Below, piece after piece: positions 1 through 64,000 of a stretch of DNA of 64,000 nucleotides. The stretch lies in contig JAQEWB010000003.1 in the NCBI GenBank assembly GCA_027694045.1, forward strand, positions 331,534 through 395,533. Reading direction: 5' to 3'. This stretch comes from Bacillaceae bacterium OF18-1A. GTDB taxonomy: Bacteria; Bacillota; Bacilli; Bacillales; Bacillaceae_G. A model generated the notes under the pieces. That model did no database searches. It was given only the letters and a program-made list of their open reading frames with translations, and had not been told where the DNA came from. How positions within the stretch are numbered: the first letter of the stretch is position 1; each line of letters begins with the position of its first letter. The translations under genes and the position numbers were made by a program.

Positions 1-150
1 GCCATTTCAAGCTATGCATTGAGAAAGCCGATAGCTATAACATTACTATTACTTATGTTTTTCCCGCTTAATTTACTATTACCAATGCTCGGTGCAGCAG
101 CAATCGGGAATGCATTTCCACTTCCTAAGCGGAACGAAACTATCAATTAA
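1..150 (+). CDS. C-terminal end of a membrane protein (partial)
   Basis: The frame is open from base 1 to a TAA at 148-150 and gives the last 49 residues of a protein whose start lies outside the window. The fragment has a basic stretch (LRKP), a long hydrophobic segment rich in Leu and Met with two prolines, and a short polar tail, as expected for the last transmembrane helix of an integral membrane protein. The gene is followed at once by a strong bidirectional hairpin shared with the convergent azoreductase gene, which supports a real gene end here. The family cannot be named from this piece. Confidence 0.6.
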   Translation, partial: AISSYALRKPIAITLLLLMFFPLNLLLPMLGAAAIGNAFPLPKRNETIN

Positions 151-151
151 T

Positions 152-191
152 AAAAAACAGCATTAACAATAAACGTTAATGCTGGTTTTTT
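152..191. terminator. Bidirectional rho-independent terminator
   Basis: The arms CAGCATTAAC (158-167) and GTTAATGCTG (175-184) form a perfect 10-bp stem. An A-run lies on its left and a T-run on its right, so it can serve both the partial gene on the plus strand and azoR on the minus strand. Confidence 0.85.
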
Positions 192-212
192 AAGTGGCAA
201 TTATAATTTCAA

Positions 213-839
213 TTAAAATTTACTTGCTACTTTAGCTGCTTCTTCAAGACCCGCAGTAATAATTTCTTCTGCCTTATCTGGGAATTGGTTATGTCCTTCA
301 ATAACTACTGTTTCCATATTTGTTGCGCCGAAGAAGCCCATCATAGTTGCTACATATTTAACAGCCATTTCTGCCCCAGCTGCTGGACCTTCAGAATATA
401 CGCCACCGCGTGCATTTAATAATGCAATTTTCTTATCTCCAATTAGACCAACCGGACCTTCTGGTGTGTATTTAAACGTTTTACCAGCGCGGTTTAAATA
501 ATCAATATATGTGTGCAGTACCGCTGGAATCGTTAAGTTCCATAATGGGAAACCGAAAACAACTTTATCAGCTTCTAGGAATTGATTTAAGTACTTATCA
601 GCAACTGCTACTGCTTTTGCTTCTTCTTCTGTTAAATCAAATCCTTTACCTACTTTGAATGTACCATTAATCATGTCTACGCCTACGTATGGTAATTCTT
701 CTTTATATAAATCAAGTTCTACTACTGTATCGTTTGGATGTGCTTCTTTGTAACTTGCTAAAAATGCCTCGTATAATTTCACGCTAACTGCTTGTTCCGC
801 TGGACGGTTGTTTGCTTTTACGAATAAAACTGTTGCCAT
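213..839 (-). CDS. azoR: FMN-dependent NADH-azoreductase
   Basis: The 208-residue protein belongs to the AzoR/AcpD flavodoxin-fold family, which uses FMN and NADH to reduce quinones by two electrons and to cleave azo bonds in the cytoplasm. Visible marks are the N-terminal strand MATVLFVKANNRP, the motif FGFPLWNLTIPAVLHTYIDY (FMN-binding and dimer region, about residues 95-115) and the glycine-rich LLNARGGVYSEGP loop near residue 140. The length is typical. An AGGAGG site 8 bases upstream fixes the start. It lies downstream of, and on the same strand as, the two-component pair, separated by about 190 bases with a weak hairpin, so it is probably a separate unit. Family assignment is secure; the in vivo substrate (quinone or azo dye) is not visible. 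Confidence 0.92.
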   Translation of the reverse strand: MATVLFVKANNRPAEQAVSVKLYEAFLASYKEAHPNDTVVELDLYKEELPYVGVDMINGTFKVGKGFDLTEEEAKAVAVADKYLNQFLEADKVVFGFPLWNLTIPAVLHTYIDYLNRAGKTFKYTPEGPVGLIGDKKIALLNARGGVYSEGPAAGAEMAVKYVATMMGFFGATNMETVVIEGHNQFPDKAEEIITAGLEEAAKVASKF

Positions 840-938
840 TATTTTTTCCTCCTAATACTCACTCTTATGTTGTTATATATGGTTTTAAAAAATATTTTTT
901 GTAATTGTTGTTTGTTGCTTACAAAACATATTTTATCT

Positions 939-952
939 TTATCTCAAGATAA
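939..952. promoter_or_regulatory. Short inverted repeat upstream of azoR, possible operator
   Basis: TTATCT-CA-AGATAA is a perfect 6-bp inverted repeat about 100 bases upstream of the azoR start. It loosely recalls the TATCTC...GAGATA operators of MhqR, which controls azoreductase genes in B. subtilis, but it lacks that motif's inner half. Weak candidate only. Confidence 0.25.
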
Positions 953-981
953 TTTCGTCCTCACATAGACGTATTTTTCCA

Positions 982-1026
982 TAAAAAAAGTCCACCTCCT
1001 AAAGGCGAACTAGGTCTTACGACTTT
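982..1026 (-). terminator. Probable terminator of the two-component operon
   Basis: Read on the minus strand, a short stem (AAGTC...GACTT with an inner CCTA...TAGG) is followed by a run of seven T. It lies just past the response-regulator stop codon. The stem is imperfect. Confidence 0.5.
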
Positions 1027-1030
1027 TGTC

Positions 1031-1678
1031 TTATACAATCCCATTTTTCACTGCATATAACGCAGCTTGCGTGCGATCAGATAAATTTAATTTACTCAAA
1101 ATACTACTTACATGCGCTTTAACCGTCTTTTCTGTAATAACTAGAACAGAAGCAATTTCTTTATTGCTCATCCCTTTTGCTATTAGTTGTAACACTTCAT
1201 TTTCTCTCGCTGTCAATACATCTACATGAACAAACTGTTCTTCTTCTCTCTCTTCCTCTGGTAATGTTTGAGAGAGGAGAGCACTTGCAATATCGGGGTG
1301 TAATTGAATATTACCTTTATACGCACTTCGAATTGCTTCAACAAGTTGATCTGGTTCTACATCTTTTAAAATATATCCACTTGCTCCTGCCTTTAATGCA
1401 GGTAAAACATGTGCTTGATCAGAAAAGCTAGTTAATACAATTACCTTCACGTCTGGATATTCTTTTTTTATACGTGCTGTTGCCTCAACGCCATCCATCT
1501 CAGGCATATATAAATCCATTAGTATTACGTCAGGATTTGTTTCCCCTACTTTCACTAACGCTTCTTTCCCGTTATTTGCTTCTCCAACTAACTCTAAATC
1601 TTCCTGTGTACTTAAGAAAAATGCTAATCCTTTTAAAACAACTGTATGATCATCAACTAACAATACTTTTATTTTCAC
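1031..1678 (-). CDS. NarL/FixJ-family response regulator
   Basis: This 215-residue DNA-binding regulator is the second gene of a two-gene operon, 20 bases after its kinase. The receiver domain (about 1-120) has the acidic pair D9/D10, the phosphoacceptor D55 in ILMDLYMPEMDG, T83 and K105, so it should be fully competent. The C-terminal LuxR-type helix-turn-helix (about 150-215) has LTARENEVLQLIAKGMSNKE. Start is GTG with GAGGGA five bases before it. The arrangement of a soluble GAF kinase plus a NarL-type regulator next to an azoreductase resembles YhcY/YhcZ of B. subtilis (from memory). Regulated genes are unknown; azoR next door is one candidate. Confidence 0.92.
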   Translation of the reverse strand: MKIKVLLVDDHTVVLKGLAFFLSTQEDLELVGEANNGKEALVKVGETNPDVILMDLYMPEMDGVEATARIKKEYPDVKVIVLTSFSDQAHVLPALKAGASGYILKDVEPDQLVEAIRSAYKGNIQLHPDIASALLSQTLPEEEREEEQFVHVDVLTARENEVLQLIAKGMSNKEIASVLVITEKTVKAHVSSILSKLNLSDRTQAALYAVKNGIV

Positions 1679-1698
1679 GAACTTCCCTCATTTTCACA

Positions 1699-3270
1699 TC
1701 ATAATGGTACATTTACTTTTATGCTTGTTTGTTGCTTGCTACTTACAACTTTAATTGTTCCACCAACTAATTCTACTCTTTCACGCATCGTAATCATACC
1801 GAGTGATTTCTTCTCTTTTATATCTTTTTCTACAAAACCATTTCCTTGATCTACTATTTCTAATGATACATTCTTCTCTGTCACTTTGAAATAAATCGTC
1901 GCTTCTTTTACACCTGCATGCTTACTTACGTTATTTAAAGCTTCTTGCCCAATTCGCCATAGTGCTTCTTCTACTACACGTGGTAAATCGCGAACACCTG
2001 TAACTTGTTCCCTAATTTTCAATCCTAAATTTTCACCATACTGCTTTAAAGCAGGTAGTAATCCTTTTTCTAATCCTGCCGGACGAAGTTGCCAAATTAA
2101 CGTCCTCATTTCTTTTAAGGCTCCTTGTGCTAATTCACGCATTTCATACAGAGATTGATCTACTTTTTCATTTTGGCCTTTTAAAACCGCCTCGGCACCT
2201 TTCGTCATAAAGGTTAGTGAAAATAACTTTTGGGAAACAGAGTCATGTAAATCCCTTGCTAACCGATTTCTTTCTTCCATTCGTACAAGCTCACGACGCT
2301 GCTCATTTAACCTTAAATTCTCTATCATTAAAGAAATATGGTTGGATAACGCTTGAATCACATCGATTGTGTTAACATCAAATTCTCCGTTATTTGAACT
2401 CACACATAAAACACCAAATATATGATTTTGAATATGTATTGGTGTAGCGATAACAGCTTGATTTGGATGTACAATATGACCAACCTGGCGTTTTAATAAA
2501 ACAGGTTCATCTTTTTCTAATGCCTTCTTTGCCGCTCCTTTGACGTCCTCTTGTAGCTCTTCCTCACTATAAGAAGCTCGCAAGGATAGTTCTTTTTCTT
2601 CCCTAATAAAAAACGCCACTTGGTTCCATTGAAATACTTCCCCTACATGATTTACAACTTTTTCAGGTAATACATTAAACTTATGAATCGTTTTTAACGC
2701 TTGAATAAAACGTTCCAATTTCACATAATAATGCGCCCTTCGTTTTTCATTTTCATATAGTTTTGTTCGTTTTAAAGCCGTTCCAATTTGTAAGGCTACG
2801 GATTGAAGCAAAACTAATTCTTCTTCTGAAAAATGTGTCTTACCTGGGCTCGCTACATTTAATACACCAAACTTTTCTCCTCCAGCTTTAACAGGAACTG
2901 TAGCATGATGAAGGATGCCTTCCGTATCTCCCCAATTGTATTCAATTGCATTATTAATCCTTTTACATTCAATAATATTAACAGCTCGCTCTAATTTCCC
3001 ATCTACAAATCCTCTTAAACACCAGCACTCACCTTCACACATCGGGCGTTTATTTTCATATGTAAGTGCCTCTGGCAACTGATAGTCAATTAACTTTGTA
3101 TACTTCCCATTCTCATCTGCAAGAAAAATCCACCCTGTCTTTAAACCTGTTACACTGAGCAACTTTTCTAGGACTGCTTGCAATACATGGTATGTATCAT
3201 TTGATGTATTTAACGTTTCTGCAATTTCTTTTAATATAACTAATTCATTTGTACGATTATCTCGAAACAT
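1699..3270 (-). CDS. Soluble GAF-domain sensor histidine kinase (HisKA_3)
   Basis: The 523-residue cytoplasmic kinase has no transmembrane segment. The order is a GAF domain (about 10-165), a second GAF-like domain (about 190-315), a HisKA_3 dimerisation helix with the phospho-accepting His in RLARDLHDSVSQK (about residue 342), and a HATPase_c domain with the N-box EALNNVSKHA and G-box DQGNGF. The first GAF domain holds four cysteines in the pattern CxxxCxC plus one about 18 residues later (about 78, 82, 84, 102), which could bind an iron-sulfur cluster or metal. I chose the ATG at 3270 because GGGAG lies 7 bases upstream; a TTG two codons earlier has no such site. It is the first gene of the operon with the NarL-type regulator. 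Confidence 0.92.
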   Translation of the reverse strand: MFRDNRTNELVILKEIAETLNTSNDTYHVLQAVLEKLLSVTGLKTGWIFLADENGKYTKLIDYQLPEALTYENKRPMCEGECWCLRGFVDGKLERAVNIIECKRINNAIEYNWGDTEGILHHATVPVKAGGEKFGVLNVASPGKTHFSEEELVLLQSVALQIGTALKRTKLYENEKRRAHYYVKLERFIQALKTIHKFNVLPEKVVNHVGEVFQWNQVAFFIREEKELSLRASYSEEELQEDVKGAAKKALEKDEPVLLKRQVGHIVHPNQAVIATPIHIQNHIFGVLCVSSNNGEFDVNTIDVIQALSNHISLMIENLRLNEQRRELVRMEERNRLARDLHDSVSQKLFSLTFMTKGAEAVLKGQNEKVDQSLYEMRELAQGALKEMRTLIWQLRPAGLEKGLLPALKQYGENLGLKIREQVTGVRDLPRVVEEALWRIGQEALNNVSKHAGVKEATIYFKVTEKNVSLEIVDQGNGFVEKDIKEKKSLGMITMRERVELVGGTIKVVSSKQQTSIKVNVPL

Positions 3271-3331
3271 ACTCAATCTCCCACATACAAGATTTTAAAT
3301 CGCCTCTACAGTAAATCATCTACTTTTCACT

Positions 3332-3359
3332 TTGTACTTATTCGTAACATTGATATAAT
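3332..3359 (+). promoter_or_regulatory. Candidate SigA promoter of pdxK
   Basis: TTGTAC (3332-3337), a 16-base spacer and a perfect TATAAT (3354-3359) precede pdxK. An imperfect inverted repeat (about 3352-3385, GATATAATG...CATTATATC) overlaps the -10 box and start site and could be an operator or a 5' mRNA hairpin. Confidence 0.5.
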
Positions 3360-3404
3360 GGTGAAAACATAGTTTTCATTATATCACTTGAGGGGGCTTT
3401 CCTA

Positions 3405-4229
3405 ATGACATTAAACAAAGCACTTACAATCGCTGGTTCTGACACAAGTGGCGGTGCTGGTATACAAGCAGATTTAAAAACATTCCAAGAACTTGGTGTG
3501 TACGGAATGACATCTCTTACGACTATCGTAACGATGGACCCACATAATGGATGGGCACATAACGTATTCCCAATCCCAGCTTCTACATTAAAACCACAAT
3601 TAGAAACAACAATTGAAGGTGTTGGCGTAGATGCTTTAAAAACTGGTATGCTTGGATCAGTAGAAATTATCGAAATGGTTGCAGAAACAATTGAAAAACA
3701 TAATTTCAAAAATGTAGTAGTTGACCCTGTTATGGTATGTAAAGGCGCAGATGAAGCGTTACATCCTGAAACGAACGATTGCTTACGTGACGTTCTTGTT
3801 CCAAAGGCATTAGTTGTAACTCCAAACTTATTTGAAGCTTACCAATTAAGTGGCGTAAAAATTAATTCTCTTGAGGACATGAAAGAAGCAGCGAAAAAAA
3901 TCCATGCTTTAGGTGCTAAATATGTTCTAATTAAAGGCGGTAGCAAACTTGGTACTGAAACTGCAATCGACGTCCTATATGACGGCGAAACTTTCGACCT
4001 TTTAGAATCAGAAAAGATCGATACAACAAACACACATGGCGCAGGTTGTACATATTCTGCTGCAATTACAGCAGAACTTGCAAAAGGAAAGCCTGTGAAA
4101 GAAGCAGTAAAAACAGCAAAAGAATTCATCACAGCTGCTATTCGTTACTCATTCAAAATTAACGAATATGTAGGCCCAACTCATCATGGTGCATATCGTA
4201 AATTCGTTGCGCCAAAAGAACTTGTCTAA
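3405..4229 (+). CDS. pdxK: Pyridoxine kinase (ThiD-like ribokinase family)
   Basis: This 274-residue cytoplasmic kinase phosphorylates pyridoxine, pyridoxal or pyridoxamine in B6 salvage, and related enzymes act on hydroxymethylpyrimidine in thiamine synthesis. It opens with KALTIAGSDTSGGAGIQADL, the substrate-binding signature of the ThiD/PdxK group. It carries VVVDPVMVCKG near residue 105 and THGAGCTYSAA, with the conserved Cys at about 215 in the anion-hole and catalytic loop. It is nearly collinear with B. subtilis PdxK, once annotated as ThiD. It stands alone, divergent from the sensor kinase, with its own promoter and terminator. A contribution to HMP-P phosphorylation cannot be excluded. 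Confidence 0.9.
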   Translation: MTLNKALTIAGSDTSGGAGIQADLKTFQELGVYGMTSLTTIVTMDPHNGWAHNVFPIPASTLKPQLETTIEGVGVDALKTGMLGSVEIIEMVAETIEKHNFKNVVVDPVMVCKGADEALHPETNDCLRDVLVPKALVVTPNLFEAYQLSGVKINSLEDMKEAAKKIHALGAKYVLIKGGSKLGTETAIDVLYDGETFDLLESEKIDTTNTHGAGCTYSAAITAELAKGKPVKEAVKTAKEFITAAIRYSFKINEYVGPTHHGAYRKFVAPKELV

Positions 4230-4242
4230 CTTATAAATAAAA

Positions 4243-4286
4243 ACACGCACAGAGATAATGCATGAACTCTGTGCGTGTTTTTTTAT
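4243..4286. terminator. Terminator of pdxK
   Basis: ACACGCACAGAG (4243-4254) pairs perfectly with CTCTGTGCGTGT (4267-4278), followed by a T-run. The opposite side is A-rich, so it may also stop the convergent diguanylate cyclase transcript. Confidence 0.88.
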
Positions 4287-4303
4287 AAGCTTACATCTTC
4301 TAT

Positions 4304-5359
4304 TTAAGATGCAGAACTAACCTGATTTCTACCATTTCTTTTTGAGTAATATAATGCATCATCAGCTGCTTGAATAAATTGTTCTGGTGATTCTTCGTAC
4401 TCTGAAATCCCTACTGAAACTGTAATTTTTATTTTTCTTCCATCCAACAATTGAAATGAATGTTTTTCAACTGCTGTACGAATTTGTTCTCCAAGGCGAA
4501 TTCCATAAGCCAATCCCTTCCTAGGTATCAAGATTGCAAATTCCTCTCCACCTTTTCGAAACACCGAACTTTGAGGTGCTGCAATTCCCCGTAAAATATA
4601 CCCCATTTGTTTCAAAACTTCATCTCCTGCGGGATGCCCATACGTATCATTTACATACTTAAAATGATCAATATCCATCAGCAGTAGGCAAAGTGAGTCA
4701 TTTTTCATATATCTATTACCAATATGGCGATTCATCTCTACATCAAACTGTCTCACATTTCCTAAACCCGTCAATGCATCTATCGTTGCATATTGCTTCA
4801 TCGTTTGAAATAATTCGTTGGATTGCAATACATAATTTGCACTTATAAACGTAATATGTGCTGCAACGCTACTACAAACTAAATATAATGCCACTATAGA
4901 TATGTCCTTAAATAAAATAGAAAGTGGTACGATTAAAATAGATAAACTATACATATTAAACAATATCCATTTTGTAAATATAGACACTTTCATCCGCCAA
5001 ATAAAAGTAATTCCAATACCTATCAATACAATAGTATAACAAGCTAATTCAGAAGCTAAGGAGTAATCAGTAAAAACTAACCGAGTAATTAAAATAACGG
5101 TAACTGTTATACTACTAGCCACTGGACCTCCAATTATAATTGCCAAAATAACAGCTAGATAACGTAGATCCAACATAATATCCTCAATGTGTACACCAAA
5201 GTGCATCAACAGTATACTTAATATTCCAGTAAAAATACCTACTGCACATTTCTGTCCAAAAGATAACCCTTCTTTTAACGGTTTATCTCTTAAAAGCTGA
5301 CCTCCAATAAAGATAAAGGAAAGAATAATTGTTGTGTTTACAAATAAATCTCTTAACAT
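4304..5359 (-). CDS. Membrane diguanylate cyclase (5TMR-GGDEF)
   Basis: The 351-residue enzyme should make cyclic di-GMP from two GTP at the inner face of the membrane. Residues 1-180 form five or six hydrophobic segments resembling the 5TM-5TMR_LYT sensor domain. The GGDEF domain (about 190-350) starts at DALTGLGNVRQFD, has MDIDHFKYVND for metal and GTP, and carries an intact GGEEF at 270-274. The RxxD inhibitory site expected five residues before GGEEF is missing (APQS there), so product inhibition through that site is unlikely. Architecture and length match DgcK (YhcK) of B. subtilis. It stands alone with its own Shine-Dalgarno. It could feed the PelD receptor 45 kb away, but nothing here shows that. 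Confidence 0.9.
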   Translation of the reverse strand: MLRDLFVNTTIILSFIFIGGQLLRDKPLKEGLSFGQKCAVGIFTGILSILLMHFGVHIEDIMLDLRYLAVILAIIIGGPVASSITVTVILITRLVFTDYSLASELACYTIVLIGIGITFIWRMKVSIFTKWILFNMYSLSILIVPLSILFKDISIVALYLVCSSVAAHITFISANYVLQSNELFQTMKQYATIDALTGLGNVRQFDVEMNRHIGNRYMKNDSLCLLLMDIDHFKYVNDTYGHPAGDEVLKQMGYILRGIAAPQSSVFRKGGEEFAILIPRKGLAYGIRLGEQIRTAVEKHSFQLLDGRKIKITVSVGISEYEESPEQFIQAADDALYYSKRNGRNQVSSAS

Positions 5360-5480
5360 GAAATAATCTCCCTACTTTTCCATCTATCCCTTTTCTTATT
5401 TTATTGTATACGAAATGCCTATAATTCCCAAAGGTTTTTATTTACTTTTTTCTGTTTCACGTGAAACGGAAAAAAAAGAA

Positions 5481-5507
5481 AAAGGACGAAAATTCGTCCT
5501 TTTTTAT
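5481..5507. terminator. Terminator of the cstA operon
   Basis: AAAGGACGAA and TTCGTCCTTT form a near-perfect hairpin with a long A-run on the left (a T-run for minus-strand transcripts) and Ts on the right. It ends the cstA-ybdD unit across a short bcr1 insertion. Confidence 0.8.
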
Positions 5508-5556
5508 CCCGCATTAACAGGTATTAGATCCCCCACTGATTAAAGTATCACTTTAT
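5503..5556 (+). repeat. bcr1 repeat, internally deleted short form
   Basis: TTTAT (5503-5507) is followed by CCCGCATTAACAG, then CCCCCACTGATTAAAG and a closing TTTAT (5552-5556). These are the left and right ends of the bcr1 element joined at CCCCCAC, a word that in longer copies occurs both in the left arm and before the right end. The last base of the closing TTTAT is the first base (on this strand) of the stop codon of the neighbouring minus-strand gene. Confidence 0.75.
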
Positions 5557-5759
5557 TAACAACAGCGTGATATCTTGCCACCTTTTGCATTAAATCTAGC
5601 CTCTTGCGCTTCAGCGAAAAACTGCTTTTGGCATGCAATCTCTTCTTCTGGATGATGCTTTTTCATATGCTCTACATACGTTTCATAGCTTGGTACTCCA
5701 ACAAGTAAACTAATAAACTGTTTTCTTTTCCCCCATACTTGCCGTAGTCTTTTAAGCAT
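5556..5759 (-). CDS. YbdD/YjiX family small protein (DUF466)
   Basis: This 67-residue basic protein starts MLKRLRQVWGKRKQF, has the family core GVPSYETYVEHMKKHHPEE, and ends in Arg-Cys-Cys. Genes of this family almost always follow cstA-type transporter genes and are thought to help the transporter. I chose the ATG at 5759, which overlaps the cstA stop as ATGCTTAA and has GAGGA upstream. An in-frame ATG at 5780 would lie inside cstA without a ribosome site. Translational coupling with cstA is likely. The cysteine pair at the C-terminus could bind metal, which is a guess. Confidence 0.85.
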   Translation of the reverse strand: MLKRLRQVWGKRKQFISLLVGVPSYETYVEHMKKHHPEEEIACQKQFFAEAQEARFNAKGGKISRCC

Positions 5760-7833
5760 AGTTCCTCGACTCACTTTCATCTCTAGAGATATACGGTGCC
5801 TCTTTTAGTGGCATCGGCTTATTTCTTAATACTTGAATCCAAATTCGAATTGCAGAGATTAATACAGCAATTACAACTATCATAAAGATTCCACAAAGCG
5901 CGGCATCAATATAATCATTGAAAATAATTTGTTTCATTTGAGCGACATTTTTAGCTGGTGCTAACACTTTCCCCTCATCTAACGCTCCCTGAAATACCTT
6001 AGCATGAGATAGAAATCCTATTTTAGGATTTTCATGAAATAGCTTTTGATAACCAGCTGTCATTGTTACAATAAGCAATCCAACAGTTGGAATAAGTGTT
6101 ACCCATACGTATGCCTTCTTCCCCATTTTGAACAAAATTGTCGTTCCAAGTAATAATGCAATGCCCGCTAACATTTGATTTGCAATACCGAAAAGTGGCC
6201 ATAATGTATTAATTCCACCGAGCGGATCTACTACTCCTTGGTATAAGAAATATCCCCATCCCAATACACATAACGTTGTAGCTATTACATTCGCTAATGT
6301 AGAATCCGTTTTTGCAAATGGCTTATATACATGACCTAAAATATCTTGAATCATAAATCGTCCTACACGCGTTCCTGCATCAATCGTTGTTAAAATAAAT
6401 AGTGCTTCAAAGAGAATGGCAAAATGATACCAAAATGCCATCATAGCCGTTCCACCTATTACTTGTGAGAAAATATATGCCATACCTATCGCTAACGTCG
6501 GTGCACCACCCGTACGTGATAAAATTGTTTGCTCACCAACATTTACAGCAAGGTCTTTTAATTCATTTGGTGTAATAGCAAATCCCCATGAAGAGATAAC
6601 TTGAGCTGCCTGCGATACATCCGTACCGATAAGCGCTGCCGGGCTATTAATTGCAAAGTAAGTTCCTGGCGTTAATACACAAGCTGCAATCATCGCCATA
6701 GCTGCTACAAACGACTCCATTAACATCGCCCCGTAACCAATTGGCTGAGCATGTCCTTCTTGTTCAATCATTTTAGGTGTTGTACCAGATGAAACAAGAG
6801 CATGGAATCCAGACACTGCACCACAAGCAATTGTAATAAATAAGAACGGGAATAAGTTACCTGAGAAAACAAGGCCTGTTCCATCGATAAATTGTGAAAC
6901 TGCTGGCATTTGTAAATCTGGCGCTACAATTAAAATACCTATCGCTAGTCCAACAATTGTACCGACTTTTAAAAATGTACTTAAATAATCACGTGGTGCT
7001 AAAAGCATCCAAACTGGTAATGCTGATGCAATAAATCCATATACAATAAGCATAATAGCAATTGTTTCACCACTAAATGTGAACATACTTGCAAGCGTTG
7101 GATTTTCTGCTACATACTGTCCTCCAACAAGAGATAAAATAAGTAATATGATACCAATTACTGACCCTTCACCAACCCGTCCAGGTCTAATGTAGCGCAT
7201 GTATACTCCCATTAAAATAGCAATAGGAATCGTTGCTGCAATTGTAAACATTCCCCATGGGCTTCCGATAAGTGCTTTTACTACTACTAATGCTAATACC
7301 GCTAATAAAATAATCATAATGCCTAAAATACCTATCATTGCAATTAACCCTGTAACAGGACCAATCTCATCTTTAATCATTTCTCCTAATGATTTACCAT
7401 TACGTCTCATCGAAGCAAATAAAATTACAAAATCTTGTACAGCTCCAGCGACAACTACCCCAACAATAATCCAAATTGTCCCTGGTAAATACCCCATTTG
7501 CGCCGCCAAAATTGGCCCTACTAAAGGCCCCGCCCCAGCAATTGCTGCAAAGTGGTGCCCAAACAATACCCACTTATTTGTTGGAACATAATCTTTCCCG
7601 TCATTTAATGTATGGGCTGGCGTTTGACGGTTATTATCTAAACCAAAAACCTTTCTCGCTATAAATCTACTATAAAAACGATAAGCAACTGCATACACAC
7701 ACACTGCTGCTACTAAGAGCCATACAGCATTAATGGTTTCACCTTGTGATAAAGCTATTACACCAAAAGCACCTGCCCCTACTGCTGCAATAACTCCCCA
7801 AAGTAAAATTGACTTCAATGTCTTCACATACAA
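5752..7833 (-). CDS. cstA: CstA-family transporter (carbon starvation protein, pyruvate/peptide:H+ symport)
   Basis: The 693-residue integral membrane protein has about 16-18 hydrophobic segments. CstA proteins import peptides or pyruvate; BtsT of E. coli, in the same family, is a pyruvate/H+ symporter. Diagnostic stretches are GHHFAAIAGAGPLVGPILAA near residue 92, GAVSGFHALVSSGTTPKMIE near 338, and FEALFILTTIDAGTRVGRFM near 478. Start is ATG after GGGGG. The YbdD-type partner follows with overlap, and a LytTR regulator gene lies 116 bases upstream on the same strand. That mirrors the BtsR/YpdB-type control of pyruvate transporters. The substrate (pyruvate or peptides) cannot be decided from sequence. 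Confidence 0.93.
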   Translation of the reverse strand: MYVKTLKSILLWGVIAAVGAGAFGVIALSQGETINAVWLLVAAVCVYAVAYRFYSRFIARKVFGLDNNRQTPAHTLNDGKDYVPTNKWVLFGHHFAAIAGAGPLVGPILAAQMGYLPGTIWIIVGVVVAGAVQDFVILFASMRRNGKSLGEMIKDEIGPVTGLIAMIGILGIMIILLAVLALVVVKALIGSPWGMFTIAATIPIAILMGVYMRYIRPGRVGEGSVIGIILLILSLVGGQYVAENPTLASMFTFSGETIAIMLIVYGFIASALPVWMLLAPRDYLSTFLKVGTIVGLAIGILIVAPDLQMPAVSQFIDGTGLVFSGNLFPFLFITIACGAVSGFHALVSSGTTPKMIEQEGHAQPIGYGAMLMESFVAAMAMIAACVLTPGTYFAINSPAALIGTDVSQAAQVISSWGFAITPNELKDLAVNVGEQTILSRTGGAPTLAIGMAYIFSQVIGGTAMMAFWYHFAILFEALFILTTIDAGTRVGRFMIQDILGHVYKPFAKTDSTLANVIATTLCVLGWGYFLYQGVVDPLGGINTLWPLFGIANQMLAGIALLLGTTILFKMGKKAYVWVTLIPTVGLLIVTMTAGYQKLFHENPKIGFLSHAKVFQGALDEGKVLAPAKNVAQMKQIIFNDYIDAALCGIFMIVVIAVLISAIRIWIQVLRNKPMPLKEAPYISRDESESRNYA

Positions 7834-7949
7834 TCCCCCTTGTACTACTTCTTAGTGGAGATTGTACTAAATTTTCTGAATATTTAAGTTAAATCCTCCT
7901 TATCATGAAGGATTTTTAGTTTATCATGTTAAAATACTCTTACTACTTG

Positions 7950-8666
7950 CTATAGTTCAATTTTGTTTCGAAGTCGTTTTACATAATTCCGACTAACTGG
8001 AATCGGTTGCTCATCATATCTATCTAAATACAAATTATATGTGCCATTATAATAAGGTTTCAGTTCTTGCACATATGACATATTAATTAAATAGCTTTTA
8101 TGCACACGCAAAAAATCATACGCACTTAGTCTATTTTCTAATTCCTGAAGTGTATATGTTGAAATATACTGATTATTTGTTGTATAAATTGAAACTGTTT
8201 TATTTTCCTTATTCTTACTTACATACACAATGTCTCCTGGGAAAACGTATCTAATCCCCTCTTGACCTTCTATCGGTAGTTTTCGCAAATCACTCTTTGC
8301 TCTTGCACCTTGCTCTTTGCCCATTCTATATAAAAGAAATTGTAAATCTTCTTCACGAAATGGTCGTAGTAAATAATAAAACGCTTGAAAACGAAACGCT
8401 GTAATAGATTCTTCTATATCTTCGCCCATAAAAATAAATTTTGTATAACAATTTACTTCTCGTAATAAACTCGCATATTCAAACCCAGTACCATCTATTA
8501 ATTTTGAACTTACAAAAACAAAATCTGGTGTATGTTTTTTCATCATAAATAAAGATTCTGTTCCTGTCTTTGCTTCAAAGCATTCTACATTTCGCATATT
8601 TTCAGTGAAGTTTTCAACTAGTTTTCTTCGCTCTTCTGTCTCTTCCATAATCAGTAAAATTTTCAT
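7950..8666 (-). CDS. LytTR-family regulator with degenerate receiver
   Basis: The 238-residue protein has an N-terminal CheY-like domain (about 1-115) and a C-terminal LytTR DNA-binding domain (about 135-235), shown by DIVYVSKNKENKTVSIYT, FLRVHKSYLINMSYV and PIPVSRNYVKRLR. The receiver has lost its chemistry. The acidic pair is replaced by Met-Glu-Glu, the phosphoacceptor position reads FVFVSSKLIDG (Ser for Asp), and the usual Lys in the K-P motif is Arg (LLRPF). It probably does not respond to phosphorylation. ATG at 8666 was chosen because AGGTGG lies 8 bases upstream; a GTG four codons earlier is the alternative. No histidine kinase is adjacent. Being just upstream of cstA, it is the likely regulator of that operon (inference). 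Confidence 0.88.
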   Translation of the reverse strand: MKILLIMEETEERRKLVENFTENMRNVECFEAKTGTESLFMMKKHTPDFVFVSSKLIDGTGFEYASLLREVNCYTKFIFMGEDIEESITAFRFQAFYYLLRPFREEDLQFLLYRMGKEQGARAKSDLRKLPIEGQEGIRYVFPGDIVYVSKNKENKTVSIYTTNNQYISTYTLQELENRLSAYDFLRVHKSYLINMSYVQELKPYYNGTYNLYLDRYDEQPIPVSRNYVKRLRNKIEL

Positions 8667-8769
8667 TTCTTCAACCACCTAATTCTTTTGTCCATATGTC
8701 TTGTTGTATACATTCGCTTTTATAAGAAACAATCCCTTTTTCTTACTATACCATTATTTATCTAAAAAA

Positions 8770-8798
8770 ACAGAAAAAAGGAAACCATCTCGGTTCCC
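8770..8798 (-). terminator. Terminator of niaP
   Basis: GGAAACC and GGTTCC flank a 5-base loop. On the minus strand the stem is followed by TTTTTTCTG and a further T-run, immediately after the transporter stop codon. Confidence 0.6.
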
Positions 8799-8807
8799 CC
8801 CATCCCT

Positions 8808-10007
8808 TTACACTAATTCTCGTTGCTTCGTTTCTTGCCCAAGTATCATTACAGCAAACACTCCAATTAAAATAGATCCACAGAAAATCGTAAATATTAA
8901 TGATAGTGAAGCTTGTGAAGCAACTAAATATCCCACTAATAATGGACCAAGAATACCACCAATACGGCCAAATGCCGCTGCCATCCCTGCACCAGTACCA
9001 CGAATAACCGTTGGATATTGTTCAGGTGTGTAGGCGTATAAAGCACCCCAAGCACCTAAATTAAAGAAGGATAGTAACATACCTGCCACAATTAAAACTG
9101 TTAATGAATCTGCAACCCCAAACAAATAAGCACTACACGCTGTTCCAAATAAATACGTTACCAAAACAAATTTACGACCAAGGCGCTCAATAAACCATGC
9201 CGCTGTGAAATACCCCGGAAGTTGAGCTAATGTCATAATAAGTACGTATTGGAAACTTTTTATTAAACTAAATCCTTTTAATACCATTACACTAGGTAAC
9301 CAAAGAAACATTCCATAATAGGAGAAGACAACACAAAACCATAAAATCCATAACATAATTGTTGCCTTACGATATTCTCCAGACCAAACTAATTTTATAT
9401 TTTCGATAACCGATGGTCTTTTTTCCACCTTTTCAAATCTCGGAGAATCTGGTAAATTCCATCTTAAATATAAGGCATATATTGCCGGAACCGCACTCAA
9501 TACCATAGCAACTTCCCAGCCATATTTCGGTATAACAAAATATGAAATAAGAGCCGCAATTAGCCAGCCACCCGCCCAAAAACTTTCTAATAAAACAACT
9601 ATTTTTCCACGTTCATGTGCTTCAACACTCTCTGATACTAGTGTAGAGGCAACCGGAAGTTCTCCGCCAAGTCCCATACCAATTAAAAATCGTAAAACGA
9701 GGAACATCGAAAGTGTCGTCGTTAAAGCCGTTAAGCCACTACCGATAGAAAATAGTAATAATGTAATAATAAAGACTGATTTCCGTCCTATTTTATCCGA
9801 TAGTATCCCAAAAAGGAGTGCTCCTACTGCCATACCAATCGAGTTAATGCTACCTATCCAGCCCATTTCCTGGCTCGTTAATCCCCAATCTTTTTGCAGC
9901 GCTACAATTACAAATGAAAGCATCCCAACGTCCATTGCATCAAATAACCATCCAAGCCCTGCTATACCAAGTAGCTTTCGCTTTGATATTTCTTTTACCT
10001 TACTCAC
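8808..10007 (-). CDS. niaP: MFS niacin transporter
   Basis: This 399-residue, 12-helix major facilitator protein closely follows B. subtilis NiaP (YceI), a niacin/nicotinamide importer. Shared stretches include KLLGIAGLGWLFDAMDVG at the start, RFLIGMGLGGELPVASTLVS near residue 105, and FFNLGAWGALYAYTPEQYPT near 315. The loop 2-3 MFS motif GILSDKIGRK is intact. Start is GTG, 7 bases after AGGAGG. A palindromic ACACAGGTGT element sits a few bases further upstream and could be a niacin-responsive operator. It is a single-gene unit with its own terminator. Confidence 0.88.
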   Translation of the reverse strand: MSKVKEISKRKLLGIAGLGWLFDAMDVGMLSFVIVALQKDWGLTSQEMGWIGSINSIGMAVGALLFGILSDKIGRKSVFIITLLLFSIGSGLTALTTTLSMFLVLRFLIGMGLGGELPVASTLVSESVEAHERGKIVVLLESFWAGGWLIAALISYFVIPKYGWEVAMVLSAVPAIYALYLRWNLPDSPRFEKVEKRPSVIENIKLVWSGEYRKATIMLWILWFCVVFSYYGMFLWLPSVMVLKGFSLIKSFQYVLIMTLAQLPGYFTAAWFIERLGRKFVLVTYLFGTACSAYLFGVADSLTVLIVAGMLLSFFNLGAWGALYAYTPEQYPTVIRGTGAGMAAAFGRIGGILGPLLVGYLVASQASLSLIFTIFCGSILIGVFAVMILGQETKQRELV

Positions 10008-10020
10008 AAGAAGTCCTCCT

Positions 10021-10036
10021 CACACAGGTGTCTTTA
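10021..10036 (-). promoter_or_regulatory. Candidate NiaR operator of niaP
   Basis: ACACAGGTGTCTTTA lies just upstream of the ribosome site of niaP and near the start site expected from TTACTT-16-TAAAAT on the minus strand. From memory, NiaR (YrxA), the niacin-dependent repressor of Firmicutes, binds sites with an ACAGGTGTCTT core. The match of motif and target gene is suggestive. Confidence 0.45.
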
Positions 10037-10120
10037 CACATCATTTTACATGTGTGAATTGCATAAGTAAAATACTTTCGCTAAAAAAATTCTCCTTCAT
10101 CATTCCCAAAAAGAAACCTA

Positions 10121-10294
10121 TTTATCCCGCTATTTGCGGTAATAAAACTTTAATCAGCAGGGGTTTTGCTTATCCCCCACTGATTATTAGCCCTCAACAA
10201 TCGGACTTTTACGGACAGTTGATCCCCCACCTAACTTCTTTACTTCCGCTGAATTTTGAGGTGGGGGTCTTACTGCCCATTAAAGCAGGATAAA
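10121..10294 (-). repeat. bcr1 repeat, near full-length copy with inverted left end attached
   Basis: On the minus strand the element runs from TTTATCCTGC (10294 down) through the stem CCCCCACCTCAAAATTCAG...AGGTGGGGG and AATCAGTGGGGG to CTGATTAAAGTTTTAT near 10142, about 153 bp with ATAAA at both ends. Bases 10121-10141 (TTTATCCCGCTATTTGCGG) look like a second left end in the opposite direction, so the whole block has terminal inverted repeats TTTATCCYGC. It contains no coding potential. Confidence 0.85.
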
Positions 10295-10305
10295 AAATGA
10301 GCAAA

Positions 10306-10336
10306 TAAAAAAAGCAGCGATGTTTCGCTACTTTTT
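10306..10336 (-). terminator. Terminator of the tagA operon
   Basis: Minus-strand stem AAAGTAGCGA...TCGCTGCTTT with one mismatch, followed by a T-run. The arm includes the tagA stop codon. Confidence 0.7.
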
Positions 10337-11068
10337 CGAACGCATTACTTCTTTTAAAAATTCTGCTAACACTAACTGACGACGCCAGCGTGTTGGGTTA
10401 CTACATAATCTGTAAAACCACTCTAAATGAATTGCTTGAATCCATTTTGGCGCGCGTTTTACCTCTCCAGCCCATACGTCTAAACTTCCGCCTACTCCAA
10501 CAGCCATTTTCGTTTCTAAACGGTGTTTATTGTTCTGAATAAAGTTCTCTTGTCTTGGGAAACCAAGTGCAACAAGTAATAAGTCTGGCTTGGCCTCTTG
10601 AATACGAGAAACAATATTCTCTTCTTCTTCTTGTTTAAAATACCCATCTTGTATACCAACAATAGATACGGCTGAATATGTCTTCTTTACATGATCTGCT
10701 GCTGCTTGTACAACATGTGGCTTTGCACCTAATAAGAAAACAGATACTGGCTTATTCTCTTCTGATAACTTCGCAAGCAAATTACACATTAAATCAAAGC
10801 CTGCTACACGTTCCTTTAAAGGTGTACCAAGCATACCACTTGCCTTTACAACCCCAATGCCGTCAGGCGTAATTAAATTTGCATGTAATAATGTTTCATG
10901 AAACTTTTCATCTTTTTTTGCACACATAACAATTTCAGGATTTGCTGTTACTACCTGAAAAGTATCAGTTTGCTCCGATTCTAGCTGTTTCTTTAAATAT
11001 TGAACCGTTTCATCCATTGTCATTGTTGAGAAAGGAACACCTAGAATATCAACTGTTTGTACTGCCAT
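10328..11068 (-). CDS. tagA: WecG/TagA/CpsF glycosyltransferase
   Basis: The 246-residue GT26 enzyme transfers N-acetylmannosamine (or a related sugar) to an undecaprenyl-diphosphate-GlcNAc acceptor at the inner membrane face, early in wall teichoic acid or wall polysaccharide synthesis. The family signature is visible as VVTANPEIVM near residue 40, LITPDGIGVV with Asp69 as likely catalytic base, GFDLMCNLL near 94, ALGFPRQENFI near 167 and GVGGSLDVWAGEVKRAPKW near 193. The C-terminal basic helix (RWRRQLVLAEFLKEVMRSKK) probably binds the membrane. It follows a GT4 gene by 21 bases, so the two form an operon with the O-antigen ligase-like gene upstream. The actual polymer is not shown by the sequence. 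Confidence 0.9.
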   Translation of the reverse strand: MAVQTVDILGVPFSTMTMDETVQYLKKQLESEQTDTFQVVTANPEIVMCAKKDEKFHETLLHANLITPDGIGVVKASGMLGTPLKERVAGFDLMCNLLAKLSEENKPVSVFLLGAKPHVVQAAADHVKKTYSAVSIVGIQDGYFKQEEEENIVSRIQEAKPDLLLVALGFPRQENFIQNNKHRLETKMAVGVGGSLDVWAGEVKRAPKWIQAIHLEWFYRLCSNPTRWRRQLVLAEFLKEVMRSKK

Positions 11069-11089
11069 AATTAACTATCCTCTCTATCA

Positions 11090-12199
11090 TTAAAGGTTTT
11101 TCGCTATTAATTGCTTATATGTTTCTTTCGTATCTTCATATAATTTTTGAAGCGAGAAGTTCATAGTAGCATGCTCATAAATATGTTTACCCATTGCTGC
11201 TAGCTCTCCAGTTTTCCACTTATCATATGCTTCTTCTAACGCTTCTGCCAACGCTTTACCGTCACCTGTTGGTACAATCCATCCGTAAGTTTCATCTGCA
11301 ATTAATGGCTCGATTTCTCCAGCTCTCGTCACAATTGATGGTACACGTTGATTTGCCGCTTCTAATAAAACTAATGGGAATCCTTCGCTATGAGAAGTTA
11401 ATAAGTTTACATGTGATGAAGCAAATAATTGTTTCACATCTTGACGATGCCCTAAAAATTCAACTTTATCATTAATTCCTTTTTCAGTAGCTAAAGCCTT
11501 TAGTTCTCCTTCTAATGGGCCATCGCCAACTAATAGCACTTTAATCTTCGTCAATTTAGTTTTATTCAATGCATCAAATAAAACTTCATGACCTTTAACC
11601 GGATGTAGTCGTGCCACTTGAATTGCTGTAAATACATCTTCATCAATATTGAACATTTCCTTTTTATTATAGCCTTCTGCTTTTTCCTTATCATACTCAA
11701 TGCCATTATAAATAACATGCATTTTTTCATTAGAAATACCTAAATCAGCTAGGCTTTTCTTTAATCTATTTGTTACAACAAAAAATAAATCTATATTTTT
11801 TAAGGCTTTCAAATTTAATTTAGTAAAAATCCAACCTTTTAAGCCTTGTTTAGTAAAGTCTTGGAATGGATCACTATGAATGGTCGTTACCCATTTTGCT
11901 GTGATTTTCTTTTTCATTAGAGAAACAAAGAAATTCGCCCTCGGACCGTGTGTATGAACTACATCGAATTTTTCTTTATTAATAAATTCGCTTATATTCT
12001 TTAAAATAGATAAGTCATAGCGAGATTTTTGTGAAAACACATGAACTTTTATTCCTAACTCTCTTGCTTCTTTTGCAACAATTCCGTCTTCAAATACTGC
12101 TAATTCTACTTCACCCGTTGGAAACTGATCGAGAAGTGAAATAATATGTGTTTTTCCTCCCCCATCTTCTGCTCCTGCATTCATATGCAATATCCTCAT
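11090..12199 (-). CDS. Glycosyltransferase family 4
   Basis: The 369-residue GT-B fold enzyme is cytoplasmic or peripheral. The N-terminal half has AGAEDGGGKTHIISLL for acceptor binding and VVHTHGPRANFFVSLM. The C-terminal donor domain has QVARLHPVKGHEVLFDAL near residue 193 and the EX7E-type region SHSEGFPLVLLEAANQRVP near 270, where the two Glu contact the sugar nucleotide. AGGAGG lies close before the ATG. It sits between an O-antigen ligase-like gene and tagA on the same strand, so it probably extends the same lipid-linked saccharide. Donor and acceptor are unknown. Confidence 0.88.
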   Translation of the reverse strand: MRILHMNAGAEDGGGKTHIISLLDQFPTGEVELAVFEDGIVAKEARELGIKVHVFSQKSRYDLSILKNISEFINKEKFDVVHTHGPRANFFVSLMKKKITAKWVTTIHSDPFQDFTKQGLKGWIFTKLNLKALKNIDLFFVVTNRLKKSLADLGISNEKMHVIYNGIEYDKEKAEGYNKKEMFNIDEDVFTAIQVARLHPVKGHEVLFDALNKTKLTKIKVLLVGDGPLEGELKALATEKGINDKVEFLGHRQDVKQLFASSHVNLLTSHSEGFPLVLLEAANQRVPSIVTRAGEIEPLIADETYGWIVPTGDGKALAEALEEAYDKWKTGELAAMGKHIYEHATMNFSLQKLYEDTKETYKQLIAKNL

Positions 12200-12259
12200 A
12201 TTTTTTCCTCCTTTAAATCCTCGCTACATTTCCATCTATCTTTATTTTACTGTACTAAA

Positions 12260-12293
12260 AAATAAAAGCTAACAAAAGTTAGCTTTTATTTTT
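12260..12293. terminator. Terminator hairpin between the O-antigen ligase-like gene and the GT4 gene
   Basis: AAAAGCTAAC (12264-12273) pairs perfectly with GTTAGCTTTT (12278-12287) around an AAAA loop, with A and T runs on both sides. It follows the O-antigen ligase-like stop directly, so the GT4-tagA pair downstream may be transcribed separately or by read-through. Confidence 0.8.
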
Positions 12294-12294
12294 A

Positions 12295-13767
12295 TCATTC
12301 AATTTCGAGATCTACAATTAGATAAGCTAACACCACTACAAAGTAAATACCAACTCCTGGTGCTGTCAAAATATGTCCTGCAATATATGCAATACCTAAT
12401 GCTAATAATAAGCTTGCTGAAATCATTCCATATTTTATATTAAATATTTCCTTAAATCTCGTAATAAATGCTAGCAGAATTCTTAAGCCGTAATAAATAA
12501 ATGGAATCATTAGTAACGCAAAGCCAATAATTCCAAAATCATAAAACCAATCATGGAAGTCCATTTCAATTAGTTTCGGATCTGGCTCTTTTTGTTCATT
12601 GTACTTAAAGTTACCTGCATAACCCATTCCTAATAACTTTTGTGACATTGGCGCTTCTTTAAAGAACTGCTTATGTCTTTCTTCATATACTTGACGTCCA
12701 CTGAAAATAAGATTTTCTTGATTTTCTTTCTTTTGCTCTTTCTCAAGCTCTTTCTTAACTTCTTCTTCTATCTTCGCCTTTTCTTCTGGCTTTTCAACTT
12801 TATGATTTTTTTCTTCTTTTGCTTTAAGTTCTTGTTCTTTTTTCAGCTTCTCTTTAATTTCTTTTTCTTTTTGACCTTGCTGTGCCACATTTTGCTCTGA
12901 TAAATAGTTATTGTGAATACCCATATTTTGGGCTAATGGCGTCTGTTTAAACGTTCCAACAACACCAGCTAATAGGACAATAGCAATGACCGCATTCAGT
13001 GCAAGAGATTTTTTGTTTGGATTTCTTCTATCAAATAACAATTGTAGTACAATAATCCCGATTGCTGCCGCTAACGTGGCACCAATTGAGCCCATTCCTA
13101 CTTTCGTACCAACTTGAATTAATGAATAGATCATTAAAAGCGATGGAATCCAATATAAAACGTGTTTCACGCTCTTTGTCTTTTGAATAGAATATAGTAC
13201 CACAATAGGGAAAATAATAGCTAAAATTGATCCTAGTTCATTCCCTGCATAGAACCAGCCTCGAGAGCCCACTTTCATCCATTGATAACTACCAAAGTCT
13301 GTAGATGTCGAAATAGAAATAACCATAATTGCGTTAATGATTAATGTAGAATATACAATACTATTTCTAACCTTATCACTAATATTTACTGTCTTTTTCA
13401 ATGATTTCAAAGCTAAAATGTATGAAGCTAGCATAACGTATATATACAATGCCTTCGCAACAAACTTAACTTCTTCGCTTAGTACAATAGGGTTTTTAAC
13501 AAATTTATTATTAATAAATCCTATTCCTAAAACTACTGCTAATAATATTAGGTAAATTAAAAACTTCCTATTTTCCTTCTCTTTTGCTTGCATTAAAATG
13601 TAAATACCACCGACAGCCATAACAAGGAATCTTACCAAAATTCCAACAGTAGCATTTGACTTTAATAAAATGATACTAAGAGAAGTTAATAAATCTAAAA
13701 CAGGCTGTAAAATAATAAAAAAGAGCAAAAAATGCTCAAATCTAAACCTAGCTCGATTTGCTAACAT
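12295..13767 (-). CDS. O-antigen ligase/polymerase-like membrane protein
   Basis: The 490-residue polytopic protein has about 10-11 transmembrane segments and the general layout of the Wzy/WaaL O-antigen ligase family, which joins or transfers undecaprenyl-linked glycans outside the membrane. WpaA and WpaB, acting in B. anthracis secondary wall polysaccharide assembly, are of this type (from memory). The long external loop carries an unusual run of about 55 residues made almost only of Lys, Glu and Gln (about 297-352), likely a charged helix or coiled coil. After it comes LIFSGRQVYEERHKQF and GMGYAGNF, the usual catalytic loop region. I chose ATG at 13767 because GGAGG lies 7 bases upstream; the earlier ATG has no site. 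Confidence 0.8.
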   Translation of the reverse strand: MLANRARFRFEHFLLFFIILQPVLDLLTSLSIILLKSNATVGILVRFLVMAVGGIYILMQAKEKENRKFLIYLILLAVVLGIGFINNKFVKNPIVLSEEVKFVAKALYIYVMLASYILALKSLKKTVNISDKVRNSIVYSTLIINAIMVISISTSTDFGSYQWMKVGSRGWFYAGNELGSILAIIFPIVVLYSIQKTKSVKHVLYWIPSLLMIYSLIQVGTKVGMGSIGATLAAAIGIIVLQLLFDRRNPNKKSLALNAVIAIVLLAGVVGTFKQTPLAQNMGIHNNYLSEQNVAQQGQKEKEIKEKLKKEQELKAKEEKNHKVEKPEEKAKIEEEVKKELEKEQKKENQENLIFSGRQVYEERHKQFFKEAPMSQKLLGMGYAGNFKYNEQKEPDPKLIEMDFHDWFYDFGIIGFALLMIPFIYYGLRILLAFITRFKEIFNIKYGMISASLLLALGIAYIAGHILTAPGVGIYFVVVLAYLIVDLEIE

Positions 13768-14110
13768 TCCAAGACCTCCATACAAAATCTTTACATTATC
13801 TTTTAATCATAGTTTTCTACCATTTAAATACACCTAGCAATTATAACATAACTCATATTCAAATCTAGAACTATTTTTCCTATCAAAACTAGTCAAATCA
13901 AGCGTTAAATAGTAATGGGAATTATTGTCCTCTAGCTATACTTCCCTATTTCTACAAAAACTATCTAACACTCTTTTACTTATTTATGATGGTATAAAAG
14001 GATTTTTTTATCATTTTATACAAATTTATCATTTCCATATACTATAGTAACATCTACCGAGCTACACCACATCAAAAAATTGTAAAAATTAATCTTTTTA
14101 CAATTTCCAT
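13768..14110. other. Intergenic, no gene seen
   Basis: This AT-rich stretch between the minus-strand ligase-like gene and a degenerate bcr1 copy has stops in all frames. It should hold the promoter of the polysaccharide operon, but no convincing -35/-10 pair stands out. Confidence 0.5.
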
Positions 14111-14205
14111 TTTATCCTAACCCAACAGACAATGTATCTCCCAATTGGTTCAACTAATAATGAATGAGAGATGAACCACCTCCACTGATTAAAGTTTCAT
14201 CTTAT
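14111..14205 (+). repeat. bcr1 repeat, degenerate copy lacking the left arm
   Basis: TTTATCCT at 14111 is followed after about 25 bases by CCAATTGGTTCAACTAATAAT and CCACTGATTAAAGTTTCA, the right half of bcr1, ending CTTAT at 14205. The stem bases have drifted (GAATGAGAG in place of CAGTGGGGG), so this is an old copy. Confidence 0.65.
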
Positions 14206-14352
14206 TAATCGCTTTTTTTTTCAAACATTTTCAAACGCTTTCTTTATGTATTTCATCCGTTTTTCAACATGTAGCGAAAAGTAATTGTTATTTCCAAAAC
14301 TTTAGTGTATATTTTTTCTCTGGAACATCTTTAAGAGGAAAGGATTAAGGCC

Positions 14353-14985
14353 ATGTTATTAATCGATATATTTACGTTTCTTGGCATTATCGCCGCTGCC
14401 ATTTCTGGTACATTAGTTGGTTTGAAAAAAGATTTAGATTTATTCGGTGTCCTTTGTTTAGCTGTAGCTACTGCGCTCGGCGGCGGTATTATTCGTGATA
14501 TTATGATCGGTAACTTGCCTCCCGTCGCATTTATACAGCCCATTTACTTTTTCGTAAGTGTACTATCAGCACTATTTACTTGTATGTTTTTTGAACGTAT
14601 CAATAAACTTCAAGTTGTTATTATGCTTTCCGATGCTGTTGGTTTAGGTGTGTTTACAGCTATCGGTGCAAATGCGGCTATGTCACATCATGTCGACGCC
14701 TCATTTTTAGTTGTTTCAATGGGAGTTATTACAGGTATTGGAGGCGGTATTTTGCGTGACATTTGCGCTCAAGATATCCCTTACGTATTCCGAAAAGAAA
14801 TTTATGCAATTGCTTCCATCCTAGGAGCAGTTAGCTTCCTAATCACACATGCACTGGGTGCTCACGTATTAGCGTTCTATGTTTGTTTATTCATAACATT
14901 CGTTATTCGTGTCGTCACCGTAATATATAATGTACATTTCCCAGTTTTCTTTAAAACACATGCAAAAATGAATAAAGGCCATTAA
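14353..14985 (+). CDS. TRIC-family cation channel (UPF0126)
   Basis: The 210-residue protein has seven hydrophobic helices in two internally repeated halves, each with the glycine-rich kinked-helix motif: GGGIIRDIMIG near residue 44 and GGGILRDICAQ near 130. This is the hallmark of prokaryotic trimeric intracellular cation channels, which conduct K+ and Na+. Length and repeat spacing are typical. It is a single gene with an AGGAAAGG site and a hairpin starting at its stop codon. The physiological role in Bacillus is not established. Confidence 0.9.
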   Translation: MLLIDIFTFLGIIAAAISGTLVGLKKDLDLFGVLCLAVATALGGGIIRDIMIGNLPPVAFIQPIYFFVSVLSALFTCMFFERINKLQVVIMLSDAVGLGVFTAIGANAAMSHHVDASFLVVSMGVITGIGGGILRDICAQDIPYVFRKEIYAIASILGAVSFLITHALGAHVLAFYVCLFITFVIRVVTVIYNVHFPVFFKTHAKMNKGH

Positions 14986-15014
14986 GAGAATTCTGCATAG
15001 AATTCTCTTAATTT
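14983..15014 (+). terminator. Hairpin terminator of the TRIC gene
   Basis: TAAGAGAATTC (14983-14993, including the stop codon) pairs perfectly with GAATTCTCTTA (15000-15010). Only a weak T-run follows, so termination may be partial. Confidence 0.6.
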
Positions 15015-15084
15015 ATGTGCAATTCCATACACTTATATAGAGTAATTGAATATAACAATATATAATTAAATAAGAACACTAAAA

Positions 15085-15098
15085 TGAAAACGCTTTAC
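15085..15098 (+). promoter_or_regulatory. Possible CcpA site (cre) before hemAT
   Basis: TGAAAACGCTTTAC matches 12 of 14 positions of the cre consensus TGWAANCGNTNWCA, failing at the last two. It lies 18 bases before the hemAT start, overlapping the expected leader. Weak candidate. Confidence 0.3.
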
Positions 15099-15115
15099 AA
15101 ACAGGGGGAAGAACG

Positions 15116-16417
15116 ATGCTTGGGTTTTTCAAAAAAAATGCTAATAAAACAAACGAAAGTATACTTGAATTAAGTAAAAGCCAACAAATAATTTTTAACG
15201 TACCTGCTAATTCTGAGCTAAAAACTCAAATGGATATGCTACATATTTCAGAGGAAGACTTACAAATCGTAAAAGTACTACAACCTTTCATTTACGAGGA
15301 AATAGATTGGATCACAGAAAAGTTTTATACCAATATTACAAAACAACCTAATTTAATTACTATTATTGAACGTTACAGCTCTATCCAAAAATTAAAACAA
15401 ACATTAAAAACACATATTAAAGAATTATTTAGTGGAAATATGCATGAAGACTTTATTGAACAACGAATTAGAATTGCAAAAAGGCACGTACAAATTGGTT
15501 TACATAGAAAATGGTATACCGCCGCTTATCAAGAATTATTCCGCTCTGTCATGAAGATTTTGAAAACAAAAATTTCAACGATAGACGATTTTTCTTATTC
15601 TATAAATGTAATAAATAAGTTATTCACACTCGAACAAGAACTTGTTATTGCAGCTTACGAATCGGAATACGAAAGAATTCAAAAAGAACATGAAAAGGAA
15701 AAAGAACTGACTGCTATGACGATTACACATATCGCAACGGAACTCGCAGCTGTATCTGAAAAAACAAGCTCTTCTATTCAACAGTTAACGTCTAGATCGG
15801 AAAATATAGTAGGAATTGCAAAGACAGGTACATCATTAGCTACGACATCGGAAGAAAAGGCAAATAAGGGAAAAGAGCAATTAAATCTGCAAAATAAACG
15901 AATGGAAAGCATTCAAACGAACATGGAAACTATTATTACAGATACTCGTGAACTTCTTGATATTTCTAATAAAATCAACGAAATCATTGATATTGTAAAA
16001 TCGATTGCTGAGCAAACAAATTTACTCGCATTAAATGCCGCTATTGAATCTGCACGTGCTGGCGAGTTTGGTAAGGGTTTTTCAGTTGTAGCAGGGGAAA
16101 TTCGAAAGTTATCAGAGCAAACGAAAGAATCCATTTCTAACGTTACAAAACTCGTTGAAAAAACGAATGAACAAATTATACATGTCTCTTCTTCCGTAGA
16201 ACAAATTAGTTCTCTCGTATCTGAAGGAACAGAAAGTATGCATGCGACGGATCAATATTTCCAAGAAATCGTAAAAGACATGTCTAACTCTAAAGAACAA
16301 AATAAAAAAATCGAAAATGAATTAGAAACTATTTCACAGGTCATGAAAAGCATTCAAGACGATTCTTCAAAAATGGCCCTAACAGCTGACAATTTGCAAC
16401 TAGAACTAAATCGATAA
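15116..16417 (+). CDS. hemAT: Heme-based aerotaxis transducer HemAT
   Basis: This 433-residue soluble chemoreceptor senses oxygen and signals to CheA. The N-terminal globin-coupled sensor domain (about 25-185) has the proximal heme ligand His124 in [11 protein letters not shown]. Tyr71 and Thr96 sit at positions offset by one from Tyr70, Thr95 and His123 of B. subtilis HemAT. A helical linker leads to the MCP signalling domain, whose conserved hairpin tip [19 protein letters not shown] is near residue 302. There is no transmembrane segment. The Shine-Dalgarno GGGGGAAG is strong. It stands alone, followed by a long hairpin. Confidence 0.95.
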
Positions 16418-16448
16418 TGAGTGAAGATTTTTCATCTTCACTCATTAT
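16414..16448 (+). terminator. Hairpin after hemAT
   Basis: ATAATGAGTGAAGAT (16414-16428) pairs perfectly over 15 bp with ATCTTCACTCATTAT (16434-16448), beginning within the last codons of hemAT. No clear T-run follows. Confidence 0.65.
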
Positions 16449-16459
16449 TGTCCATCTAT

Positions 16460-16490
16460 AAAAAAAGAATCCGAAATGGATTCTTTTATT
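16460..16490 (-). terminator. Terminator of the membrane glycosyltransferase gene
   Basis: AAAAGAATCC (16463-16472) pairs with GGATTCTTTT (16478-16487) around GAAAT. The minus-strand side is followed by a T-run and the stem includes the stop codon. Confidence 0.8.
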
Positions 16491-17799
16491 TTCTAAAGAA
16501 TATTTTTTGGCAGTAAAAATAACTCATATACACACCAAAACTTTGTAAAATAAACAAGGCTGGCATAACGATATTATAATATGCCATGTCTACTTGAAAG
16601 AGCCTTAACAATACATACCCACTCATTAATAATAAAAACAACATATATCCTTCATTTTGTTGTTTCTTAATAAGAAAATGTAATAAAGCAATAGCCATGA
16701 ATAATGTTGTCGCTATATATATAAGTTTTTCACATTTGAATAGGATAGAATTTACTCCCTCAACTGAAAACTGGTTAATTACCGGCTTTAAAAGCGTAAA
16801 TCTCTCTTCTTCGACTTCTTTGAACTTTTGATTCATATGCTCTGTTACACTTTGATTTTTCGATATTTCTGCTCTGTCTTTACTTTTTCCAATTAAAACA
16901 GATTGAACATACGTCTCATTCGAAATCGTATATTGTGACATTCCCATCGTCTGAATTCCATAATTCACACCAAGGTGAGTACTATAAAATAGAATAAGTA
17001 TTCCTACCATTTTTAATAGCACTTTCTGTTTTGCTACTGATTGAAAGAATTCGATTACCATCACATATACAGTAATCAAGATAGGAAGAAATAACCCCAT
17101 CGGCAAAATCATATTACTAAATGCAAATAGAATCGCTGAAAATACCCACATATAAGGATGATCTAACCCTTTATATAAAAGTATGTAACAAGAAAAATAA
17201 AATAAAAATATTGCGAGCGATTCCTGTGTTAATAAGGAACTCATAAATATATTTGGAATATATAAAGCGTAAAATACAGACGCAATACGACCGCACTCTT
17301 CCCCAAAAACCATCGCTGCAATACGGTAAATGAAAAATGCAGTTCCCATGCAGAACAAAATATTAAATAACTGTAAAACAAATACCGTATCACCAAATAT
17401 ACGAATAACTATCGATTCATAAATAATAAAAGGTAACTGTGTTATATTCTCTATATTATTGCCAATTGCAATCTGCTTTGCAGACTCGTACATAGCTTTC
17501 ATATCACCGATTATTGGAACATCTACAAATAGAACCATACTAAGTCTTACAACTATAGATATACCTATAAGAAAAATAAGAAACTGTTTATCTGTAAAAC
17601 GATACTGTAAAATCGTCGCCACTAACAGAATAAGAATAACGAAAATCACCAATACAATCGTTACACTTGTAGTACTTCCTCCAAAAAATTGCTTACTTGT
17701 TTCAAATGCTGACCAACAACTATAAACAAAAAATGCGAACATCGCACCGATCATTATTTTACTGAAGAAAGATGAAAAATTTGTTTGTATATGCTTCAT
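16486..17799 (-). CDS. GT-C type membrane glycosyltransferase (ArnT/PMT-like)
   Basis: The 437-residue polytopic protein has about 11-12 helices and a soluble loop near residues 285-340. An early external loop after the second or third helix holds VDVPIIGDMKAMYESAKQIA, where the acidic residue matches the catalytic position of GT-C enzymes, which use polyprenyl-phosphate sugars outside the membrane. LLTQESLAIFLFYFSCYILL near 190 is also typical of this fold. It stands alone on the minus strand near GT2 and DUF2304 genes of the kind that make and flip such donors. Donor and target are unknown. Confidence 0.75.
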   Translation of the reverse strand: MKHIQTNFSSFFSKIMIGAMFAFFVYSCWSAFETSKQFFGGSTTSVTIVLVIFVILILLVATILQYRFTDKQFLIFLIGISIVVRLSMVLFVDVPIIGDMKAMYESAKQIAIGNNIENITQLPFIIYESIVIRIFGDTVFVLQLFNILFCMGTAFFIYRIAAMVFGEECGRIASVFYALYIPNIFMSSLLTQESLAIFLFYFSCYILLYKGLDHPYMWVFSAILFAFSNMILPMGLFLPILITVYVMVIEFFQSVAKQKVLLKMVGILILFYSTHLGVNYGIQTMGMSQYTISNETYVQSVLIGKSKDRAEISKNQSVTEHMNQKFKEVEEERFTLLKPVINQFSVEGVNSILFKCEKLIYIATTLFMAIALLHFLIKKQQNEGYMLFLLLMSGYVLLRLFQVDMAYYNIVMPALFILQSFGVYMSYFYCQKIFFRK

Positions 17800-18108
17800 A
17801 TATCCATTACACCTCTATTTCCATTCATAACAAAACGATTCTATCATGAATAGGCATACAGCTGATAGGGAATTTATATGACAAATATGTAGTCTGCATT
17901 TTTCACTTGCAATGTAAGCGAATCCTCTTTTACACTACATTTTAGATAAAATAAATTTTCTTTCAGTTACATGAATACAAATACAGAAGTTTTAACAATC
18001 CTCTTCTGGAACACTTTACTTCATTAACTATCTAGTGTTTTTTAATAATTGAGTACTCCCACTTACACATGTCATTCTGATTGAAAACAGAAAATAGGGG
18101 CTGAATAT
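17800..18108. other. Divergent intergenic region, no gene seen
   Basis: It separates the membrane glycosyltransferase (minus) from the thioesterase (plus) and should hold both promoters. Frames are closed. Only a weak AACACT...AGTGTT hairpin with a T-run near 18010-18043 was seen, without a gene to serve. Confidence 0.45.
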
Positions 18109-18621
18109 ATGGAAAAGAAATTCATGCGAGAATCTAAAGCGATTAAAACAACACGTGTTTTTCCTAACGACTTAAATAATCACCAAACACTTTTTGGCGG
18201 GAAATTATTAGCAGAAATTGACAGTATCGCGTCAATTGCAGCTGCAAGGCATAGCCGTAAACATTGCGTAACAGCATCTATCGATTCTGTTGATTTTTTA
18301 ACTCCCATTCATCAAGCGGATTCTGTTTGTTATGAAGCATTCGTATGTTACACAGGAAAGTCTTCAATGGAGGTTTTCGTAAAAGTAATTGCAGAGAATT
18401 TATTAGCAGGCGAACGTAGAATTGCAGCTACTTGCTTTATTACATTTGTAGCATTAAAAGATGGAAAGCCTTCATCCGTACCACAAGTACTTCCCGAAAC
18501 AAAGGAAGAACATTGGTTATACACGACTGGTTCAGAGCGCGCAGAAAATAGAAAAAAAGGGCGCTTAAAAAGTAAAGAAATGGCTGAAGTTTTAACTTTA
18601 AATAAACCATGGAGCATATAG
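18109..18621 (+). CDS. Hotdog-fold acyl-CoA thioesterase (YkhA/BACH type)
   Basis: The 170-residue cytoplasmic enzyme hydrolyses acyl-CoA thioesters. The single hotdog domain (about 10-125) has NDLNNHQTLFGGKLLAEIDS, in which the Asn/His and the GG start of the central helix line the active site. SVDFLTPIHQADSVCYEA is the CoA-facing strand pair. Length fits YkhA of B. subtilis. A basic C-terminal tail (RAENRKKGRLKSKE) follows. It has its own AGGGG site and terminator and stands alone. Preferred chain length is not visible. Confidence 0.88.
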   Translation: MEKKFMRESKAIKTTRVFPNDLNNHQTLFGGKLLAEIDSIASIAAARHSRKHCVTASIDSVDFLTPIHQADSVCYEAFVCYTGKSSMEVFVKVIAENLLAGERRIAATCFITFVALKDGKPSSVPQVLPETKEEHWLYTTGSERAENRKKGRLKSKEMAEVLTLNKPWSI

Positions 18622-18629
18622 AACTATTT

Positions 18630-18673
18630 AGCACAGGTAAGCAGTCCTTTTATGTTCACCTGTGTTCTTTTAT
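18630..18673 (+). terminator. Terminator of the thioesterase gene
   Basis: CACAGGT (18632-18638) pairs with ACCTGTG (18658-18664) and is followed by TTCTTTTATT. Confidence 0.6.
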
Positions 18674-18794
18674 TATAAGCTCTAACTTACAATGACCCAA
18701 TAACTTGTCCTTTATTTTATTATACTATTAATGATATAGTAGATAATGTTTACTAAAAATAATGACGCCTATTATATGTAAAGGATGGTGCAAT

Positions 18795-19523
18795 ATGTCT
18801 GTTGAAGTACCAATTGTAATACCTAAAACTTTGATTATTATCCCTGCTTACAACGAAGAAGAAGCAATTGCAGATACATTAACAAGGCTTTTAGAACTAA
18901 AAGAGCACTTTGTAGGATTAGATATTTGTGTAATTAATGATGGTTCCAAGGATAAAACACCAGAGATTGTTACAACATTCCCGGTCCATCTTGTAAATCT
19001 ACCTTATAATTTAGGGATTGGTTCAGCTGTACAGACTGGATATAAATATGCTTATGAGAATGGTTATGACATTGCTATTCAATTTGATGCCGATGGACAA
19101 CATAACCCGGAGGATTTATATAAAATCATTCAACCTATTGCCGAAGATCAATGCGATATGGTGCTAGGGTCTCGATTTACAGAAAAAACTGCATATAAAG
19201 GAAGTATTTCAAGAAGGATTGGAATATTTTACTTTACTGCCTTATTAAAACTATTAACGAAACAAACATTTATGGATCCAACATCCGGCTATCGTTCTAT
19301 TAATCGTAAAGTAATTGAGATTTTCGCATACAATTATCCAAAAGATTATCCAGAACCTGAAGTGCTTATTCATCTAAAAAAGAAAAACCTTCGCATTAAG
19401 GAAATATCTGTGAACATGCAAGAAAGACAAGGTGGACAATCTTCTATTACACCTTTAAAATCTGCATATTACATGATTAAAGTAAGCTTAGCTATATTAA
19501 TGCAAAAAATCGTGAAAGGTTGA
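18795..19523 (+). CDS. Glycosyltransferase family 2 (DPM1/GtrB-like)
   Basis: The 242-residue GT-A enzyme has TLIIIPAYNEEEAIADTL for nucleotide binding, VINDGSKDKTPEI near residue 47, and QFDADGQHNPED near 92, where DAD is the metal-binding motif. Such enzymes transfer sugar from a nucleotide to polyprenyl phosphate, making donors for GT-C proteins. AAAGGATGG upstream selects the ATG at 18795; an ATG 11 codons earlier has no ribosome site. The DUF2304 gene follows after 6 bases, a common pairing. A possible partner is one of the two GT-C proteins nearby (inference). Confidence 0.88.
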   Translation: MSVEVPIVIPKTLIIIPAYNEEEAIADTLTRLLELKEHFVGLDICVINDGSKDKTPEIVTTFPVHLVNLPYNLGIGSAVQTGYKYAYENGYDIAIQFDADGQHNPEDLYKIIQPIAEDQCDMVLGSRFTEKTAYKGSISRRIGIFYFTALLKLLTKQTFMDPTSGYRSINRKVIEIFAYNYPKDYPEPEVLIHLKKKNLRIKEISVNMQERQGGQSSITPLKSAYYMIKVSLAILMQKIVKG

Positions 19524-19529
19524 TAATTT

Positions 19530-19892
19530 ATGCCTATAATTACCTTTTCATTTATCTTTATCTTATTATTATTCTTCTTAATTATTAATTCAATACGTAA
19601 AGGTACGTTGGAAACAAAATATTCCATCCTTTGGATTTTCGTTTGTATTGCAATGGCAATTTTAAGCTCTACAGATAAGATTATAAATTGGATTGGAAAG
19701 CTATTACACGTGGAATATCCACCATCTGTTTTATTCTTATTCGGACTTTTATTCTGCTTCATTTTAATTTTTGATTTGACTCGCAAGGTTTCAAAACAGC
19801 ATCATCAACTTGTAACATTGACACAAGATTATGCGTTGCTGAAACAAAAATTAAATAGTAAAGAACAAAACGACTCTTTACACGATGCATAA
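19530..19892 (+). CDS. DUF2304 membrane protein
   Basis: The 120-residue protein has three hydrophobic helices (about 3-20, 32-50, 68-85) and a charged tail likely to form a coiled coil. The stretch RKGTLETKYSILWIFVC and the overall plan match DUF2304, a family that nearly always follows a GT2 gene. It probably anchors the preceding glycosyltransferase or helps move the polyprenyl-phosphate sugar across the membrane. No direct evidence of function is visible. Confidence 0.8.
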   Translation: MPIITFSFIFILLLFFLIINSIRKGTLETKYSILWIFVCIAMAILSSTDKIINWIGKLLHVEYPPSVLFLFGLLFCFILIFDLTRKVSKQHHQLVTLTQDYALLKQKLNSKEQNDSLHDA

Positions 19893-19939
19893 TTAAAAAT
19901 GACCTACTTTCTATTTTTTGAAAGTAGGTCATTTTTAAT
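19892..19939. terminator. Long bidirectional terminator
   Basis: A perfect 20-bp stem (19892-19911 with 19920-19939; core GACCTACTTTC/GAAAGTAGGTC) flanked by A and T runs separates the GT2-DUF2304 pair from the convergent GT39 gene. Confidence 0.9.
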
Positions 19940-19988
19940 ATATTGTTATTTAACTATTAATTTTTAGCAATTTAATTAGATTATATAT

Positions 19989-21260
19989 TTATTTCAAAAA
20001 TGGTCTACTAACCCTCATAGCAGTTGCGACAACCCCTACACCTATCATGATAAATAGCATTGGCATCAATGGAAGTGCATAACGGTCATACGCGAAATAT
20101 AAACTATTAAAATATGTTTGGAATAAAATGTTTATCCATAGGAATGAATACTCTCTCCATCTTCTCCAGCAGAACGCAAATGCTAAAATAGAGCAAACTA
20201 TAAAACCCGTTTTAATTGGTTCATAAATCTTTTTCATGTCTTCCCCAGATATATCAAAAATACTAATTGTAGTGCCTGGATAATAATATGCCTTTTCCCA
20301 GAAAATTTGTGGTTTTAAAATTAAATAACTGTTTAGCATTGATTCCTTATCCGTATGCCACCATTCCTTCATACGATCTATCGCTACTTCTTGCTGTTTT
20401 TCCATTAACTCATGTGCCTCTATATCCGGATATTTCGCAAGAATTTCTGCGTCAACTTCTTCCATACTCTTCCCATCTGGATAACCTTCACCTTGATATG
20501 TTCCGAGTAACAATGGATTCCCTGAACCAGCTGTAAGTGGAATAAACTTATTAAATTGAATATAATTTCGTGCCCACCAAGGCCCTAGTACAACAAATAA
20601 TACTAGTATACTAATAAAGGCTTGCTTTACCATTAAACGGAATGGATAACGTTTTGCTACAAGATATATAAATAATAAAATTGGATATAGAGCAACCTGT
20701 ACCCTGAAGTATAGTGTCACGAAATAGAATAATAAAATAATATAAAAATCTTTCATCGAATGTGTATCTGCTAATTTTAAACTCCAATATAAAAGCCCAA
20801 GTGATAAGAATAAATATGGACTTTCTGTCAATGTTAGATTTTCCACTACGACTTCCGGTGGGTACAATGCTAATAACAATGCAGCAATCAATCCTACTGC
20901 TGGATTTAAAATATATGTACCAATCTTATAAGTCATATAAATGCTTAAAATACCAAATGCTATCATAACTAATTTTGCACATAAAACTCCTAAACTTCCA
21001 TGCCCAAATATGAAGAATATGCCCGCTAATAAAAATACCTGTCCAGGCATAATATGAATAGTTGGTTTTGTCGGATCATGATACGTTAACATACCAGTTT
21101 CTAAAAAATTTACAGCATTTTTTTGATACATTAAGTCATCACTACCAAGTGTTAAATCGATACCATACGTTTTTAAAGTCATTAATCGAAATATTAATCC
21201 AATAACTAGAATAATGCCCAATATGATTACTTCGGGTCTTCGGATGTATTTTTGCGTCAC
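19989..21260 (-). CDS. GT39-like membrane glycosyltransferase
   Basis: The 423-residue polytopic protein has about 10-12 helices and the PMT_2 pattern. The first external loop holds LGSDDLMYQKNAVNFLETG, with the Asp pair at the GT-C catalytic position. YPPEVVVENLTLTESPYLF follows near residue 145. A soluble insertion of about 60 residues (265-325) precedes the last helices, which end NSLYFAYDRYALPLMPMLF. Start is GTG with AGGAAG 7 bases before. It should use a polyprenyl-phosphate sugar donor outside the membrane; the acceptor is unknown. It is the second GT-C protein in this cluster. Confidence 0.82.
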   Translation of the reverse strand: MTQKYIRRPEVIILGIILVIGLIFRLMTLKTYGIDLTLGSDDLMYQKNAVNFLETGMLTYHDPTKPTIHIMPGQVFLLAGIFFIFGHGSLGVLCAKLVMIAFGILSIYMTYKIGTYILNPAVGLIAALLLALYPPEVVVENLTLTESPYLFLSLGLLYWSLKLADTHSMKDFYIILLFYFVTLYFRVQVALYPILLFIYLVAKRYPFRLMVKQAFISILVLFVVLGPWWARNYIQFNKFIPLTAGSGNPLLLGTYQGEGYPDGKSMEEVDAEILAKYPDIEAHELMEKQQEVAIDRMKEWWHTDKESMLNSYLILKPQIFWEKAYYYPGTTISIFDISGEDMKKIYEPIKTGFIVCSILAFAFCWRRWREYSFLWINILFQTYFNSLYFAYDRYALPLMPMLFIMIGVGVVATAMRVSRPFLK

Positions 21261-21489
21261 TCTAAAACTTCCTTTCTTGTATTACACAATACTTTTAAAT
21301 ATAAATATACGTATACATCTTTTATTATAGCCAAATTTTGTATCTGACTTCTACACTTTGAATAACAATTATTATATACATAAAGTTGATTTACAAACTT
21401 TATATGCGGTAAACTTATACAGATGTTCTTATAATCTTCTTTCTTATAAAAAGATTTATATAACAAAAAAGTTGAGGAGTTAAAATTCT

Positions 21490-22470
21490 ATGATGGAACA
21501 AAACCAACTCGTTTCAGTTGTTATTCCTCTATATAATGCAGAGAAATATATTGAAGAGACGATGCAATCAATACTTGATCAAACATATAAAAACATTGAA
21601 ATTGTTATTGTAGACGATGGAAGTAAAGACCAATCACCTTCTATCGTTAAAAATCTTGAACAAAAACATCCTGGGAAAATAAAATATGTTTTCCAAAAAA
21701 ACCAGGGCGTATCCGTAGCACGTAACACAGGAATTGAAAATGCTAGCGGTGAGTATGTTGCCTTTCTTGATAGCGATGATTTATGGCATGCAACAAAAAT
21801 AGAGAAACAAATGGAAAGCATGCATAAAAACAACATGAACGCTTGTTATTGTGGATATATGAACTTTTACGAAGAAACTGGAGAAAAAGTTGAGCACACG
21901 ACAAACTTTATTAAGGGTGATATGACAAAAGCATTCTTAACACATCAAGTTGTTGCTCAAACGAGTACGTGGATTTTTAAACGCTCAGTTGTTATGGACC
22001 ATAATATTCGTTTTACACCAGGATGTAGTTGGGGTGAAGATTTAGAGTTTTTATTTAAACTAATGAGCGTAACAAATGTATGCTACGTAGATGAATATTT
22101 AACTTATTATCGAATCTTATCAGAAGGAAACCTTTCCTCTAAATATAAAGATTACGAGTTAAAAACAACAAAAGAACTAGAAGTATTCAGCCGCATGACA
22201 GAATGGGTGCATAATAAATCTCAAGATTTAATTACAAAAGACTCTGCATCACTTATTGAAATTCTTGAGACTTACTTATTCCCTTATACAGTCATTAATA
22301 ATGCTTGTATATACATTAAAGGGAACTCTAAATTAGATAAATCACAAGTTCAATTAATCAAAAAAGATATAAAGAAATATTGCCGCAAAATCTATTCAAA
22401 AAACGGAAAGCGCAGTAAAAAGTTATATGCAATGCTTTGGTTCGTACGAATTAAATTTCTATTTGCTTAA
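21490..22470 (+). CDS. Glycosyltransferase family 2
   Basis: The 326-residue GT-A enzyme opens with LVSVVIPLYNAEKYIEETM, has IVIVDDGSKDQSPSIV near residue 40, GVSVARNTGIENASGEYVAF near 75 and LDSDD near 95 for metal binding. CSWGEDLEFLFKLM near 182 carries the ED pair with the likely catalytic base. The C-terminus is basic, suggesting membrane contact. A flippase gene follows 63 bases downstream on the same strand, so the two may build and export one lipid-linked saccharide. The sugar is not predictable. Two adjacent ATG codons make the exact start uncertain by one residue. Confidence 0.88.
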   Translation: MMEQNQLVSVVIPLYNAEKYIEETMQSILDQTYKNIEIVIVDDGSKDQSPSIVKNLEQKHPGKIKYVFQKNQGVSVARNTGIENASGEYVAFLDSDDLWHATKIEKQMESMHKNNMNACYCGYMNFYEETGEKVEHTTNFIKGDMTKAFLTHQVVAQTSTWIFKRSVVMDHNIRFTPGCSWGEDLEFLFKLMSVTNVCYVDEYLTYYRILSEGNLSSKYKDYELKTTKELEVFSRMTEWVHNKSQDLITKDSASLIEILETYLFPYTVINNACIYIKGNSKLDKSQVQLIKKDIKKYCRKIYSKNGKRSKKLYAMLWFVRIKFLFA

Positions 22471-22533
22471 ACAAATCAAATTTACGAATAGGACGAGCTA
22501 ATAAAGTCCTGAAGAATAGAAAGGTCTTTTCAC

Positions 22534-23949
22534 ATGAAAACAAATAAAATTCTAAAAAACGCCTCTTACTTATTTGTAGGAAATATTACTGTCCGTTTTG
22601 TACTCGCTATTGCTACCATTCTCTTTGCAAGATATATTTCACCAGATGAGTATGGGATGTTTACAGTTGCATTAGCAGTTTCCGCTGTCATTTGTTATTT
22701 TACAGATGCAGGTTTGACACATACGTTTATGCGTGAAGGAACGAGAAGCGATGCTAATATTAGCGTATTAATAAGTAGTTATTTACGTATTCGTTTAGTA
22801 TTAGCTATCGTAATTTCTGTGCTCTTCGCTATTTTTGCTCAATTCTTCTATACTGATGCTTACTTACGTGCCATGGTATATTGGGTCGTACTACCAACAA
22901 TGTTTGGAGCAACTTTACAAGGTGTTGGGATGGCTTACTTCCAAGTAACAGAGCGTATGCAATTTACAGCGATTATTTCTGTACTGCAGGGTGTGACAGC
23001 CGCAGCTGCTCTTTTATTAGGGATGTCATTTAATTGGTCACTTATGATGGTTGCTGCCATGTACGGGATATCTAGCCTTGTAACAGGAGTCATTGCCTTT
23101 ATAATGACAATTCGCTATACAACAGTTCATAAGGGCTGGGATAAAGGCATCTTAGATCAATTACTCATTTTCACAATCAATGGTGTTATCATTATGCTTT
23201 TGCCTCAGTTAGGTCCCATTATATTAGAAAAAGTTTCAACGAATGAGCAAGTTGGATTCTTTGGGGCTGCCTATAAAATACCTGCTGTACTTTACCAAAT
23301 ACCGGGTGTAATTGCAGCTGCCTTTTATCCAAAGTTGTTTGCTTTTGGAAATGAAAAGAATATTGATGAACATAGAAAATTATCTCAGTTTGAATTAAAA
23401 TTAATGTCTTTCTTAGGGATGGGAATTTCTATTCCATTTATCGCCGATCCGAGTTTTTGGATTGTAACTTTATTGGGTGAAAAATATGCACCAGCTGGTG
23501 ATGCCCTTGCAATTTTAGCCTTTATGGTTATTTTACAATCCATCAACTATCCACTTGCTGATAATTTAACAACAGCTGGTCAACAGTGGAAACGTGCGAC
23601 AACGATGGGAATTGGACTAGCCGTTGCCGTTATAAGTTACATCGCATTAGGTAGCCAATTTGGAATGATGGGTGCTGCTGTTGCCGCAATCCTTACCGAG
23701 ATTACATTATTAATTGGATTTACTTTATTCGTTCGTAAAGGTTTCTCATTACTATTCAAAGGGATTATATTCAATACACTTGCCTTTATAGTCAGTTACG
23801 CTCTATATCACGCAGTATTAGTTACCTTACCACCACTAGTAGCTTTAATACTTACTGGTATATTGTACGGTATTATCGGTCTTGCAATTGATCCTCAAAT
23901 ACGTGGATTAATTTTAGGATTTGTAAATCAAAAAATAGGCAAAAAATAA
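22534..23949 (+). CDS. Polysaccharide flippase (Wzx/MATE-like)
   Basis: The 471-residue protein has about 14 hydrophobic segments and the pattern of the oligosaccharide flippase family of the MOP superfamily: a starting KILKNASYLFVGNITVRFV, ARYISPDEYGMFTVALAVS and DAGLTHTFMREGTR in the first helices. These proteins turn lipid-linked glycans across the cytoplasmic membrane. It follows the GT2 gene in one unit and ends at a strong terminator. Together with the O-antigen ligase-like gene and the glycosyltransferases on either side it suggests a Wzx/Wzy-type pathway. Confidence 0.88.
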   Translation: MKTNKILKNASYLFVGNITVRFVLAIATILFARYISPDEYGMFTVALAVSAVICYFTDAGLTHTFMREGTRSDANISVLISSYLRIRLVLAIVISVLFAIFAQFFYTDAYLRAMVYWVVLPTMFGATLQGVGMAYFQVTERMQFTAIISVLQGVTAAAALLLGMSFNWSLMMVAAMYGISSLVTGVIAFIMTIRYTTVHKGWDKGILDQLLIFTINGVIIMLLPQLGPIILEKVSTNEQVGFFGAAYKIPAVLYQIPGVIAAAFYPKLFAFGNEKNIDEHRKLSQFELKLMSFLGMGISIPFIADPSFWIVTLLGEKYAPAGDALAILAFMVILQSINYPLADNLTTAGQQWKRATTMGIGLAVAVISYIALGSQFGMMGAAVAAILTEITLLIGFTLFVRKGFSLLFKGIIFNTLAFIVSYALYHAVLVTLPPLVALILTGILYGIIGLAIDPQIRGLILGFVNQKIGKK

Positions 23950-23953
23950 TATA

Positions 23954-24002
23954 AGAGCCAAGTTCTTTTTCATGTTGCTGAAAAAGAACTTGGCTTTTCA
24001 TT
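23954..24002. terminator. Bidirectional terminator
   Basis: AGCCAAGTTCTTTTTCA (23956-23972) pairs perfectly over 17 bp with TGAAAAAGAACTTGGCT (23979-23995) between the flippase gene and the convergent oxidoreductase gene, which starts its stop codon at 23998. Confidence 0.85.
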
Positions 24003-24936
24003 TTCTATTATTCATCATATATAAAATCGTTTCTTTGAGTCCTTCATAATATGCAGTTTTAGGTAATGTCCCTATACAAGTTTCATATTTCTCTCCACTT
24101 AATACCACTGGTTTTTCCGTCAAATATAGCATTTCTACAAACTCTTTCATCTGCTTATTAAACAAACCAATAAACTGGATCATCCCTCTTTTTACAGTCA
24201 TTACTCGCTTTGTATACCCCGTTAATTCCCGCATATGTTGAATCATTTCCTCACCTGTAATGATGCCACAACCTGGTATATTCCAATTTTGCCCGTATGC
24301 CTCATCATGTAAAGCTAGTTCAACCATCGCTTTTGCTCCATCTGGTGTAAAAATATATTCACGAGCAATTTTTTTATCTCCAACAAAGCTAGACATTTTA
24401 TTTGCAAGCACCCCCTTCAATGTATGATGGACAAGTGTGCTTTCTGCATTTGGACCATAAAAATCCGGAAAATGAGCAATAAACATTTGAACATTAGCTT
24501 GTTTTGCCATCTCTTCAAGCTGTAAACGAATTTTCCCTTTCTTTGTATGTGGTTTCTTTTCAGCAGCTTCTTTTACAAGATCTTTCCCTTGCCTTCCATA
24601 TGCATAAATATTATCAACTACCCCTAACTTACTGTCATAATACTTTGCTACTTCCAATATATTTCTCAATAAGTTTGGTTGTTTCTTCTCCCAATCTACA
24701 TATGGAATATTTACAGCATGGAAGATAATATCCGCATCTTTTCCAGCTTTCATTATATCTTCTCGTATAAATACATCTCCGGCTACAACCTCTATATTTT
24801 CTCTATCAGCAAATAGTTCTTCTAACCTTTCTTGATTTCTTGCAAAAGCTACTACATTAATTCCACGATCACATAACTCATTTACAATGGCATACCCCAT
24901 TGATCCAGAAGCACCTAATACTAAAGCTTTTTTCAT
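23998..24936 (-). CDS. NAD(P)-dependent epimerase/dehydratase-like oxidoreductase
   Basis: The 312-residue protein has a Rossmann start KKALVLGASGSMGYAIVNEL (GxxGxxG) and the extended or atypical SDR layout, with VVAGDVFIRED and NIPYVDWEKKQPNLLRNILEVA. The Tyr of YGRQGKDLVK, followed by Lys five residues on, does not fit the YxxxK catalytic motif, so catalysis is uncertain and it may be an NmrA-like or quinone/aldehyde reductase. AGGAGGG precedes the ATG. A TetR gene lies 58 bases upstream on the same strand and an exact copy of the TetR operator lies between them, so the pair is a regulator with its target. Confidence 0.8.
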   Translation of the reverse strand: MKKALVLGASGSMGYAIVNELCDRGINVVAFARNQERLEELFADRENIEVVAGDVFIREDIMKAGKDADIIFHAVNIPYVDWEKKQPNLLRNILEVAKYYDSKLGVVDNIYAYGRQGKDLVKEAAEKKPHTKKGKIRLQLEEMAKQANVQMFIAHFPDFYGPNAESTLVHHTLKGVLANKMSSFVGDKKIAREYIFTPDGAKAMVELALHDEAYGQNWNIPGCGIITGEEMIQHMRELTGYTKRVMTVKRGMIQFIGLFNKQMKEFVEMLYLTEKPVVLSGEKYETCIGTLPKTAYYEGLKETILYMMNNRK

Positions 24937-24953
24937 TTTAAATCCCTCCTAAA

Positions 24954-24974
24954 TTAATTAACCACTGTTCAATT
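24954..24974. promoter_or_regulatory. TetR operator copy before the oxidoreductase gene
   Basis: AATTAACCACTGTTCAATT, an imperfect inverted repeat (AATTRAAC/GKTYAATT halves around a 3-base centre), lies 18-38 bases upstream of the oxidoreductase start. The same 21-base sequence recurs at 25586-25606 upstream of the tetR gene. Confidence 0.75.
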
Positions 24975-24994
24975 AATCTTAAAAAGAAAATCAC

Positions 24995-25567
24995 TTACAT
25001 AAGAAGCGATTTTGAAATAAACTCTACATGTACCTTTGCTAAACCTTGTAGTTCTTCAAACGTTTGGCCACTTCTACAATAATGCGCTACGAATCCATGT
25101 AATGATAAAAAGACAGACCAAATTATCATCGCATTTATTTGGTCGCCACATAAAGAAGCAATGACCCTTGCAAATTTTTCATAACTAACATTCGGACTAT
25201 CTGCCAAGCACTCTTTTAATTCAGCATCTTTAATTAAAAACATGATTTCATAATGACTTTGATTTCGTAGACCGAATTCAATAAAACCAAATAAAACCGC
25301 CCTTAATTGTTCTTCTTCCGGTAATTTTTGATTACAAATTTCATCTAATTTCTTATTTAACAATTGAAAATCTTGTTCTACCATTGCATAAAATAGCTCT
25401 GCTTTATTTTTAAAATGATAATAGATTGAACCATGGCTATATCCAAGTTCTGTTGCAATTTTGCGCATAGAAGTTTGTTGGTACCCTTTTGCTATAAATA
25501 ACTCCCTTGCTACGTTCATGATCATTTCCCTTGTTAGTTCTTGCTTAACTGCTTTCCTTGGTGACAT
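24995..25567 (-). CDS. TetR/AcrR-family regulator
   Basis: The 190-residue repressor has a canonical N-terminal helix-turn-helix (about 10-57): MIMNVARELFIAKGYQQTSM, then RKIATELGYSHGSIYYHFKNKAELFYAM. The C-terminal helical domain (about 60-190) binds an unknown ligand; its sequence is not one I recognise. Upstream lies a 21-base operator identical to one before the next gene, so it probably represses itself and the oxidoreductase gene, and might affect the divergent ABC-F gene. The inducer is likely a substrate of the oxidoreductase (inference). Confidence 0.9.
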   Translation of the reverse strand: MSPRKAVKQELTREMIMNVARELFIAKGYQQTSMRKIATELGYSHGSIYYHFKNKAELFYAMVEQDFQLLNKKLDEICNQKLPEEEQLRAVLFGFIEFGLRNQSHYEIMFLIKDAELKECLADSPNVSYEKFARVIASLCGDQINAMIIWSVFLSLHGFVAHYCRSGQTFEELQGLAKVHVEFISKSLLM

Positions 25568-25585
25568 GTCTCATACCTCACACAT

Positions 25586-25606
25586 TTAATTAACCACTGT
25601 TCAATT
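25586..25606. promoter_or_regulatory. TetR operator copy before the tetR gene
   Basis: Identical over 21 bases to 24954-24974. It is 19-39 bases upstream of the tetR start and about 130 bases from the divergent ABC-F start. Confidence 0.75.
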
Positions 25607-25736
25607 TCATTATATGTTTTTCAAAAATTAATGCAACATAATTTTTGAAAAAATATACATTTTGAAATGATAGCATTATATGAAAGAATTTAGTATCATG
25701 ATTCAAGGTACTATTTCAAGTTGGACGGAGGATACT

Positions 25737-27290
25737 ATGAGCTTATTAACAGTCGAAAAATTAGGACATACATTTGGCGATCGTACATTATTTAAAGATG
25801 TATCTATGCGATTACTAGCAGGTGAGCACGTTGGATTAGTTGGTGCAAACGGTGTTGGTAAATCAACATTTATGAATATCATTACTGGTCAACTTATTCA
25901 CGATCAAGGTCGTGTAGAGTGGACACCAGGCACACATTACGGTTATTTAGACCAGCATACAGTTTTAACACCTGGTCGTACAATTCGTGACGTATTAGCG
26001 GATGCCTTTTTACCTTTATTTAAACAGGAACAGGCATTAAATGAAGTTACAGAAAAGATGGGGACTGCTACACCAGAAGAATTAGAAGAACTTCTTGAGC
26101 AAATGGCAGAAATACAAGATGCACTTGAAGCTGGTGGTTTTTATTTACTTGATATGAAAATTGAAGAAGCAGCACGTGGCCTAGGAATTGATGCAATTGG
26201 TTTAGATCGCGATGTTTCGGCACTAAGTGGTGGACAACGTACAAAAGTATTACTTGCAAAGCTATTACTTGAACAACCAGAAGTATTATTACTTGACGAG
26301 CCTACCAACTATTTAGACGTTGAACACATTCACTGGTTAACAACTTACTTAAAAGAATATCCACATGCTTTCCTTTTAATTTCGCATGATACGGAATTTA
26401 TGAATAAATGTGTTGATGTTATTTTCCATCTAGAATTTACAAAAATGACGCGTTATACAGCAACATATGAAAAATTCCTAGAACTAGCTGAAATTAACAA
26501 AAATCAACACATAAACGCTTATGAAAAACAACGCGAGTTTATTAAAAAGCAAGAAGACTTTATTGCAAAGAACAAAGCTCGTTATTCAACGACGGGTCGT
26601 GCAAAGAGTCGTCAAAAACAACTTGATCGTATGGAGCTTATTGATCGTCCTGAAACGGCAATTAAGCCTGAATTTTCATTTAAGGAAAGTCGTGCAAGTA
26701 GCCGATTCGTCTTTGAAGGTGAAAACGTAGAAATCGGATATACACATCCACTACTACCAAAACTATCAATGACAATTGAACGTGGAGAAAAGATTGCTAT
26801 CGTTGGGTGTAATGGTGTTGGTAAATCAACATTACTAAAAACAATCTTAGGCAAAATTAAACCTTTAAGTGGGAAAACAAGTCTTGGTGATTTCTTAGAA
26901 CCAGCATACTTTGAGCAAGAAGTGAAGGCCGATAATATAACGCCAATTGATGATGTATGGAATACATTCCCTAGTCTAGACCAGCATCAAATCCGTGCAA
27001 TGTTAGCAAAATGCGGGTTAAAAAATGAACATATTTCTCGTCCATTAAGCCAATTAAGTGGTGGGGAACAAGCAAAAGTTCGTTTATGTAAACTAATGGG
27101 TGAAGAAAGTAACTGGCTACTATTTGATGAGCCAACAAACCATCTTGATGTTACAGCAAAAGAAGAGCTTAAAAAGGCCATGAAAGCATATAAAGGAACA
27201 ATTCTCCTTGTATGTCACGAACCAGACTTCTATGAAGATTGGATTACGAAAGTTTGGAATGTAGAAGAGTGGTCTCAAAATAAAAATTAA
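25737..27290 (+). CDS. ABC-F family ATPase (YfmM-like)
   Basis: The 517-residue cytoplasmic protein has two ABC domains and no transmembrane part. ABC1 has Walker A GANGVGKST, signature LSGGQRTK and Walker B VLLLDEPTNYLD. ABC2 has GCNGVGKST, LSGGEQAK and LLFDEPTNHLD. The linker (about 245-320) is rich in Lys, Gln and Arg, as in ABC-F factors that enter the ribosomal E site to relieve stalling or antibiotic block. GGAGG five bases upstream selects the ATG at 25737 (MSLLTVEKLGHTFGD); the open frame extends 19 codons further without a ribosome site. Size fits B. subtilis YfmM. A role in drug resistance is possible but not shown. Confidence 0.9.
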   Translation: MSLLTVEKLGHTFGDRTLFKDVSMRLLAGEHVGLVGANGVGKSTFMNIITGQLIHDQGRVEWTPGTHYGYLDQHTVLTPGRTIRDVLADAFLPLFKQEQALNEVTEKMGTATPEELEELLEQMAEIQDALEAGGFYLLDMKIEEAARGLGIDAIGLDRDVSALSGGQRTKVLLAKLLLEQPEVLLLDEPTNYLDVEHIHWLTTYLKEYPHAFLLISHDTEFMNKCVDVIFHLEFTKMTRYTATYEKFLELAEINKNQHINAYEKQREFIKKQEDFIAKNKARYSTTGRAKSRQKQLDRMELIDRPETAIKPEFSFKESRASSRFVFEGENVEIGYTHPLLPKLSMTIERGEKIAIVGCNGVGKSTLLKTILGKIKPLSGKTSLGDFLEPAYFEQEVKADNITPIDDVWNTFPSLDQHQIRAMLAKCGLKNEHISRPLSQLSGGEQAKVRLCKLMGEESNWLLFDEPTNHLDVTAKEELKKAMKAYKGTILLVCHEPDFYEDWITKVWNVEEWSQNKN

Positions 27291-27330
27291 TATATGTGGT
27301 ATGCCACGTTTTATGCTATACTATGCTTTG

Positions 27331-27366
27331 CGTGACAACAGCCTAGGCTGTTGTCACGTTTTTTAT
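27331..27366 (+). terminator. Terminator of the ABC-F gene
   Basis: A perfect palindrome CGTGACAACAGCC/GGCTGTTGTCACG (27331-27358, loop at TA) is followed by TTTTTTAT. Confidence 0.9.
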
Positions 27367-27400
27367 AGAGTAAGATTTTATGAATGCTGGAGGCTATACT

Positions 27401-28885
27401 ATGCTTTTTAATTCTTATGAATTTATGCTTGTTTTCTTACCTATAGCAGTAATTGGATATTTTTTATTGCAAAAGGTTAACAAAAACCTTGCAAAACTCT
27501 TCTTAATAGGTATGTCCCTTTACTTTTATGCGTATTTTGAAGTGAAGTATTTATTACTAATAGGAGTTTCATTATTCACAAACGCCTTTATAGGTCAACA
27601 AATTATACAAAAAAGTAATCAAAAAACCCGAAAAACATTATTAATAGTTGGTTTAATATTTAACATCTCACTACTAGGATACTTTAAATATTCTGATTTT
27701 TTCCTAAATAATGTAAACGTTTTATTCGGAACTGATATACCTTTACTAAAACTATTGCTGCCTTTAGGCATTAGCTTTATTACATTCCAAAAAATCGGTT
27801 TTTTAGTAGACTGTTACAAAAGGGAGTTAACGACGTTTAACTTTATTGATTTTTGCTTATTCGTAACGTTTTTCCCGCAACTTATCGCAGGACCAATTGT
27901 CCATCACAGTAAAGTTCTCCCTCAATTCCAAGATGAGTCAAAAAGAAGACTTAATATTGAAAATATTTCGAAAGGACTTTATATATTCGGGATTGGTCTT
28001 ACCAAAAAGGTAGTAATCGCTGATTCACTCGCACAATGGGCTGATTTTGGCTTTAACAATGTAAATCAACTGTCTACAACCGATGCATGGATTTCATCGC
28101 TTGCATATACATTACAACTGTATTTTGATTTTAGTGGATATTGTGATATGGCCATAGGTGCAGCACTATTATTTAATATTACATTACCAATTAACTTCTT
28201 CTCTCCTTATAAATCTTTAAGTATTCAAGATTTTTGGAGACGTTGGCATATGACATTAGGGCGATTTTTCACCCAATATGTATATATTCCATTAGGTGGA
28301 AGTCGAAAAGGACAAGTTCGTACTTATATAAATTTATTTACAATCTTTCTTATTAGTGGCATTTGGCATGGCGCTGGATGGACATTTGTTATTTGGGGTG
28401 TTTTACACGGATTAGCCATTGTAATACATCGATTATTTAAAAACTTAGGTGGAAAAATGCCTAAAGTATTCGCTTGGATTTTAACAATGGGATTTGTACA
28501 TGTAACATGGGTATTTTTCAGAGCAAGTTCTGTAGAGGATGCATTAACCATGTTAAATCGCATGTTCAATGTAAATTACTTGCACATCCAAACAGCACTT
28601 ATTCAATTCAGTCCAGAAACGTTAACTGGTGTTTCTACATTGGATAATGTAATTTATTCAATTTCTAATTTATTCCCATTCCAAGTAAGCGGCGATCATT
28701 TTAACTTTCAAACTATCTTATACCTAGCAATTGGAATGGCCATTGTATTATTCACGAAAAATTCTATAGAAAAATTAGAATCTTTCCGACCAAAACCGAT
28801 TTATGCCTTTGCATTAGCTAGCATGTTTATACTTTCTTTAATGTATTTAAATCGTGTAAGTTCATTCTTATACTTTAATTTCTAA
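27401..28885 (+). CDS. MBOAT-family O-acyltransferase
   Basis: The 494-residue polytopic membrane protein belongs to the MBOAT group with DltB, AlgI and PatA, which pass acyl groups across the membrane for modifying wall or extracellular polymers. Visible marks are FPQLIAGPIVHHSKVLPQ near residue 165, QLYFDFSGYCDMAIGAALL near 240, IQDFWRRWHMTLGRFFTQYV near 278 and the catalytic His in SGIWHGAGWTFVIWG near 326. GGAGG seven bases upstream selects the ATG at 27401, seven codons after an ATG that lacks a site. The next gene, 18 bases on, encodes a DltD-like partner, so the pair probably acylates a surface polymer. Confidence 0.9.
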   Translation: MLFNSYEFMLVFLPIAVIGYFLLQKVNKNLAKLFLIGMSLYFYAYFEVKYLLLIGVSLFTNAFIGQQIIQKSNQKTRKTLLIVGLIFNISLLGYFKYSDFFLNNVNVLFGTDIPLLKLLLPLGISFITFQKIGFLVDCYKRELTTFNFIDFCLFVTFFPQLIAGPIVHHSKVLPQFQDESKRRLNIENISKGLYIFGIGLTKKVVIADSLAQWADFGFNNVNQLSTTDAWISSLAYTLQLYFDFSGYCDMAIGAALLFNITLPINFFSPYKSLSIQDFWRRWHMTLGRFFTQYVYIPLGGSRKGQVRTYINLFTIFLISGIWHGAGWTFVIWGVLHGLAIVIHRLFKNLGGKMPKVFAWILTMGFVHVTWVFFRASSVEDALTMLNRMFNVNYLHIQTALIQFSPETLTGVSTLDNVIYSISNLFPFQVSGDHFNFQTILYLAIGMAIVLFTKNSIEKLESFRPKPIYAFALASMFILSLMYLNRVSSFLYFNF

Positions 28886-28903
28886 TAACCGTAGGTGAAA
28901 AAT

Positions 28904-29974
28904 ATGTATAAACGTTTTATATGTTGGTTTATTATATTCCTATTCATTTTAGCTGGAATAGTTTGCTCTATTGTCTATAAGCTTGATCCATTGTACGTAT
29001 ATAAATTTAAGAAAAACGATTATTTTTATGCTACTGAACGCTATCAAATGCCTGGACTTGTTAAAAATATGGAGTATGATACTTTGTTTGTAGGAACTTC
29101 TATGGGAAGGAATTTTCTTGAACCTGATGCTGATAAATTACTTCATACTACAAGCTTTAACGGTTCACTTCCGGGTTCAACAGCTAGAGAGCAAAATATG
29201 ACAGCCCAGCTAGCTACTCATTCAAAAACTGTTAAGAATGTTATTTGGGAGCTTAATTTATATTCATTCTCTAGAAACCCTGAATGGGTATCAGAAGGTG
29301 CTTCACCGTTTCCAACTTACATGTATGATACAAATAAATGGAATGATATCCAATATTTAATTAGCCCATATTCTCGAAAAGTAGCATTACAGAATCTGAA
29401 ATTAAAATTAGATCCAACAAAAGCTCCGCAGGATCCTCATTGGCTATATAAATTTGGAGATGAAGAACCAAATTTCTCGGTAGATATAGCTAAGAGAGTT
29501 GTCGATGGAACACCTCATCAACCAATTAGTGAAGGTTGGTATCATGACCAAATGCTTAAATCTTTTGATTCTAATATTATTGAATTTGTAAAGCAAAACC
29601 CAGAAGTACAATTTACATTTTTCTATGCACCGTATCCAGTAACGTACCACGTAGTTATGGATAAAAATGATCCAAAACATACCGAGGAAAACATGTTATT
29701 TAAAAAAGAAGTATACAATAAGTTAACAAAACTTGAAAATGTAAAACTATATGATTTCCAAGATCAAAAAAAAGTTACGTATAACCTTTCTAATTATATG
29801 TCCGATCAAACGCACTATTACAGATATATAAATGATTGGATTGTAAAACAATTATCTATAACTGAGCCAATTACTAATAAAAAAGATTATGACCAAAGGC
29901 TAACTGATTTCTCTAATGAAATAAAGAATTTCGATTCTTCTAAACTAGTAAATTCAGATGAAAGACCTAAATAA
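28904..29974 (+). CDS. DltD-like extracellular partner of the MBOAT protein
   Basis: The 356-residue protein has one N-terminal membrane anchor (about 5-25) and a large outer domain. Two features recall SGNH/DltD acyltransfer partners: a Ser in DTLFVGTSMGRNF (about residue 66) after a hydrophobic strand, and SDQTHYYRYINDWI near residue 305, where an Asp-x-x-His pair would complete a catalytic triad. These fit a protein that receives the acyl group from the MBOAT protein and moves it to a polysaccharide. ATG at 28904 with a weak AGGTG is preferred to a GTG three codons earlier. Which polymer is modified is unknown; PatA/PatB pairs of B. cereus act on secondary wall polysaccharide, but this protein is not clearly PatB. 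Confidence 0.7.
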   Translation: MYKRFICWFIIFLFILAGIVCSIVYKLDPLYVYKFKKNDYFYATERYQMPGLVKNMEYDTLFVGTSMGRNFLEPDADKLLHTTSFNGSLPGSTAREQNMTAQLATHSKTVKNVIWELNLYSFSRNPEWVSEGASPFPTYMYDTNKWNDIQYLISPYSRKVALQNLKLKLDPTKAPQDPHWLYKFGDEEPNFSVDIAKRVVDGTPHQPISEGWYHDQMLKSFDSNIIEFVKQNPEVQFTFFYAPYPVTYHVVMDKNDPKHTEENMLFKKEVYNKLTKLENVKLYDFQDQKKVTYNLSNYMSDQTHYYRYINDWIVKQLSITEPITNKKDYDQRLTDFSNEIKNFDSSKLVNSDERPK

Positions 29975-29976
29975 TA

Positions 29977-30012
29977 AAAAGGGCCCATTACAAATGGTGC
30001 TCTTTTGTCTTG
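29977..30012 (+). terminator. Terminator of the MBOAT operon
   Basis: AAAAGGGCCCAT pairs with ATGGTGCTCTTTT (one bulge, one G-U pair), followed by a short T-rich stretch. Confidence 0.6.
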
Positions 30013-30016
30013 AAAA

Positions 30017-30090
30017 TTTATCCCGATTGGTGATGGCTAATAATCAGTGGGGGATGAACAAAACCCCCACTGATTAAAGTTTCACTTTAT
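30017..30090 (+). repeat. bcr1 repeat, right-half form with intact TTTAT flanks
   Basis: TTTAT (30017-30021) and TTTAT (30086-30090) bracket CCCGATTGG, CTAATAATCAGTGGGGG, a short loop and CCCCCACTGATTAAAGTTTCAC. AATCAGTGGGGG and CCCCCACTGATT make a perfect 12-bp stem. The left arm is missing. The right TTTAT contains the complete stop codon of the neighbouring tetR gene. Confidence 0.85.
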
Positions 30091-30959
30091 TTCCGTACAT
30101 TGTAATATTCATTCAACCTTAATCTAAAATCTGTTAATTCATCGTAACTGTTTAAATTTGCTAACATCCCTCTAATCACAGGAGTCCTTGGATTAGGTAA
30201 CCTCATTTCTGCCTCTAAAACATCCAGTGTAACCAGTAACTCATCATTTTCTAATTGATCTGCTAATGCGCGCTTAAATGTAATAATTTCTTTTAAGAAA
30301 TGTTCCTTTGCCTGTTCTTTAATTAATTCTGAGCTACACAAAAATTCACCGAGTTTGTCCTCATGTAAGATTGGTTTTTCATCACTTTCTAACAAACCTG
30401 TAACTAAATGATCAACTCTGTTTAAAACAAATGTTGAAACACGAGATAAATCAATTTCTAGCGTATTTAAAATAATCAATTCCAAATAGCTACGACATAT
30501 TCCCTCCACAATGATTATTAAATCTAATAAATAAGGAATAACTTTTTCACCATAAATAGATAATAAATTATTTCGATAAAATGCGTGAGATTCTAATTTC
30601 ATTCGCATCATAAACTCTTCTACTTCTTTATTAAATGGAATTGCATTTTCCCTAGCATGCATAATGATAAATTCTTTATGTTTTTGTACATCGCTAAACT
30701 GACAATACAGTTGTTTTTCAAATTTTTCACGTGGCAATAAAGATTCTTTTTCAATATCCAGCATTTTCTTTTGGATTTTGTCATAATAATATCGAAGCGT
30801 CGCTAACAAGAGCTCGTCTTTCGATTTAAAGTATAAATAAAAGGCTCCCTTAGATATACCACAAGCTGTCACAATTTCCTGTACTGATGTTGCACTTACA
30901 CCCTTAGTTGCAAATAACTTCATAGCCGATTCTATAATTAAGCGTTCTTTTTCTTTCAT
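30087..30959 (-). CDS. TetR/AcrR-family regulator of the RND pump
   Basis: The 290-residue protein is long for this family. The N-terminal helix-turn-helix has ESAMKLFATKGVSATSVQEI and CGISKGAFYLYFKSKDELLLATL. The C-terminal ligand domain is extended to about 230 residues and ends NPRTPVIRGMLANLNSYDEL. It is divergent from the RND pump gene, whose promoter carries two matching palindromes, so it is very probably the pump's repressor. AGGAGAG precedes the ATG. The stop codon lies inside the TTTAT end of a bcr1 element. Confidence 0.88.
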   Translation of the reverse strand: MKEKERLIIESAMKLFATKGVSATSVQEIVTACGISKGAFYLYFKSKDELLLATLRYYYDKIQKKMLDIEKESLLPREKFEKQLYCQFSDVQKHKEFIIMHARENAIPFNKEVEEFMMRMKLESHAFYRNNLLSIYGEKVIPYLLDLIIIVEGICRSYLELIILNTLEIDLSRVSTFVLNRVDHLVTGLLESDEKPILHEDKLGEFLCSSELIKEQAKEHFLKEIITFKRALADQLENDELLVTLDVLEAEMRLPNPRTPVIRGMLANLNSYDELTDFRLRLNEYYNVRK

Positions 30960-31184
30960 ATCGTCTCTCCTAAATTTAATCTCGCATCTTATGTATATTT
31001 AAATTCTATTTTATTCCGTATTAAATGAGCAGTACGACCCTACCTTAAAGTTTAACAGAACAAAAAGGTATTTTTGCACTCACTACTTATATCGAAGTTT
31101 CATTAATAAAAGTTAATGATCTAGTAGAAAATAAGGTCAAAATCTACTTCATACATTTTGACTTTATTATACCATCTCTTTTCA

Positions 31185-31241
31185 TTGACGACTGACCAAT
31201 CAGTCAGTTATATTATGTATTATACTGACCGATTGGTCAAT
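31185..31241 (+). promoter_or_regulatory. RND pump promoter with two TetR operators
   Basis: TTGACG (31185-31190) and TATATT (31209-31214) form a promoter with an 18-base spacer. The spacer itself is the operator ACTGACCAATCAGTCAGT. A second copy, ACTGACCGATTGGTCAAT (31224-31241), begins 33 bases downstream of the first, covering the start site. Both are inverted repeats. Confidence 0.75.
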
Positions 31242-31263
31242 ACAATACAAAGGGAGCGCAAAC

Positions 31264-34200
31264 ATGAACAGAATTATTAATTTCTCGTTAAAAAATAAGT
31301 TCGCAGTTTGGCTACTAACCATTATTGTTACCATTGCAGGTATTTATTCTGGGCTTAACATGAAGCTGGAAACAATTCCTGATATTACAACACCGATTGT
31401 AACAGTAACTACGGTTTATCCTGGTGCTACACCAGAAGAAGTAGCTGATAAAGTTTCAAAGCCGATGGAAGAACAACTTCAAAACTTAAATGGTGTAAAT
31501 GTTGTTAGTTCATCCTCTTTTCAAAACGCATCTTCTATTCAGGTAGAATACGATTTTGATAAAAATATGGAAAAAGCCGAAACAGAAATTAAAGAAGCTC
31601 TCGCAAATGTGAAACTTCCAGAAGGTGTAAAAGATCCGAAAGTTTCACGTGTAAACTTCAATGCCTTTCCTGTTATTTCGTTAAGCGTAGCAAGTAAAAA
31701 TGAATCCTTAGCTACATTAACAGAAAATGTTGAAAAAAATGTTGTTTCGGGATTAAAAGGACTTGATGGGGTTGCATCTGTTCAAATTTCAGGTCAACAA
31801 GTAGATGAAGTACAACTTGTCTTCAAGAAAGATAAGATGAAAGAATTAGGGTTAAGTGAAGATACTGTAAAAAATGTGATTAAAGGATCGGATGTATCTT
31901 TACCACTTGGCTTATATACATTTAAAGATACGGAAAAATCAGTTGTTGTCGATGGTAATATTACAACGATTAAAGCATTGAAAGAATTGAAAATTCCAGC
32001 TATCCCTTCATCACCGAACGGTCAAGGTAGTCAAAATGCTGGCGCTGGTGCGCAAACACCACAAATGAACCCAGCTGCAATGAACGGAATTCCAACAGTT
32101 ACATTAGACGAAATTGCTGACATTAAGGAAGTTGGGAAAGCAGAATCTATTTCTCGAACAAATGGAAAAGAAGCAATTGGAATTCAAATTGTGAAAGCCG
32201 CTGATGCGAATACAGTTGATGTTGTAAATGCAGTTAAAGACAAGGTAAACGAACTTGAGAAAAAATACAAAGACTTAGAGATTATTTCAACATTCGACCA
32301 AGGTGCACCTATTGAGAAATCAGTAGAAACAATGCTAAGCAAAGCAATTTTCGGTGCCATCTTTGCGATTGTCATTATTATGTTGTTCCTACGAAACATC
32401 CGAACAACGTTAATTTCTGTCGTTTCTATACCACTTTCTTTATTAATTGCTGTTTTAGTCATAAAGCAAATGGATATTACACTTAACATTATGACACTTG
32501 GAGCAATGACAGTCGCTATCGGACGCGTTGTCGATGACTCCATTGTTGTTATTGAAAATATTTACCGACGTATGTCGTTATCAGAGGAAAAGTTGCGCGG
32601 GAAAGATTTAATTCGTGAAGCTACGAAGGAAATGTTTATCCCGATCATGTCTTCTACCATTGTAACAATTGCTGTATTCTTACCACTTGGGCTTGTAAAG
32701 GGTATGATTGGTGAAATGTTCTTACCGTTCGCCTTAACTATCGTCTTTGCCTTATTAGCATCGCTATTAGTGGCAATTACAATTGTACCAATGCTAGCTC
32801 ACTCCTTATTTAAAAAAGAGAGTATGAGAGAAAAAGAAGTACATCATGAAGAAAAACCAAGTAAATTAGCAAACGGTTATAAACGCATACTTGAATGGGC
32901 TTTAAATCATAAAATTATTACATCAAGTATCGCCGTTCTTCTATTGGTTGGTAGTCTTGCACTTGTACCAGTTATTGGTGTAAGTTTCTTACCATCTGAA
33001 GAAGAAAAAATGATTATCGCAACGTACAACCCTGAACCAGGTCAAACGTTAGAAGATGTTGAAAAAATTGCAACCAAGGCTGAAAAGCACTTCCAAGATA
33101 AAAAAGATGTTAAGACGATTCAGTTCTCATTAGGCGGAGAAAATCCAATGAGCCCTGGTCAAACAAATCAAGCAATGTTCTTCGTTCAATATGATAATGA
33201 CACGAAAAACTTTGAAAAAGAGAAAGAACAAGTTATTAAAGATTTACAAAAGATGTCTGGAAAAGGCGAATGGAAAAATCAAGATTTCGGAGCAAGTGGT
33301 GGTAGTAACGAAATTAAACTATACGTTTATGGAGATAGCTCTGAAGAAATTAAACCTGTCGTAAAAGACATTCAAAATATCATGAAGAAAAATAAAGATT
33401 TAAAAGATGTAGACTCTAGTATTGCAAAAACATATGCGGAATACACTTTAGTCGCAGATCAAGAAAAACTAAGTAAATTGGGCTTAACAGCTGCTCAAAT
33501 TGGAATGGGACTTTCTAATCAACATGATCGCCCGGTTCTTACAACAGTTAAAAAAGACGGTAAAGATGTAAATGTATATGTTGAAGCCGAAAAGCAAACT
33601 TATGAAACAATCGATGACCTAACGAATCGCAAAATTACAACACCACTTGGTAATGAGATTGCGGTTAAAGACGTTATGACTGTAAAAGAAGGCGAGACTT
33701 CTAACACAGTGACACACCGTGATGGTCGTGTTTATGCAGAAGTAAGTGCAAAACTAACATCTGATGATGTTTCAAAAGCATCTTCTGCAGTCCAAAAAGA
33801 AGTAGATAAAATGGATCTTCCTTCTGGTGTAGACGTTTCTATGGGCGGTGTTACACAAGATATTCAAGAATCATTCAAGCAACTTGGCTTAGCGATGCTA
33901 GCTGCGATTGCCATTGTATACTTCGTTCTTGTCGTTACATTTGGCGGTGCACTTGCACCATTTGCGATTTTATTCTCGCTACCATTCACAATTATTGGTG
34001 CACTTGTTGCCTTATTAATCTCTGGCGAAACATTAAGCGTATCTGCAATGATTGGGGCACTTATGTTAATCGGTATCGTTGTAACAAACGCAATCGTGCT
34101 TATCGACCGTGTTATCCATAAAGAAAATGACGGTCTATCAACACGTGAAGCATTATTAGAAGCTGGGGCAACACGCTTACGCCCTATCTTAATGACAGCT

Positions 34201-34380
34201 ATCGCAACAATTGGGGCGCTTATCCCACTTGCATTAGGATTTGAAGGTAGTGGCTTAATTTCTAAAGGACTTGGAGTAACTGTAATTGGCGGATTAACAA
34301 GTTCAACGTTGTTAACACTTCTTATTGTTCCAATCGTTTATGAAGCAATAAGCAAGTTCAAAAAGAAAAAAGCAAAATAA
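31264..34380 (+). CDS. RND efflux pump permease (SwrC/AcrB-like)
   Basis: The 1038-residue protein has 12 predicted helices and two large external loops after helices 1 and 7. It begins MNRIINFSLKNKFAVWLLTI and has AIGRVVDDSIVVIENIYRR with the Asp pair of the proton relay in helix 4 (about residue 424) and GALMLIGIVVTNAIVLIDRV in helix 10. These mark an AcrB-type pump; SwrC of B. subtilis is the nearest Gram-positive model, exporting lipopeptides and drugs. A glycine-, glutamine- and asparagine-rich loop (about 247-275) interrupts the first external region. No membrane-fusion partner gene is adjacent. It is divergent from its TetR repressor. Confidence 0.92.
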   Translation: MNRIINFSLKNKFAVWLLTIIVTIAGIYSGLNMKLETIPDITTPIVTVTTVYPGATPEEVADKVSKPMEEQLQNLNGVNVVSSSSFQNASSIQVEYDFDKNMEKAETEIKEALANVKLPEGVKDPKVSRVNFNAFPVISLSVASKNESLATLTENVEKNVVSGLKGLDGVASVQISGQQVDEVQLVFKKDKMKELGLSEDTVKNVIKGSDVSLPLGLYTFKDTEKSVVVDGNITTIKALKELKIPAIPSSPNGQGSQNAGAGAQTPQMNPAAMNGIPTVTLDEIADIKEVGKAESISRTNGKEAIGIQIVKAADANTVDVVNAVKDKVNELEKKYKDLEIISTFDQGAPIEKSVETMLSKAIFGAIFAIVIIMLFLRNIRTTLISVVSIPLSLLIAVLVIKQMDITLNIMTLGAMTVAIGRVVDDSIVVIENIYRRMSLSEEKLRGKDLIREATKEMFIPIMSSTIVTIAVFLPLGLVKGMIGEMFLPFALTIVFALLASLLVAITIVPMLAHSLFKKESMREKEVHHEEKPSKLANGYKRILEWALNHKIITSSIAVLLLVGSLALVPVIGVSFLPSEEEKMIIATYNPEPGQTLEDVEKIATKAEKHFQDKKDVKTIQFSLGGENPMSPGQTNQAMFFVQYDNDTKNFEKEKEQVIKDLQKMSGKGEWKNQDFGASGGSNEIKLYVYGDSSEEIKPVVKDIQNIMKKNKDLKDVDSSIAKTYAEYTLVADQEKLSKLGLTAAQIGMGLSNQHDRPVLTTVKKDGKDVNVYVEAEKQTYETIDDLTNRKITTPLGNEIAVKDVMTVKEGETSNTVTHRDGRVYAEVSAKLTSDDVSKASSAVQKEVDKMDLPSGVDVSMGGVTQDIQESFKQLGLAMLAAIAIVYFVLVVTFGGALAPFAILFSLPFTIIGALVALLISGETLSVSAMIGALMLIGIVVTNAIVLIDRVIHKENDGLSTREALLEAGATRLRPILMTAIATIGALIPLALGFEGSGLISKGLGVTVIGGLTSSTLLTLLIVPIVYEAISKFKKKKAK

Positions 34381-34415
34381 AAAAATAACCTCGCTAACTG
34401 CGAGGTTATTTTTTA
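34381..34415. terminator. Bidirectional terminator
   Basis: AAAAATAACCTCGC (34381-34394) pairs perfectly with GCGAGGTTATTTTT (34400-34413), shared by the RND gene and the convergent msrAB gene, whose stop lies in the right arm. Confidence 0.88.
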
Positions 34416-35371
34416 TTTCCAAACAAGATTAGGAAATCGCCATAGCCTTCTTTCTCTAATTCCTCTTTTGGAATAAATCGAAGAGCTGCGGAATTAATAC
34501 AGTAACGAAGGCCATTTGGTCCTGGACCGTCTGGAAATACGTGCCCAAGATGTGAATCTCCTTCTTTACTTCTCACTTCTGTACGTGTCATATTATGACT
34601 CACATCCATCTTTTCTTTCACACTTGCTGACATAACTGGTTTTGTAAAACTAGGCCATCCACAGCCACTATCAAATTTATCTAGAGAAGTAAACAACGGT
34701 TCACCTGAAACGATGTCTACATAAAGACCTTCCTCTTTATGGTTCCAATACTCATTTCGGAATGGTGGTTCTGTACCATTTTCCTGTGTTACATAAAACT
34801 GCATCTCATTGAGTTTTTCTTTTAAATGAGCATTATCCTTTGGCCAATGTTGCTTAATAAAAGCATCTCGTCCTGAGCCTTTACGATATAACTCATAGCG
34901 GAATGTGTTTTTCTTATGATATCCTTGGTGATATTCTTCAGCTGGATAAAATGTAGTAGCTGGCAATATTTTTGTCGCAATTGGTTTTGAAAAGCGTCCA
35001 CTCTGCTCAAGCTCTTCTTTTGAGGCCTCAGCTTTTTTATGTTGTTCTTCATTATGATAAAAAATCACCGTTTCATAAGACTGCCCGCGGTCGTGGAATT
35101 GTCCCCCAATATCAGTCGGATCAATTTGTCTCCAATATATATTTAACAATTCCTCATACGGCATTTTATTTGCATCAAATGTAATTTGTACTGCTTCATA
35201 ATGTCCTGTTGTTTCTGAGCATACTTCTTTATACGTTGGATTCTCTTTATGACCACCTGTATAACCAGAAATAACCGCTATAATTCCCTCCATCTCTTCA
35301 AATGGCGAAACCATACACCAGAAGCAACCTCCAGCAAATGTAGCTAATTCTACCTTCTCATTCACAGCCAT
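34406..35371 (-). CDS. msrAB: Fused peptide methionine sulfoxide reductase MsrA/MsrB
   Basis: The 321-residue fusion repairs both S and R forms of oxidised methionine. The MsrA half (about 8-165) has the catalytic motif GGCFWCM with Cys16, and GYTGG and [10 protein letters not shown]. The MsrB half (about 180-315) has SGCGWPSF and [13 protein letters not shown], and ends with [11 protein letters not shown] carrying the catalytic Cys. The CxxC zinc pairs found in some MsrB proteins are not evident. There is no signal peptide, so it acts in the cytoplasm. A good ribosome site precedes the ATG; it is a single-gene unit. Confidence 0.93.
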
Positions 35372-35429
35372 TATTTCACCCCTATTCTATATTCTTCTTA
35401 CAGTATGGCATAAGAAACATAATGTTATA

Positions 35430-35463
35430 AAAGAAAAAGCATCGAACATCGATGCTTTTTCTC
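35430..35463 (-). terminator. Terminator of the AI-2E-type permease gene
   Basis: AGAAAAAGCATCGA pairs perfectly with TCGATGCTTTTTCT around ACA (35432-35462), with T-rich flank on the minus strand. Confidence 0.8.
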
Positions 35464-35472
35464 TACTTCACT

Positions 35473-36507
35473 TTATTTTGTTCCAACTTCCTTCTCCATT
35501 TCATCACTTGTCACATCTAAGACATCTAATAAGAAAATGAAGATTGGAATACCGATAATTAATCCCCATACACCTAAGAAGTGTTCTGAGAAGATTAATA
35601 CCATAAACGTATAGAAAATCGGTAAATTCGTTTTTTGCGACATAAACTTCGGATTTAATACGTAACTTTCAAGTGCATGAATAACAGTTACGATAATTAA
35701 AATATAAACAACGTACATAATACCGCCGATATTGTAAGCAATCATACAAAGCGGGAATAACGAAATGATAACTCCAGCTACCGGAATTAAACCCAGTAAG
35801 AAGATCATTAACGCTAAACCTAATAATTGTGGGAATCCTAATATCCATAATGCGATGACAGATAAAACACAGTTCACGACTGCGATTAAAAATTGTGCTT
35901 CGATTACCTTTCCGAATGAACGTGCAAATTTCTTTCCAAAGTACTCAATTTCATTGTAGAAAATCGCAAGTCTACTTTCTTTAAATTTTGCAGTAAAAGC
36001 AACAATTCGAGCTTTTTCCAGTAAGAAAAATAAGCTTAAAATTAAAGAAAGTAAAACTTGAAGTCCAAATTTCCCGACATTCGTAATAGATTTATACAAA
36101 ATGTCTACACCTTGTCCTACATACTTCGAAAGTTCCATATGATTAACTGCATTAACTGCATACTTAATTAATTCACTGTCTGGTGGATTTCGTAAAAACA
36201 CGTTAAATTGATAAATCAATTGTGAAATTTGTATCGTTAATACTGGTAAATATTTAAATAATGTAATAGCAATTCCGCCAATTAACATCACATATAGAAA
36301 TGCTATAATGAGTTTTCTATTAATCGGCATGAAATGATCAAATTTACGGGATATAAACTTTTGGAATCGATCCATTAAATACGTAAGAATAAACGTAATT
36401 AATATTAAGTTCAACATACTTTGCAATCCATATAACACGAGAGCAAGTATTACTAATACGAGTAACCTCTGAAATCCTTTGCTTTGAAACAGGTTTTTTA
36501 TTTGCAT
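35473..36507 (-). CDS. AI-2E family transporter (UPF0118)
   Basis: The 344-residue membrane protein has about 7-8 helices and the AI-2E transporter layout: paired N-terminal helices, a periplasmic-type loop with NPPDSELIKYAVNAV, and the conserved C-terminal FLLGLIPVAGVIISLFPL and PKFMSQKTNLPIFYTFMVLI then GVWGLIIGIPIFIFLLDVL. Members include TqsA-like exporters and Na+/H+ antiporters, so the substrate is open. It stands alone. The ribosome site GGAGAG is about 12 bases from the ATG, somewhat far. Confidence 0.85.
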   Translation of the reverse strand: MQIKNLFQSKGFQRLLVLVILALVLYGLQSMLNLILITFILTYLMDRFQKFISRKFDHFMPINRKLIIAFLYVMLIGGIAITLFKYLPVLTIQISQLIYQFNVFLRNPPDSELIKYAVNAVNHMELSKYVGQGVDILYKSITNVGKFGLQVLLSLILSLFFLLEKARIVAFTAKFKESRLAIFYNEIEYFGKKFARSFGKVIEAQFLIAVVNCVLSVIALWILGFPQLLGLALMIFLLGLIPVAGVIISLFPLCMIAYNIGGIMYVVYILIIVTVIHALESYVLNPKFMSQKTNLPIFYTFMVLIFSEHFLGVWGLIIGIPIFIFLLDVLDVTSDEMEKEVGTK

Positions 36508-36763
36508 AATCGACGAGTACTCTCTCCTGTCCTATAAAGTAAAACGTTAATAAGTAGACTTTTCTCTATTTCCTACTTTTAATTATTTATTCATATTAAG
36601 ATTTTTATAAGCTTATTATACGCCCCTTATTGGACCATATCGTAGCCTACTTCTTATTTTACAATACAATGACCTAATTCTAAACGTATTCTACATAGTA
36701 TTAATGAAGATTTAAAGAAACTTCTATTTTGCTCAAAATAGGTCTTACCACTACTGTAACATA
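36508..36763. other. Intergenic, no gene seen
   Basis: AT-rich sequence upstream of the AI-2E-type gene, which should hold its promoter. All frames are closed and no strong hairpin is present until the lrgB terminator. Confidence 0.5.
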
Positions 36764-36812
36764 AAAAGCAAGCCATCAGTAGAAAACTGTCCTACAAATA
36801 GCTTGCTTTTCT
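36764..36812 (-). terminator. Terminator of lrgAB
   Basis: AAAAGCAAGC (36764-36773) pairs with GCTTGCTTTT (36801-36810). The loop region can form a second small hairpin (CAGT/ACTG). Confidence 0.65.
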
Positions 36813-36832
36813 CATTTTTTAAGTAAGTTTTT

Positions 36833-37525
36833 CTATCCAATAAATGGCATAAACATCGGTATGACGACTACTGTTACAACCCCAACTACTGTTACAGCGA
36901 TACTTGCCATAGCAGCCTCTACTTCACCCATTTCAATTCCTACTGCAACTCCTAATGCATGTCCTGCAGTTCCAAGTGCTAAACCTTTTGCAATTGGATG
37001 TTTCACTCTGAATGTTTTTAAGAATAATGCTCCTAATGCATATACGATGACTGCATTAAAAATAACTGCAAATGATGTAATCGCTGGAATACCACCAATA
37101 CTTTCAGAGATTGGTAATGCAATTGCTGTTGTTGCTGCCTGTGGTAACATTGAATTCATAACGGCTGTATCTAAACCAATTGCTTTCGCAACAATGAAAA
37201 CGACAATTACTGAACAAATAGATCCAACTACGATAGCAGATAAAATTTGCCACCAATATTTTTTTAGCTTATCCACTTGTTTATATAATGGAATTGCAAA
37301 TGCAATTGTTGCTGGTTCTAAGAAGAAACTAATCATTTTTCCGCCATTATTATATTCTTCAAAAGTAAAGTTACCTACTTTTAGAAAAACAATCCCTAAT
37401 ACCATCGCTACGAATAATGGTGTAAATAGGAAGAATCCTTTGGAATGCTTAAATAATAATGTTCCGATTCCGTACGCGATTAATGAAACGACGATTCCAA
37501 AATATGGAGTCATTGTGCTTGCCAT
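36833..37525 (-). CDS. lrgB: LrgB/PftB-type membrane protein
   Basis: The 230-residue protein has 6-7 helices and the LrgB signature: [20 protein letters not shown] at the start, [17 protein letters not shown] near residue 65, [17 protein letters not shown] near 125 and [15 protein letters not shown] near 182. LrgA/LrgB pairs were named as modulators of murein hydrolase activity; in B. subtilis the same pair (PftAB) is a pyruvate transporter. ATG at 37525 was chosen since AGGAGG is 8 bases upstream; the ATG two codons earlier would sit too close. It follows lrgA by 34 bases. Confidence 0.9.
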
Positions 37526-37559
37526 GTCCATTACCTCCTAACAGTATATACGAAAATGG

Positions 37560-37991
37560 TTACGCAACTTTTCCGTGCTTGCGTCCTTTATTTACTACTT
37601 TTAATTCTTTTGTATCTTCTATTTCTTTGTCATCTTTTCCTAAAATGAGTTGTGCAAATAATCCTGTTACAGCGAGTAAAATAACTGTTGCGACAACAAT
37701 TACAGTTAGAATTTGTACAAAATATTGTCCCATTACACCAAGGGAATTAATGACTGAAATACCTGATGGGACAAAAAGGAACCCGATAATGCCCGTTAAG
37801 GCTGTTCCAAGTGATTCTACTTGCTCTAATTTAATAACCTTTAAGCATAACAGGCTAAATAAAATGACTAATCCGATTACCGATGAAGGCATCGGAATTG
37901 GTAAATGTGTTGCAATGATATTAGAAATTAACATAATAGCTGAGAATATGAATGCTTGTGATAAGAAACTGTATACTTTTTTCGTACTCAT
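37560..37991 (-). CDS. lrgA: LrgA/PftA-type membrane protein
   Basis: The 143-residue protein has four helices and the LrgA core [20 protein letters not shown] near residue 32 and [16 protein letters not shown] near 70, with a charged C-terminal tail. It is the small subunit that works with LrgB in holin-like control of autolysis or in pyruvate uptake. ATG at 37991 follows GAGGTGG; the open frame runs 27 codons further upstream but that part is unlike the family. It is downstream of lytSR, with a terminator-like hairpin and a cre-like site between. Confidence 0.9.
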
Positions 37992-38044
37992 TTTGGCCAC
38001 CTCTTTCGATTTGGTACCTTTATTGTATAAGATATAAACGCCAA

Positions 38045-38058
38045 AGAAAGCGTTTACA
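38045..38058 (-). promoter_or_regulatory. Candidate CcpA site (cre) before lrgA
   Basis: On the minus strand TGTAAACGCTTTCT matches the cre consensus TGWAANCGNTNWCA at 13 of 14 positions. It lies 54-67 bases before the lrgA start and upstream of a TACAAT -10-like box. Carbon repression would fit a pyruvate-uptake role. Confidence 0.55.
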
Positions 38059-38113
38059 TAATAGAACGTCACATATACAGAATCAGTTACAAAAATACGC
38101 GGATGAACTACAA

Positions 38114-38141
38114 AAGCTGCTTCTTAAATACGAAGCAGCTT
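38114..38141 (-). terminator. Hairpin at the end of lytR
   Basis: AAGCTGCTTC (38114-38123) and GAAGCAGCTT (38132-38141) pair perfectly around a loop that contains the lytR stop codon. It separates lytSR from lrgAB; the T-run is short, so read-through is possible. Confidence 0.65.
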
Positions 38142-38864
38142 CTTGAGTTCTTTTGCATATGTACGACTAACAGGAACTTTAGATCCTTCTTTCATAATTA
38201 AATTATAAGTAGAGTTAAACCATGGTTGTACTTCAGTAATATGATTAATATTTGCAATAAAACTACGATGGACACGCATAAAACTTGCTTGTGGTAGTTT
38301 CTTCTCCAAAATTACAAGCGTATCGTGTGTGACATACGTGTCTCTTATTGTCCTTACTGTTACTTTCCCATCTACAAGTCCTACATATATAATATCCTCA
38401 ATATTTACAAGTACAATTGATTCCTCAATTGGCAATGCTAATTTATGCATTTCCGCCGTTACATCGTTCCCCTTTACTTCTTGCCTTGTTTCTATTTTCA
38501 TCTGTTTTTGTTTTTTATATTTCTTCAATGCTTGTACAATGCGCTCTTCATCAAATGGCTTTAAAATGTAATCTAACGCATCTACCTCAAATGCTTGCAA
38601 TGCATATTGATCATAAGCCGTTGCAAATACAATTGCAGGGGGATTTTTCATCTTCTTCAATATATTTGCGATTTCAAATCCATTATCATCAGATAATTGA
38701 ATATCTAAAAATACGATGTCTGGTTTATTATTCATTAGCTCTTCTAATGCATCTTCCACACAATCCGCCTCACCAATTATCTCGACTTCTTTCGTTCTTT
38801 CTAATAAATACTTTAGTTCATCACGTGCTAACATCTCATCATCAACTACTAGTACTTTTAACAA
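38124..38864 (-). CDS. lytR: Response regulator LytR (LytT), LytTR family
   Basis: The 246-residue regulator has an intact receiver (about 1-120) with VVDDE at the start, phosphoacceptor Asp in IVFLDIQLSDDNGF near residue 54 and LKPFDEERI. The LytTR DNA-binding domain (about 140-245) has IYVGLVDGKVTVRT, FMRVHRSFIANINHI and VPVSRTYAKELKKLL. It starts at TTG, 9 bases after GGAGG, overlapping lytS by 23 bases. It should activate the lrgAB promoter just downstream. The intact receiver contrasts with the dead one in the LytTR protein beside cstA. Confidence 0.92.
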   Translation of the reverse strand: MLKVLVVDDEMLARDELKYLLERTKEVEIIGEADCVEDALEELMNNKPDIVFLDIQLSDDNGFEIANILKKMKNPPAIVFATAYDQYALQAFEVDALDYILKPFDEERIVQALKKYKKQKQMKIETRQEVKGNDVTAEMHKLALPIEESIVLVNIEDIIYVGLVDGKVTVRTIRDTYVTHDTLVILEKKLPQASFMRVHRSFIANINHITEVQPWFNSTYNLIMKEGSKVPVSRTYAKELKKLLRI

Positions 38865-40611
38865 CCCGTTCTTCCTCCCCTACTTTTTTCGGGATTATAA
38901 AGGTAATCTCCGTCCCCTTATTTAATTCACTTTCAATATGGAGCATTGTCTCTTTCCCGAATAAACCACTTAAGCGTTCATTAATATTATATAAAGCTGT
39001 TCCTGTTCCTTTCTTCGATGAAACTACCATTTTCCCTAATTGTTCTAGGCGTTCCCCTTCAATTCCTTGCCCATTATCCTTTACTTCAAAGTGAACCATT
39101 CCTTCTCGCTCAAACACGTGCACTTCCACCTGACATACTGGTTGCTTCTTCGGAAAAGCATGCCGTAATGCATTTTCAACTAATAATTGCAGGACAAACG
39201 GTGGAACCAGGGTTGTCTTTAACTCTTCCTCAATGTACGTCTTTACTTCGTACTTATTTGGAAATCTCGCTTGTTCTAACGATAAGTACGCATGTACATG
39301 GTTTAATTCTTGTTCTAGTGGAATCAGTAGTTGACGCGCTCCTTGCAAATTGCATCGGAAATAAACACTAAGTTGTAATAATAACTTCCTTGCCTTTTCT
39401 ACATCTGTTCGGCATAAAGCTGATACTGTATTAATTGCATTAAATAAAAAGTGCGGGTTAATTTGTGCTTGTAGTGCCTTTATTTCCGCATCCTGTAACA
39501 ATTTACTTTGTAGTTCAGCTTCCCCTAGCTCTAACTGCGTTGAAAATATTTTTGCCAATCCTTCTGCTAATTCCTCTTCCACACGGCTTAATTGGTTAGG
39601 ACTTTTGAAATATAGCTTTAATGTTCCTATCGTATTTCCATGTGAAGTTAACGGAATAACGATAGCCGCTTGCAACGGACAATTCTCATGTTCGCAATTA
39701 ATAATTTCACGTGATTTCGCCTTCATTATTTTCCCTGTATGTAAAACTTCCTTTGATAATCCCGTTATTAAACTATGTGAAGGAATATGGTGATCAGAAG
39801 CTAATCCAACGTGAGCTAATATTTTTTCTGTATCTGTTAAAGATACCGCATCTGTTCCAGTAAAACGATGGATAATTTGTGCCACATGCTTGCAAGATTC
39901 CTCTGTTAAACCTTGACGAAAATAAGGTAATGTTTTATCAGCTATGCGCAATACCTTATGAGTCTGTAATGCTCTTGCGTTCTCTTCCTGACGTAAAATA
40001 ACTTGTATCATGGAAAGTAAAATAAAACTTCCAAAGCTGTTTACAAGGATCATCGGTATCGCAATTGTTTTCACAATGCTAACACCGTCCTCTATAATTA
40101 AAAGAATCATAAGCATTTCTAAAGATACAATAAAAACACTTAAAATTGCTGAAAATTTAGGGGTAATTGTACGATTATACTTTTTGAAAATATATCCGAT
40201 ATAGCCTGTTATTACCCCCGCTAAAATAGACGAGATCGCACAACTTAATGCTGTTGTGCCGCCGAGCATAAAGCGATGAACACCCGCGATAATCCCTACT
40301 CCAACTCCAACGACGGGCCCGCCAAGTAAACCACTAATTCCAACACCCATAATACGTGTATTCGCAATTGTACTTGATGAAGAAACACCTTGTAGCCAAT
40401 TTTCATTCATAATCGTATTTCCCGCAATTTCAATCCCCGTGTAATTGCTTACAATTGTAAACACTGAAAAAATACAAATAAGCTTTAGCTTATCTACATA
40501 TCCGTCCTGTCTATGAAGAAGACGCCTGAATGTCTTAGTATGAGACAGTAAAAATCCCAAGATAACAATAAGTCCGACACGTTCAATCATCATAAGTACT
40601 AAATTTAACAT
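38842..40611 (-). CDS. lytS: Sensor histidine kinase LytS
   Basis: The 589-residue membrane kinase has a 5TM LYT sensor domain (about 1-180) with NENWLQGVSSSSTIANTRIM and GGPVVGVGVGIIAGVHRFML, a GAF-like domain (about 210-345), the His kinase motif ALQAQINPHFLFNAINTVSA near residue 367 with the phospho-accepting His, and an ATPase domain with VPPFVLQLLVENALRHAF and VKDNGQGI. The related B. subtilis LytS responds to extracellular pyruvate. ATG at 40611 was chosen by family length (the longer frame to 40674 adds 21 unlike residues); its ribosome site AAGGA is rather far. Confidence 0.9.
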   Translation of the reverse strand: MLNLVLMMIERVGLIVILGFLLSHTKTFRRLLHRQDGYVDKLKLICIFSVFTIVSNYTGIEIAGNTIMNENWLQGVSSSSTIANTRIMGVGISGLLGGPVVGVGVGIIAGVHRFMLGGTTALSCAISSILAGVITGYIGYIFKKYNRTITPKFSAILSVFIVSLEMLMILLIIEDGVSIVKTIAIPMILVNSFGSFILLSMIQVILRQEENARALQTHKVLRIADKTLPYFRQGLTEESCKHVAQIIHRFTGTDAVSLTDTEKILAHVGLASDHHIPSHSLITGLSKEVLHTGKIMKAKSREIINCEHENCPLQAAIVIPLTSHGNTIGTLKLYFKSPNQLSRVEEELAEGLAKIFSTQLELGEAELQSKLLQDAEIKALQAQINPHFLFNAINTVSALCRTDVEKARKLLLQLSVYFRCNLQGARQLLIPLEQELNHVHAYLSLEQARFPNKYEVKTYIEEELKTTLVPPFVLQLLVENALRHAFPKKQPVCQVEVHVFEREGMVHFEVKDNGQGIEGERLEQLGKMVVSSKKGTGTALYNINERLSGLFGKETMLHIESELNKGTEITFIIPKKVGEEERVVKSTSS

Positions 40612-40727
40612 TTGTAATTCATTCCTTTTTATTTCGTTAGTTTTATTATGGGAAAATAATGAAGAGGGCGTCAAGAAGAATGCTATATTTTTTGAAATAT
40701 TTTACACACGTAACACATCATCTTTAT

Positions 40728-40770
40728 TTGACAATTTAATAGAAGAGTGCTAAAAATAAAGTAATATAAT
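40728..40770 (+). promoter_or_regulatory. Promoter region of the attenuator-controlled MFS gene
   Basis: A perfect TTGACA (40728-40733) is followed 17 bases later by TAAAAA (40751-40756). A perfect TATAAT lies further on at 40765-40770 without a good -35 at standard spacing. Either could start the leader RNA described next. Confidence 0.45.
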
Positions 40771-40774
40771 ACAG

Positions 40775-40892
40775 TCCTTTAACCCAACCCCGTGAGGTTG
40801 AGAAGGAAGTCGGAATATAATATACGTATGTTCTTTTTAGGGATACGTATAGTTTTTTGGCCTTCTCATCATATCAGGTGAGAAGGCCTTTT
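40775..40892 (+). promoter_or_regulatory. PyrR-type transcription attenuator (leader RNA)
   Basis: Three mutually exclusive structures are visible. The anti-antiterminator 40776-40806 has outer stem CCTT/AAGG, inner stem CAACC/GGTTG and the loop sequence CCCGTGAGG that matches the PyrR-binding loop of pyr leaders. The antiterminator pairs TGAGAAGG (40799-40806) with CCTTCTCA (40861-40868) and encloses a perfect 8-bp hairpin TATACGTA/TACGTATA. The terminator is GGCCTTCTCA (40859-40868) with TGAGAAGGCC (40879-40888) plus TTTT. UMP-bound PyrR would stabilise the first and favour termination. Identification rests on memory of the PyrR consensus. Confidence 0.75.
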
Positions 40893-40936
40893 GTTATTCT
40901 TCCATAGCGACTGTAGAAAAATAAGGAGGAATAATA

Positions 40937-42232
40937 ATGAACATCACTACTGATGTACATCCCACAGAGGAAACGAAAGAGAAAAGATATAAAACGTTGT
41001 TTGGTTCTGCACTAGGATACGCCGCAGAAGGTTTAGATATGTTGCTCTTATCTTTCGTACTCGTCTATATTTTAAAAGAGTTTCACCTAAGCCCTGTTGA
41101 AGGCGGAAATTTAACTTTAGCTACAACAATAGGAATGCTAATTGGTTCTTACTTATTTGGATTTATCGCTGATTTATTTGGCCGTATTCGTACAATGGCC
41201 TTCACCATTTTATTATTCTCATTAGCGACAGCACTCATTTATTTTGCAACAGATTACTGGCAATTATTACTTCTTCGCTTTTTAGTTGGAATGGGCGTTG
41301 GTGGTGAATTCGGAATTGGAATGGCCATCGTAACTGAAACATGGTCTAAAGAAATGCGTGCTAAAGCAACATCGGTTGTTGCACTTGGATGGCAATTTGG
41401 CGTACTAGTCGCTTCACTTCTTCCAGCATTTATCGTTCCACACTTTGGTTGGAGAGCGGTTTTCTTATTCGGACTAATCCCGGCTTTATTAGCTGTCTAT
41501 GTGCGTAAAAGCTTAAGTGAACCAAAAATATGGGAGCAAAAGCAACGCCATAAGAAAGAATTGTTACAAAAAGAAGCTGATGGTAATTTAACAGCTTCTG
41601 AAGCAGAAGAGCTAAAGCACATGAAAAAATTCCCTCTTCGAAAGTTATTTGCCAATAAAAAAGTAACAATAACAACTATCGGACTTATTATTATGTCATT
41701 TATACAAAACTTCGGCTATTATGGAATTTTCACATGGATGCCAACCATTTTAGCAAATAAATATAACTACACATTAGCAAAAGCGAGTGGCTGGATGTTT
41801 ATTTCTACTATCGGTATGCTAATTGGAATTGCAACCTTTGGTATTCTAGCCGATAAGATTGGTCGTCGTAAAACTTTTGCACTCTATTATATTGGCGGTA
41901 CTATATACTGTCTCATTTACTTCTTCTTCTTTACAGATGCAACATTATTATTATGGGGAAGTGCCTTACTTGGATTCTTTGCAAATGGCATGATGGGCGG
42001 ATTCGGAGCAATTTTGGCTGAAAACTATCCCGCTGAAGCCCGCTCTACAGCGGAAAACTTCATTTTCGGTACAGGACGTGGTTTGGCCGGATTTGGACCT
42101 GTTATTATCGGTTTACTGGCTACAGGTGGGAATCTACTTGGAGCATTATCCCTGATCTTTATCATCTACCCAATTGGATTAATTACAATGCTATTATGTG
42201 TACCAGAAACAAAAGGAAAAGTGTTAGATTAA
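40937..42232 (+). CDS. MFS transporter, aromatic acid:H+ symporter-like
   Basis: The 431-residue, 12-helix protein has the MFS loop motif GFIADLFGRIRTM and its repeat GILADKIGRRKTF. LLLLRFLVGMGVGGEFGIGMA near residue 112 and a charged central loop (about 200-235) place it near the AAHS/sugar-type symporters for benzoate-like acids. Because its gene lies behind a PyrR-type attenuator, a pyrimidine-linked substrate such as orotate (an aromatic carboxylate) is a reasonable guess, not a sequence-based assignment. AGGAGG precedes the ATG. It is a single-gene unit with a terminator shared with the BCCT gene. Confidence 0.88.
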   Translation: MNITTDVHPTEETKEKRYKTLFGSALGYAAEGLDMLLLSFVLVYILKEFHLSPVEGGNLTLATTIGMLIGSYLFGFIADLFGRIRTMAFTILLFSLATALIYFATDYWQLLLLRFLVGMGVGGEFGIGMAIVTETWSKEMRAKATSVVALGWQFGVLVASLLPAFIVPHFGWRAVFLFGLIPALLAVYVRKSLSEPKIWEQKQRHKKELLQKEADGNLTASEAEELKHMKKFPLRKLFANKKVTITTIGLIIMSFIQNFGYYGIFTWMPTILANKYNYTLAKASGWMFISTIGMLIGIATFGILADKIGRRKTFALYYIGGTIYCLIYFFFFTDATLLLWGSALLGFFANGMMGGFGAILAENYPAEARSTAENFIFGTGRGLAGFGPVIIGLLATGGNLLGALSLIFIIYPIGLITMLLCVPETKGKVLD

Positions 42233-42234
42233 AT

Positions 42235-42276
42235 AAAAAAGAGGAAGCATCCCATTTCAGATGCTTCCTCTTTTCA
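42235..42276. terminator. Bidirectional terminator
   Basis: AAAAGAGGAAGCATC (42237-42251) pairs perfectly over 15 bp with GATGCTTCCTCTTTT (42260-42274) between the MFS gene and the convergent BCCT gene. Confidence 0.88.
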
Positions 42277-42280
42277 ACAT

Positions 42281-43849
42281 TTATTTTGATTTACTTGCCT
42301 TCTGGAATAAGAAAGCAGTTTTATCTTCTTCTTTTACAATTCCTTGTTTTAATGCTAATTCTCCCGCAACTTTAGGCGCTAACCATAACATCGGGAATAA
42401 TAGCAGCGATACAGGGACAGCCGTCACTACAATAAAGGATTGCAATGCATTAATGCTTCCTTCACCCATATATAAAAGAATCGCTGCAACTGTTCCCATA
42501 ATAAGCGACCAAAATACTCGCAAACTAACTCTAGGATCTCCATCTCCAGTCACTGCCATCGAAATGGAGTAAGCCATTGAATCTCCTGTCGTCACTACAA
42601 ATAAAATTGTTAATAAAAGAAATGCTGGTCCAATGATATTAGAAAGTGGCAGTTGCTCTGTAATAGCAATCATAGCTGCTGGCATACCAGATTCACTTAA
42701 TGCCACCGAAATAGATCCAGGCTTCATTAACTCATAGAATACGCCTGATCCTCCTAATATGGTGAACCAAAACGTTGTAATAATAGGCGCAATAATTCCA
42801 ATTGCAACGATGATTTCTCGGATCGTTCTTCCTCTTGAAATGCGGCTCACCAATATTGCCATCATCGGTCCGTATCCAATAAACCATCCCCAGAAAAAGA
42901 TTGTCCAAGATCCTAACCAACCTGTATCTCCACGATATGTGCTTATTGGAATGAATTCATGAATATAAAATCCAAATGAAGAAACAAAGGAATCAATAAT
43001 AAATCCACCTGGGCCAAACAGTAACACAAATGCCATTAACACGATTGCTAACCTAACATTTAAATTACTTATAATTTGAATTCCTTTACCGATTCCTGTT
43101 ACTGCAGATATAGTAGACACAGTAACTACACAAATAATAATTGCTAATTGAGTAGTAAACACATCTGGAATTCCAAATAATGCTTGCAAACCATAACTTG
43201 CTTGTAACCCTAAAAATCCGATCGGACCAATTGTCCCTGCAGCTACTGCAATAATTGCGAATGCATCAATCATCGTTCCAAGCACGCTCTTTCGTAATTT
43301 CTCACCAAAAATAGGATATAAAAGCGTTCGAGGTTTTAATGGCATCCCTTTATGATAATGCCCATACATCATAACTACTGCACTAATTGTTCCTAGAATT
43401 GTCCAAGCTAAGAACCCCCAATGCATATGACTTTGCGCTAACGCAGGCATAACTGCTTTTTTCGTTCCAGCAGATATACCTTCATGTATTGGTGGCACCG
43501 TCATAAAATGGTACATTGGCTCCGCCGCTGCCCAAAAAACGCCACCTCCTGCAAGTAACGTAGACATAATAATAGCAAGCCATTTCGCCGTACTAATCTC
43601 AGGTTTTTCTAGCCCCCCAAGTTTAACTCTCCCATATTTTGAAAAAGCCATACCCATAGCAACGACAAATGTACCAATTAATAAAACTTGCCAAAACGCT
43701 CCGAAGTACTTAACTGAAAACGCAAAGCTGCTATTAATAGCTCCCTCTACATAACCTTTATTTAAGAAAACTGCAATGACAAATAATAAAAGCGAACCGC
43801 CACTAATAAGAAATACAGGCCAATCCGTTTTTCGACTCTTCATCCTCAT
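42281..43849 (-). CDS. BCCT-family transporter (OpuD/BetP-like)
   Basis: The 522-residue protein has 12 helices and the signature of betaine/carnitine/choline transporters: AGGGVFWAAAEPMYHFMTVPP near residue 100, and the segment GWLGSWTIFFWGWFIGYGPM near 305 with the Trp-rich substrate box of helix 8. OpuD-type members import glycine betaine with Na+ for osmoprotection; choline or carnitine are alternatives. The C-terminal regulatory tail is short. AAGGAGG lies 7 bases before the ATG. It stands alone. Confidence 0.9.
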   Translation of the reverse strand: MRMKSRKTDWPVFLISGGSLLLFVIAVFLNKGYVEGAINSSFAFSVKYFGAFWQVLLIGTFVVAMGMAFSKYGRVKLGGLEKPEISTAKWLAIIMSTLLAGGGVFWAAAEPMYHFMTVPPIHEGISAGTKKAVMPALAQSHMHWGFLAWTILGTISAVVMMYGHYHKGMPLKPRTLLYPIFGEKLRKSVLGTMIDAFAIIAVAAGTIGPIGFLGLQASYGLQALFGIPDVFTTQLAIIICVVTVSTISAVTGIGKGIQIISNLNVRLAIVLMAFVLLFGPGGFIIDSFVSSFGFYIHEFIPISTYRGDTGWLGSWTIFFWGWFIGYGPMMAILVSRISRGRTIREIIVAIGIIAPIITTFWFTILGGSGVFYELMKPGSISVALSESGMPAAMIAITEQLPLSNIIGPAFLLLTILFVVTTGDSMAYSISMAVTGDGDPRVSLRVFWSLIMGTVAAILLYMGEGSINALQSFIVVTAVPVSLLLFPMLWLAPKVAGELALKQGIVKEEDKTAFLFQKASKSK

Positions 43850-44040
43850 TTATCTTCCTCCTTCCTCAGCAATCTAAAAAACAACTTTATTATGTTTTCT
43901 TGTTTATATCCGAAACACAATAATTATATACGCATAACGATTTACCGATTATCCACACACTTATGTTGTCCCTAAAAATATGCTAAATCCCTTATTTAAA
44001 TAAATTAATTTGTTTAAATCACATAAAAATGCAAAACAAA
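43850..44040. other. Intergenic, no gene seen
   Basis: AT-rich region upstream of the BCCT gene and downstream of nos. Frames are closed. It should hold the BCCT promoter; no clear boxes were found. The remaining 147 bases up to nos, beyond the terminator, also show nothing. Confidence 0.5.
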
Positions 44041-44064
44041 AGACCTTATATTTCTATAAGGTCT
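44033..44064 (-). terminator. Probable terminator of nos
   Basis: AGACCTTATA (44041-44050) pairs perfectly with TATAAGGTCT (44055-44064). On the minus strand it is followed by TTTTGTTTTG. It lies about 150 bases past the nos stop. Confidence 0.6.
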
Positions 44065-44211
44065 TCGAAACGGAAATTTGATTATAACATAAGGAATCTC
44101 TAGGTTCAAAAATCCCCTTCCTAAAATAACTAATAGTAAAGGCTTCCAATTGCTATATAACAGGAATTAAAAATTTTTATATTTTTGTAGGAAACGCTTC
44201 TATATTACAAA

Positions 44212-45282
44212 TTATTTGTGAAAGAAATTTGGTTTCAGTACATCATTTGGATACGGTTTATGATAAATATGAGTAGTAGCTGGCGACAATGGCGGAATGA
44301 GCCATACCCAATTCCCTGTTACAACTCGTCCACAAGCAATCTCCTGCTTCTCAAATTGCTGAAACTGTTGTGCAGCCGTATGGTGATCAACGATGCTAAC
44401 TCCTTGCTTTTTAAAGGAGTGTAACACAGCCACATTTAATTCAACTAATGCTTTGTCTTTCCATAACGTACTGTTTCTCGATGTATCTAAATTCATCATT
44501 TCCGCAATAGCTGGAAGTAAATTATAACGATCATGATCAGCCAAATTACGAGCTCCAATTTCCGTTCCCATATACCAGCCATTAAACGGAGCTGCTGTAT
44601 AAGAAATACCACCAATCTCTAAACGCATATCCGAAATCATTGGAACCCCATACCATTTCACCCCGAGTGATGAAATAGGGTACTCCGGATGCTCAATTGG
44701 TACTTCTTTTACTTCTTCCGTTGGAATTTCCTTATATATAGGGTCTTTTCCGTCTATAGAAAAGACAAGGGGTAACACATCAAAGCTCGTACCTTCGCCT
44801 TGCCAGCCAAGCTCCTGACAAAATTCCGTAAATGTAGTGGAATGAGAATCACCAATTACCCCCATTTTTGTTTTGTATCCTGCATAGCGAATCAATTGGT
44901 GATTATAAATTCTTATATTATTTTTTCCACCTTGATATTGCTTGAAAATCGTAATTGTCGGCTTCACTTTCCCGTCGTTCGTTGCATATTTAATGTGATG
45001 AATTAATGCATTATATACACCTTCCTCATCATTCACTTCACGTGCATCTAATATGTGCATCTTACTCCAGAACAGTCTCCCAATACATCTATTACTATTA
45101 CGCCACGCCATTCGTGAACCATGAACAAGCTCTTCAAACGTATGCTCATATGTCCCCGTCTTCTCTATTTCAATTTGAATTTCTTTTATACGTTTTTCTA
45201 CTAATTGCTCCTTATTAAGCTCCTTATAGCAAATCGTAATAAAGCTACTTGCCTCTTCTATTAATTGTTTCGTTTTACTCAT
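44212..45282 (-). CDS. nos: Nitric oxide synthase oxygenase
   Basis: The 356-residue heme enzyme makes NO from arginine. It has only the oxygenase domain, as in all Bacillus NOS, and must borrow electrons from a cellular flavodoxin or reductase. The heme thiolate is Cys66 in WRNSNRCIGRLFW. The substrate helix has NGWYMGTEIGARNLADHDRYN with the arginine-binding Glu near residue 243. The C-terminal TGNWVWLIPPLSPATTHIYH region lines the pterin/THF site. AAGGAG precedes the ATG. It stands alone. In B. anthracis and related species the enzyme protects against oxidative stress and some antibiotics. Confidence 0.95.
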   Translation of the reverse strand: MSKTKQLIEEASSFITICYKELNKEQLVEKRIKEIQIEIEKTGTYEHTFEELVHGSRMAWRNSNRCIGRLFWSKMHILDAREVNDEEGVYNALIHHIKYATNDGKVKPTITIFKQYQGGKNNIRIYNHQLIRYAGYKTKMGVIGDSHSTTFTEFCQELGWQGEGTSFDVLPLVFSIDGKDPIYKEIPTEEVKEVPIEHPEYPISSLGVKWYGVPMISDMRLEIGGISYTAAPFNGWYMGTEIGARNLADHDRYNLLPAIAEMMNLDTSRNSTLWKDKALVELNVAVLHSFKKQGVSIVDHHTAAQQFQQFEKQEIACGRVVTGNWVWLIPPLSPATTHIYHKPYPNDVLKPNFFHK

Positions 45283-45411
45283 AAACGATCTCCTTCTATT
45301 TCAACAAAACACTATTACTTTACAGTATAAGCAAAAAGAATACGAGTCACAAATGAAAGTGAAAGTGTTACTTTTATTGTAATATTTTTCAGAAAATTAA
45401 CACCCTTACTA

Positions 45412-45440
45412 TTGACTTACGTAAATAATAGGTGTATTTT
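45412..45440 (+). promoter_or_regulatory. Candidate plus-strand promoter in the nos upstream region
   Basis: TTGACT (45412-45417), a 17-base spacer and TATTTT (45435-45440) point to the right, away from nos, toward a hairpin-rich stretch with no recognised gene. Confidence 0.4.
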
Positions 45441-45496
45441 TGACTAAAGCAAATTATTTTTACCTATACCAACTTTTATGCTAGAAAGGAGATGAA

Positions 45497-45625
45497 ATTC
45501 CCATACTCGTCATCTACGTATGGGGGATATGCCTATTATTTATAGGCATCCAAATTGGTGGTATAAGTAACTTGAAGCCGAGTAGTTGCAAAGTATCCAC
45601 AAGCAATTCAATTACAAAAACATGA
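45497..45625 (+). CDS. Possible tiny membrane peptide gene with ATT start
   Basis: A frame opened by TAG at 45482 stays open to TGA at 45623-45625. AAGGAG (45486-45491) lies five bases before an ATT codon at 45497, the only plausible start. The 42-residue product would begin with one strongly hydrophobic segment of about 22 residues (IPILVIYVWG...) and end in a polar Ser/Thr/Lys tail. Two small hairpins (CCCATAC/GTATGGG at 45500-45524; ATGCCTA/TAGGCAT at 45529-45549) lie within it. ATT starts are rare and the frame may be chance. An overlapping ATG frame of 17 codons also exists. Confidence 0.22.
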   Translation: MPILVIYVWGICLLFIGIQIGGISNLKPSSCKVSTSNSITKT

Positions 45626-45678
45626 GTCGTTCGTATAAGGTAAATTTGGTAAAACTAGTATTGTCGAAATCCTCCAGA

Positions 45679-45704
45679 ATCCCCCGGATTGCCACCGGGG
45701 GATT
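45679..45704. repeat. Strong GC-rich hairpin before the epimerase stop codon
   Basis: AATCCCCCGG pairs perfectly with CCGGGGGATT around a 6-base loop, standing out in an AT-rich setting. It is 5 bases past the epimerase stop on the minus strand. It could cap that mRNA, end a plus-strand RNA, or be a mobile-element end. Confidence 0.5.
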
Positions 45705-45709
45705 TATGA

Positions 45710-46582
45710 TTACTTCCTCGTATCTATGTAATGACGTAAAAGTTTTTCCATTTCTATTTTCAAATCTTGGAACGAAAATCCTAATCCGCACGCCTTTCCG
45801 TTATGTAGCGTACAATTGATTACTTCATTATAAGGAGCTATATTATCTCCTGTTTCTTGAATAAATGCTTTTATACCAGTATTTTCTTCTATGAAGTGAA
45901 TAATTTCTCCGGTAGAAACTACCCCATTACTACAAGCATTAATCGGCCCTTCCATACTCTCCATACCACACCAAGCTAAAAACTCCCCTGCTTCTTTTTC
46001 ATGTATAAATGACAAATTCCCATCTACATGATCGACAACGATAGGCTTCTGTTTTATAACTTGTTCAACATAAAATTGTAATCTTTTCGTATAATCATTT
46101 TCTCCAATCACAATTGGAAAATGTACTGCAATGACTGGGAACGTCGCGTGTTGAAATAATACTGCTTCTGCTAATTTCTTTCCTTCACTATAAGTGAATT
46201 CTCTTCTATCTCCATATGTAATGGCATACTCATACGGATTAAAATTCTCTTCTAAAAGGCCTCGTGCCGGATTATAGACAGCCATTGAAGAGGTCATAAT
46301 ATACTTTTTCGTTTTTTCTTTTAACACTTCACATACTATCTTCGCCGCATTCGAGCTATAACATAAATTATCGTATACGATATCATAACTTTTATCTGCT
46401 AAGCACTCTCTTAATTGCTTTCGATCTTCTCTATCGACAATCAGTCTTTTTACTGTACTGCCAAAGGAATCTTCAGTAATTCCCCTCGTAGCAATCGTTA
46501 CATCATGCCCAGCTTGTAAAAGTGCGTTTACTAAATGTTTGCCAAAAAACCTTGTTCCACCTAGCACTAATACCTTTTTCAC
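45710..46582 (-). CDS. NAD-dependent epimerase/dehydratase family protein
   Basis: The 290-residue protein has the Rossmann motif KKVLVLGGTRFFGKHLVNAL (GxxxxxG) and the extended SDR plan. SSMAVYNP near residue 98 carries the catalytic Ser region and FTYSEGKKLAEA near 130 the Tyr-x-x-x-Lys pair. HFPIVIGENDYTKRL and SFIHEKEAGEF follow, as in mRNA-binding or sugar-epimerase-like atypical SDRs. Start is GTG behind GGGGATG. It stands alone and the substrate is unknown; nucleotide sugars are likely for this branch. Confidence 0.82.
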   Translation of the reverse strand: MKKVLVLGGTRFFGKHLVNALLQAGHDVTIATRGITEDSFGSTVKRLIVDREDRKQLRECLADKSYDIVYDNLCYSSNAAKIVCEVLKEKTKKYIMTSSMAVYNPARGLLEENFNPYEYAITYGDRREFTYSEGKKLAEAVLFQHATFPVIAVHFPIVIGENDYTKRLQFYVEQVIKQKPIVVDHVDGNLSFIHEKEAGEFLAWCGMESMEGPINACSNGVVSTGEIIHFIEENTGIKAFIQETGDNIAPYNEVINCTLHNGKACGLGFSFQDLKIEMEKLLRHYIDTRK

Positions 46583-46662
46583 TTACATCATCCCCATTTT
46601 TATAAGTCGTAAAATACTCCCTTAATTATAACATTTAATATACAGTGAAACTGTAATCAACC

Positions 46663-46754
46663 TTTATCCCGCTTTAACGGGCAGTAAGACCCCCACTGAT
46701 TAAAGTTTCACTTGATCAATCGGTAGTTTTACTGCCTACAAATAGCACGATAAA
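46663..46754 (+). repeat. bcr1 repeat, short form with inverted left end
   Basis: TTTATCCCGCTTTAACGGGCAGTAAGA leads directly to CCCCCACTGATTAAAGTTTCACTT. It shows the same internal deletion at CCCCCAC as the copy at 5503. After it an inverted left end follows (AGTTTTACTGCC...GCACGATAAA), so the block has terminal inverted repeats, as at 10121-10294. No coding potential. Confidence 0.75.
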
Positions 46755-46796
46755 TAAAAAGCATGAAATCGTTTCAAAGATTCCATGCTTTCCTAT
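46755..46796 (-). terminator. Terminator of the UreI/AmiS-type gene
   Basis: On the minus strand AAAGCATGGAATC pairs with GATTTCATGCTTT (one G-U), followed by a T-run that reaches the bcr1 end. Confidence 0.7.
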
Positions 46797-46806
46797 ATAC
46801 AATACG

Positions 46807-47397
46807 TTAACGCACTCGATACTTAAAGATACAATAAACAAAATACATAATAGAAATTACTGATACATAAACCCAAAGTTCATATACGAATCCTTCTCCC
46901 CATACTCCCATAAAATAAAAGAGTGCAGGCAAAGTCAATGTTACCCATGATTGTACGAAGGCAATTCTTCCAAGGTATTGATTAACATTCTTTTTTTGAG
47001 TATTTAATACAAAGAATAAATACCATAATAACGCCCACATAAACCACGTTAATGCATTAACAACATCATGAAATTGAACAAACGAAACGACCATATAGAA
47101 TAACGCAATAATCGCTACCCACATACAAAACCAACCTAGACCGCTACTATCCATACCTTTAATAAAGGTAACTCCTACATATAAATATGTTAATCCAAAT
47201 AAAAAGGTAGCTGCATATGAGTACACCGTCCAATTGCTTTGATCAGAAATCATAATCAAATAGAATGGAATGATGATTTGTAATGCTCCCACAAATAAGT
47301 TAAAAACACCTGCACTTTTCATCTCTACCTTACCTAATATAACAAGACTATTTAAAAATAAAGCTGCACCTGAAAGTAATAACCCTACATACCCCAT
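46807..47397 (-). CDS. AmiS/UreI family channel
   Basis: The 196-residue protein has six to seven helices and starts MGYVGLLLSGAALFLNSLVI, the first-helix pattern of AmiS/UreI channels, which pass urea or short amides. TFLFGLTYLYVGVTFIKGMD near residue 65 and GLGWFCMWVAIIALFYMVVS near 86 match the family's second and third conserved regions. No urease, amidase or formamidase gene lies in the window, so its partner is elsewhere or it works alone. The ribosome site is weak. It is a single-gene unit. Confidence 0.8.
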   Translation of the reverse strand: MGYVGLLLSGAALFLNSLVILGKVEMKSAGVFNLFVGALQIIIPFYLIMISDQSNWTVYSYAATFLFGLTYLYVGVTFIKGMDSSGLGWFCMWVAIIALFYMVVSFVQFHDVVNALTWFMWALLWYLFFVLNTQKKNVNQYLGRIAFVQSWVTLTLPALFYFMGVWGEGFVYELWVYVSVISIMYFVYCIFKYRVR

Positions 47398-47767
47398 ATA
47401 CTCGTGTGAAAATCAGTTCTTTTCACACTTTCGACCTCCCCACACTATAAAGTGATACCTATATTATTTTTCTTCCTATTTAGAACTACATACACAGTTT
47501 TTTATCTAAATAAGTCAGACTTCCTACCTTAAAAAAGGACAAATTAAAACCGCTTTCAATAAAAAATAATCCTATCAAAACACGTAATAGGATTCCTTGA
47601 TTATAAACGGACTCTAGTGATGATACAAGTGTTGGAATACTTTTCAAGAATACGTTTTCAATTTTTATAGAAAATTAATAGAATAATACATTTGTCCTAT
47701 CTCGTTCTATTACCTTCTAGCATAAAATATTGTAAATTCATATTATTTTAAGGAAGGTTTGATATTT
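47398..47767. other. 370-base divergent intergenic region
   Basis: It separates the UreI/AmiS-type gene and the small unrecognised gene. Frames are closed. It contains a hairpin AATCCTAT/ATAGGATT (about 47567-47593) that on the minus strand is followed by ATTTTTTATTG, a terminator shape without a gene upstream of it. Confidence 0.5.
47566..47594 (-). terminator. Orphan terminator-like hairpin
   Basis: AATCCTAT and ATAGGATT pair over 8 bp; the minus strand then runs ATTTTTTATTG. No open frame precedes it, so it may end a short untranslated RNA starting between about 47600 and 47760, or be incidental. Confidence 0.35.
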
Positions 47768-48169
47768 ATGCCTCTTCATTATCCCAATCAACCTGTTGTT
47801 CGCTCTACAGGTGTGTTAACAAAAGAACCTGCAACTGTTTCTGCAGTAGTAAACATTGTAAATCTAGATGCATACCATACACACTACGTAACTATAGAGG
47901 TTTGGGATTGGTCTAACTATTCTAATCCTGTAAAATTACCTGTGCAAATTAGTGAAAATACAGATGTAGAATTCCCATACCCTTTATATGGAAATCATTT
48001 AGCAGTCTTTTATGCCGATTTAGACGCATCTGTTAATTTATATGAAATTCGTATTTCTTATCCTCATCACGCTAATATTATTGCAAATTGTTTCGGACGA
48101 AGCGTCCCTCCATACACAAGCCAAGAAGGCAATACAGTGTATCATAAACAACTCGTTCGAATTCATTAA
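47768..48169 (+). CDS. Small protein of unknown function
   Basis: I do not recognise this 133-residue protein. It has no signal peptide, no membrane helix and one cysteine. Alternating hydrophobic and polar residues (VSAVVNIVNL, HYVTIEVWDW, HLAVFYADLD, NLYEIRISYP) suggest a small all-beta sandwich, and it is rich in Tyr, His, Asn and Val, which would suit a spore-surface or structural protein; that is only an impression. AAGGAAGG precedes both a TTG at 47759 and the ATG at 47768; I chose the ATG for its spacing. It is a single gene followed by a hairpin. Confidence 0.7.
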   Translation: MPLHYPNQPVVRSTGVLTKEPATVSAVVNIVNLDAYHTHYVTIEVWDWSNYSNPVKLPVQISENTDVEFPYPLYGNHLAVFYADLDASVNLYEIRISYPHHANIIANCFGRSVPPYTSQEGNTVYHKQLVRIH

Positions 48170-48192
48170 TTTTCTATTCTATAATAGTATCT

Positions 48193-48237
48193 GGTCAGTA
48201 ATACTTTCCCTTCTATAAGGACATTGTATTACTGACC
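48193..48237. terminator. Hairpin between convergent genes
   Basis: GGTCAGTAATA (48193-48203) pairs perfectly with TATTACTGACC (48227-48237). T-runs are weak on both sides. Confidence 0.5.
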
Positions 48238-48281
48238 TAAAGCATCATTGTTATACTCAATAGTTTTGATTCAAAAAAATG

Positions 48282-49100
48282 CTATTTATCATAAATATCG
48301 TTCGGGTTCATCGTAGGAATAAATCCATTCATAGAACTATATTTTTTAGATATATTATCTGGCGTAACAGTAAACGTTACAATTTTATTACTTTGTTGCT
48401 TAAAGTAACGCATCCAAATTTGGCTCCATTCATCTTGTGCAATAATTTTTTTATTGAAATCTTCCCACAATACACCATGTATAAAATTTAAGGATGTATT
48501 TTTGATTGTTTCAAATCCCCAATTTTGTATAAGTAACAGGTTAGAATCCAGGTCCTTAATTTCTTTTAGTAAATTTACATATGCTTCTCGAAATTTCTCT
48601 TGTGTAACTGGCTGATCATAAAAATAATCATCGATATCACCAGCTGTATCTAAAAATACTCCATCTATACCCTTCCCAATAATCTGCTGTTTTACTTTAT
48701 TTACAACAATACTTCGGTAATGGTTGTCAGCTAAATTCATAATATATGTATCCCACTGCTCGATTTTCATTTTCTTCCTATCTCTATAATAATAGTCTGA
48801 TTCCACTACCTGCGGTTTATGCCATGCTTCTAATTCTAAAACACTCACATAGCCAAGAACTACAGTTCCTGATTTTTTCAATTGCTGGATTTGTTCCTTC
48901 GTAAATGCATATGGTTCTATAACAACCATGTCATACTTTGAAAGTCTTTCAATTACTTGATCATTTGCTTCGCCATAATAAATTTTATAACTTTGTACAC
49001 CTTTTAAAACCGGATTCACCATATCTGCTTGTGCCGATGTATTTGAAGAAAAAATAAAAGAAAATATAGCTAAAAAGCACATGGAACGTTTTAACGCCAT
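48282..49100 (-). CDS. Secreted GH114-type glycoside hydrolase (PelA hydrolase-like)
   Basis: The 272-residue protein has a signal peptide (about 1-25) with a likely cut near SAQA-D. The rest is a (beta/alpha)8-type domain of the endo-alpha-1,4-polygalactosaminidase family: VVIEPYAFTKEQIQQLK near residue 59, GTVVLGYVSVLELEAW near 82, GIDGVFLDTAGDIDDY near 143 with the catalytic Asp, and LLLIQNWGFETI near 189. In Gram-negative PelA a GH114-like domain is fused to the deacetylase. Here it is a separate gene, divergent from pelD, so it is the probable Pel hydrolase. The assignment to Pel rests on family and position. Confidence 0.85.
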   Translation of the reverse strand: MALKRSMCFLAIFSFIFSSNTSAQADMVNPVLKGVQSYKIYYGEANDQVIERLSKYDMVVIEPYAFTKEQIQQLKKSGTVVLGYVSVLELEAWHKPQVVESDYYYRDRKKMKIEQWDTYIMNLADNHYRSIVVNKVKQQIIGKGIDGVFLDTAGDIDDYFYDQPVTQEKFREAYVNLLKEIKDLDSNLLLIQNWGFETIKNTSLNFIHGVLWEDFNKKIIAQDEWSQIWMRYFKQQSNKIVTFTVTPDNISKKYSSMNGFIPTMNPNDIYDK

Positions 49101-49391
49101 TACAATATCCCTCTATTCAAATGTATTTCTCCTATAAGTTTCAATAAAAATATAGGGAGAGCCTAATTTATAATTTTGCGAACTTAATAATTATATAAAA
49201 AAAACAAAAAGAAAACCGTATGTTTACAAAAATTAGAATTTATTTCTCTTGAATTTACTATATCCTTATTGATAAAATAATTTGGGTCTTACATATTATA
49301 TATCTTAAAATAATTCTTTTAAATTATCGTATTTCACTTCAATGTAATATTCCTCAAAATTAAATTGGCAAATGAAAGAAGGAATGTATTT
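49101..49391. other. Divergent regulatory region of the pel locus
   Basis: AT-rich region between the hydrolase gene and pelD. A promoter candidate for pelD is TTGATA (49269-49274), 17 bases, CATATT (49292-49297). I looked for a c-di-GMP riboswitch and saw none, nor clear operator repeats. Confidence 0.4.
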
Positions 49392-50615
49392 ATGTATTAT
49401 AAGCAATCCAATTTACTTCAAAAGATAATTGAACCTACAATTCTCTTTATTGCACTATTTTTTCTCTCAATACTAACTGATTTTCTAACACCTACGTATG
49501 AATATTTCATACTCCTATTTATTATATTAATTATTTCTAGCCGTTACGGTATATCCATTGCACTTTTCGTCTTTCTTGAAGCAATGATTTACATTTTTGT
49601 AAGCGGTATATATAAAGGAAATGATATATTATTGTACTTTTATTCTTCAGATTACTGGATGAGTTGGATTTTCTTACTCGCTATTAGTTTATATTGCGGA
49701 CTAATGAGTACTTCCCAAAAGGAACGCTATGAAGATGTACATATGATAAATAATGAACTGAAAGCTGAAAATAAAGAATTAAAACATGTTGTACAACAAT
49801 TGGACGAAACACGTATCACATTACGTTCTCGTGTACTTGAATCAAATAATCACTTATCTAAAATGTACCATATGTTTAAAGCTTTAAATCATACACATCC
49901 TGAAATTGTATTGGATGAAGGGTTAAATGTATTAAAAATGTATTTTGGCGCCGCAAAAATTGGTATTTACCATGTTGATAATAATAAGCAATCCTTACGT
50001 ATTAAATTAAGATCCGAAACTGGTGAAAATACATTACCTCAATCTATTTTCGTAAAAAATGCTTCATTAGCCATCAAAAATGCACTAACGCAAAAACGTC
50101 CTTTTTTCCGTACGGATGAAGATTTTCAGGATGCGCCACTTTTAGTTGGCCCTGTACTATTCCAGGATAATGTACAATACGTCATTACATTAGACGAAAT
50201 TGAGTTTTCAAAAGTAACTTCTGAACAATTCGAACTTTTCACATGGTATTTACGCTGGATGGGTGACCGTCTACAAAACGCCTCTAACATTTGGTTGGCA
50301 GGTCAAGAAGATCGTACATTCCCTAACACAAGTATTTACTATGAAGAGGAATTTAAGCATTTATTAGAGATTGAAAAAAAACGTTACGAAACATTATCTT
50401 ATCCGTATTCTTATTTTGAATTCAATGCACCTCAAGATTCTTTACACGTAATAAATTCGATTTTAAGAGACCATTTACGTGATATTGATATTTTAGGGTA
50501 TAGCACGACTCATCAAAAAATCATGATTTTATTACCTGGAACGAAAGAGCAGTTTTTATTACAAGTTCAGGATCGTATACAAAACGCACTCTCTTCTAAA
50601 GGAGTGCTATCTTAA
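49392..50615 (+). CDS. pelD: PelD-like c-di-GMP receptor, Pel export
   Basis: The 407-residue inner membrane protein has four helices (about 12-110), a coiled coil (about 115-155), a GAF domain (about 165-290) and a degenerate GGDEF domain (about 315-405). At the inhibitory-site position it keeps Arg-Asp-Ile-Asp (RxxD, 363-366), and five residues later the catalytic GGDEF is replaced by STTHQ, so it should bind c-di-GMP but not make it. This is the signature of PelD, which turns on Pel synthesis. ATG at 49392 follows AAGGA; the frame runs nine codons further to a TTG. Its stop overlaps the pelE start (TAATG). Heads the pel operon. Confidence 0.9.
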   Translation: MYYKQSNLLQKIIEPTILFIALFFLSILTDFLTPTYEYFILLFIILIISSRYGISIALFVFLEAMIYIFVSGIYKGNDILLYFYSSDYWMSWIFLLAISLYCGLMSTSQKERYEDVHMINNELKAENKELKHVVQQLDETRITLRSRVLESNNHLSKMYHMFKALNHTHPEIVLDEGLNVLKMYFGAAKIGIYHVDNNKQSLRIKLRSETGENTLPQSIFVKNASLAIKNALTQKRPFFRTDEDFQDAPLLVGPVLFQDNVQYVITLDEIEFSKVTSEQFELFTWYLRWMGDRLQNASNIWLAGQEDRTFPNTSIYYEEEFKHLLEIEKKRYETLSYPYSYFEFNAPQDSLHVINSILRDHLRDIDILGYSTTHQKIMILLPGTKEQFLLQVQDRIQNALSSKGVLS

Positions 50616-51535
50616 TGATTTTATTTTTTTGCTATATTATATACGCTATTCTAGTTTTTCTCTTGTTTCGATTTACAAAAACCTTAATTACAGAAGATAA
50701 AAAGGGAATCATTGAATTTTGCTTAATTCTCTCCCTTCTTTTCCCACTTATCGGACTTGTTGTATCAGCAATTATGTTATTACTTAATATAAAACGCTCC
50801 AAAACTGAGTGGTTACAACAGTACTCTGACTATGTTTCTTTTCATGTTGATAATTACGAAGATATTTTAGAATCAGCTAAACAGGATATGGACCTAATTT
50901 CCTTTTCCTCTGGATTAGAACTTGATAGGCCCGAGCTACATAAACAACTTATCGTGCAATTAAGTTATTCTTCTATTTCTAATGAAGGAAGTTTATTGAA
51001 AGAGGCAATTCACCATAAAGATCCTGAAACTGTACACTATGCAGCAACCACTATTAACTTGCTGAACGAAAGGTACGAAAAACAAATCGAATACTTAAAT
51101 AAGCAGTTTCTGCAAGACCCACAAAATGGTATTGCAAAAGAACTAGTTTCTAATTATTTAAGATATATAGATAGCGGCCTTCTTTCTAATCAACAAAAAG
51201 AAAAGATAATTGATGAATTTATGGGATTTACTTCACAAAGTGTAGAATTTTTCCCACAAGAACCTTTTTACTCTTTCCAGCTCGGAAATATATTTCTGCA
51301 CAAAAAACAATATGCAAACTCTGAAGAACAATTTTTAAATCTTATTCATTTTTATCCTGAATCCTATTACGGTTATGTCGGACTACTTGAAACATATTAT
51401 GAACAGAAATCATGGGACAAGCTTTATGAGTTAATCAATAATTTAACAGATGCAAAAAGAATTTATATACTACCACGCAAATATCAATTATTTGTAAGGC
51501 AGTTTGGAGGCGTGAACATTGAAAAAGGGGATTAA
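50615..51535 (+). CDS. pelE: PelE-like TPR membrane protein
   Basis: The 306-residue protein has two N-terminal helices (about 2-20 and 30-52) and a cytoplasmic helical region with TPR-like repeats, clearest at EPFYSFQLGNIFLHKKQYAN and then YYGYVGLLETYYEQKSWDKL. PelE joins PelD and PelG in the inner-membrane synthase complex and helps recruit PelF. It overlaps pelD by one base and pelA by 17, so translation is coupled. Sequence likeness is low for this subunit in general; the assignment relies on topology and order. Confidence 0.82.
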   Translation: MILFFCYIIYAILVFLLFRFTKTLITEDKKGIIEFCLILSLLFPLIGLVVSAIMLLLNIKRSKTEWLQQYSDYVSFHVDNYEDILESAKQDMDLISFSSGLELDRPELHKQLIVQLSYSSISNEGSLLKEAIHHKDPETVHYAATTINLLNERYEKQIEYLNKQFLQDPQNGIAKELVSNYLRYIDSGLLSNQQKEKIIDEFMGFTSQSVEFFPQEPFYSFQLGNIFLHKKQYANSEEQFLNLIHFYPESYYGYVGLLETYYEQKSWDKLYELINNLTDAKRIYILPRKYQLFVRQFGGVNIEKGD

Positions 51536-53351
51536 TTTATACATTGGGATTGTTAGTATCATTTTATTTCTCTTAATAATAGCTATACTTATGTATCGAA
51601 CAGAGAATTTTTATCAAAAGTTCTCTGTTCCTAAAGCTAAAGGCACAACTGCTGTTAAAACACTCACAGCGAAAGATACAACCGAAAACGGAAATAAAAT
51701 GCAGTTATATGTTTTAAAAACAGATGATAATTTAGGAACCCAAGTCGAGTTTAATATAAAAAAGGCAATGGATTACGCACATCTACACTATAAAGATATT
51801 ACAGCTAGTGAAATTAAGAATCTCCCTCCCTCCCCTTATACAGGCATTATTATTACGGGTGAAAGAATGGACCAACTTCCACAAGCTGATATGCAAAATT
51901 TTGTACAGATGGGTGGAAAAATTGTTATTGCCAATCGACTCGATTCAGATCCTTCTTGGAACGCTCTGTTTGGTATTACAAAGAAAGAAGGTTTCAAAGA
52001 TGCCAAAGGAATAACTTTTGAAGAGGTTTTATTTCCTGGTTATCCAGATCTCCCAAGTTCTTCTACATTATTTACTCATAGCTCAATGAATATTACGTTA
52101 GATGAAAATACAACGACTCCTTGGATTACAGCGGAAGATACCCCTATTCTCTGGACCAATGACTACGGTGACGGAAAAATCTTGTATTGGAATACAACTG
52201 CATTGAACGCTAAATTAGGCCGTGGCATGTTCGTTCAATCACTGGGGACCATTTTCCCTGCTTTTGCTACAGCGCAAGTTGGAGCAGAGATTATGTATAT
52301 CGATGACTTCCCCTCTCCGATTCCGAGCGGAGAATTAAAAAATTTAACGACAGAAAAAATCTCTGTTGAAGAGTTTTACAAAAAACATTGGTGGAAAAAT
52401 ATGAAAGATATCTCTGATGAATTTCATATTAAATATACAGGTGTCGCAATTGGAACGTATCAAAATAAAGTAAATCCACCTTTTGAAGATTTTGCAAATA
52501 AAAATAGAAACACTTATTTATTATTCGGTAGGGAGTTATTAACTCATGGCGGAGAAATTGGAATTCACGGCTATAATCATCAACCTTTGTTATTACCACC
52601 AGATCCGGTGGACAAATCGCTTGAATATATTCCTTGGAATTCAAAAGAGGATATGGAGCAATCTTTAGATGCCCTACAGAAACTCGTGTATAATTTCTTT
52701 CCAAATGAGAAGTTAAAAACCTATGTACCACCATCTAACATTATAAACACAACTGGATTAAGTGCATTAAACGACGCCGTTCCAACTTTAGAAACAGTTG
52801 CTTCGCTATATGTAGGAAGTAAAAGTAATGGTAGTTTAATTCAAGAATTCGGACCAGATATACAAAACAAAAACATTTACCACTTCCCGCGTATTACAAG
52901 TGGATATGCTATTACGAGTGAAGAACAATTTATATTAGCTGACGTTACCGCAAATTTAGGGGTTATATCACACTTTGTCCATCCAGATGATATTCTTGAT
53001 GAAAAACGCTCCGGTAACTTAACTTGGGAAGAATTATTTAAAGCTTATAAAACGACGATTAAAGAAATACGCGAAAGATATCCTTATATAAAAAGTATGA
53101 CTCAAAGTGAAGCAACTGCTTCTATGAAAATATATCAAACTGGTGACCTAAATGTCTCTTATGAAGATGATGCGATCCATATTGCATATGAAGGCTTGCC
53201 AAACCATACTTCAACAATTATACGTGTAGAAGAAGGAAAGAAAATACAAACAGGTTCTTTCTCTTACGGTACAGTTACAAAGCTTGATCCCCAAATTTAT
53301 AGCGTTACGTTAACAAAACCTAGTGCTACAATTCCAATTAAAGGAGCATAA
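51519..53351 (+). CDS. pelA: PelA-type deacetylase (deacetylase-only form)
   Basis: The 610-residue protein has an N-terminal signal anchor (about 5-25) and a large outer region. A Rossmann-like module (about 60-250) leads to a CE4-like deacetylase domain: EIMYIDDFPSPIP with Asp262 and Asp263, EIGIHGYNHQP with His350 and His354, and GVISHFVHPDD with His485 and His488. These fit the metal-binding and catalytic residues of polysaccharide deacetylases. The hydrolase domain of Gram-negative PelA is absent; a separate GH114 gene lies divergently upstream. It should deacetylate Pel as it leaves the cell. Start is TTG, 8 bases after GGAGG, overlapping pelE. Confidence 0.88.
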   Translation: MKKGINLYIGIVSIILFLLIIAILMYRTENFYQKFSVPKAKGTTAVKTLTAKDTTENGNKMQLYVLKTDDNLGTQVEFNIKKAMDYAHLHYKDITASEIKNLPPSPYTGIIITGERMDQLPQADMQNFVQMGGKIVIANRLDSDPSWNALFGITKKEGFKDAKGITFEEVLFPGYPDLPSSSTLFTHSSMNITLDENTTTPWITAEDTPILWTNDYGDGKILYWNTTALNAKLGRGMFVQSLGTIFPAFATAQVGAEIMYIDDFPSPIPSGELKNLTTEKISVEEFYKKHWWKNMKDISDEFHIKYTGVAIGTYQNKVNPPFEDFANKNRNTYLLFGRELLTHGGEIGIHGYNHQPLLLPPDPVDKSLEYIPWNSKEDMEQSLDALQKLVYNFFPNEKLKTYVPPSNIINTTGLSALNDAVPTLETVASLYVGSKSNGSLIQEFGPDIQNKNIYHFPRITSGYAITSEEQFILADVTANLGVISHFVHPDDILDEKRSGNLTWEELFKAYKTTIKEIRERYPYIKSMTQSEATASMKIYQTGDLNVSYEDDAIHIAYEGLPNHTSTIIRVEEGKKIQTGSFSYGTVTKLDPQIYSVTLTKPSATIPIKGA

Positions 53352-53354
53352 CAG

Positions 53355-54776
53355 ATGAGAATAGGTTTGGTCGTTGAGGGCAGCTATCCCTTTGTAAGCG
53401 GAGGGGTAGCAAGCTGGGTTCAAATGATTATCCAGCAGTTTAAAGAACATGAATTTACGATTTTCGCGATAGTTCCTCAAATGAAAACAGAAGAGGAGTA
53501 TCAATACGAAATTCCAGATAATGTAAAGGATATCATTCTAATTCCTTTACAATCAGAAAACGAAGCAAAGCATGTAAAAACTAATTTAACTGAACAAGAA
53601 GTACAGATACTTCAAAAATGGTTTACATTTCAAGCGAATGATACAGAAGCATTGCAAATATTAGGGAACAAACAAAAACTAGGAACACTTCACTCTTTCT
53701 TCGAAAGCCATGAATTTTATGAAATTGTTAAAGAAAGTTATTGGTATGAAGAAAGTAGCGGCTCCTTCTTAAATTACTTTTGGATGTGGAGATCTATGTT
53801 CACACCAATCATTCAAATTTTGCAAATTGATTTCCCAGAACTAGACCTTATCCATTCTGTATCTACAGGGTATGGTGGACTGCTTGGTGCTGCAATTGGT
53901 GCCAAGTCTGACATACCCTTTATCCTAACTGAACATGGTATTTATTCTCGCGAGCGTGAAGAAGAAATACTCCAATCGACTTGGATACCAATTGAATACA
54001 AAAAAAGATGGGTTTCTTTCTTTCATCATTTGTCTCACCAAGCGTATGAACAAGCCACTGATGTAATTACGTTGTTTGGTCGAAATAGTATGTATCAAAA
54101 GGAATTAGGTGCTCCAGCTCACAAATTACAAATTGTCCCAAACGGCGTTACTTTATCAGGCTATAAAGGACTACGTAAACCAAAATATAATTCGGATAAA
54201 CTTATTATTTCCGCCATTATACGAGTTGTGCCTATTAAAGATGTAAAAACGATGATTTATGCAGCTAAATTATTATTGGAAAAAGATATTCCATTTATAT
54301 TTTACTTACTCGGTCCTGATACAGAAGAACCGGAATATGCGGGGGAATGCCGTGATTTAATTCAGCAACTAGGATTGCAAGATCATGTAATAATGACTGG
54401 CAGAGTAAATATTAAAGATTACTTAAAACAAACCGATATTCTCGTATTAACAAGTATATCTGAAGGACAACCGCTCGCTATGTTAGAGGGTATGGCAGCA
54501 GGATTACCATGGGTAGTTACAGATGTTGGTTCTTGTAAGGAATTGATTTATGGACAAGACGGAGACCCTTATGGCCAATGTGGATTTGTTGTACCGCCTG
54601 TATCTCCTGAACAGGTTGCCATGCATTTAGAGTGGTATTATCGCCACCCAGAATCCATTCATCAATTTGGAGATAACGGACGCAATCGTATTGAAGCATA
54701 CTATCAATTGTCAGGTGTCGTTGCTAGTTATCGTAAGCTTTATTTAGAAAGGGGTACGAAAACATGGCAGGCATAG
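53355..54776 (+). CDS. pelF: PelF-type GT4 glycosyltransferase
   Basis: The 473-residue soluble enzyme has the PelF opening MRIGLVVEGSYPFVSGGVAS with the glycine loop, IHSVSTGYGGLLGAAIGA and LTEHGIYSREREEEI near residue 195. The donor half has SAIIRVVPIKDVKTMIYAA and the two-Glu motif TSISEGQPLAMLEGMAAGLP near 370. PelF polymerises N-acetylhexosamine from UDP sugars into Pel. The gene is 3 bases after pelA and overlaps pelG by 13 bases. Length is close to P. aeruginosa PelF. GalE nearby could supply the UDP-GalNAc. Confidence 0.92.
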   Translation: MRIGLVVEGSYPFVSGGVASWVQMIIQQFKEHEFTIFAIVPQMKTEEEYQYEIPDNVKDIILIPLQSENEAKHVKTNLTEQEVQILQKWFTFQANDTEALQILGNKQKLGTLHSFFESHEFYEIVKESYWYEESSGSFLNYFWMWRSMFTPIIQILQIDFPELDLIHSVSTGYGGLLGAAIGAKSDIPFILTEHGIYSREREEEILQSTWIPIEYKKRWVSFFHHLSHQAYEQATDVITLFGRNSMYQKELGAPAHKLQIVPNGVTLSGYKGLRKPKYNSDKLIISAIIRVVPIKDVKTMIYAAKLLLEKDIPFIFYLLGPDTEEPEYAGECRDLIQQLGLQDHVIMTGRVNIKDYLKQTDILVLTSISEGQPLAMLEGMAAGLPWVVTDVGSCKELIYGQDGDPYGQCGFVVPPVSPEQVAMHLEWYYRHPESIHQFGDNGRNRIEAYYQLSGVVASYRKLYLERGTKTWQA

Positions 54777-56218
54777 GGTTTCGTTTGCAAAAACTATTCC
54801 AAGAAGATTACTATTCTTCTAGAATAAAAGCGTACGGATTTTCATTATTTGTTACAGCTGGTCCTTGGTTAGTTGTTATTTTAGCAGTAACAGCTATTCG
54901 GTATATTTTAAGTTTGTTCCATTCCATTTCAATTGAAGAACAACGTCTTTTTACAATCTCAATTTCATACTGCTTTATTTTTTCTCAAATCATATATGGT
55001 GCCTTACAGCTCATCGTAACTAGGTATGTAGCTGATCTTTTATATGAGCAAAAAGCTGATAAAGTGTTTTCTTCATTTTTAGGAATGACGAAAATTACGC
55101 TTTTTTTAGCTATTATTTTATGGCTTTTGTTTGCGTTTTTCACACCATTAGCTTTGTATTATAAAATTGTCATGCTGTTTTTATTTTTATCGTTAAATAT
55201 CATTTGGATTCAATCGATTTATTTAACAGCGGCTAAAGATTATCAGTCAATTGCCCTTGCATTTTTAATTGGTTCCATCTTTTCCTTATCTGGCATTGCA
55301 CTTATTGCCTACTGGCATCCAACACTTGGTCTAGAACATGGATTTGCTCTATTACTTTTAATTGCTTTTACCATCGGGACTTTCATTACGTTAGTATGGT
55401 TAAGCATAGTTATTGTGCGAATGTTTCCAAATAGTGATGCTACTGAGCAATTTACTTTTATTTCTTATTTAGATAAATATCCAGAACTATTTTGGTCCAG
55501 CCTATTTTACAATATTGGCATTTGGGTATGCAATTTTGTGATTTGGTTCGGTGAAGGACGCGGAAATATTGAAAATACATTTATTTATCACCAAATTTAT
55601 GATACTTCTGTTTTCTGGGCTTATTTAAGCATTATTCCGACATATATTTTCTTCGTAGTATCTATTGAAACAAGATTTTATGAAAGATATAAAAAATTCT
55701 TCGGTTCAGTAAATAATGGGGCAACATTAAATACAATTTTACAGTTAAAAGATTCGATGAATTTTGTCTTAAAACAAGAAATGGAACGAATACTTCGTAA
55801 TCAAGGTATTTTTTCTTTACTTATTATTTTTATAATATGGATGTTCAGTTCTCAATCTGGGAACGTAACACTTGAATACTCTATTTTACAGCTAACTATA
55901 ATTGGTGCTTATGCAAATGGAATGGTGCTCGTTATTACGTTACTTCTTTTATATTTTGAAGATCGTAAAGGTGCTTTTCGAACATCAGCCATTTTCTTCT
56001 TTGCCAACTTATTATTAAGTCTTGTACTACTTCCATTTGGATTTAACGGTTATGGTATTAGTTTTGCAGTTGGATCTTCCATTACATTTTTATATGCCAT
56101 TTTCAGGCTGTTTACTTATATTAAAAACATTGATTATTATACATTTTGCCAATCAAACGTTCCTGTAAAACAACGAAAATTCTTTACTAAATTAGCTAAT
56201 AAACTGAATGGAAAATAA
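54764..56218 (+). CDS. pelG: PelG-type membrane protein (Pel export)
   Basis: The 484-residue polytopic protein has 12 helices and belongs to the MOP flippase superfamily. It opens MAGIGFRLQKLFQEDYYSSR, typical for PelG, and has WSSLFYNIGIWVCNFVIWFG near residue 245 and SVFWAYLSIIPTYIFFVVSI near 283. PelG forms the membrane channel for Pel with PelD and PelE. It is the last gene of the operon. Its TAA stop is embedded in the ATAAA end of a bcr1 element. Confidence 0.9.
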   Translation: MAGIGFRLQKLFQEDYYSSRIKAYGFSLFVTAGPWLVVILAVTAIRYILSLFHSISIEEQRLFTISISYCFIFSQIIYGALQLIVTRYVADLLYEQKADKVFSSFLGMTKITLFLAIILWLLFAFFTPLALYYKIVMLFLFLSLNIIWIQSIYLTAAKDYQSIALAFLIGSIFSLSGIALIAYWHPTLGLEHGFALLLLIAFTIGTFITLVWLSIVIVRMFPNSDATEQFTFISYLDKYPELFWSSLFYNIGIWVCNFVIWFGEGRGNIENTFIYHQIYDTSVFWAYLSIIPTYIFFVVSIETRFYERYKKFFGSVNNGATLNTILQLKDSMNFVLKQEMERILRNQGIFSLLIIFIIWMFSSQSGNVTLEYSILQLTIIGAYANGMVLVITLLLLYFEDRKGAFRTSAIFFFANLLLSLVLLPFGFNGYGISFAVGSSITFLYAIFRLFTYIKNIDYYTFCQSNVPVKQRKFFTKLANKLNGK

Positions 56219-56346
56219 AATGAAACTTTAATCAGTCGGTTTTTCTTCATTTCCCACTGATTATTAGTTGAACCAATCAGGATTTTACGGGCAGTTTCTC
56301 CCCCACCTAACTTCTTTACCTTCACTGAATTTTGAGGCGGGATAAA
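56215..56346 (-). repeat. bcr1 repeat, 132-bp copy after pelG
   Basis: On the minus strand it runs TTTATCCCGC CTCAAAATTCAG, AGGTGGGGG, CTGCCCGTAAAATCCTGATTGG, AACTAATAATCAGTGGG and CTGATTAAAGTTTCATTTTAT. ATAAA flanks it on both sides of the plus strand (56215-56219 and 56342-56346). About 25 bases of the left end are missing. The 56215-56219 ATAAA contains the pelG stop codon. Confidence 0.85.
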
Positions 56347-56386
56347 TAAAAAATGACCTATTGCTTCTGCAAAGGTCATTTTTTAT
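56346..56386. terminator. Bidirectional terminator between pelG and galE
   Basis: AAAAAATGACCT (56348-56359) pairs with AGGTCATTTTTT (56373-56384), with an inner TTGC/GCAA stem. The bcr1 element separates it from pelG. Confidence 0.8.
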
Positions 56387-56393
56387 TTACTTA

Positions 56394-57410
56394 TTAAACT
56401 TCTAGATAGCCATTTTTATTATTTGATTGCCATCTCCAGGAATCCGCGCACATTTCTTCTAATCCACGCTTTGCTTCCCATCCTAATTCACGCTTCGCTT
56501 TCGATGCATCAGCAAAACATACTGCTACATCACCAGGGCGACGCTCTGTAATTTTGTAAGGAACATTCTTTCCTGAAACCTTTTCAAACGCTTCAACCAT
56601 CTCTAACACACTATAACCAGTGCCTGTACCAAGGTTATAAGCATCTATTCCCGTTGTATTCAGTACTTTCTCAAGTGCTTTTACGTGACCATTTGCTAAG
56701 TCTACAACGTGAATGTAATCACGGACGCCTGTTCCATCTTTTGTTGGATAGTCATCCCCAAATACACTTAATTCCTCCAGTTTACCTACTGCTACTTGTG
56801 TTACGTACGGCATTAAGTTATTTGGAATGCCATTTGGGTCTTCCCCGATACGTCCACTTTCATGTGCACCAAATGGGTTGAAATAGCGAAGTAATGCGAT
56901 ACTCCATCCTGCATCTGCAAACGCCACGTCACGCATAATTTGTTCAATCATTAATTTCGTTTGGCCGTACGGATTTGTTGCACTTAACGGAAACTCCTCC
57001 GTAATCGGTGATGTTTCCGGAATACCATATACCGTTGCAGATGAACTGAAGATCATCTTCTTCACATCATGCTTCTGCATCACTTCACATAACACTAATG
57101 TGCTTGTAATGTTGTTATGATAATACGTTAATGGAATGGCCACTGACTCTCCTACAGCTTTAAACCCTGCAAAATGAATGACAGCTTCGATTGTATTTTC
57201 TTCAAAAATCGTATCAAGTGCTTCGCGATTTAAAACGTCTTCTTTATAGAACTTAAATTGTTTTCCTGTTATCTCTTTCACTCGATTTATCGATTCCACC
57301 GAGCTATTCGAAAGATTATCCACTACTATAATTTCGTAACCATTATTCAGTAATTCTACGCATGTATGACTACCAATATATCCTGCTCCACCTGTTACAA
57401 GTATTGCCAT
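56394..57410 (-). CDS. galE: UDP-glucose/UDP-GlcNAc 4-epimerase
   Basis: The 338-residue SDR enzyme interconverts UDP-Glc/UDP-Gal and often UDP-GlcNAc/UDP-GalNAc. It has [20 protein letters not shown] (GxxGxxG), FSSSATVYG near residue 122 with the catalytic Ser, YGQTKLM near 148 with Tyr and Lys, and [22 protein letters not shown] at 57410 follows GGAGG by 9 bases; the open frame extends 17 codons upstream without a site. Lying next to pelG on the opposite strand, it may supply UDP-GalNAc for Pel, besides its usual metabolic role. Which sugars it accepts cannot be read safely. Confidence 0.92.
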
Positions 57411-57553
57411 AATTATAGTCCTCCATATTTCATTCATTATAAACTTCTCAAAGTATATCACATATTTCTGATGATATGTTTATTATGCGAACACAGAAAC
57501 TTACATTTTATCCCATACCTATTTTGTACAATAAATGATTGTACTTAAGCAAT

Positions 57554-57592
57554 CCAAAACAGCCATATAACAAATGTCACATGGCTGTTTTC
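57554..57592 (-). terminator. Terminator of the hemolysin III gene
   Basis: AAAACAGCCAT (57556-57566) pairs with ATGGCTGTTTT (57581-57591), right at the gene's stop codon. Confidence 0.8.
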
Positions 57593-57593
57593 A

Positions 57594-58241
57594 TTAAATT
57601 ACATAACAATATACACTTAGAAAATGTGCAAGACTACCTAGCAACACAAAAATATGAAAGATTTCATGATGTCCCATATATTTAAACTCTAACCATTTTG
57701 GCTTTGCACCATATATAAATCCACCAATTGTATAAAAGATACCTCCAAGCAATAAGAATACGATACCTCCTATGCTTAAAGTCTCAACTAATGGTGCAAA
57801 AAATAGAACAATTAACCAACCCATCGCAATATAAATTGCTGTCGATAACCATCTCGGACAATTAAACCAAAACATTTTAAAAATAATGCCACAAATGGCA
57901 GTTGCATAAACTAAGCAAAATAATAACAAACCATTTGCAGAATGTAATGTAATTAAGCAAAAGGGTGCATATGTACCTGCAATTAATAAAAAAATCATAG
58001 AATGATCTAACTTCCTAAAGAAATAAATAACACGTTCACTGGCTACAACACTATGATACATAGCTGATGCAGTATAAAGAACCATCATTCCAATACCAAA
58101 TAAAATGACAGCTGTAATTGCAGCAAATGATGGCATCTTAATAGAAACCTTCACAAGCATGGCTAACAATGCAATAAATGATAATACAGCTCCGCCCAAG
58201 TGAGTAAATGCATTAACCGGTTCTCTTACATAAGAATTCAA
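57594..58241 (-). CDS. Hemolysin III/PAQR family membrane protein
   Basis: The 215-residue protein has seven helices. NSYVREPVNAFTHLGGAVLSF at the start, SAMYHSVVASERVIYFFRKLDHSMIFLLIAGTY around residue 70 (quoted here as family landmarks S-x3-H, D-H-S) and the C-terminal YMGHHEIFHIFVLLGSLAHF carry the Ser, Asp and three His that bind zinc in PAQR/HlyIII proteins. The role may be membrane-lipid homeostasis rather than hemolysis. TTG at 58241 lies 8 bases after AGGGG; an ATG five codons earlier has no site. A perfect 16-bp inverted repeat lies directly upstream. Confidence 0.85.
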   Translation of the reverse strand: MNSYVREPVNAFTHLGGAVLSFIALLAMLVKVSIKMPSFAAITAVILFGIGMMVLYTASAMYHSVVASERVIYFFRKLDHSMIFLLIAGTYAPFCLITLHSANGLLLFCLVYATAICGIIFKMFWFNCPRWLSTAIYIAMGWLIVLFFAPLVETLSIGGIVFLLLGGIFYTIGGFIYGAKPKWLEFKYMGHHEIFHIFVLLGSLAHFLSVYCYVI

Positions 58242-58256
58242 AATAACACCCCTCAT

Positions 58257-58293
58257 ATAATTACATGTAGTTTTAATAACTACATGTAATTAT
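58257..58293. promoter_or_regulatory. Perfect 16-bp inverted repeat, probable operator
   Basis: ATAATTACATGTAGTT (58257-58272) and AACTACATGTAATTAT (58278-58293) are exact reverse complements around a 5-base spacer, each holding the 8-bp palindrome TACATGTA. It sits between the hemolysin III gene and the divergent DUF1836 gene, close to the hemolysin III ribosome site. Confidence 0.75.
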
Positions 58294-58405
58294 ATACACA
58301 TTATTGTTATAGGTCAACATTTACAATTCACGCGTTTCGTAATACCATATTTAAATATATATCAAACATTCAGTTCCACTAAGTTATAAAAGTGAGGGAT
58401 TCTAC

Positions 58406-58966
58406 GTGGAAAATATAAATACATTACTTGAATCATTACATTTAGAAAAAAATATTAAACTTGAGGACATTCCAAATGTCGACCTATATGTAGACCAGGT
58501 TGTCCAACTATTTGAAAATACTTATGCAGATACAACGAGAACCGATGATGAAAAAGTATTAACAAAAACAATGATTAACAATTATGCAAAAGGTAAATTG
58601 TTCATTCCAATCAAAAATAAGAAATACTCAAAAGAACATATGATTTTAATTAGCTTAATTTATCAATTAAAAGGGGCTCTTTCCATTAATGATATAAAAA
58701 GCTCCTTGGAAAATATAAATGATTCCTTATTAAATGACGATACGTTTGAATTAGATACGCTATATAAAGATTATCTTTCTCTTACTAACATCAATGTTGA
58801 TAGCTTTAAACAAGACATAAATAACCGTGTTTCAGAAGTTAACAGCACCTCTTCCTTACAAAATCAAAATTTAGAGAAGTTTTTATTACTAACATCCTTC
58901 GTGACGATGAGCAATATGTATAGACGCTTAGCTGAAAAATTAGTTGATGATTTGAAAGAATCTTAA
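58406..58966 (+). CDS. DUF1836 family protein, probable regulator
   Basis: The 186-residue cytoplasmic protein fits the DUF1836 family, whose N-terminal part (about 20-95) resembles a winged or MerR-like helix-turn-helix. Here KVLTKTMINNYAKGKLFIPI and NKKYSKEHMILISLIYQLKG form the putative DNA-binding core. The rest is helical and acidic. Start is GTG, 7 bases after GAGGG. It is divergent from the hemolysin III gene with a perfect inverted repeat in between, so it may regulate that gene (inference). No biochemical function is known to me. Confidence 0.8.
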   Translation: MENINTLLESLHLEKNIKLEDIPNVDLYVDQVVQLFENTYADTTRTDDEKVLTKTMINNYAKGKLFIPIKNKKYSKEHMILISLIYQLKGALSINDIKSSLENINDSLLNDDTFELDTLYKDYLSLTNINVDSFKQDINNRVSEVNSTSSLQNQNLEKFLLLTSFVTMSNMYRRLAEKLVDDLKES

Positions 58967-59010
58967 ATAAAAAACGACCCACCTCTGTTAAGGTGGATCG
59001 TTTTTTATTT
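58965..59010. terminator. Bidirectional terminator
   Basis: AAATAAAAAACGACCCACCT pairs with AGGTGGATCGTTTTTTATTT with one mismatch, shared by the DUF1836 gene and the convergent dbpA gene. Confidence 0.85.
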
Positions 59011-60450
59011 AATCGCTTCATGAACTTTTAATTGTTTACCCTTTATCGTTGTATTTTTCATAACCTTTAAAACAAGTGGTCCCTTTCCATTTAATATTTC
59101 AACGTACGAAACGTTATCTTGTATTGTAATAATCCCTATATCTTCGGCAGAAACTCCTTTAATTTTAGCAATTGTACCTACGAAATCTACTGCTCTAATT
59201 TTCTTTTTCTTTCCGCCATTAAAGTACAATTTCATAATTCCTTTATTTATATCAGCATTTTTATCTTTCTTTATAATTGGTTTAGCATGTATTTTCTCTT
59301 CAAATACCACTTTTCCTTTCATAACTTCTTCTTTTGAAGGCATATGTCCCTTTGAAATTTCAAATCCAATATACCCCTCAATATCCTCTAAAAATCTATT
59401 CTCATATTGCGTTATAAATGTAATAGCTTTTCCACTATTACCAGCTCGGCCTGTTCTTCCTGTACGGTGTACATAACTTTCTTTTTCTAGTGGGATATCG
59501 TAATTAATAACATGTGTAATATTATCAATATCAATTCCTCTTGCCGCAACATCTGTTGCTACTAAATAACGGAATTTTCCTTTTCTAAAATCATCCATAA
59601 CTTCGAAACGATCTTCTTGTACCATGCCACCATGAATTTTATCACAAGGATAGTTAACTCGTTTTAATTGTCTATATACATGATCTACATTTTCTTGTGT
59701 ACGGCAAAAAATAATACAACTGTCTGGATTTTCAATTGTTGTTATATCTTTAAGAAGTGATAGTTTATCTTCTTCGCCTACTTCAAAAAGTGCATGTTCA
59801 ATCTTATCCGTTGTAATTCCCTTAGCTTTAATTTCAATATGCACCGGTGAATTCATATATGTATGAGATAACTTTTCTACATCTTCCGGAAGTGTTGCTG
59901 AAAATAGCATTGTCATCCTTTTTGTAGGTAATTCATCAATAATCGCCTCTACTTGATCGATAAATCCCATATTTAGCATCTCATCTGCTTCATCAATTAC
60001 TAAGTATCTCAATCGCTCTAAAGAAAGAGTACCTTTTTCGATATGGTCTAGAACACGCCCCGGAGTTCCTACTACAACATGTGTCTTTTGCTTTAACTCT
60101 AATTTTTGACGTGCGAATGGAGATTTTCCATAAATTGCAGCAGCCTTAATTCTTTTAAATCGACCTATATTCGTAATGTCTTCTTTTACCTGCACTGCAA
60201 GCTCTCTCGTTGGTGTTAAAATTAATGCTTGTGGTTTATTCTCTTCCCACTCTACCATTTCACAAAGTGGTATACCGAATGAAGCCGTTTTTCCACTTCC
60301 AGTTTGTGATTTTACGACAAGGTCCTTCTTTTGCAACGCAACTGGAATAACCTCTCCTTGCACTTCTGTTGGATGCTCATATCCTAAACCAGTAAGTGCA
60401 CTTACAATTTCTTTACTTAATTTATAATCAGAAAAACTTTTTTTACTCAT
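59005..60450 (-). CDS. dbpA: DEAD-box RNA helicase DbpA (YxiN)
   Basis: The 481-residue ATP-dependent helicase remodels 23S rRNA during large-subunit assembly. The helicase core (about 1-370) has [19 protein letters not shown] (Q motif), [14 protein letters not shown] (motif I), [30 protein letters not shown] (motif II), LFSATLP (motif III) and [12 protein letters not shown] (motif VI). The C-terminal domain (about 400-481) with [21 protein letters not shown] is the DbpA RNA-binding fold that targets hairpin 92 of 23S rRNA. Length matches B. subtilis YxiN. GAGGTT precedes the ATG; it is a single gene. Confidence 0.95.
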
Positions 60451-60555
60451 ATATTAACCTCATTTTATCCTGTATTATTTTCTTCTTTATCTTTTCCCAT
60501 CATTAAATCATCATGTACGTTACTATCACCTTATTCATTATACTTGAAAGCTCGC

Positions 60556-60590
60556 ACAAAAAGGCGAATCATTCAGGATTCACCTTTTTA
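60556..60590 (-). terminator. Terminator of the LprI-type lipoprotein gene
   Basis: AAAAAGGCGAATC (60558-60570) pairs with GATTCACCTTTTT (60577-60589) with one mismatch; A and T runs on both sides. Confidence 0.75.
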
Positions 60591-60654
60591 TATGGAAACT
60601 TTCTATTCCAAAAAAATTTCTAAAAATATTATTTTGCTATAGAAAAAACTTTTA

Positions 60655-61644
60655 TCATTTCATATACTGTTCAACTAGTTGATAGCATCTTTCTTTCGTA
60701 CTATCTGCATTCGATACAATACTTGCTACACCTGCCAATGTTCCCTGCCCAGCTTCATTCCAAGCCTTCTCTGCTCTTTGATCTCGATATGTAATCCATT
60801 CACGTTGTTTCTCTCTTAAAGCGCTCATCTCGTTTGTAGGAAGCTGCTTTTTCAAAACAGCATAAATCTCATTTAAGGCTGCATCCCACGCTTCGTATCT
60901 CTTGCTCGCTCCTTCCTTCATTTCAGTTGTAATTCCGTTTTCATATAAGTAATCAAATTTCTTCAAACTTTCCTCAATGCTATTCAATTTACCAATATAC
61001 TCTGCCTTTTGGCCTGTAATAACACTTTCTTTTTTAGGCTCTTCTGCTTTCGGCTTCTCTTCATTTTTATTTTCTTCTTTCATTTTTTCTCCCTCAGATT
61101 TTTCACCTTTTTCTTTACCTATTGTACTCGGTGCAATCTGTGTAATTTGTTCATTTGCATTTTGATAATATACTTTAAACTGTTCTTTCCCCTTCGTTTC
61201 CATAATAATTACGTTCAACTTCTCTTTTGCTTCCATAAATTTTTGTTGGTTTTTTAATTCTTCTATACTAGCAAGGATTTGCTTATATTTTTCTTCCTCA
61301 TCTTTTTGATTAACTAAAACTTCTCGTTTTTCTTTTGCCTGCTTAACAATTACAGGTGAATTTGCCTTATTATTTTCAATTGCTCTTAATAACGAAATTG
61401 CTCGGTCTGCATCACTTTCTTTTAACGCTTCAACCATTTCACTTGCTTGAGTCATTTTCGATTTTACTTCCTTATCATCCTTTTTTTCTTGGAGTGCCAA
61501 CTCAAAAGACGCAATTGCTCGATCATATTCTTTATTCTCTAACGCTAAGTCCCCTTGATTTTTCGCTTTCTCGAATGCATCACTATTACTACATCCAACT
61601 GTAGTTAACAAAGCAATCCCCATAATCAACATAATTTTTTTCAT
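60655..61644 (-). CDS. Lipoprotein with TPR-like region and LprI domain (DUF1311)
   Basis: The 329-residue protein has a lipoprotein signal with lipobox LLTTVGC (Cys18). Residues 25-160 are helical and TPR-like (GDLALENKEYDRAIASFELAL). A low-complexity Lys/Glu stretch (about 175-207: GEKSEGEKMKEENKNEEKPK and similar) acts as a spacer. The C-terminus (about 230-325) has the LprI/DUF1311 pattern, REKQREWITYRDQRAEKAWN with Trp and Arg landmarks, and a late Cys. LprI-like domains are linked to lysozyme inhibition in mycobacteria; the role here is unknown. It is membrane-anchored outside the cell. It stands alone. Confidence 0.85.
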   Translation of the reverse strand: MKKIMLIMGIALLTTVGCSNSDAFEKAKNQGDLALENKEYDRAIASFELALQEKKDDKEVKSKMTQASEMVEALKESDADRAISLLRAIENNKANSPVIVKQAKEKREVLVNQKDEEEKYKQILASIEELKNQQKFMEAKEKLNVIIMETKGKEQFKVYYQNANEQITQIAPSTIGKEKGEKSEGEKMKEENKNEEKPKAEEPKKESVITGQKAEYIGKLNSIEESLKKFDYLYENGITTEMKEGASKRYEAWDAALNEIYAVLKKQLPTNEMSALREKQREWITYRDQRAEKAWNEAGQGTLAGVASIVSNADSTKERCYQLVEQYMK

Positions 61645-61731
61645 CCTATTTCCCCAGTCCCCTCATTCTAAATATGAAGCATACATACAATTTTATTCAA
61701 TTATCTCAATTTTTCTCACATTTTTATAGAC

Positions 61732-61767
61732 GAACAATAAAAATAAAAAAATAATTTAAATTCGTTT
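61732..61767. promoter_or_regulatory. PurR-box-like pair, left copy
   Basis: CGAACAAT (61732-61739) and the inverted AATTCGTT (61760-61767) are spaced about 20 bases apart, the layout of paired PurBoxes. The first box matches the CGAACAWT core; the second is partial. It lies upstream of the lipoprotein gene on one side and about 150 bases from guaC on the other. Confidence 0.4.
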
Positions 61768-61823
61768 TTAACGTCATTTTTTGTGCATATAATCTATTTT
61801 CAAGAAAAATGTTAAGAAATCCT

Positions 61824-61852
61824 TTGACTTCTTACTAAAAATGATGTAAATT
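61824..61852 (+). promoter_or_regulatory. Candidate promoter of guaC
   Basis: TTGACT (61824-61829), 17 bases, TAAATT (61847-61852). The expected start site is a few bases before the right PurR-box-like pair. Confidence 0.6.
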
Positions 61853-61862
61853 ATCCTATGGA

Positions 61863-61897
61863 CGAACATTTTTAATCAATAAAAATAAAATATTCGT
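61863..61897. promoter_or_regulatory. PurR-box-like pair, right copy
   Basis: CGAACATT (61863-61870) and inverted ATATTCG (61890-61896) with about 20 bases between, just downstream of the guaC promoter and before its ribosome site. Same arrangement as 61732-61767. PurR control of guaC would fit purine economy. Confidence 0.5.
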
Positions 61898-61915
61898 ATT
61901 TTAGGGGTGTAAATG

Positions 61916-62899
61916 ATGGAAAACGTATTCGACTATGAAGATATTCAATTAATTCCTGCAAAATGTATTGTAAATAGCCGCTCTGAATGTGATACAACTG
62001 TCACTTTAGGGAAACATAAATTTAAATTACCTGTCGTACCTGCAAATATGCAAACGATTATTGATGAAAGAATCGCAACTTATTTAGCTGAAAATAATTA
62101 CTTCTATATCATGCATCGTTTCCAACCAGAGAAACGAATCTCATTCATTAGAGATATGCAATCACGTGGATTAATCGCTTCTATTAGCGTCGGTGTAAAA
62201 GAAGAAGAGTATGAATTTGTACAGCAATTAGCTGCTGAACAACTTACACCTGAATACATCACGATTGATATTGCACACGGTCACTCTAATGCTGTAATCA
62301 ACATGATTCAACATATTAAAAAACATTTACCAGAAAGCTTTGTTATCGCTGGAAACGTTGGAACTCCAGAAGCGGTAAGAGAATTAGAAAACGCTGGTGC
62401 TGACGCAACAAAAGTTGGTATTGGACCTGGTAAAGTTTGTATTACTAAAATTAAAACTGGCTTCGGTACTGGTGGTTGGCAGTTAGCTGCACTTCGTTGG
62501 TGTGCAAAAGCTGCAAGTAAACCAATTATCGCTGACGGTGGTATTCGTACACATGGTGACGTAGCTAAATCTATTCGATTCGGGGCAACTATGGTTATGA
62601 TCGGTTCTCTATTCGCTGGTCATGAAGAGTCTCCAGGGGAAACAATCGAAAAAGATGGCAAACTTTATAAAGAATACTTTGGTTCTGCTTCTGAGTTCCA
62701 AAAAGGCGAGAAGAAAAACGTTGAAGGTAAAAAAATGTTCGTTGAGCATAAAGGTTCTTTAGAAGATACACTAATCGAAATGGAACAAGATCTTCAATCT
62801 TCTATTTCTTACGCTGGTGGAACAAAATTAGAATCAATTCGTACTGTAGATTATGTTGTCGTGAAAAACTCTATTTTCAACGGTGACAAAGTATATTAA
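61916..62899 (+). CDS. guaC: GMP reductase
   Basis: The 327-residue cytoplasmic enzyme converts GMP to IMP and ammonia with NADPH, balancing purine nucleotides. It is an IMPDH-like (beta/alpha)8 barrel without a CBS insert. It begins [20 protein letters not shown], has [20 protein letters not shown] near residue 145, the catalytic Cys in [20 protein letters not shown] near 175 and [17 protein letters not shown] near 205. Length agrees with Bacillus GuaC. Of two adjacent ATG codons the second (61916) has the better distance from AGGGGTG. It is a single gene with its own terminator. Confidence 0.95.
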
Positions 62900-62904
62900 G
62901 TTTT

Positions 62905-62955
62905 AAATAAAAAGAAGGACAAGCATTTTTATGCTCGTCCTTCTTTTTATTTTCC
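62905..62955. terminator. Bidirectional terminator
   Basis: AAATAAAAAGAAGGAC pairs with GTCCTTCTTTTTATTT, with an inner AGCAT/ATGCT stem; shared by guaC and the convergent radical SAM gene. Confidence 0.85.
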
Positions 62956-63825
62956 AAATCTTTTACGATATCCGCATTTTCTACATAGTTCTTCAACTGC
63001 AACCCTTTTCGAAAATCCATCAACAATATTTGTCGCTCTTTCACCTTCTATAATGTTAGAAAATGAGTCGTTATTAATATTTCCAAGATTAATAATTCCT
63101 TCTCCGTCTAAACAACAAGGAATAACCGTTCCATTTGCTAAAATACCTGCTTGATTTCGAAGGCCGTGACAGAACCCTTTTCCGTCATCCTCTTCTTCAT
63201 GCAATGCTGGCCATTGGAATTCATAGTCTTGATTAATAAAGACACGTTCGGCAATTTTTATCCCTTTTCCTGGCGTAAGCTTCTCTTCAATTTGATAAGA
63301 TAGATCAAACTCATTTTCAATTATAGATAATAACTCTCTATTTTTCTGGATTTCAGCATTTGTTTTATTATCCTGAGTTAAATTCCATAACCTTAGTGAA
63401 ACGATTAAATCCGATTGACTTGTTGCTTCTCTAATGAAAGAAAGTATACTTCTTACGTATCCCTCTTTATCCTGCGAGCCTGGGTGTCCATCGAAACTAT
63501 GCAGTGAAAAATTCATTTGTCTTAATGCAGGCTTATTTAACAATCTATGCCTTCTCTTGTTAATTAACGTTCCGTTCGTTGTAATATTAACTTTAAACCC
63601 TTTTTCATGACTTAAATCTAACAGTTGATCTATTTTTGGATGAAGCAATGGCTCACCCTTCACGTGCAAATAAATGTAGTCTGTATGAGGTTTAATTTGG
63701 TCTAATCTTTTAGAAAAATCCTCCACAGAAATGAATTGCTTCTGCCTTTCCGTCGGCGGACAAAAGCTGCACGCAAGATTACATACGCTCGTAATCTCCA
63801 AGTAAAACTTTTTAAACTTTTTCAC
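62947..63825 (-). CDS. Radical SAM/SPASM domain protein
   Basis: The 292-residue protein has the radical SAM cluster motif CNLACSFC (Cys16, 20, 23), HVKGEPLLHPK near residue 54 with the GEP motif, and ITTNGTLI near 80. The C-terminal SPASM-type region has FCHGLRNQAGILANGTVIPCC near 218 and ELCRKCGYRKRFGK at the end, giving further cysteines for an auxiliary iron-sulfur cluster. Such enzymes modify peptides or other substrates through a 5'-deoxyadenosyl radical. No precursor peptide, transporter or partner enzyme is visible within the 170 bases to the window edge. Start is GTG after GAGGA. Substrate unknown. Confidence 0.88.
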   Translation of the reverse strand: MKKFKKFYLEITSVCNLACSFCPPTERQKQFISVEDFSKRLDQIKPHTDYIYLHVKGEPLLHPKIDQLLDLSHEKGFKVNITTNGTLINKRRHRLLNKPALRQMNFSLHSFDGHPGSQDKEGYVRSILSFIREATSQSDLIVSLRLWNLTQDNKTNAEIQKNRELLSIIENEFDLSYQIEEKLTPGKGIKIAERVFINQDYEFQWPALHEEEDDGKGFCHGLRNQAGILANGTVIPCCLDGEGIINLGNINNDSFSNIIEGERATNIVDGFSKRVAVEELCRKCGYRKRFGK

Positions 63826-63936
63826 CTTTAATTCCTCACTTCTCTGACTACTTATAATTTTTTCCTCTTCATATTACATCATACTTTTTTGTAAATAGAA
63901 ACATACTTATTTTAGGAAATCTATATATTATTCATT

Positions 63937-63984
63937 ACTATTAAAAAGACCATCGGCAGTTTGTCCAATGGTCTTTTTAATAGT
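63937..63984. terminator. Strong hairpin terminator near the right edge
   Basis: ACTATTAAAAAGACCAT (63937-63953) pairs perfectly over 17 bp with ATGGTCTTTTTAATAGT (63968-63984). It most likely ends a minus-strand gene that lies beyond the window. Confidence 0.75.
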
Positions 63985-64000
63985 AAGCGGAACATTTGTT

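What the first reader, a model, noticed from the sequence alone, without database searches (positions are those of the whole stretch)
40728..42232. PyrR-type attenuator in front of an aromatic-acid-type MFS transporter: a candidate orotate or pyrimidine transporter
The leader shows a complete three-state attenuator: a hairpin with the CCCGTGAGG loop known from PyrR-binding sites, an 8-bp antiterminator, and a terminator that competes for the same CCTTCTCA arm. PyrR normally controls pyr biosynthesis genes and uracil permease. Here the only gene behind it is an MFS protein of the aromatic acid symporter type. Orotate is an aromatic carboxylate and a pyrimidine precursor, so an orotate importer is an attractive guess.
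Basis: partly seen in the sequence, partly recalled or inferred. Interest (0 to 1): 0.72.

Follow-up and report, generated by a model that had tools for sequence, protein, structure and literature searches.

The report
PyrR-controlled candidate orotate importer
A Bacillus carries a lone membrane transporter gene behind an RNA switch that normally reports pyrimidine shortage, and its relatives in other bacteria often sit among genes that make or break down orotate, so it very probably imports orotate when pyrimidines run low; its leader also seems to carry a second, translation-level lock.

Summary
Window 40772-40895 matches the Rfam PyrR element above its curated cut-off, with binding hairpin, 8-bp antiterminator and terminator where stated. 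The gene behind it (40937-42232) is a 431-aa MFS transporter.

The orotate guess gains strong independent support. In all 7 matching genomes of 39 in the order of Brevibacillus the gene follows pyrE. Of 50 family members examined, 24 sit beside dihydroorotate dehydrogenase subunits, 23 of these with a dihydroorotase and 22 with a carbamoylase-type hydrolase, the set expected for reductive orotate breakdown. PyrR logic (made when UMP is low) favours import.

New here: after the terminator all eight leaders carry a conserved stretch that can bury the ribosome-binding site, plus an ACAGUC/GACUGU match to the PyrR hairpin. Both marks are in 4 of 4 transporter leaders and 0 of 24 other PyrR leaders of nine genomes. 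A translational lock is likely but untested. Transport is not shown; dihydroorotate or carbamoyl-aspartate remain possible.

The parts
40728..40756 (+). Promoter-like: TTGACA (40728-40733), 17 nt, TAAAAA; an 18-nt reading (AAAAAT) ends at 40757
   Evidence: One search lists TTGACA/AAAAAT (18 nt); TTGACA lies at the corresponding place in the orthologous leaders printed (read by eye)
40771..40776 (+). ACAGTC at the 5' edge of the binding hairpin, complementary to GACTGT 40909-40914
   Evidence: Invariant in 7 of 7 aligned leaders and present in L089
40772..40895 (+). PyrR attenuator (Rfam RF00515)
   Evidence: 57.7 bits, gathering 54
40775..40807 (+). PyrR-binding hairpin / anti-antiterminator (TCCTT-AAGGA, CAACC-GGTTG, loop CCGTGA)
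40799..40806 (+). Antiterminator 5' arm TGAGAAGG (partner 40861-40868)
   Evidence: Sequence; 100% of cells paired in 7 leaders
40859..40892 (+). Intrinsic terminator stem-loop and T-run; its 5' arm CCTTCTCA is shared with the antiterminator
40893..40903 (+). Anti-Shine-Dalgarno arm GTTATTCTTCC
   Evidence: Helix with 40925-40935 predicted by RNAalifold on 7 leaders, 98.7% of cells paired; SD unpaired probability 0.00 in the window
40909..40914 (+). GACTGT, possible long-range partner of ACAGTC
40925..40935 (+). Shine-Dalgarno region GGAGGAATAAT, pairing arm
40937..42232 (+). MFS transporter gene, 431 aa, candidate orotate importer
   Evidence: ORF; Pfam MFS_1 187.9 bits
42236..42275 (.). Terminator-like hairpin between the transporter gene and the convergent BCCT gene
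   Evidence: listed on the - strand

Best explanation
The unit is a one-gene pyrimidine-salvage transporter under PyrR control. With ample UMP, PyrR holds the binding hairpin, the antiterminator cannot form, and transcription stops after 40888. With little UMP, TGAGAAGG is free to pair with CCTTCTCA, the terminator fails, and the MFS protein is made. It then imports orotate (most likely as an anion with protons), which PyrE and PyrF turn into UMP. Shown: the Rfam match, the competing helices, their conservation in orthologues, and the neighbourhoods of relatives. Inferred: PyrR binding, the UMP response, the direction and the substrate of transport. Also inferred: the conserved hairpin after the terminator keeps translation low in leaky transcripts while PyrR holds the 5' hairpin.
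For: PyrR element over the Rfam cut-off before the gene in the window, L001, L011, L002, L003, L072, L114: 7 loci; L089 has the motif with an insert. These 8 transporters form one clade (SH-aLRT 99) inside a 27-row clade (100) that also holds the 7 pyr-cluster members. All 7 matching genomes of 39 in the order of Brevibacillus have the gene next to pyrE. 24 of 50 family members lie beside PyrK and/or PyrD homologues. The three PyrD-like proteins scanned pass the dihydroorotate dehydrogenase equivalog cut-off and not that of PreA; the Klebsiella plasmid PyrC passes TIGR00856 (411.3 against 292.95); the two Variovorax sets opened add an orotate phosphoribosyltransferase-like gene (one scanned, 221 bits, below the cut-off of 245). 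In three of nine genomes another PyrR site precedes an NCS1-type permease gene (PF02133), so PyrR sites before transporters are not unusual. The mechanism of PyrR is as in PMC4347634 (passages).
Against: No transport or expression data. 11 of 50 family members have no such neighbour: L004-L007 (Paenibacillus), L082, L083, L120, and plasmid relatives L098-L100 and L102 (two beside gallate genes, one beside a nucleoside phosphorylase). Five hold dihydroorotase and/or carbamoylase but no DHODH in the stretch held (L014, L073, L074, L087, L088), which fits dihydroorotate or carbamoyl-aspartate as well. Names from the models are mixed: 3 of 4 second dihydroorotases scanned also pass the allantoinase model, and 3 of 4 carbamoylases scanned pass a subfamily model named allantoate amidohydrolase, while none of the 4 reaches the N-carbamyl-L-glutamate amidohydrolase cut-off. 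In Brevibacillus the pyr cluster shows no pyrK/pyrD between carB and pyrF, so PyrKD beside the transporter there might serve synthesis. A hairpin with a T-run lies by eye between pyrE and the gene in L008 (not listed), so co-transcription there is not shown. The window's genome is not held, so its pyrR gene and other PyrR sites were not checked.
Confidence: 0.8

Rival explanations
1. The transporter carries another intermediate of the same route, dihydroorotate or N-carbamoyl-L-aspartate, or several of them.
For: L087, L088 and L074 have dihydroorotase and carbamoylase but no DHODH within the stretch held.
Against: 24 of 50 family members have DHODH subunits beside them, so the route can start at orotate there; the two Variovorax sets opened add an orotate phosphoribosyltransferase-like gene.
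Confidence: 0.1
2. It is a nucleobase or nucleoside transporter (uracil, cytosine, uridine), like other PyrR-controlled permeases.
For: NCS1-type permeases follow PyrR sites in three of the nine genomes. A distant relative (36% identity) on an Enterococcus plasmid lies beside a nucleoside phosphorylase and deoB.
Against: That relative is on a long separate branch; closer relatives go with orotate-route enzymes, and the nearest named family carries aromatic acids.
Confidence: 0.05
3. It is an exporter that relieves build-up of orotate or a pyrimidine analogue.
For: MFS members work in both directions (recalled); pyrE mutants of several species build up orotate crystals outside the cell (PMC12369341, passages).
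Against: PyrR would make it when UMP is low, when losing orotate is harmful; relatives sit in what read as breakdown clusters, which need import.
Confidence: 0.04
4. The conserved stretch after the terminator is not a translational lock but conserved for another reason, such as recent common descent of the leader or mRNA stability.
For: Eight leaders of one clade; the ACAGTC/GACTGT pair never varies, so there is no covariation; in the SD helix 4 of 11 pairs never vary and only 1 has a change on both sides, in L114, where the alignment is doubtful. Shuffle z-scores are modest, -1.1 to -3.2, and 2 of 8 miss the 5% level. The nested energies favour the open, long-range state over the closed one in 1 of 7 leaders only.
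Against: RNAalifold finds the SD helix unprompted; the SD core is unpaired with probability 0.00-0.07 in 8 of 8 leaders against 0.01-0.72 in 11 other PyrR leaders, 10 of them 0.22 or more; GACTGT and CTTCC persist in L114 although the sequence between them has changed.
Confidence: 0.35

Closest known systems
PyrR-controlled attenuators of pyr genes and uracil permease (RF00515)
   Same: Binding hairpin with CC[CT]GTGAGG, antiterminator overlapping its 3' side, terminator sharing the antiterminator arm; passes the Rfam cut-off
   Different: Controls a lone MFS gene; carries ACAGTC before the hairpin and an SD-pairing stretch with GACTGT after the terminator, absent from 24 of 24 other PyrR leaders of nine genomes
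PyrR translational repression in Mycobacterium smegmatis (Fields and Switzer 2007; seen only as a cited title, the paper was not held)
   Same: Would also act at translation
   Different: Here a transcription terminator is present and the SD can be buried by an RNA helix downstream of it; details of the mycobacterial case were not read
Aromatic acid:H+ symporters (TIGR00895)
   Same: Best NCBIfam model, residues 10-394 aligned to nearly the whole model
   Different: 295.3 against a cut-off of 418.55 bits; most neighbours of relatives are pyrimidine-route genes, though two Burkholderia plasmid relatives lie beside gallate genes
OroP of Lactococcus lactis
   Same: Orotate import, with 5-fluoroorotate sensitivity as its test (PMC12802215, passages)
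   Different: Given as TC 2.A.7.21.4 in that paper, another superfamily; this one is MFS. The two sequences were not compared
DctA of E. coli and Salmonella
   Same: Takes up orotate (PMC13328217, passages)
   Different: C4-dicarboxylate transporter; not known to be under PyrR (recalled). The two sequences were not compared
Reductive orotate breakdown as in Clostridium (Zymobacterium) oroticum (recalled from older biochemistry; gene set not seen in print)
   Same: Orotate to dihydroorotate to carbamoyl-aspartate to aspartate matches PyrKD, dihydroorotase and carbamoylase found beside relatives
   Different: The window has the transporter alone; tblastn of those enzymes against the window finds none

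Membership tests
PyrR attenuator (RF00515) | Covariance-model score over the curated cut-off | tested here: met
   57.7 against 54 bits, 1-115/115
PyrR attenuator (RF00515) | Binding hairpin with conserved loop, conserved in orthologues | tested here: met
   10 pairs, 100% of cells paired, CC[CT]GTGAGG in all 7 aligned
PyrR attenuator (RF00515) | Mutually exclusive antiterminator and terminator | tested here: met
   Shared arm 40861-40868; antiterminator 100% of cells paired in 7 leaders; terminator
PyrR attenuator (RF00515) | pyrR gene in the same genome | not tested
   The genome is not held
PyrR attenuator (RF00515) | UMP-dependent termination | not testable with these tools
   Needs a reporter assay
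Major facilitator superfamily | Pfam MFS_1 over cut-off and MFS fold | tested here: met
   187.9 against 33.4 bits; AlphaFold2 pLDDT 89.2, pTM 0.88; top PDB matches are MFS proteins
Aromatic acid/H+ symport family (TIGR00895) | Model score over curated cut-off | tested here: not met
   295.3 against 418.55 bits
Orotate transporter | Close relatives in pyrimidine or orotate gene clusters | tested here: met
   7 of 7 genomes with the gene in the order of Brevibacillus beside pyrE; 24 of 50 family members beside DHODH subunits; 11 of 50 with no such neighbour
Orotate transporter | Orotate uptake or 5-fluoroorotate sensitivity | not testable with these tools
   Bench test needed
PyrR leader with translational lock (proposed here) | Conserved anti-SD arm pairing with the SD in the orthologous leaders | tested here: met
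   7 leaders by RNAalifold and pair counts, L089 by single-sequence fold; in L114 the paired arm differs between alignment and single fold
PyrR leader with translational lock (proposed here) | Covariation across the SD helix and the ACAGUC/GACUGU pair | tested here: inconclusive
   SD helix: 5 pairs vary on one side, 1 on both, 4 never, 1 departs only by an unpaired cell; ACAGUC/GACUGU never varies

The most novel reading that the evidence does not exclude
A PyrR leader with two locks: PyrR ends transcription early and, in transcripts that escape, the same 5' hairpin keeps the anti-SD arm free to close the ribosome-binding site; when PyrR is off, the 5' ACAGUC...GGAAG strand pairs with CUUCC...GACUGU, pulling the anti-SD arm away and opening translation of an MFS orotate importer that belongs to an unrecognised orotate-uptake family spread through Bacillota and plasmids of Pseudomonadota.
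Probability: 0.35. Interest if true: 0.78.

Novelty: new variant of a known kind. Interest (0 to 1): 0.62.

Why it matters
It would put a bacterial MFS-type orotate importer on the map (I know of none; recalled, not proven) and give a meaning to an unannotated family, called MFS transporter or 'benzoate transport' in the records, together with a gene set for reductive orotate breakdown found here in Bacillota and on plasmids of Pseudomonadota. It would also extend PyrR control from transcription to translation within one leader. All of it can be tested with 5-fluoroorotate and reporter assays. No paper naming such a transporter was found in the listings, a search limited to open-licence PubMed Central text; passages of seven papers were opened.

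Tried and rejected
Allantoin or hydantoin transport was considered because 3 of 4 second dihydroorotases scanned also pass the allantoinase model, 3 of 4 carbamoylases scanned pass a model named allantoate amidohydrolase, and the regulator beside them in L010 is PucR-like. Set aside because DHODH subunits have no evident place in that route and the Klebsiella plasmid PyrC passes the dihydroorotase equivalog; not excluded by experiment. A purine route with DHODH-like proteins (PMC4016543, abstract and passages) concerns proteins set apart from DHODH there; the three PyrD-like proteins scanned here pass the DHODH cut-off and stay far below that of PreA. The structure search gave only general MFS relatives (SV2A, SLC22 proteins, sugar carriers) and does not name a substrate. 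Residues invariant in the 46 rows of the narrower set (for instance Q257, N258, N350, N374) are a lead for the binding site, but the Burkholderia relatives beside gallate genes share them, so they do not separate substrates. The nested energies of the two leader states are only partly favourable: hairpin plus closed SD is more stable than the long-range state in 6 of 7 leaders, by 1.1 to 9.1 kcal/mol, and less stable by 3.2 in L001; against antiterminator plus closed SD the long-range state (which keeps the terminator hairpin) is as stable or more so in 7 of 7. A combined antiterminator and long-range state came out unscorable, as I read it because the pairs cross. A hand-made pattern for PyrR hairpins missed known sites, so it was dropped for Rfam. 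No match to the leader pattern in viral contigs, none of the window DNA in plasmids or phages at the blastn limit. In one search, 11 of the 24 other PyrR leaders were used as controls (those whose start codon I read by eye). Plasmid loci opened but left out of the 50: L125 (Klebsiella, same set as L095), L126 (34% identity, no such neighbour annotated), L127 (no annotation).

Full report
What is there. The window reads as a Bacillus cereus group chromosome (inference): the closest protein cluster to the transporter carries the name B. cereus 95/8201 at 94-95% identity, and lrgAB and a LytS/LytR-type two-component pair lie beside it. The genome itself is not held. The leader at 40771-40936 holds a PyrR element over the Rfam cut-off, the only such match in 64 kb. 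The gene is a 431-aa MFS protein with a confident model (pLDDT 89.2).

More than one genome. A scan of one genome per species returned 19 loci with relatives, none of them of the B. cereus group. PyrR matches over the cut-off lie directly before the orthologue in L001, L011, L002 and L003, 4 of 16 loci scanned, and in L072 and L114 among 7 loci scanned; of the other five, L075, L077 and L080 have a PyrR match elsewhere in the pyr cluster, L079 and L089 none. L072 lies on a contig of the same length as that of P0029, named Pullulanibacillus. L089 has the hairpin and terminator, but an insert of about 130 bases lies between them, of a repeat with 29 matches in that genome. L004, L005, L007 (Paenibacillus), L008, L010 (Brevibacillus) and L018 have no PyrR match even at E up to 1. 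The gene is patchy: matches at E up to 1e-90 in 6 of 397, 7 of 39, 7 of 189, 3 of 15 and 10 of 26 genomes of five groups, some overlapping, and at 1e-150 in 12 of 398 of a class-wide sample; in several of these the first look scored only 4 or 9 candidates per genome, so the counts are lower bounds.

Neighbourhoods. I labelled neighbours by tblastn with pyrimidine and orotate-route proteins, one place counted once, 54 rows. Four are distant MFS controls (24-31% identity: L019, L103-L105), of which 0 of 4 had any. Of the other 50: 8 are the stand-alone PyrR-leader genes (window, L001, L011, L002, L003, L089, L072, L114), none of which has such a neighbour in the stretch held; 2 (L075, L076) follow carA-carB-pyrF-pyrE with no breakdown genes; 24 lie with PyrK and/or PyrD homologues (L077-L081, which also follow pyrE; L084-L086; L115; L012, L013, L015-L017; L116-L119, L121, L122; plasmids L095-L097, L101), 23 of them with a dihydroorotase (not L012) and 22 with a carbamoylase (not L084, L085); 5 lie with dihydroorotase and/or carbamoylase only (L014, L073, L074, L087, L088); 11 have none (L004-L007, L082, L083, L120, L098-L100, L102). 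Stretches were about 9 to 20 kb and a few are cut by contig ends, so absences are soft. Plasmid relatives were picked from the tblastn lists (116 records at E up to 1e-30, 53 of them Klebsiella); 11 entered the 54 rows and 3 more were opened and not counted.

Enzymes. The three PyrD-like proteins scanned (L079, L085, L095) pass the dihydroorotate dehydrogenase equivalog and are below the PreA cut-off. The four M20 enzymes scanned (L010, L018, L074, L095) pass the hydantoinase/carbamoylase model; three also pass a subfamily model named allantoate amidohydrolase, and none reaches the cut-off of N-carbamyl-L-glutamate amidohydrolase ErtE. The four second dihydroorotases scanned (L018, L079, L085, L074) pass the dihydroorotase subfamily model and three also pass the allantoinase model, while the Klebsiella one passes the dimeric PyrC equivalog. 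Together I read them as orotate to dihydroorotate to N-carbamoyl-aspartate to aspartate. That this route exists in anaerobes is recalled, not looked up. In Brevibacillus no pyrK or pyrD lies between carB and pyrF, so PyrKD beside the transporter there could also serve synthesis; either way it handles orotate.

Tree. On 54 rows the eight PyrR-leader proteins form one clade (SH-aLRT 99), joined to the four Paenibacillus rows (99) and then within a 27-row clade (100) with the 7 pyr-cluster members, L115 and seven Negativicute rows, five of them with breakdown genes (quick search, long branches flagged, among them a possible false join of this clade with L012-L017).

The second layer. All eight leaders continue after the terminator with a TTATTCTTCC arm (L114: CCTTCC instead) and GACTGT. 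RNAalifold on seven leaders (L089 left out for its insert) gives the PyrR hairpin, the terminator and a helix of this stretch with the SD region; 98.7% of its cells pair, 5 of 11 pairs vary on one side, 1 on both, 4 never, 1 departs only by an unpaired cell. The SD core is unpaired with probability 0.00-0.07 in 8 of 8, against 0.01-0.72 in 11 controls, 10 of them at 0.22 or more; energy z-scores are modest and 2 of 8 leaders miss the 5% level. Both sequence marks, ACAGTCCTTT and CTTCC-N-GACTGT, occur in 4 of 4 transporter leaders and 0 of 24 other PyrR leaders of nine genomes. Because the stretch is transcribed after the terminator it should not steer termination there; it would act on translation or stability. 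That the ACAGUC/GACUGU pairing releases the SD is a proposal: energies favour it over the closed state in L001 only.

Novelty. PyrR control of transporters is known in kind, and here too NCS1 permeases follow PyrR sites. An MFS transporter under PyrR, an orotate role for this family, and an SD lock in a PyrR leader were not found in the paper listings.

Noticed in passing
L095 3437-9206 (Klebsiella pneumoniae plasmid); also L125, L096, L097, L101: Plasmid gene sets of MFS, DHODH (two subunits), carbamoylase and dihydroorotase, probably for orotate use; in L095 about 3 kb from lacY. 53 Klebsiella plasmid records hold the transporter relative; 2 of them were opened.
   Followed up: partly
L089 10644-10783, - strand leader: A repeat element, 29 matches in that genome, sits inside the PyrR leader of the orthologue between binding hairpin and terminator: a natural insertion in the switch.
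   Followed up: partly
L031, L032, L041: PyrR-type sites before NCS1-type (cytosine/purine/uracil) permease genes in genomes G005, G002 and G003, those of L008, L002 and L003; the L041 site is below the Rfam cut-off (50.8 bits).
   Followed up: partly
window 8814-10007, - strand: A second MFS protein, 30% identical to the candidate, in the same window; no PyrR element over the cut-off there.
   Followed up: no
L007 5369-5414: PreQ1 riboswitch-like match below its cut-off just after the transporter gene in Paenibacillus selenitireducens, before a YhhQ-like gene (the gene name is my reading).
   Followed up: no
L102 7001-10192: A 36%-identical MFS on an Enterococcus plasmid beside nucleoside phosphorylase, deoB and a PucR-type regulator: perhaps a nucleoside carrier.
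   Followed up: no
window 44212-45282, - strand: Protein that looks like a bacterial nitric oxide synthase oxygenase (read by eye, no family search).
   Followed up: no
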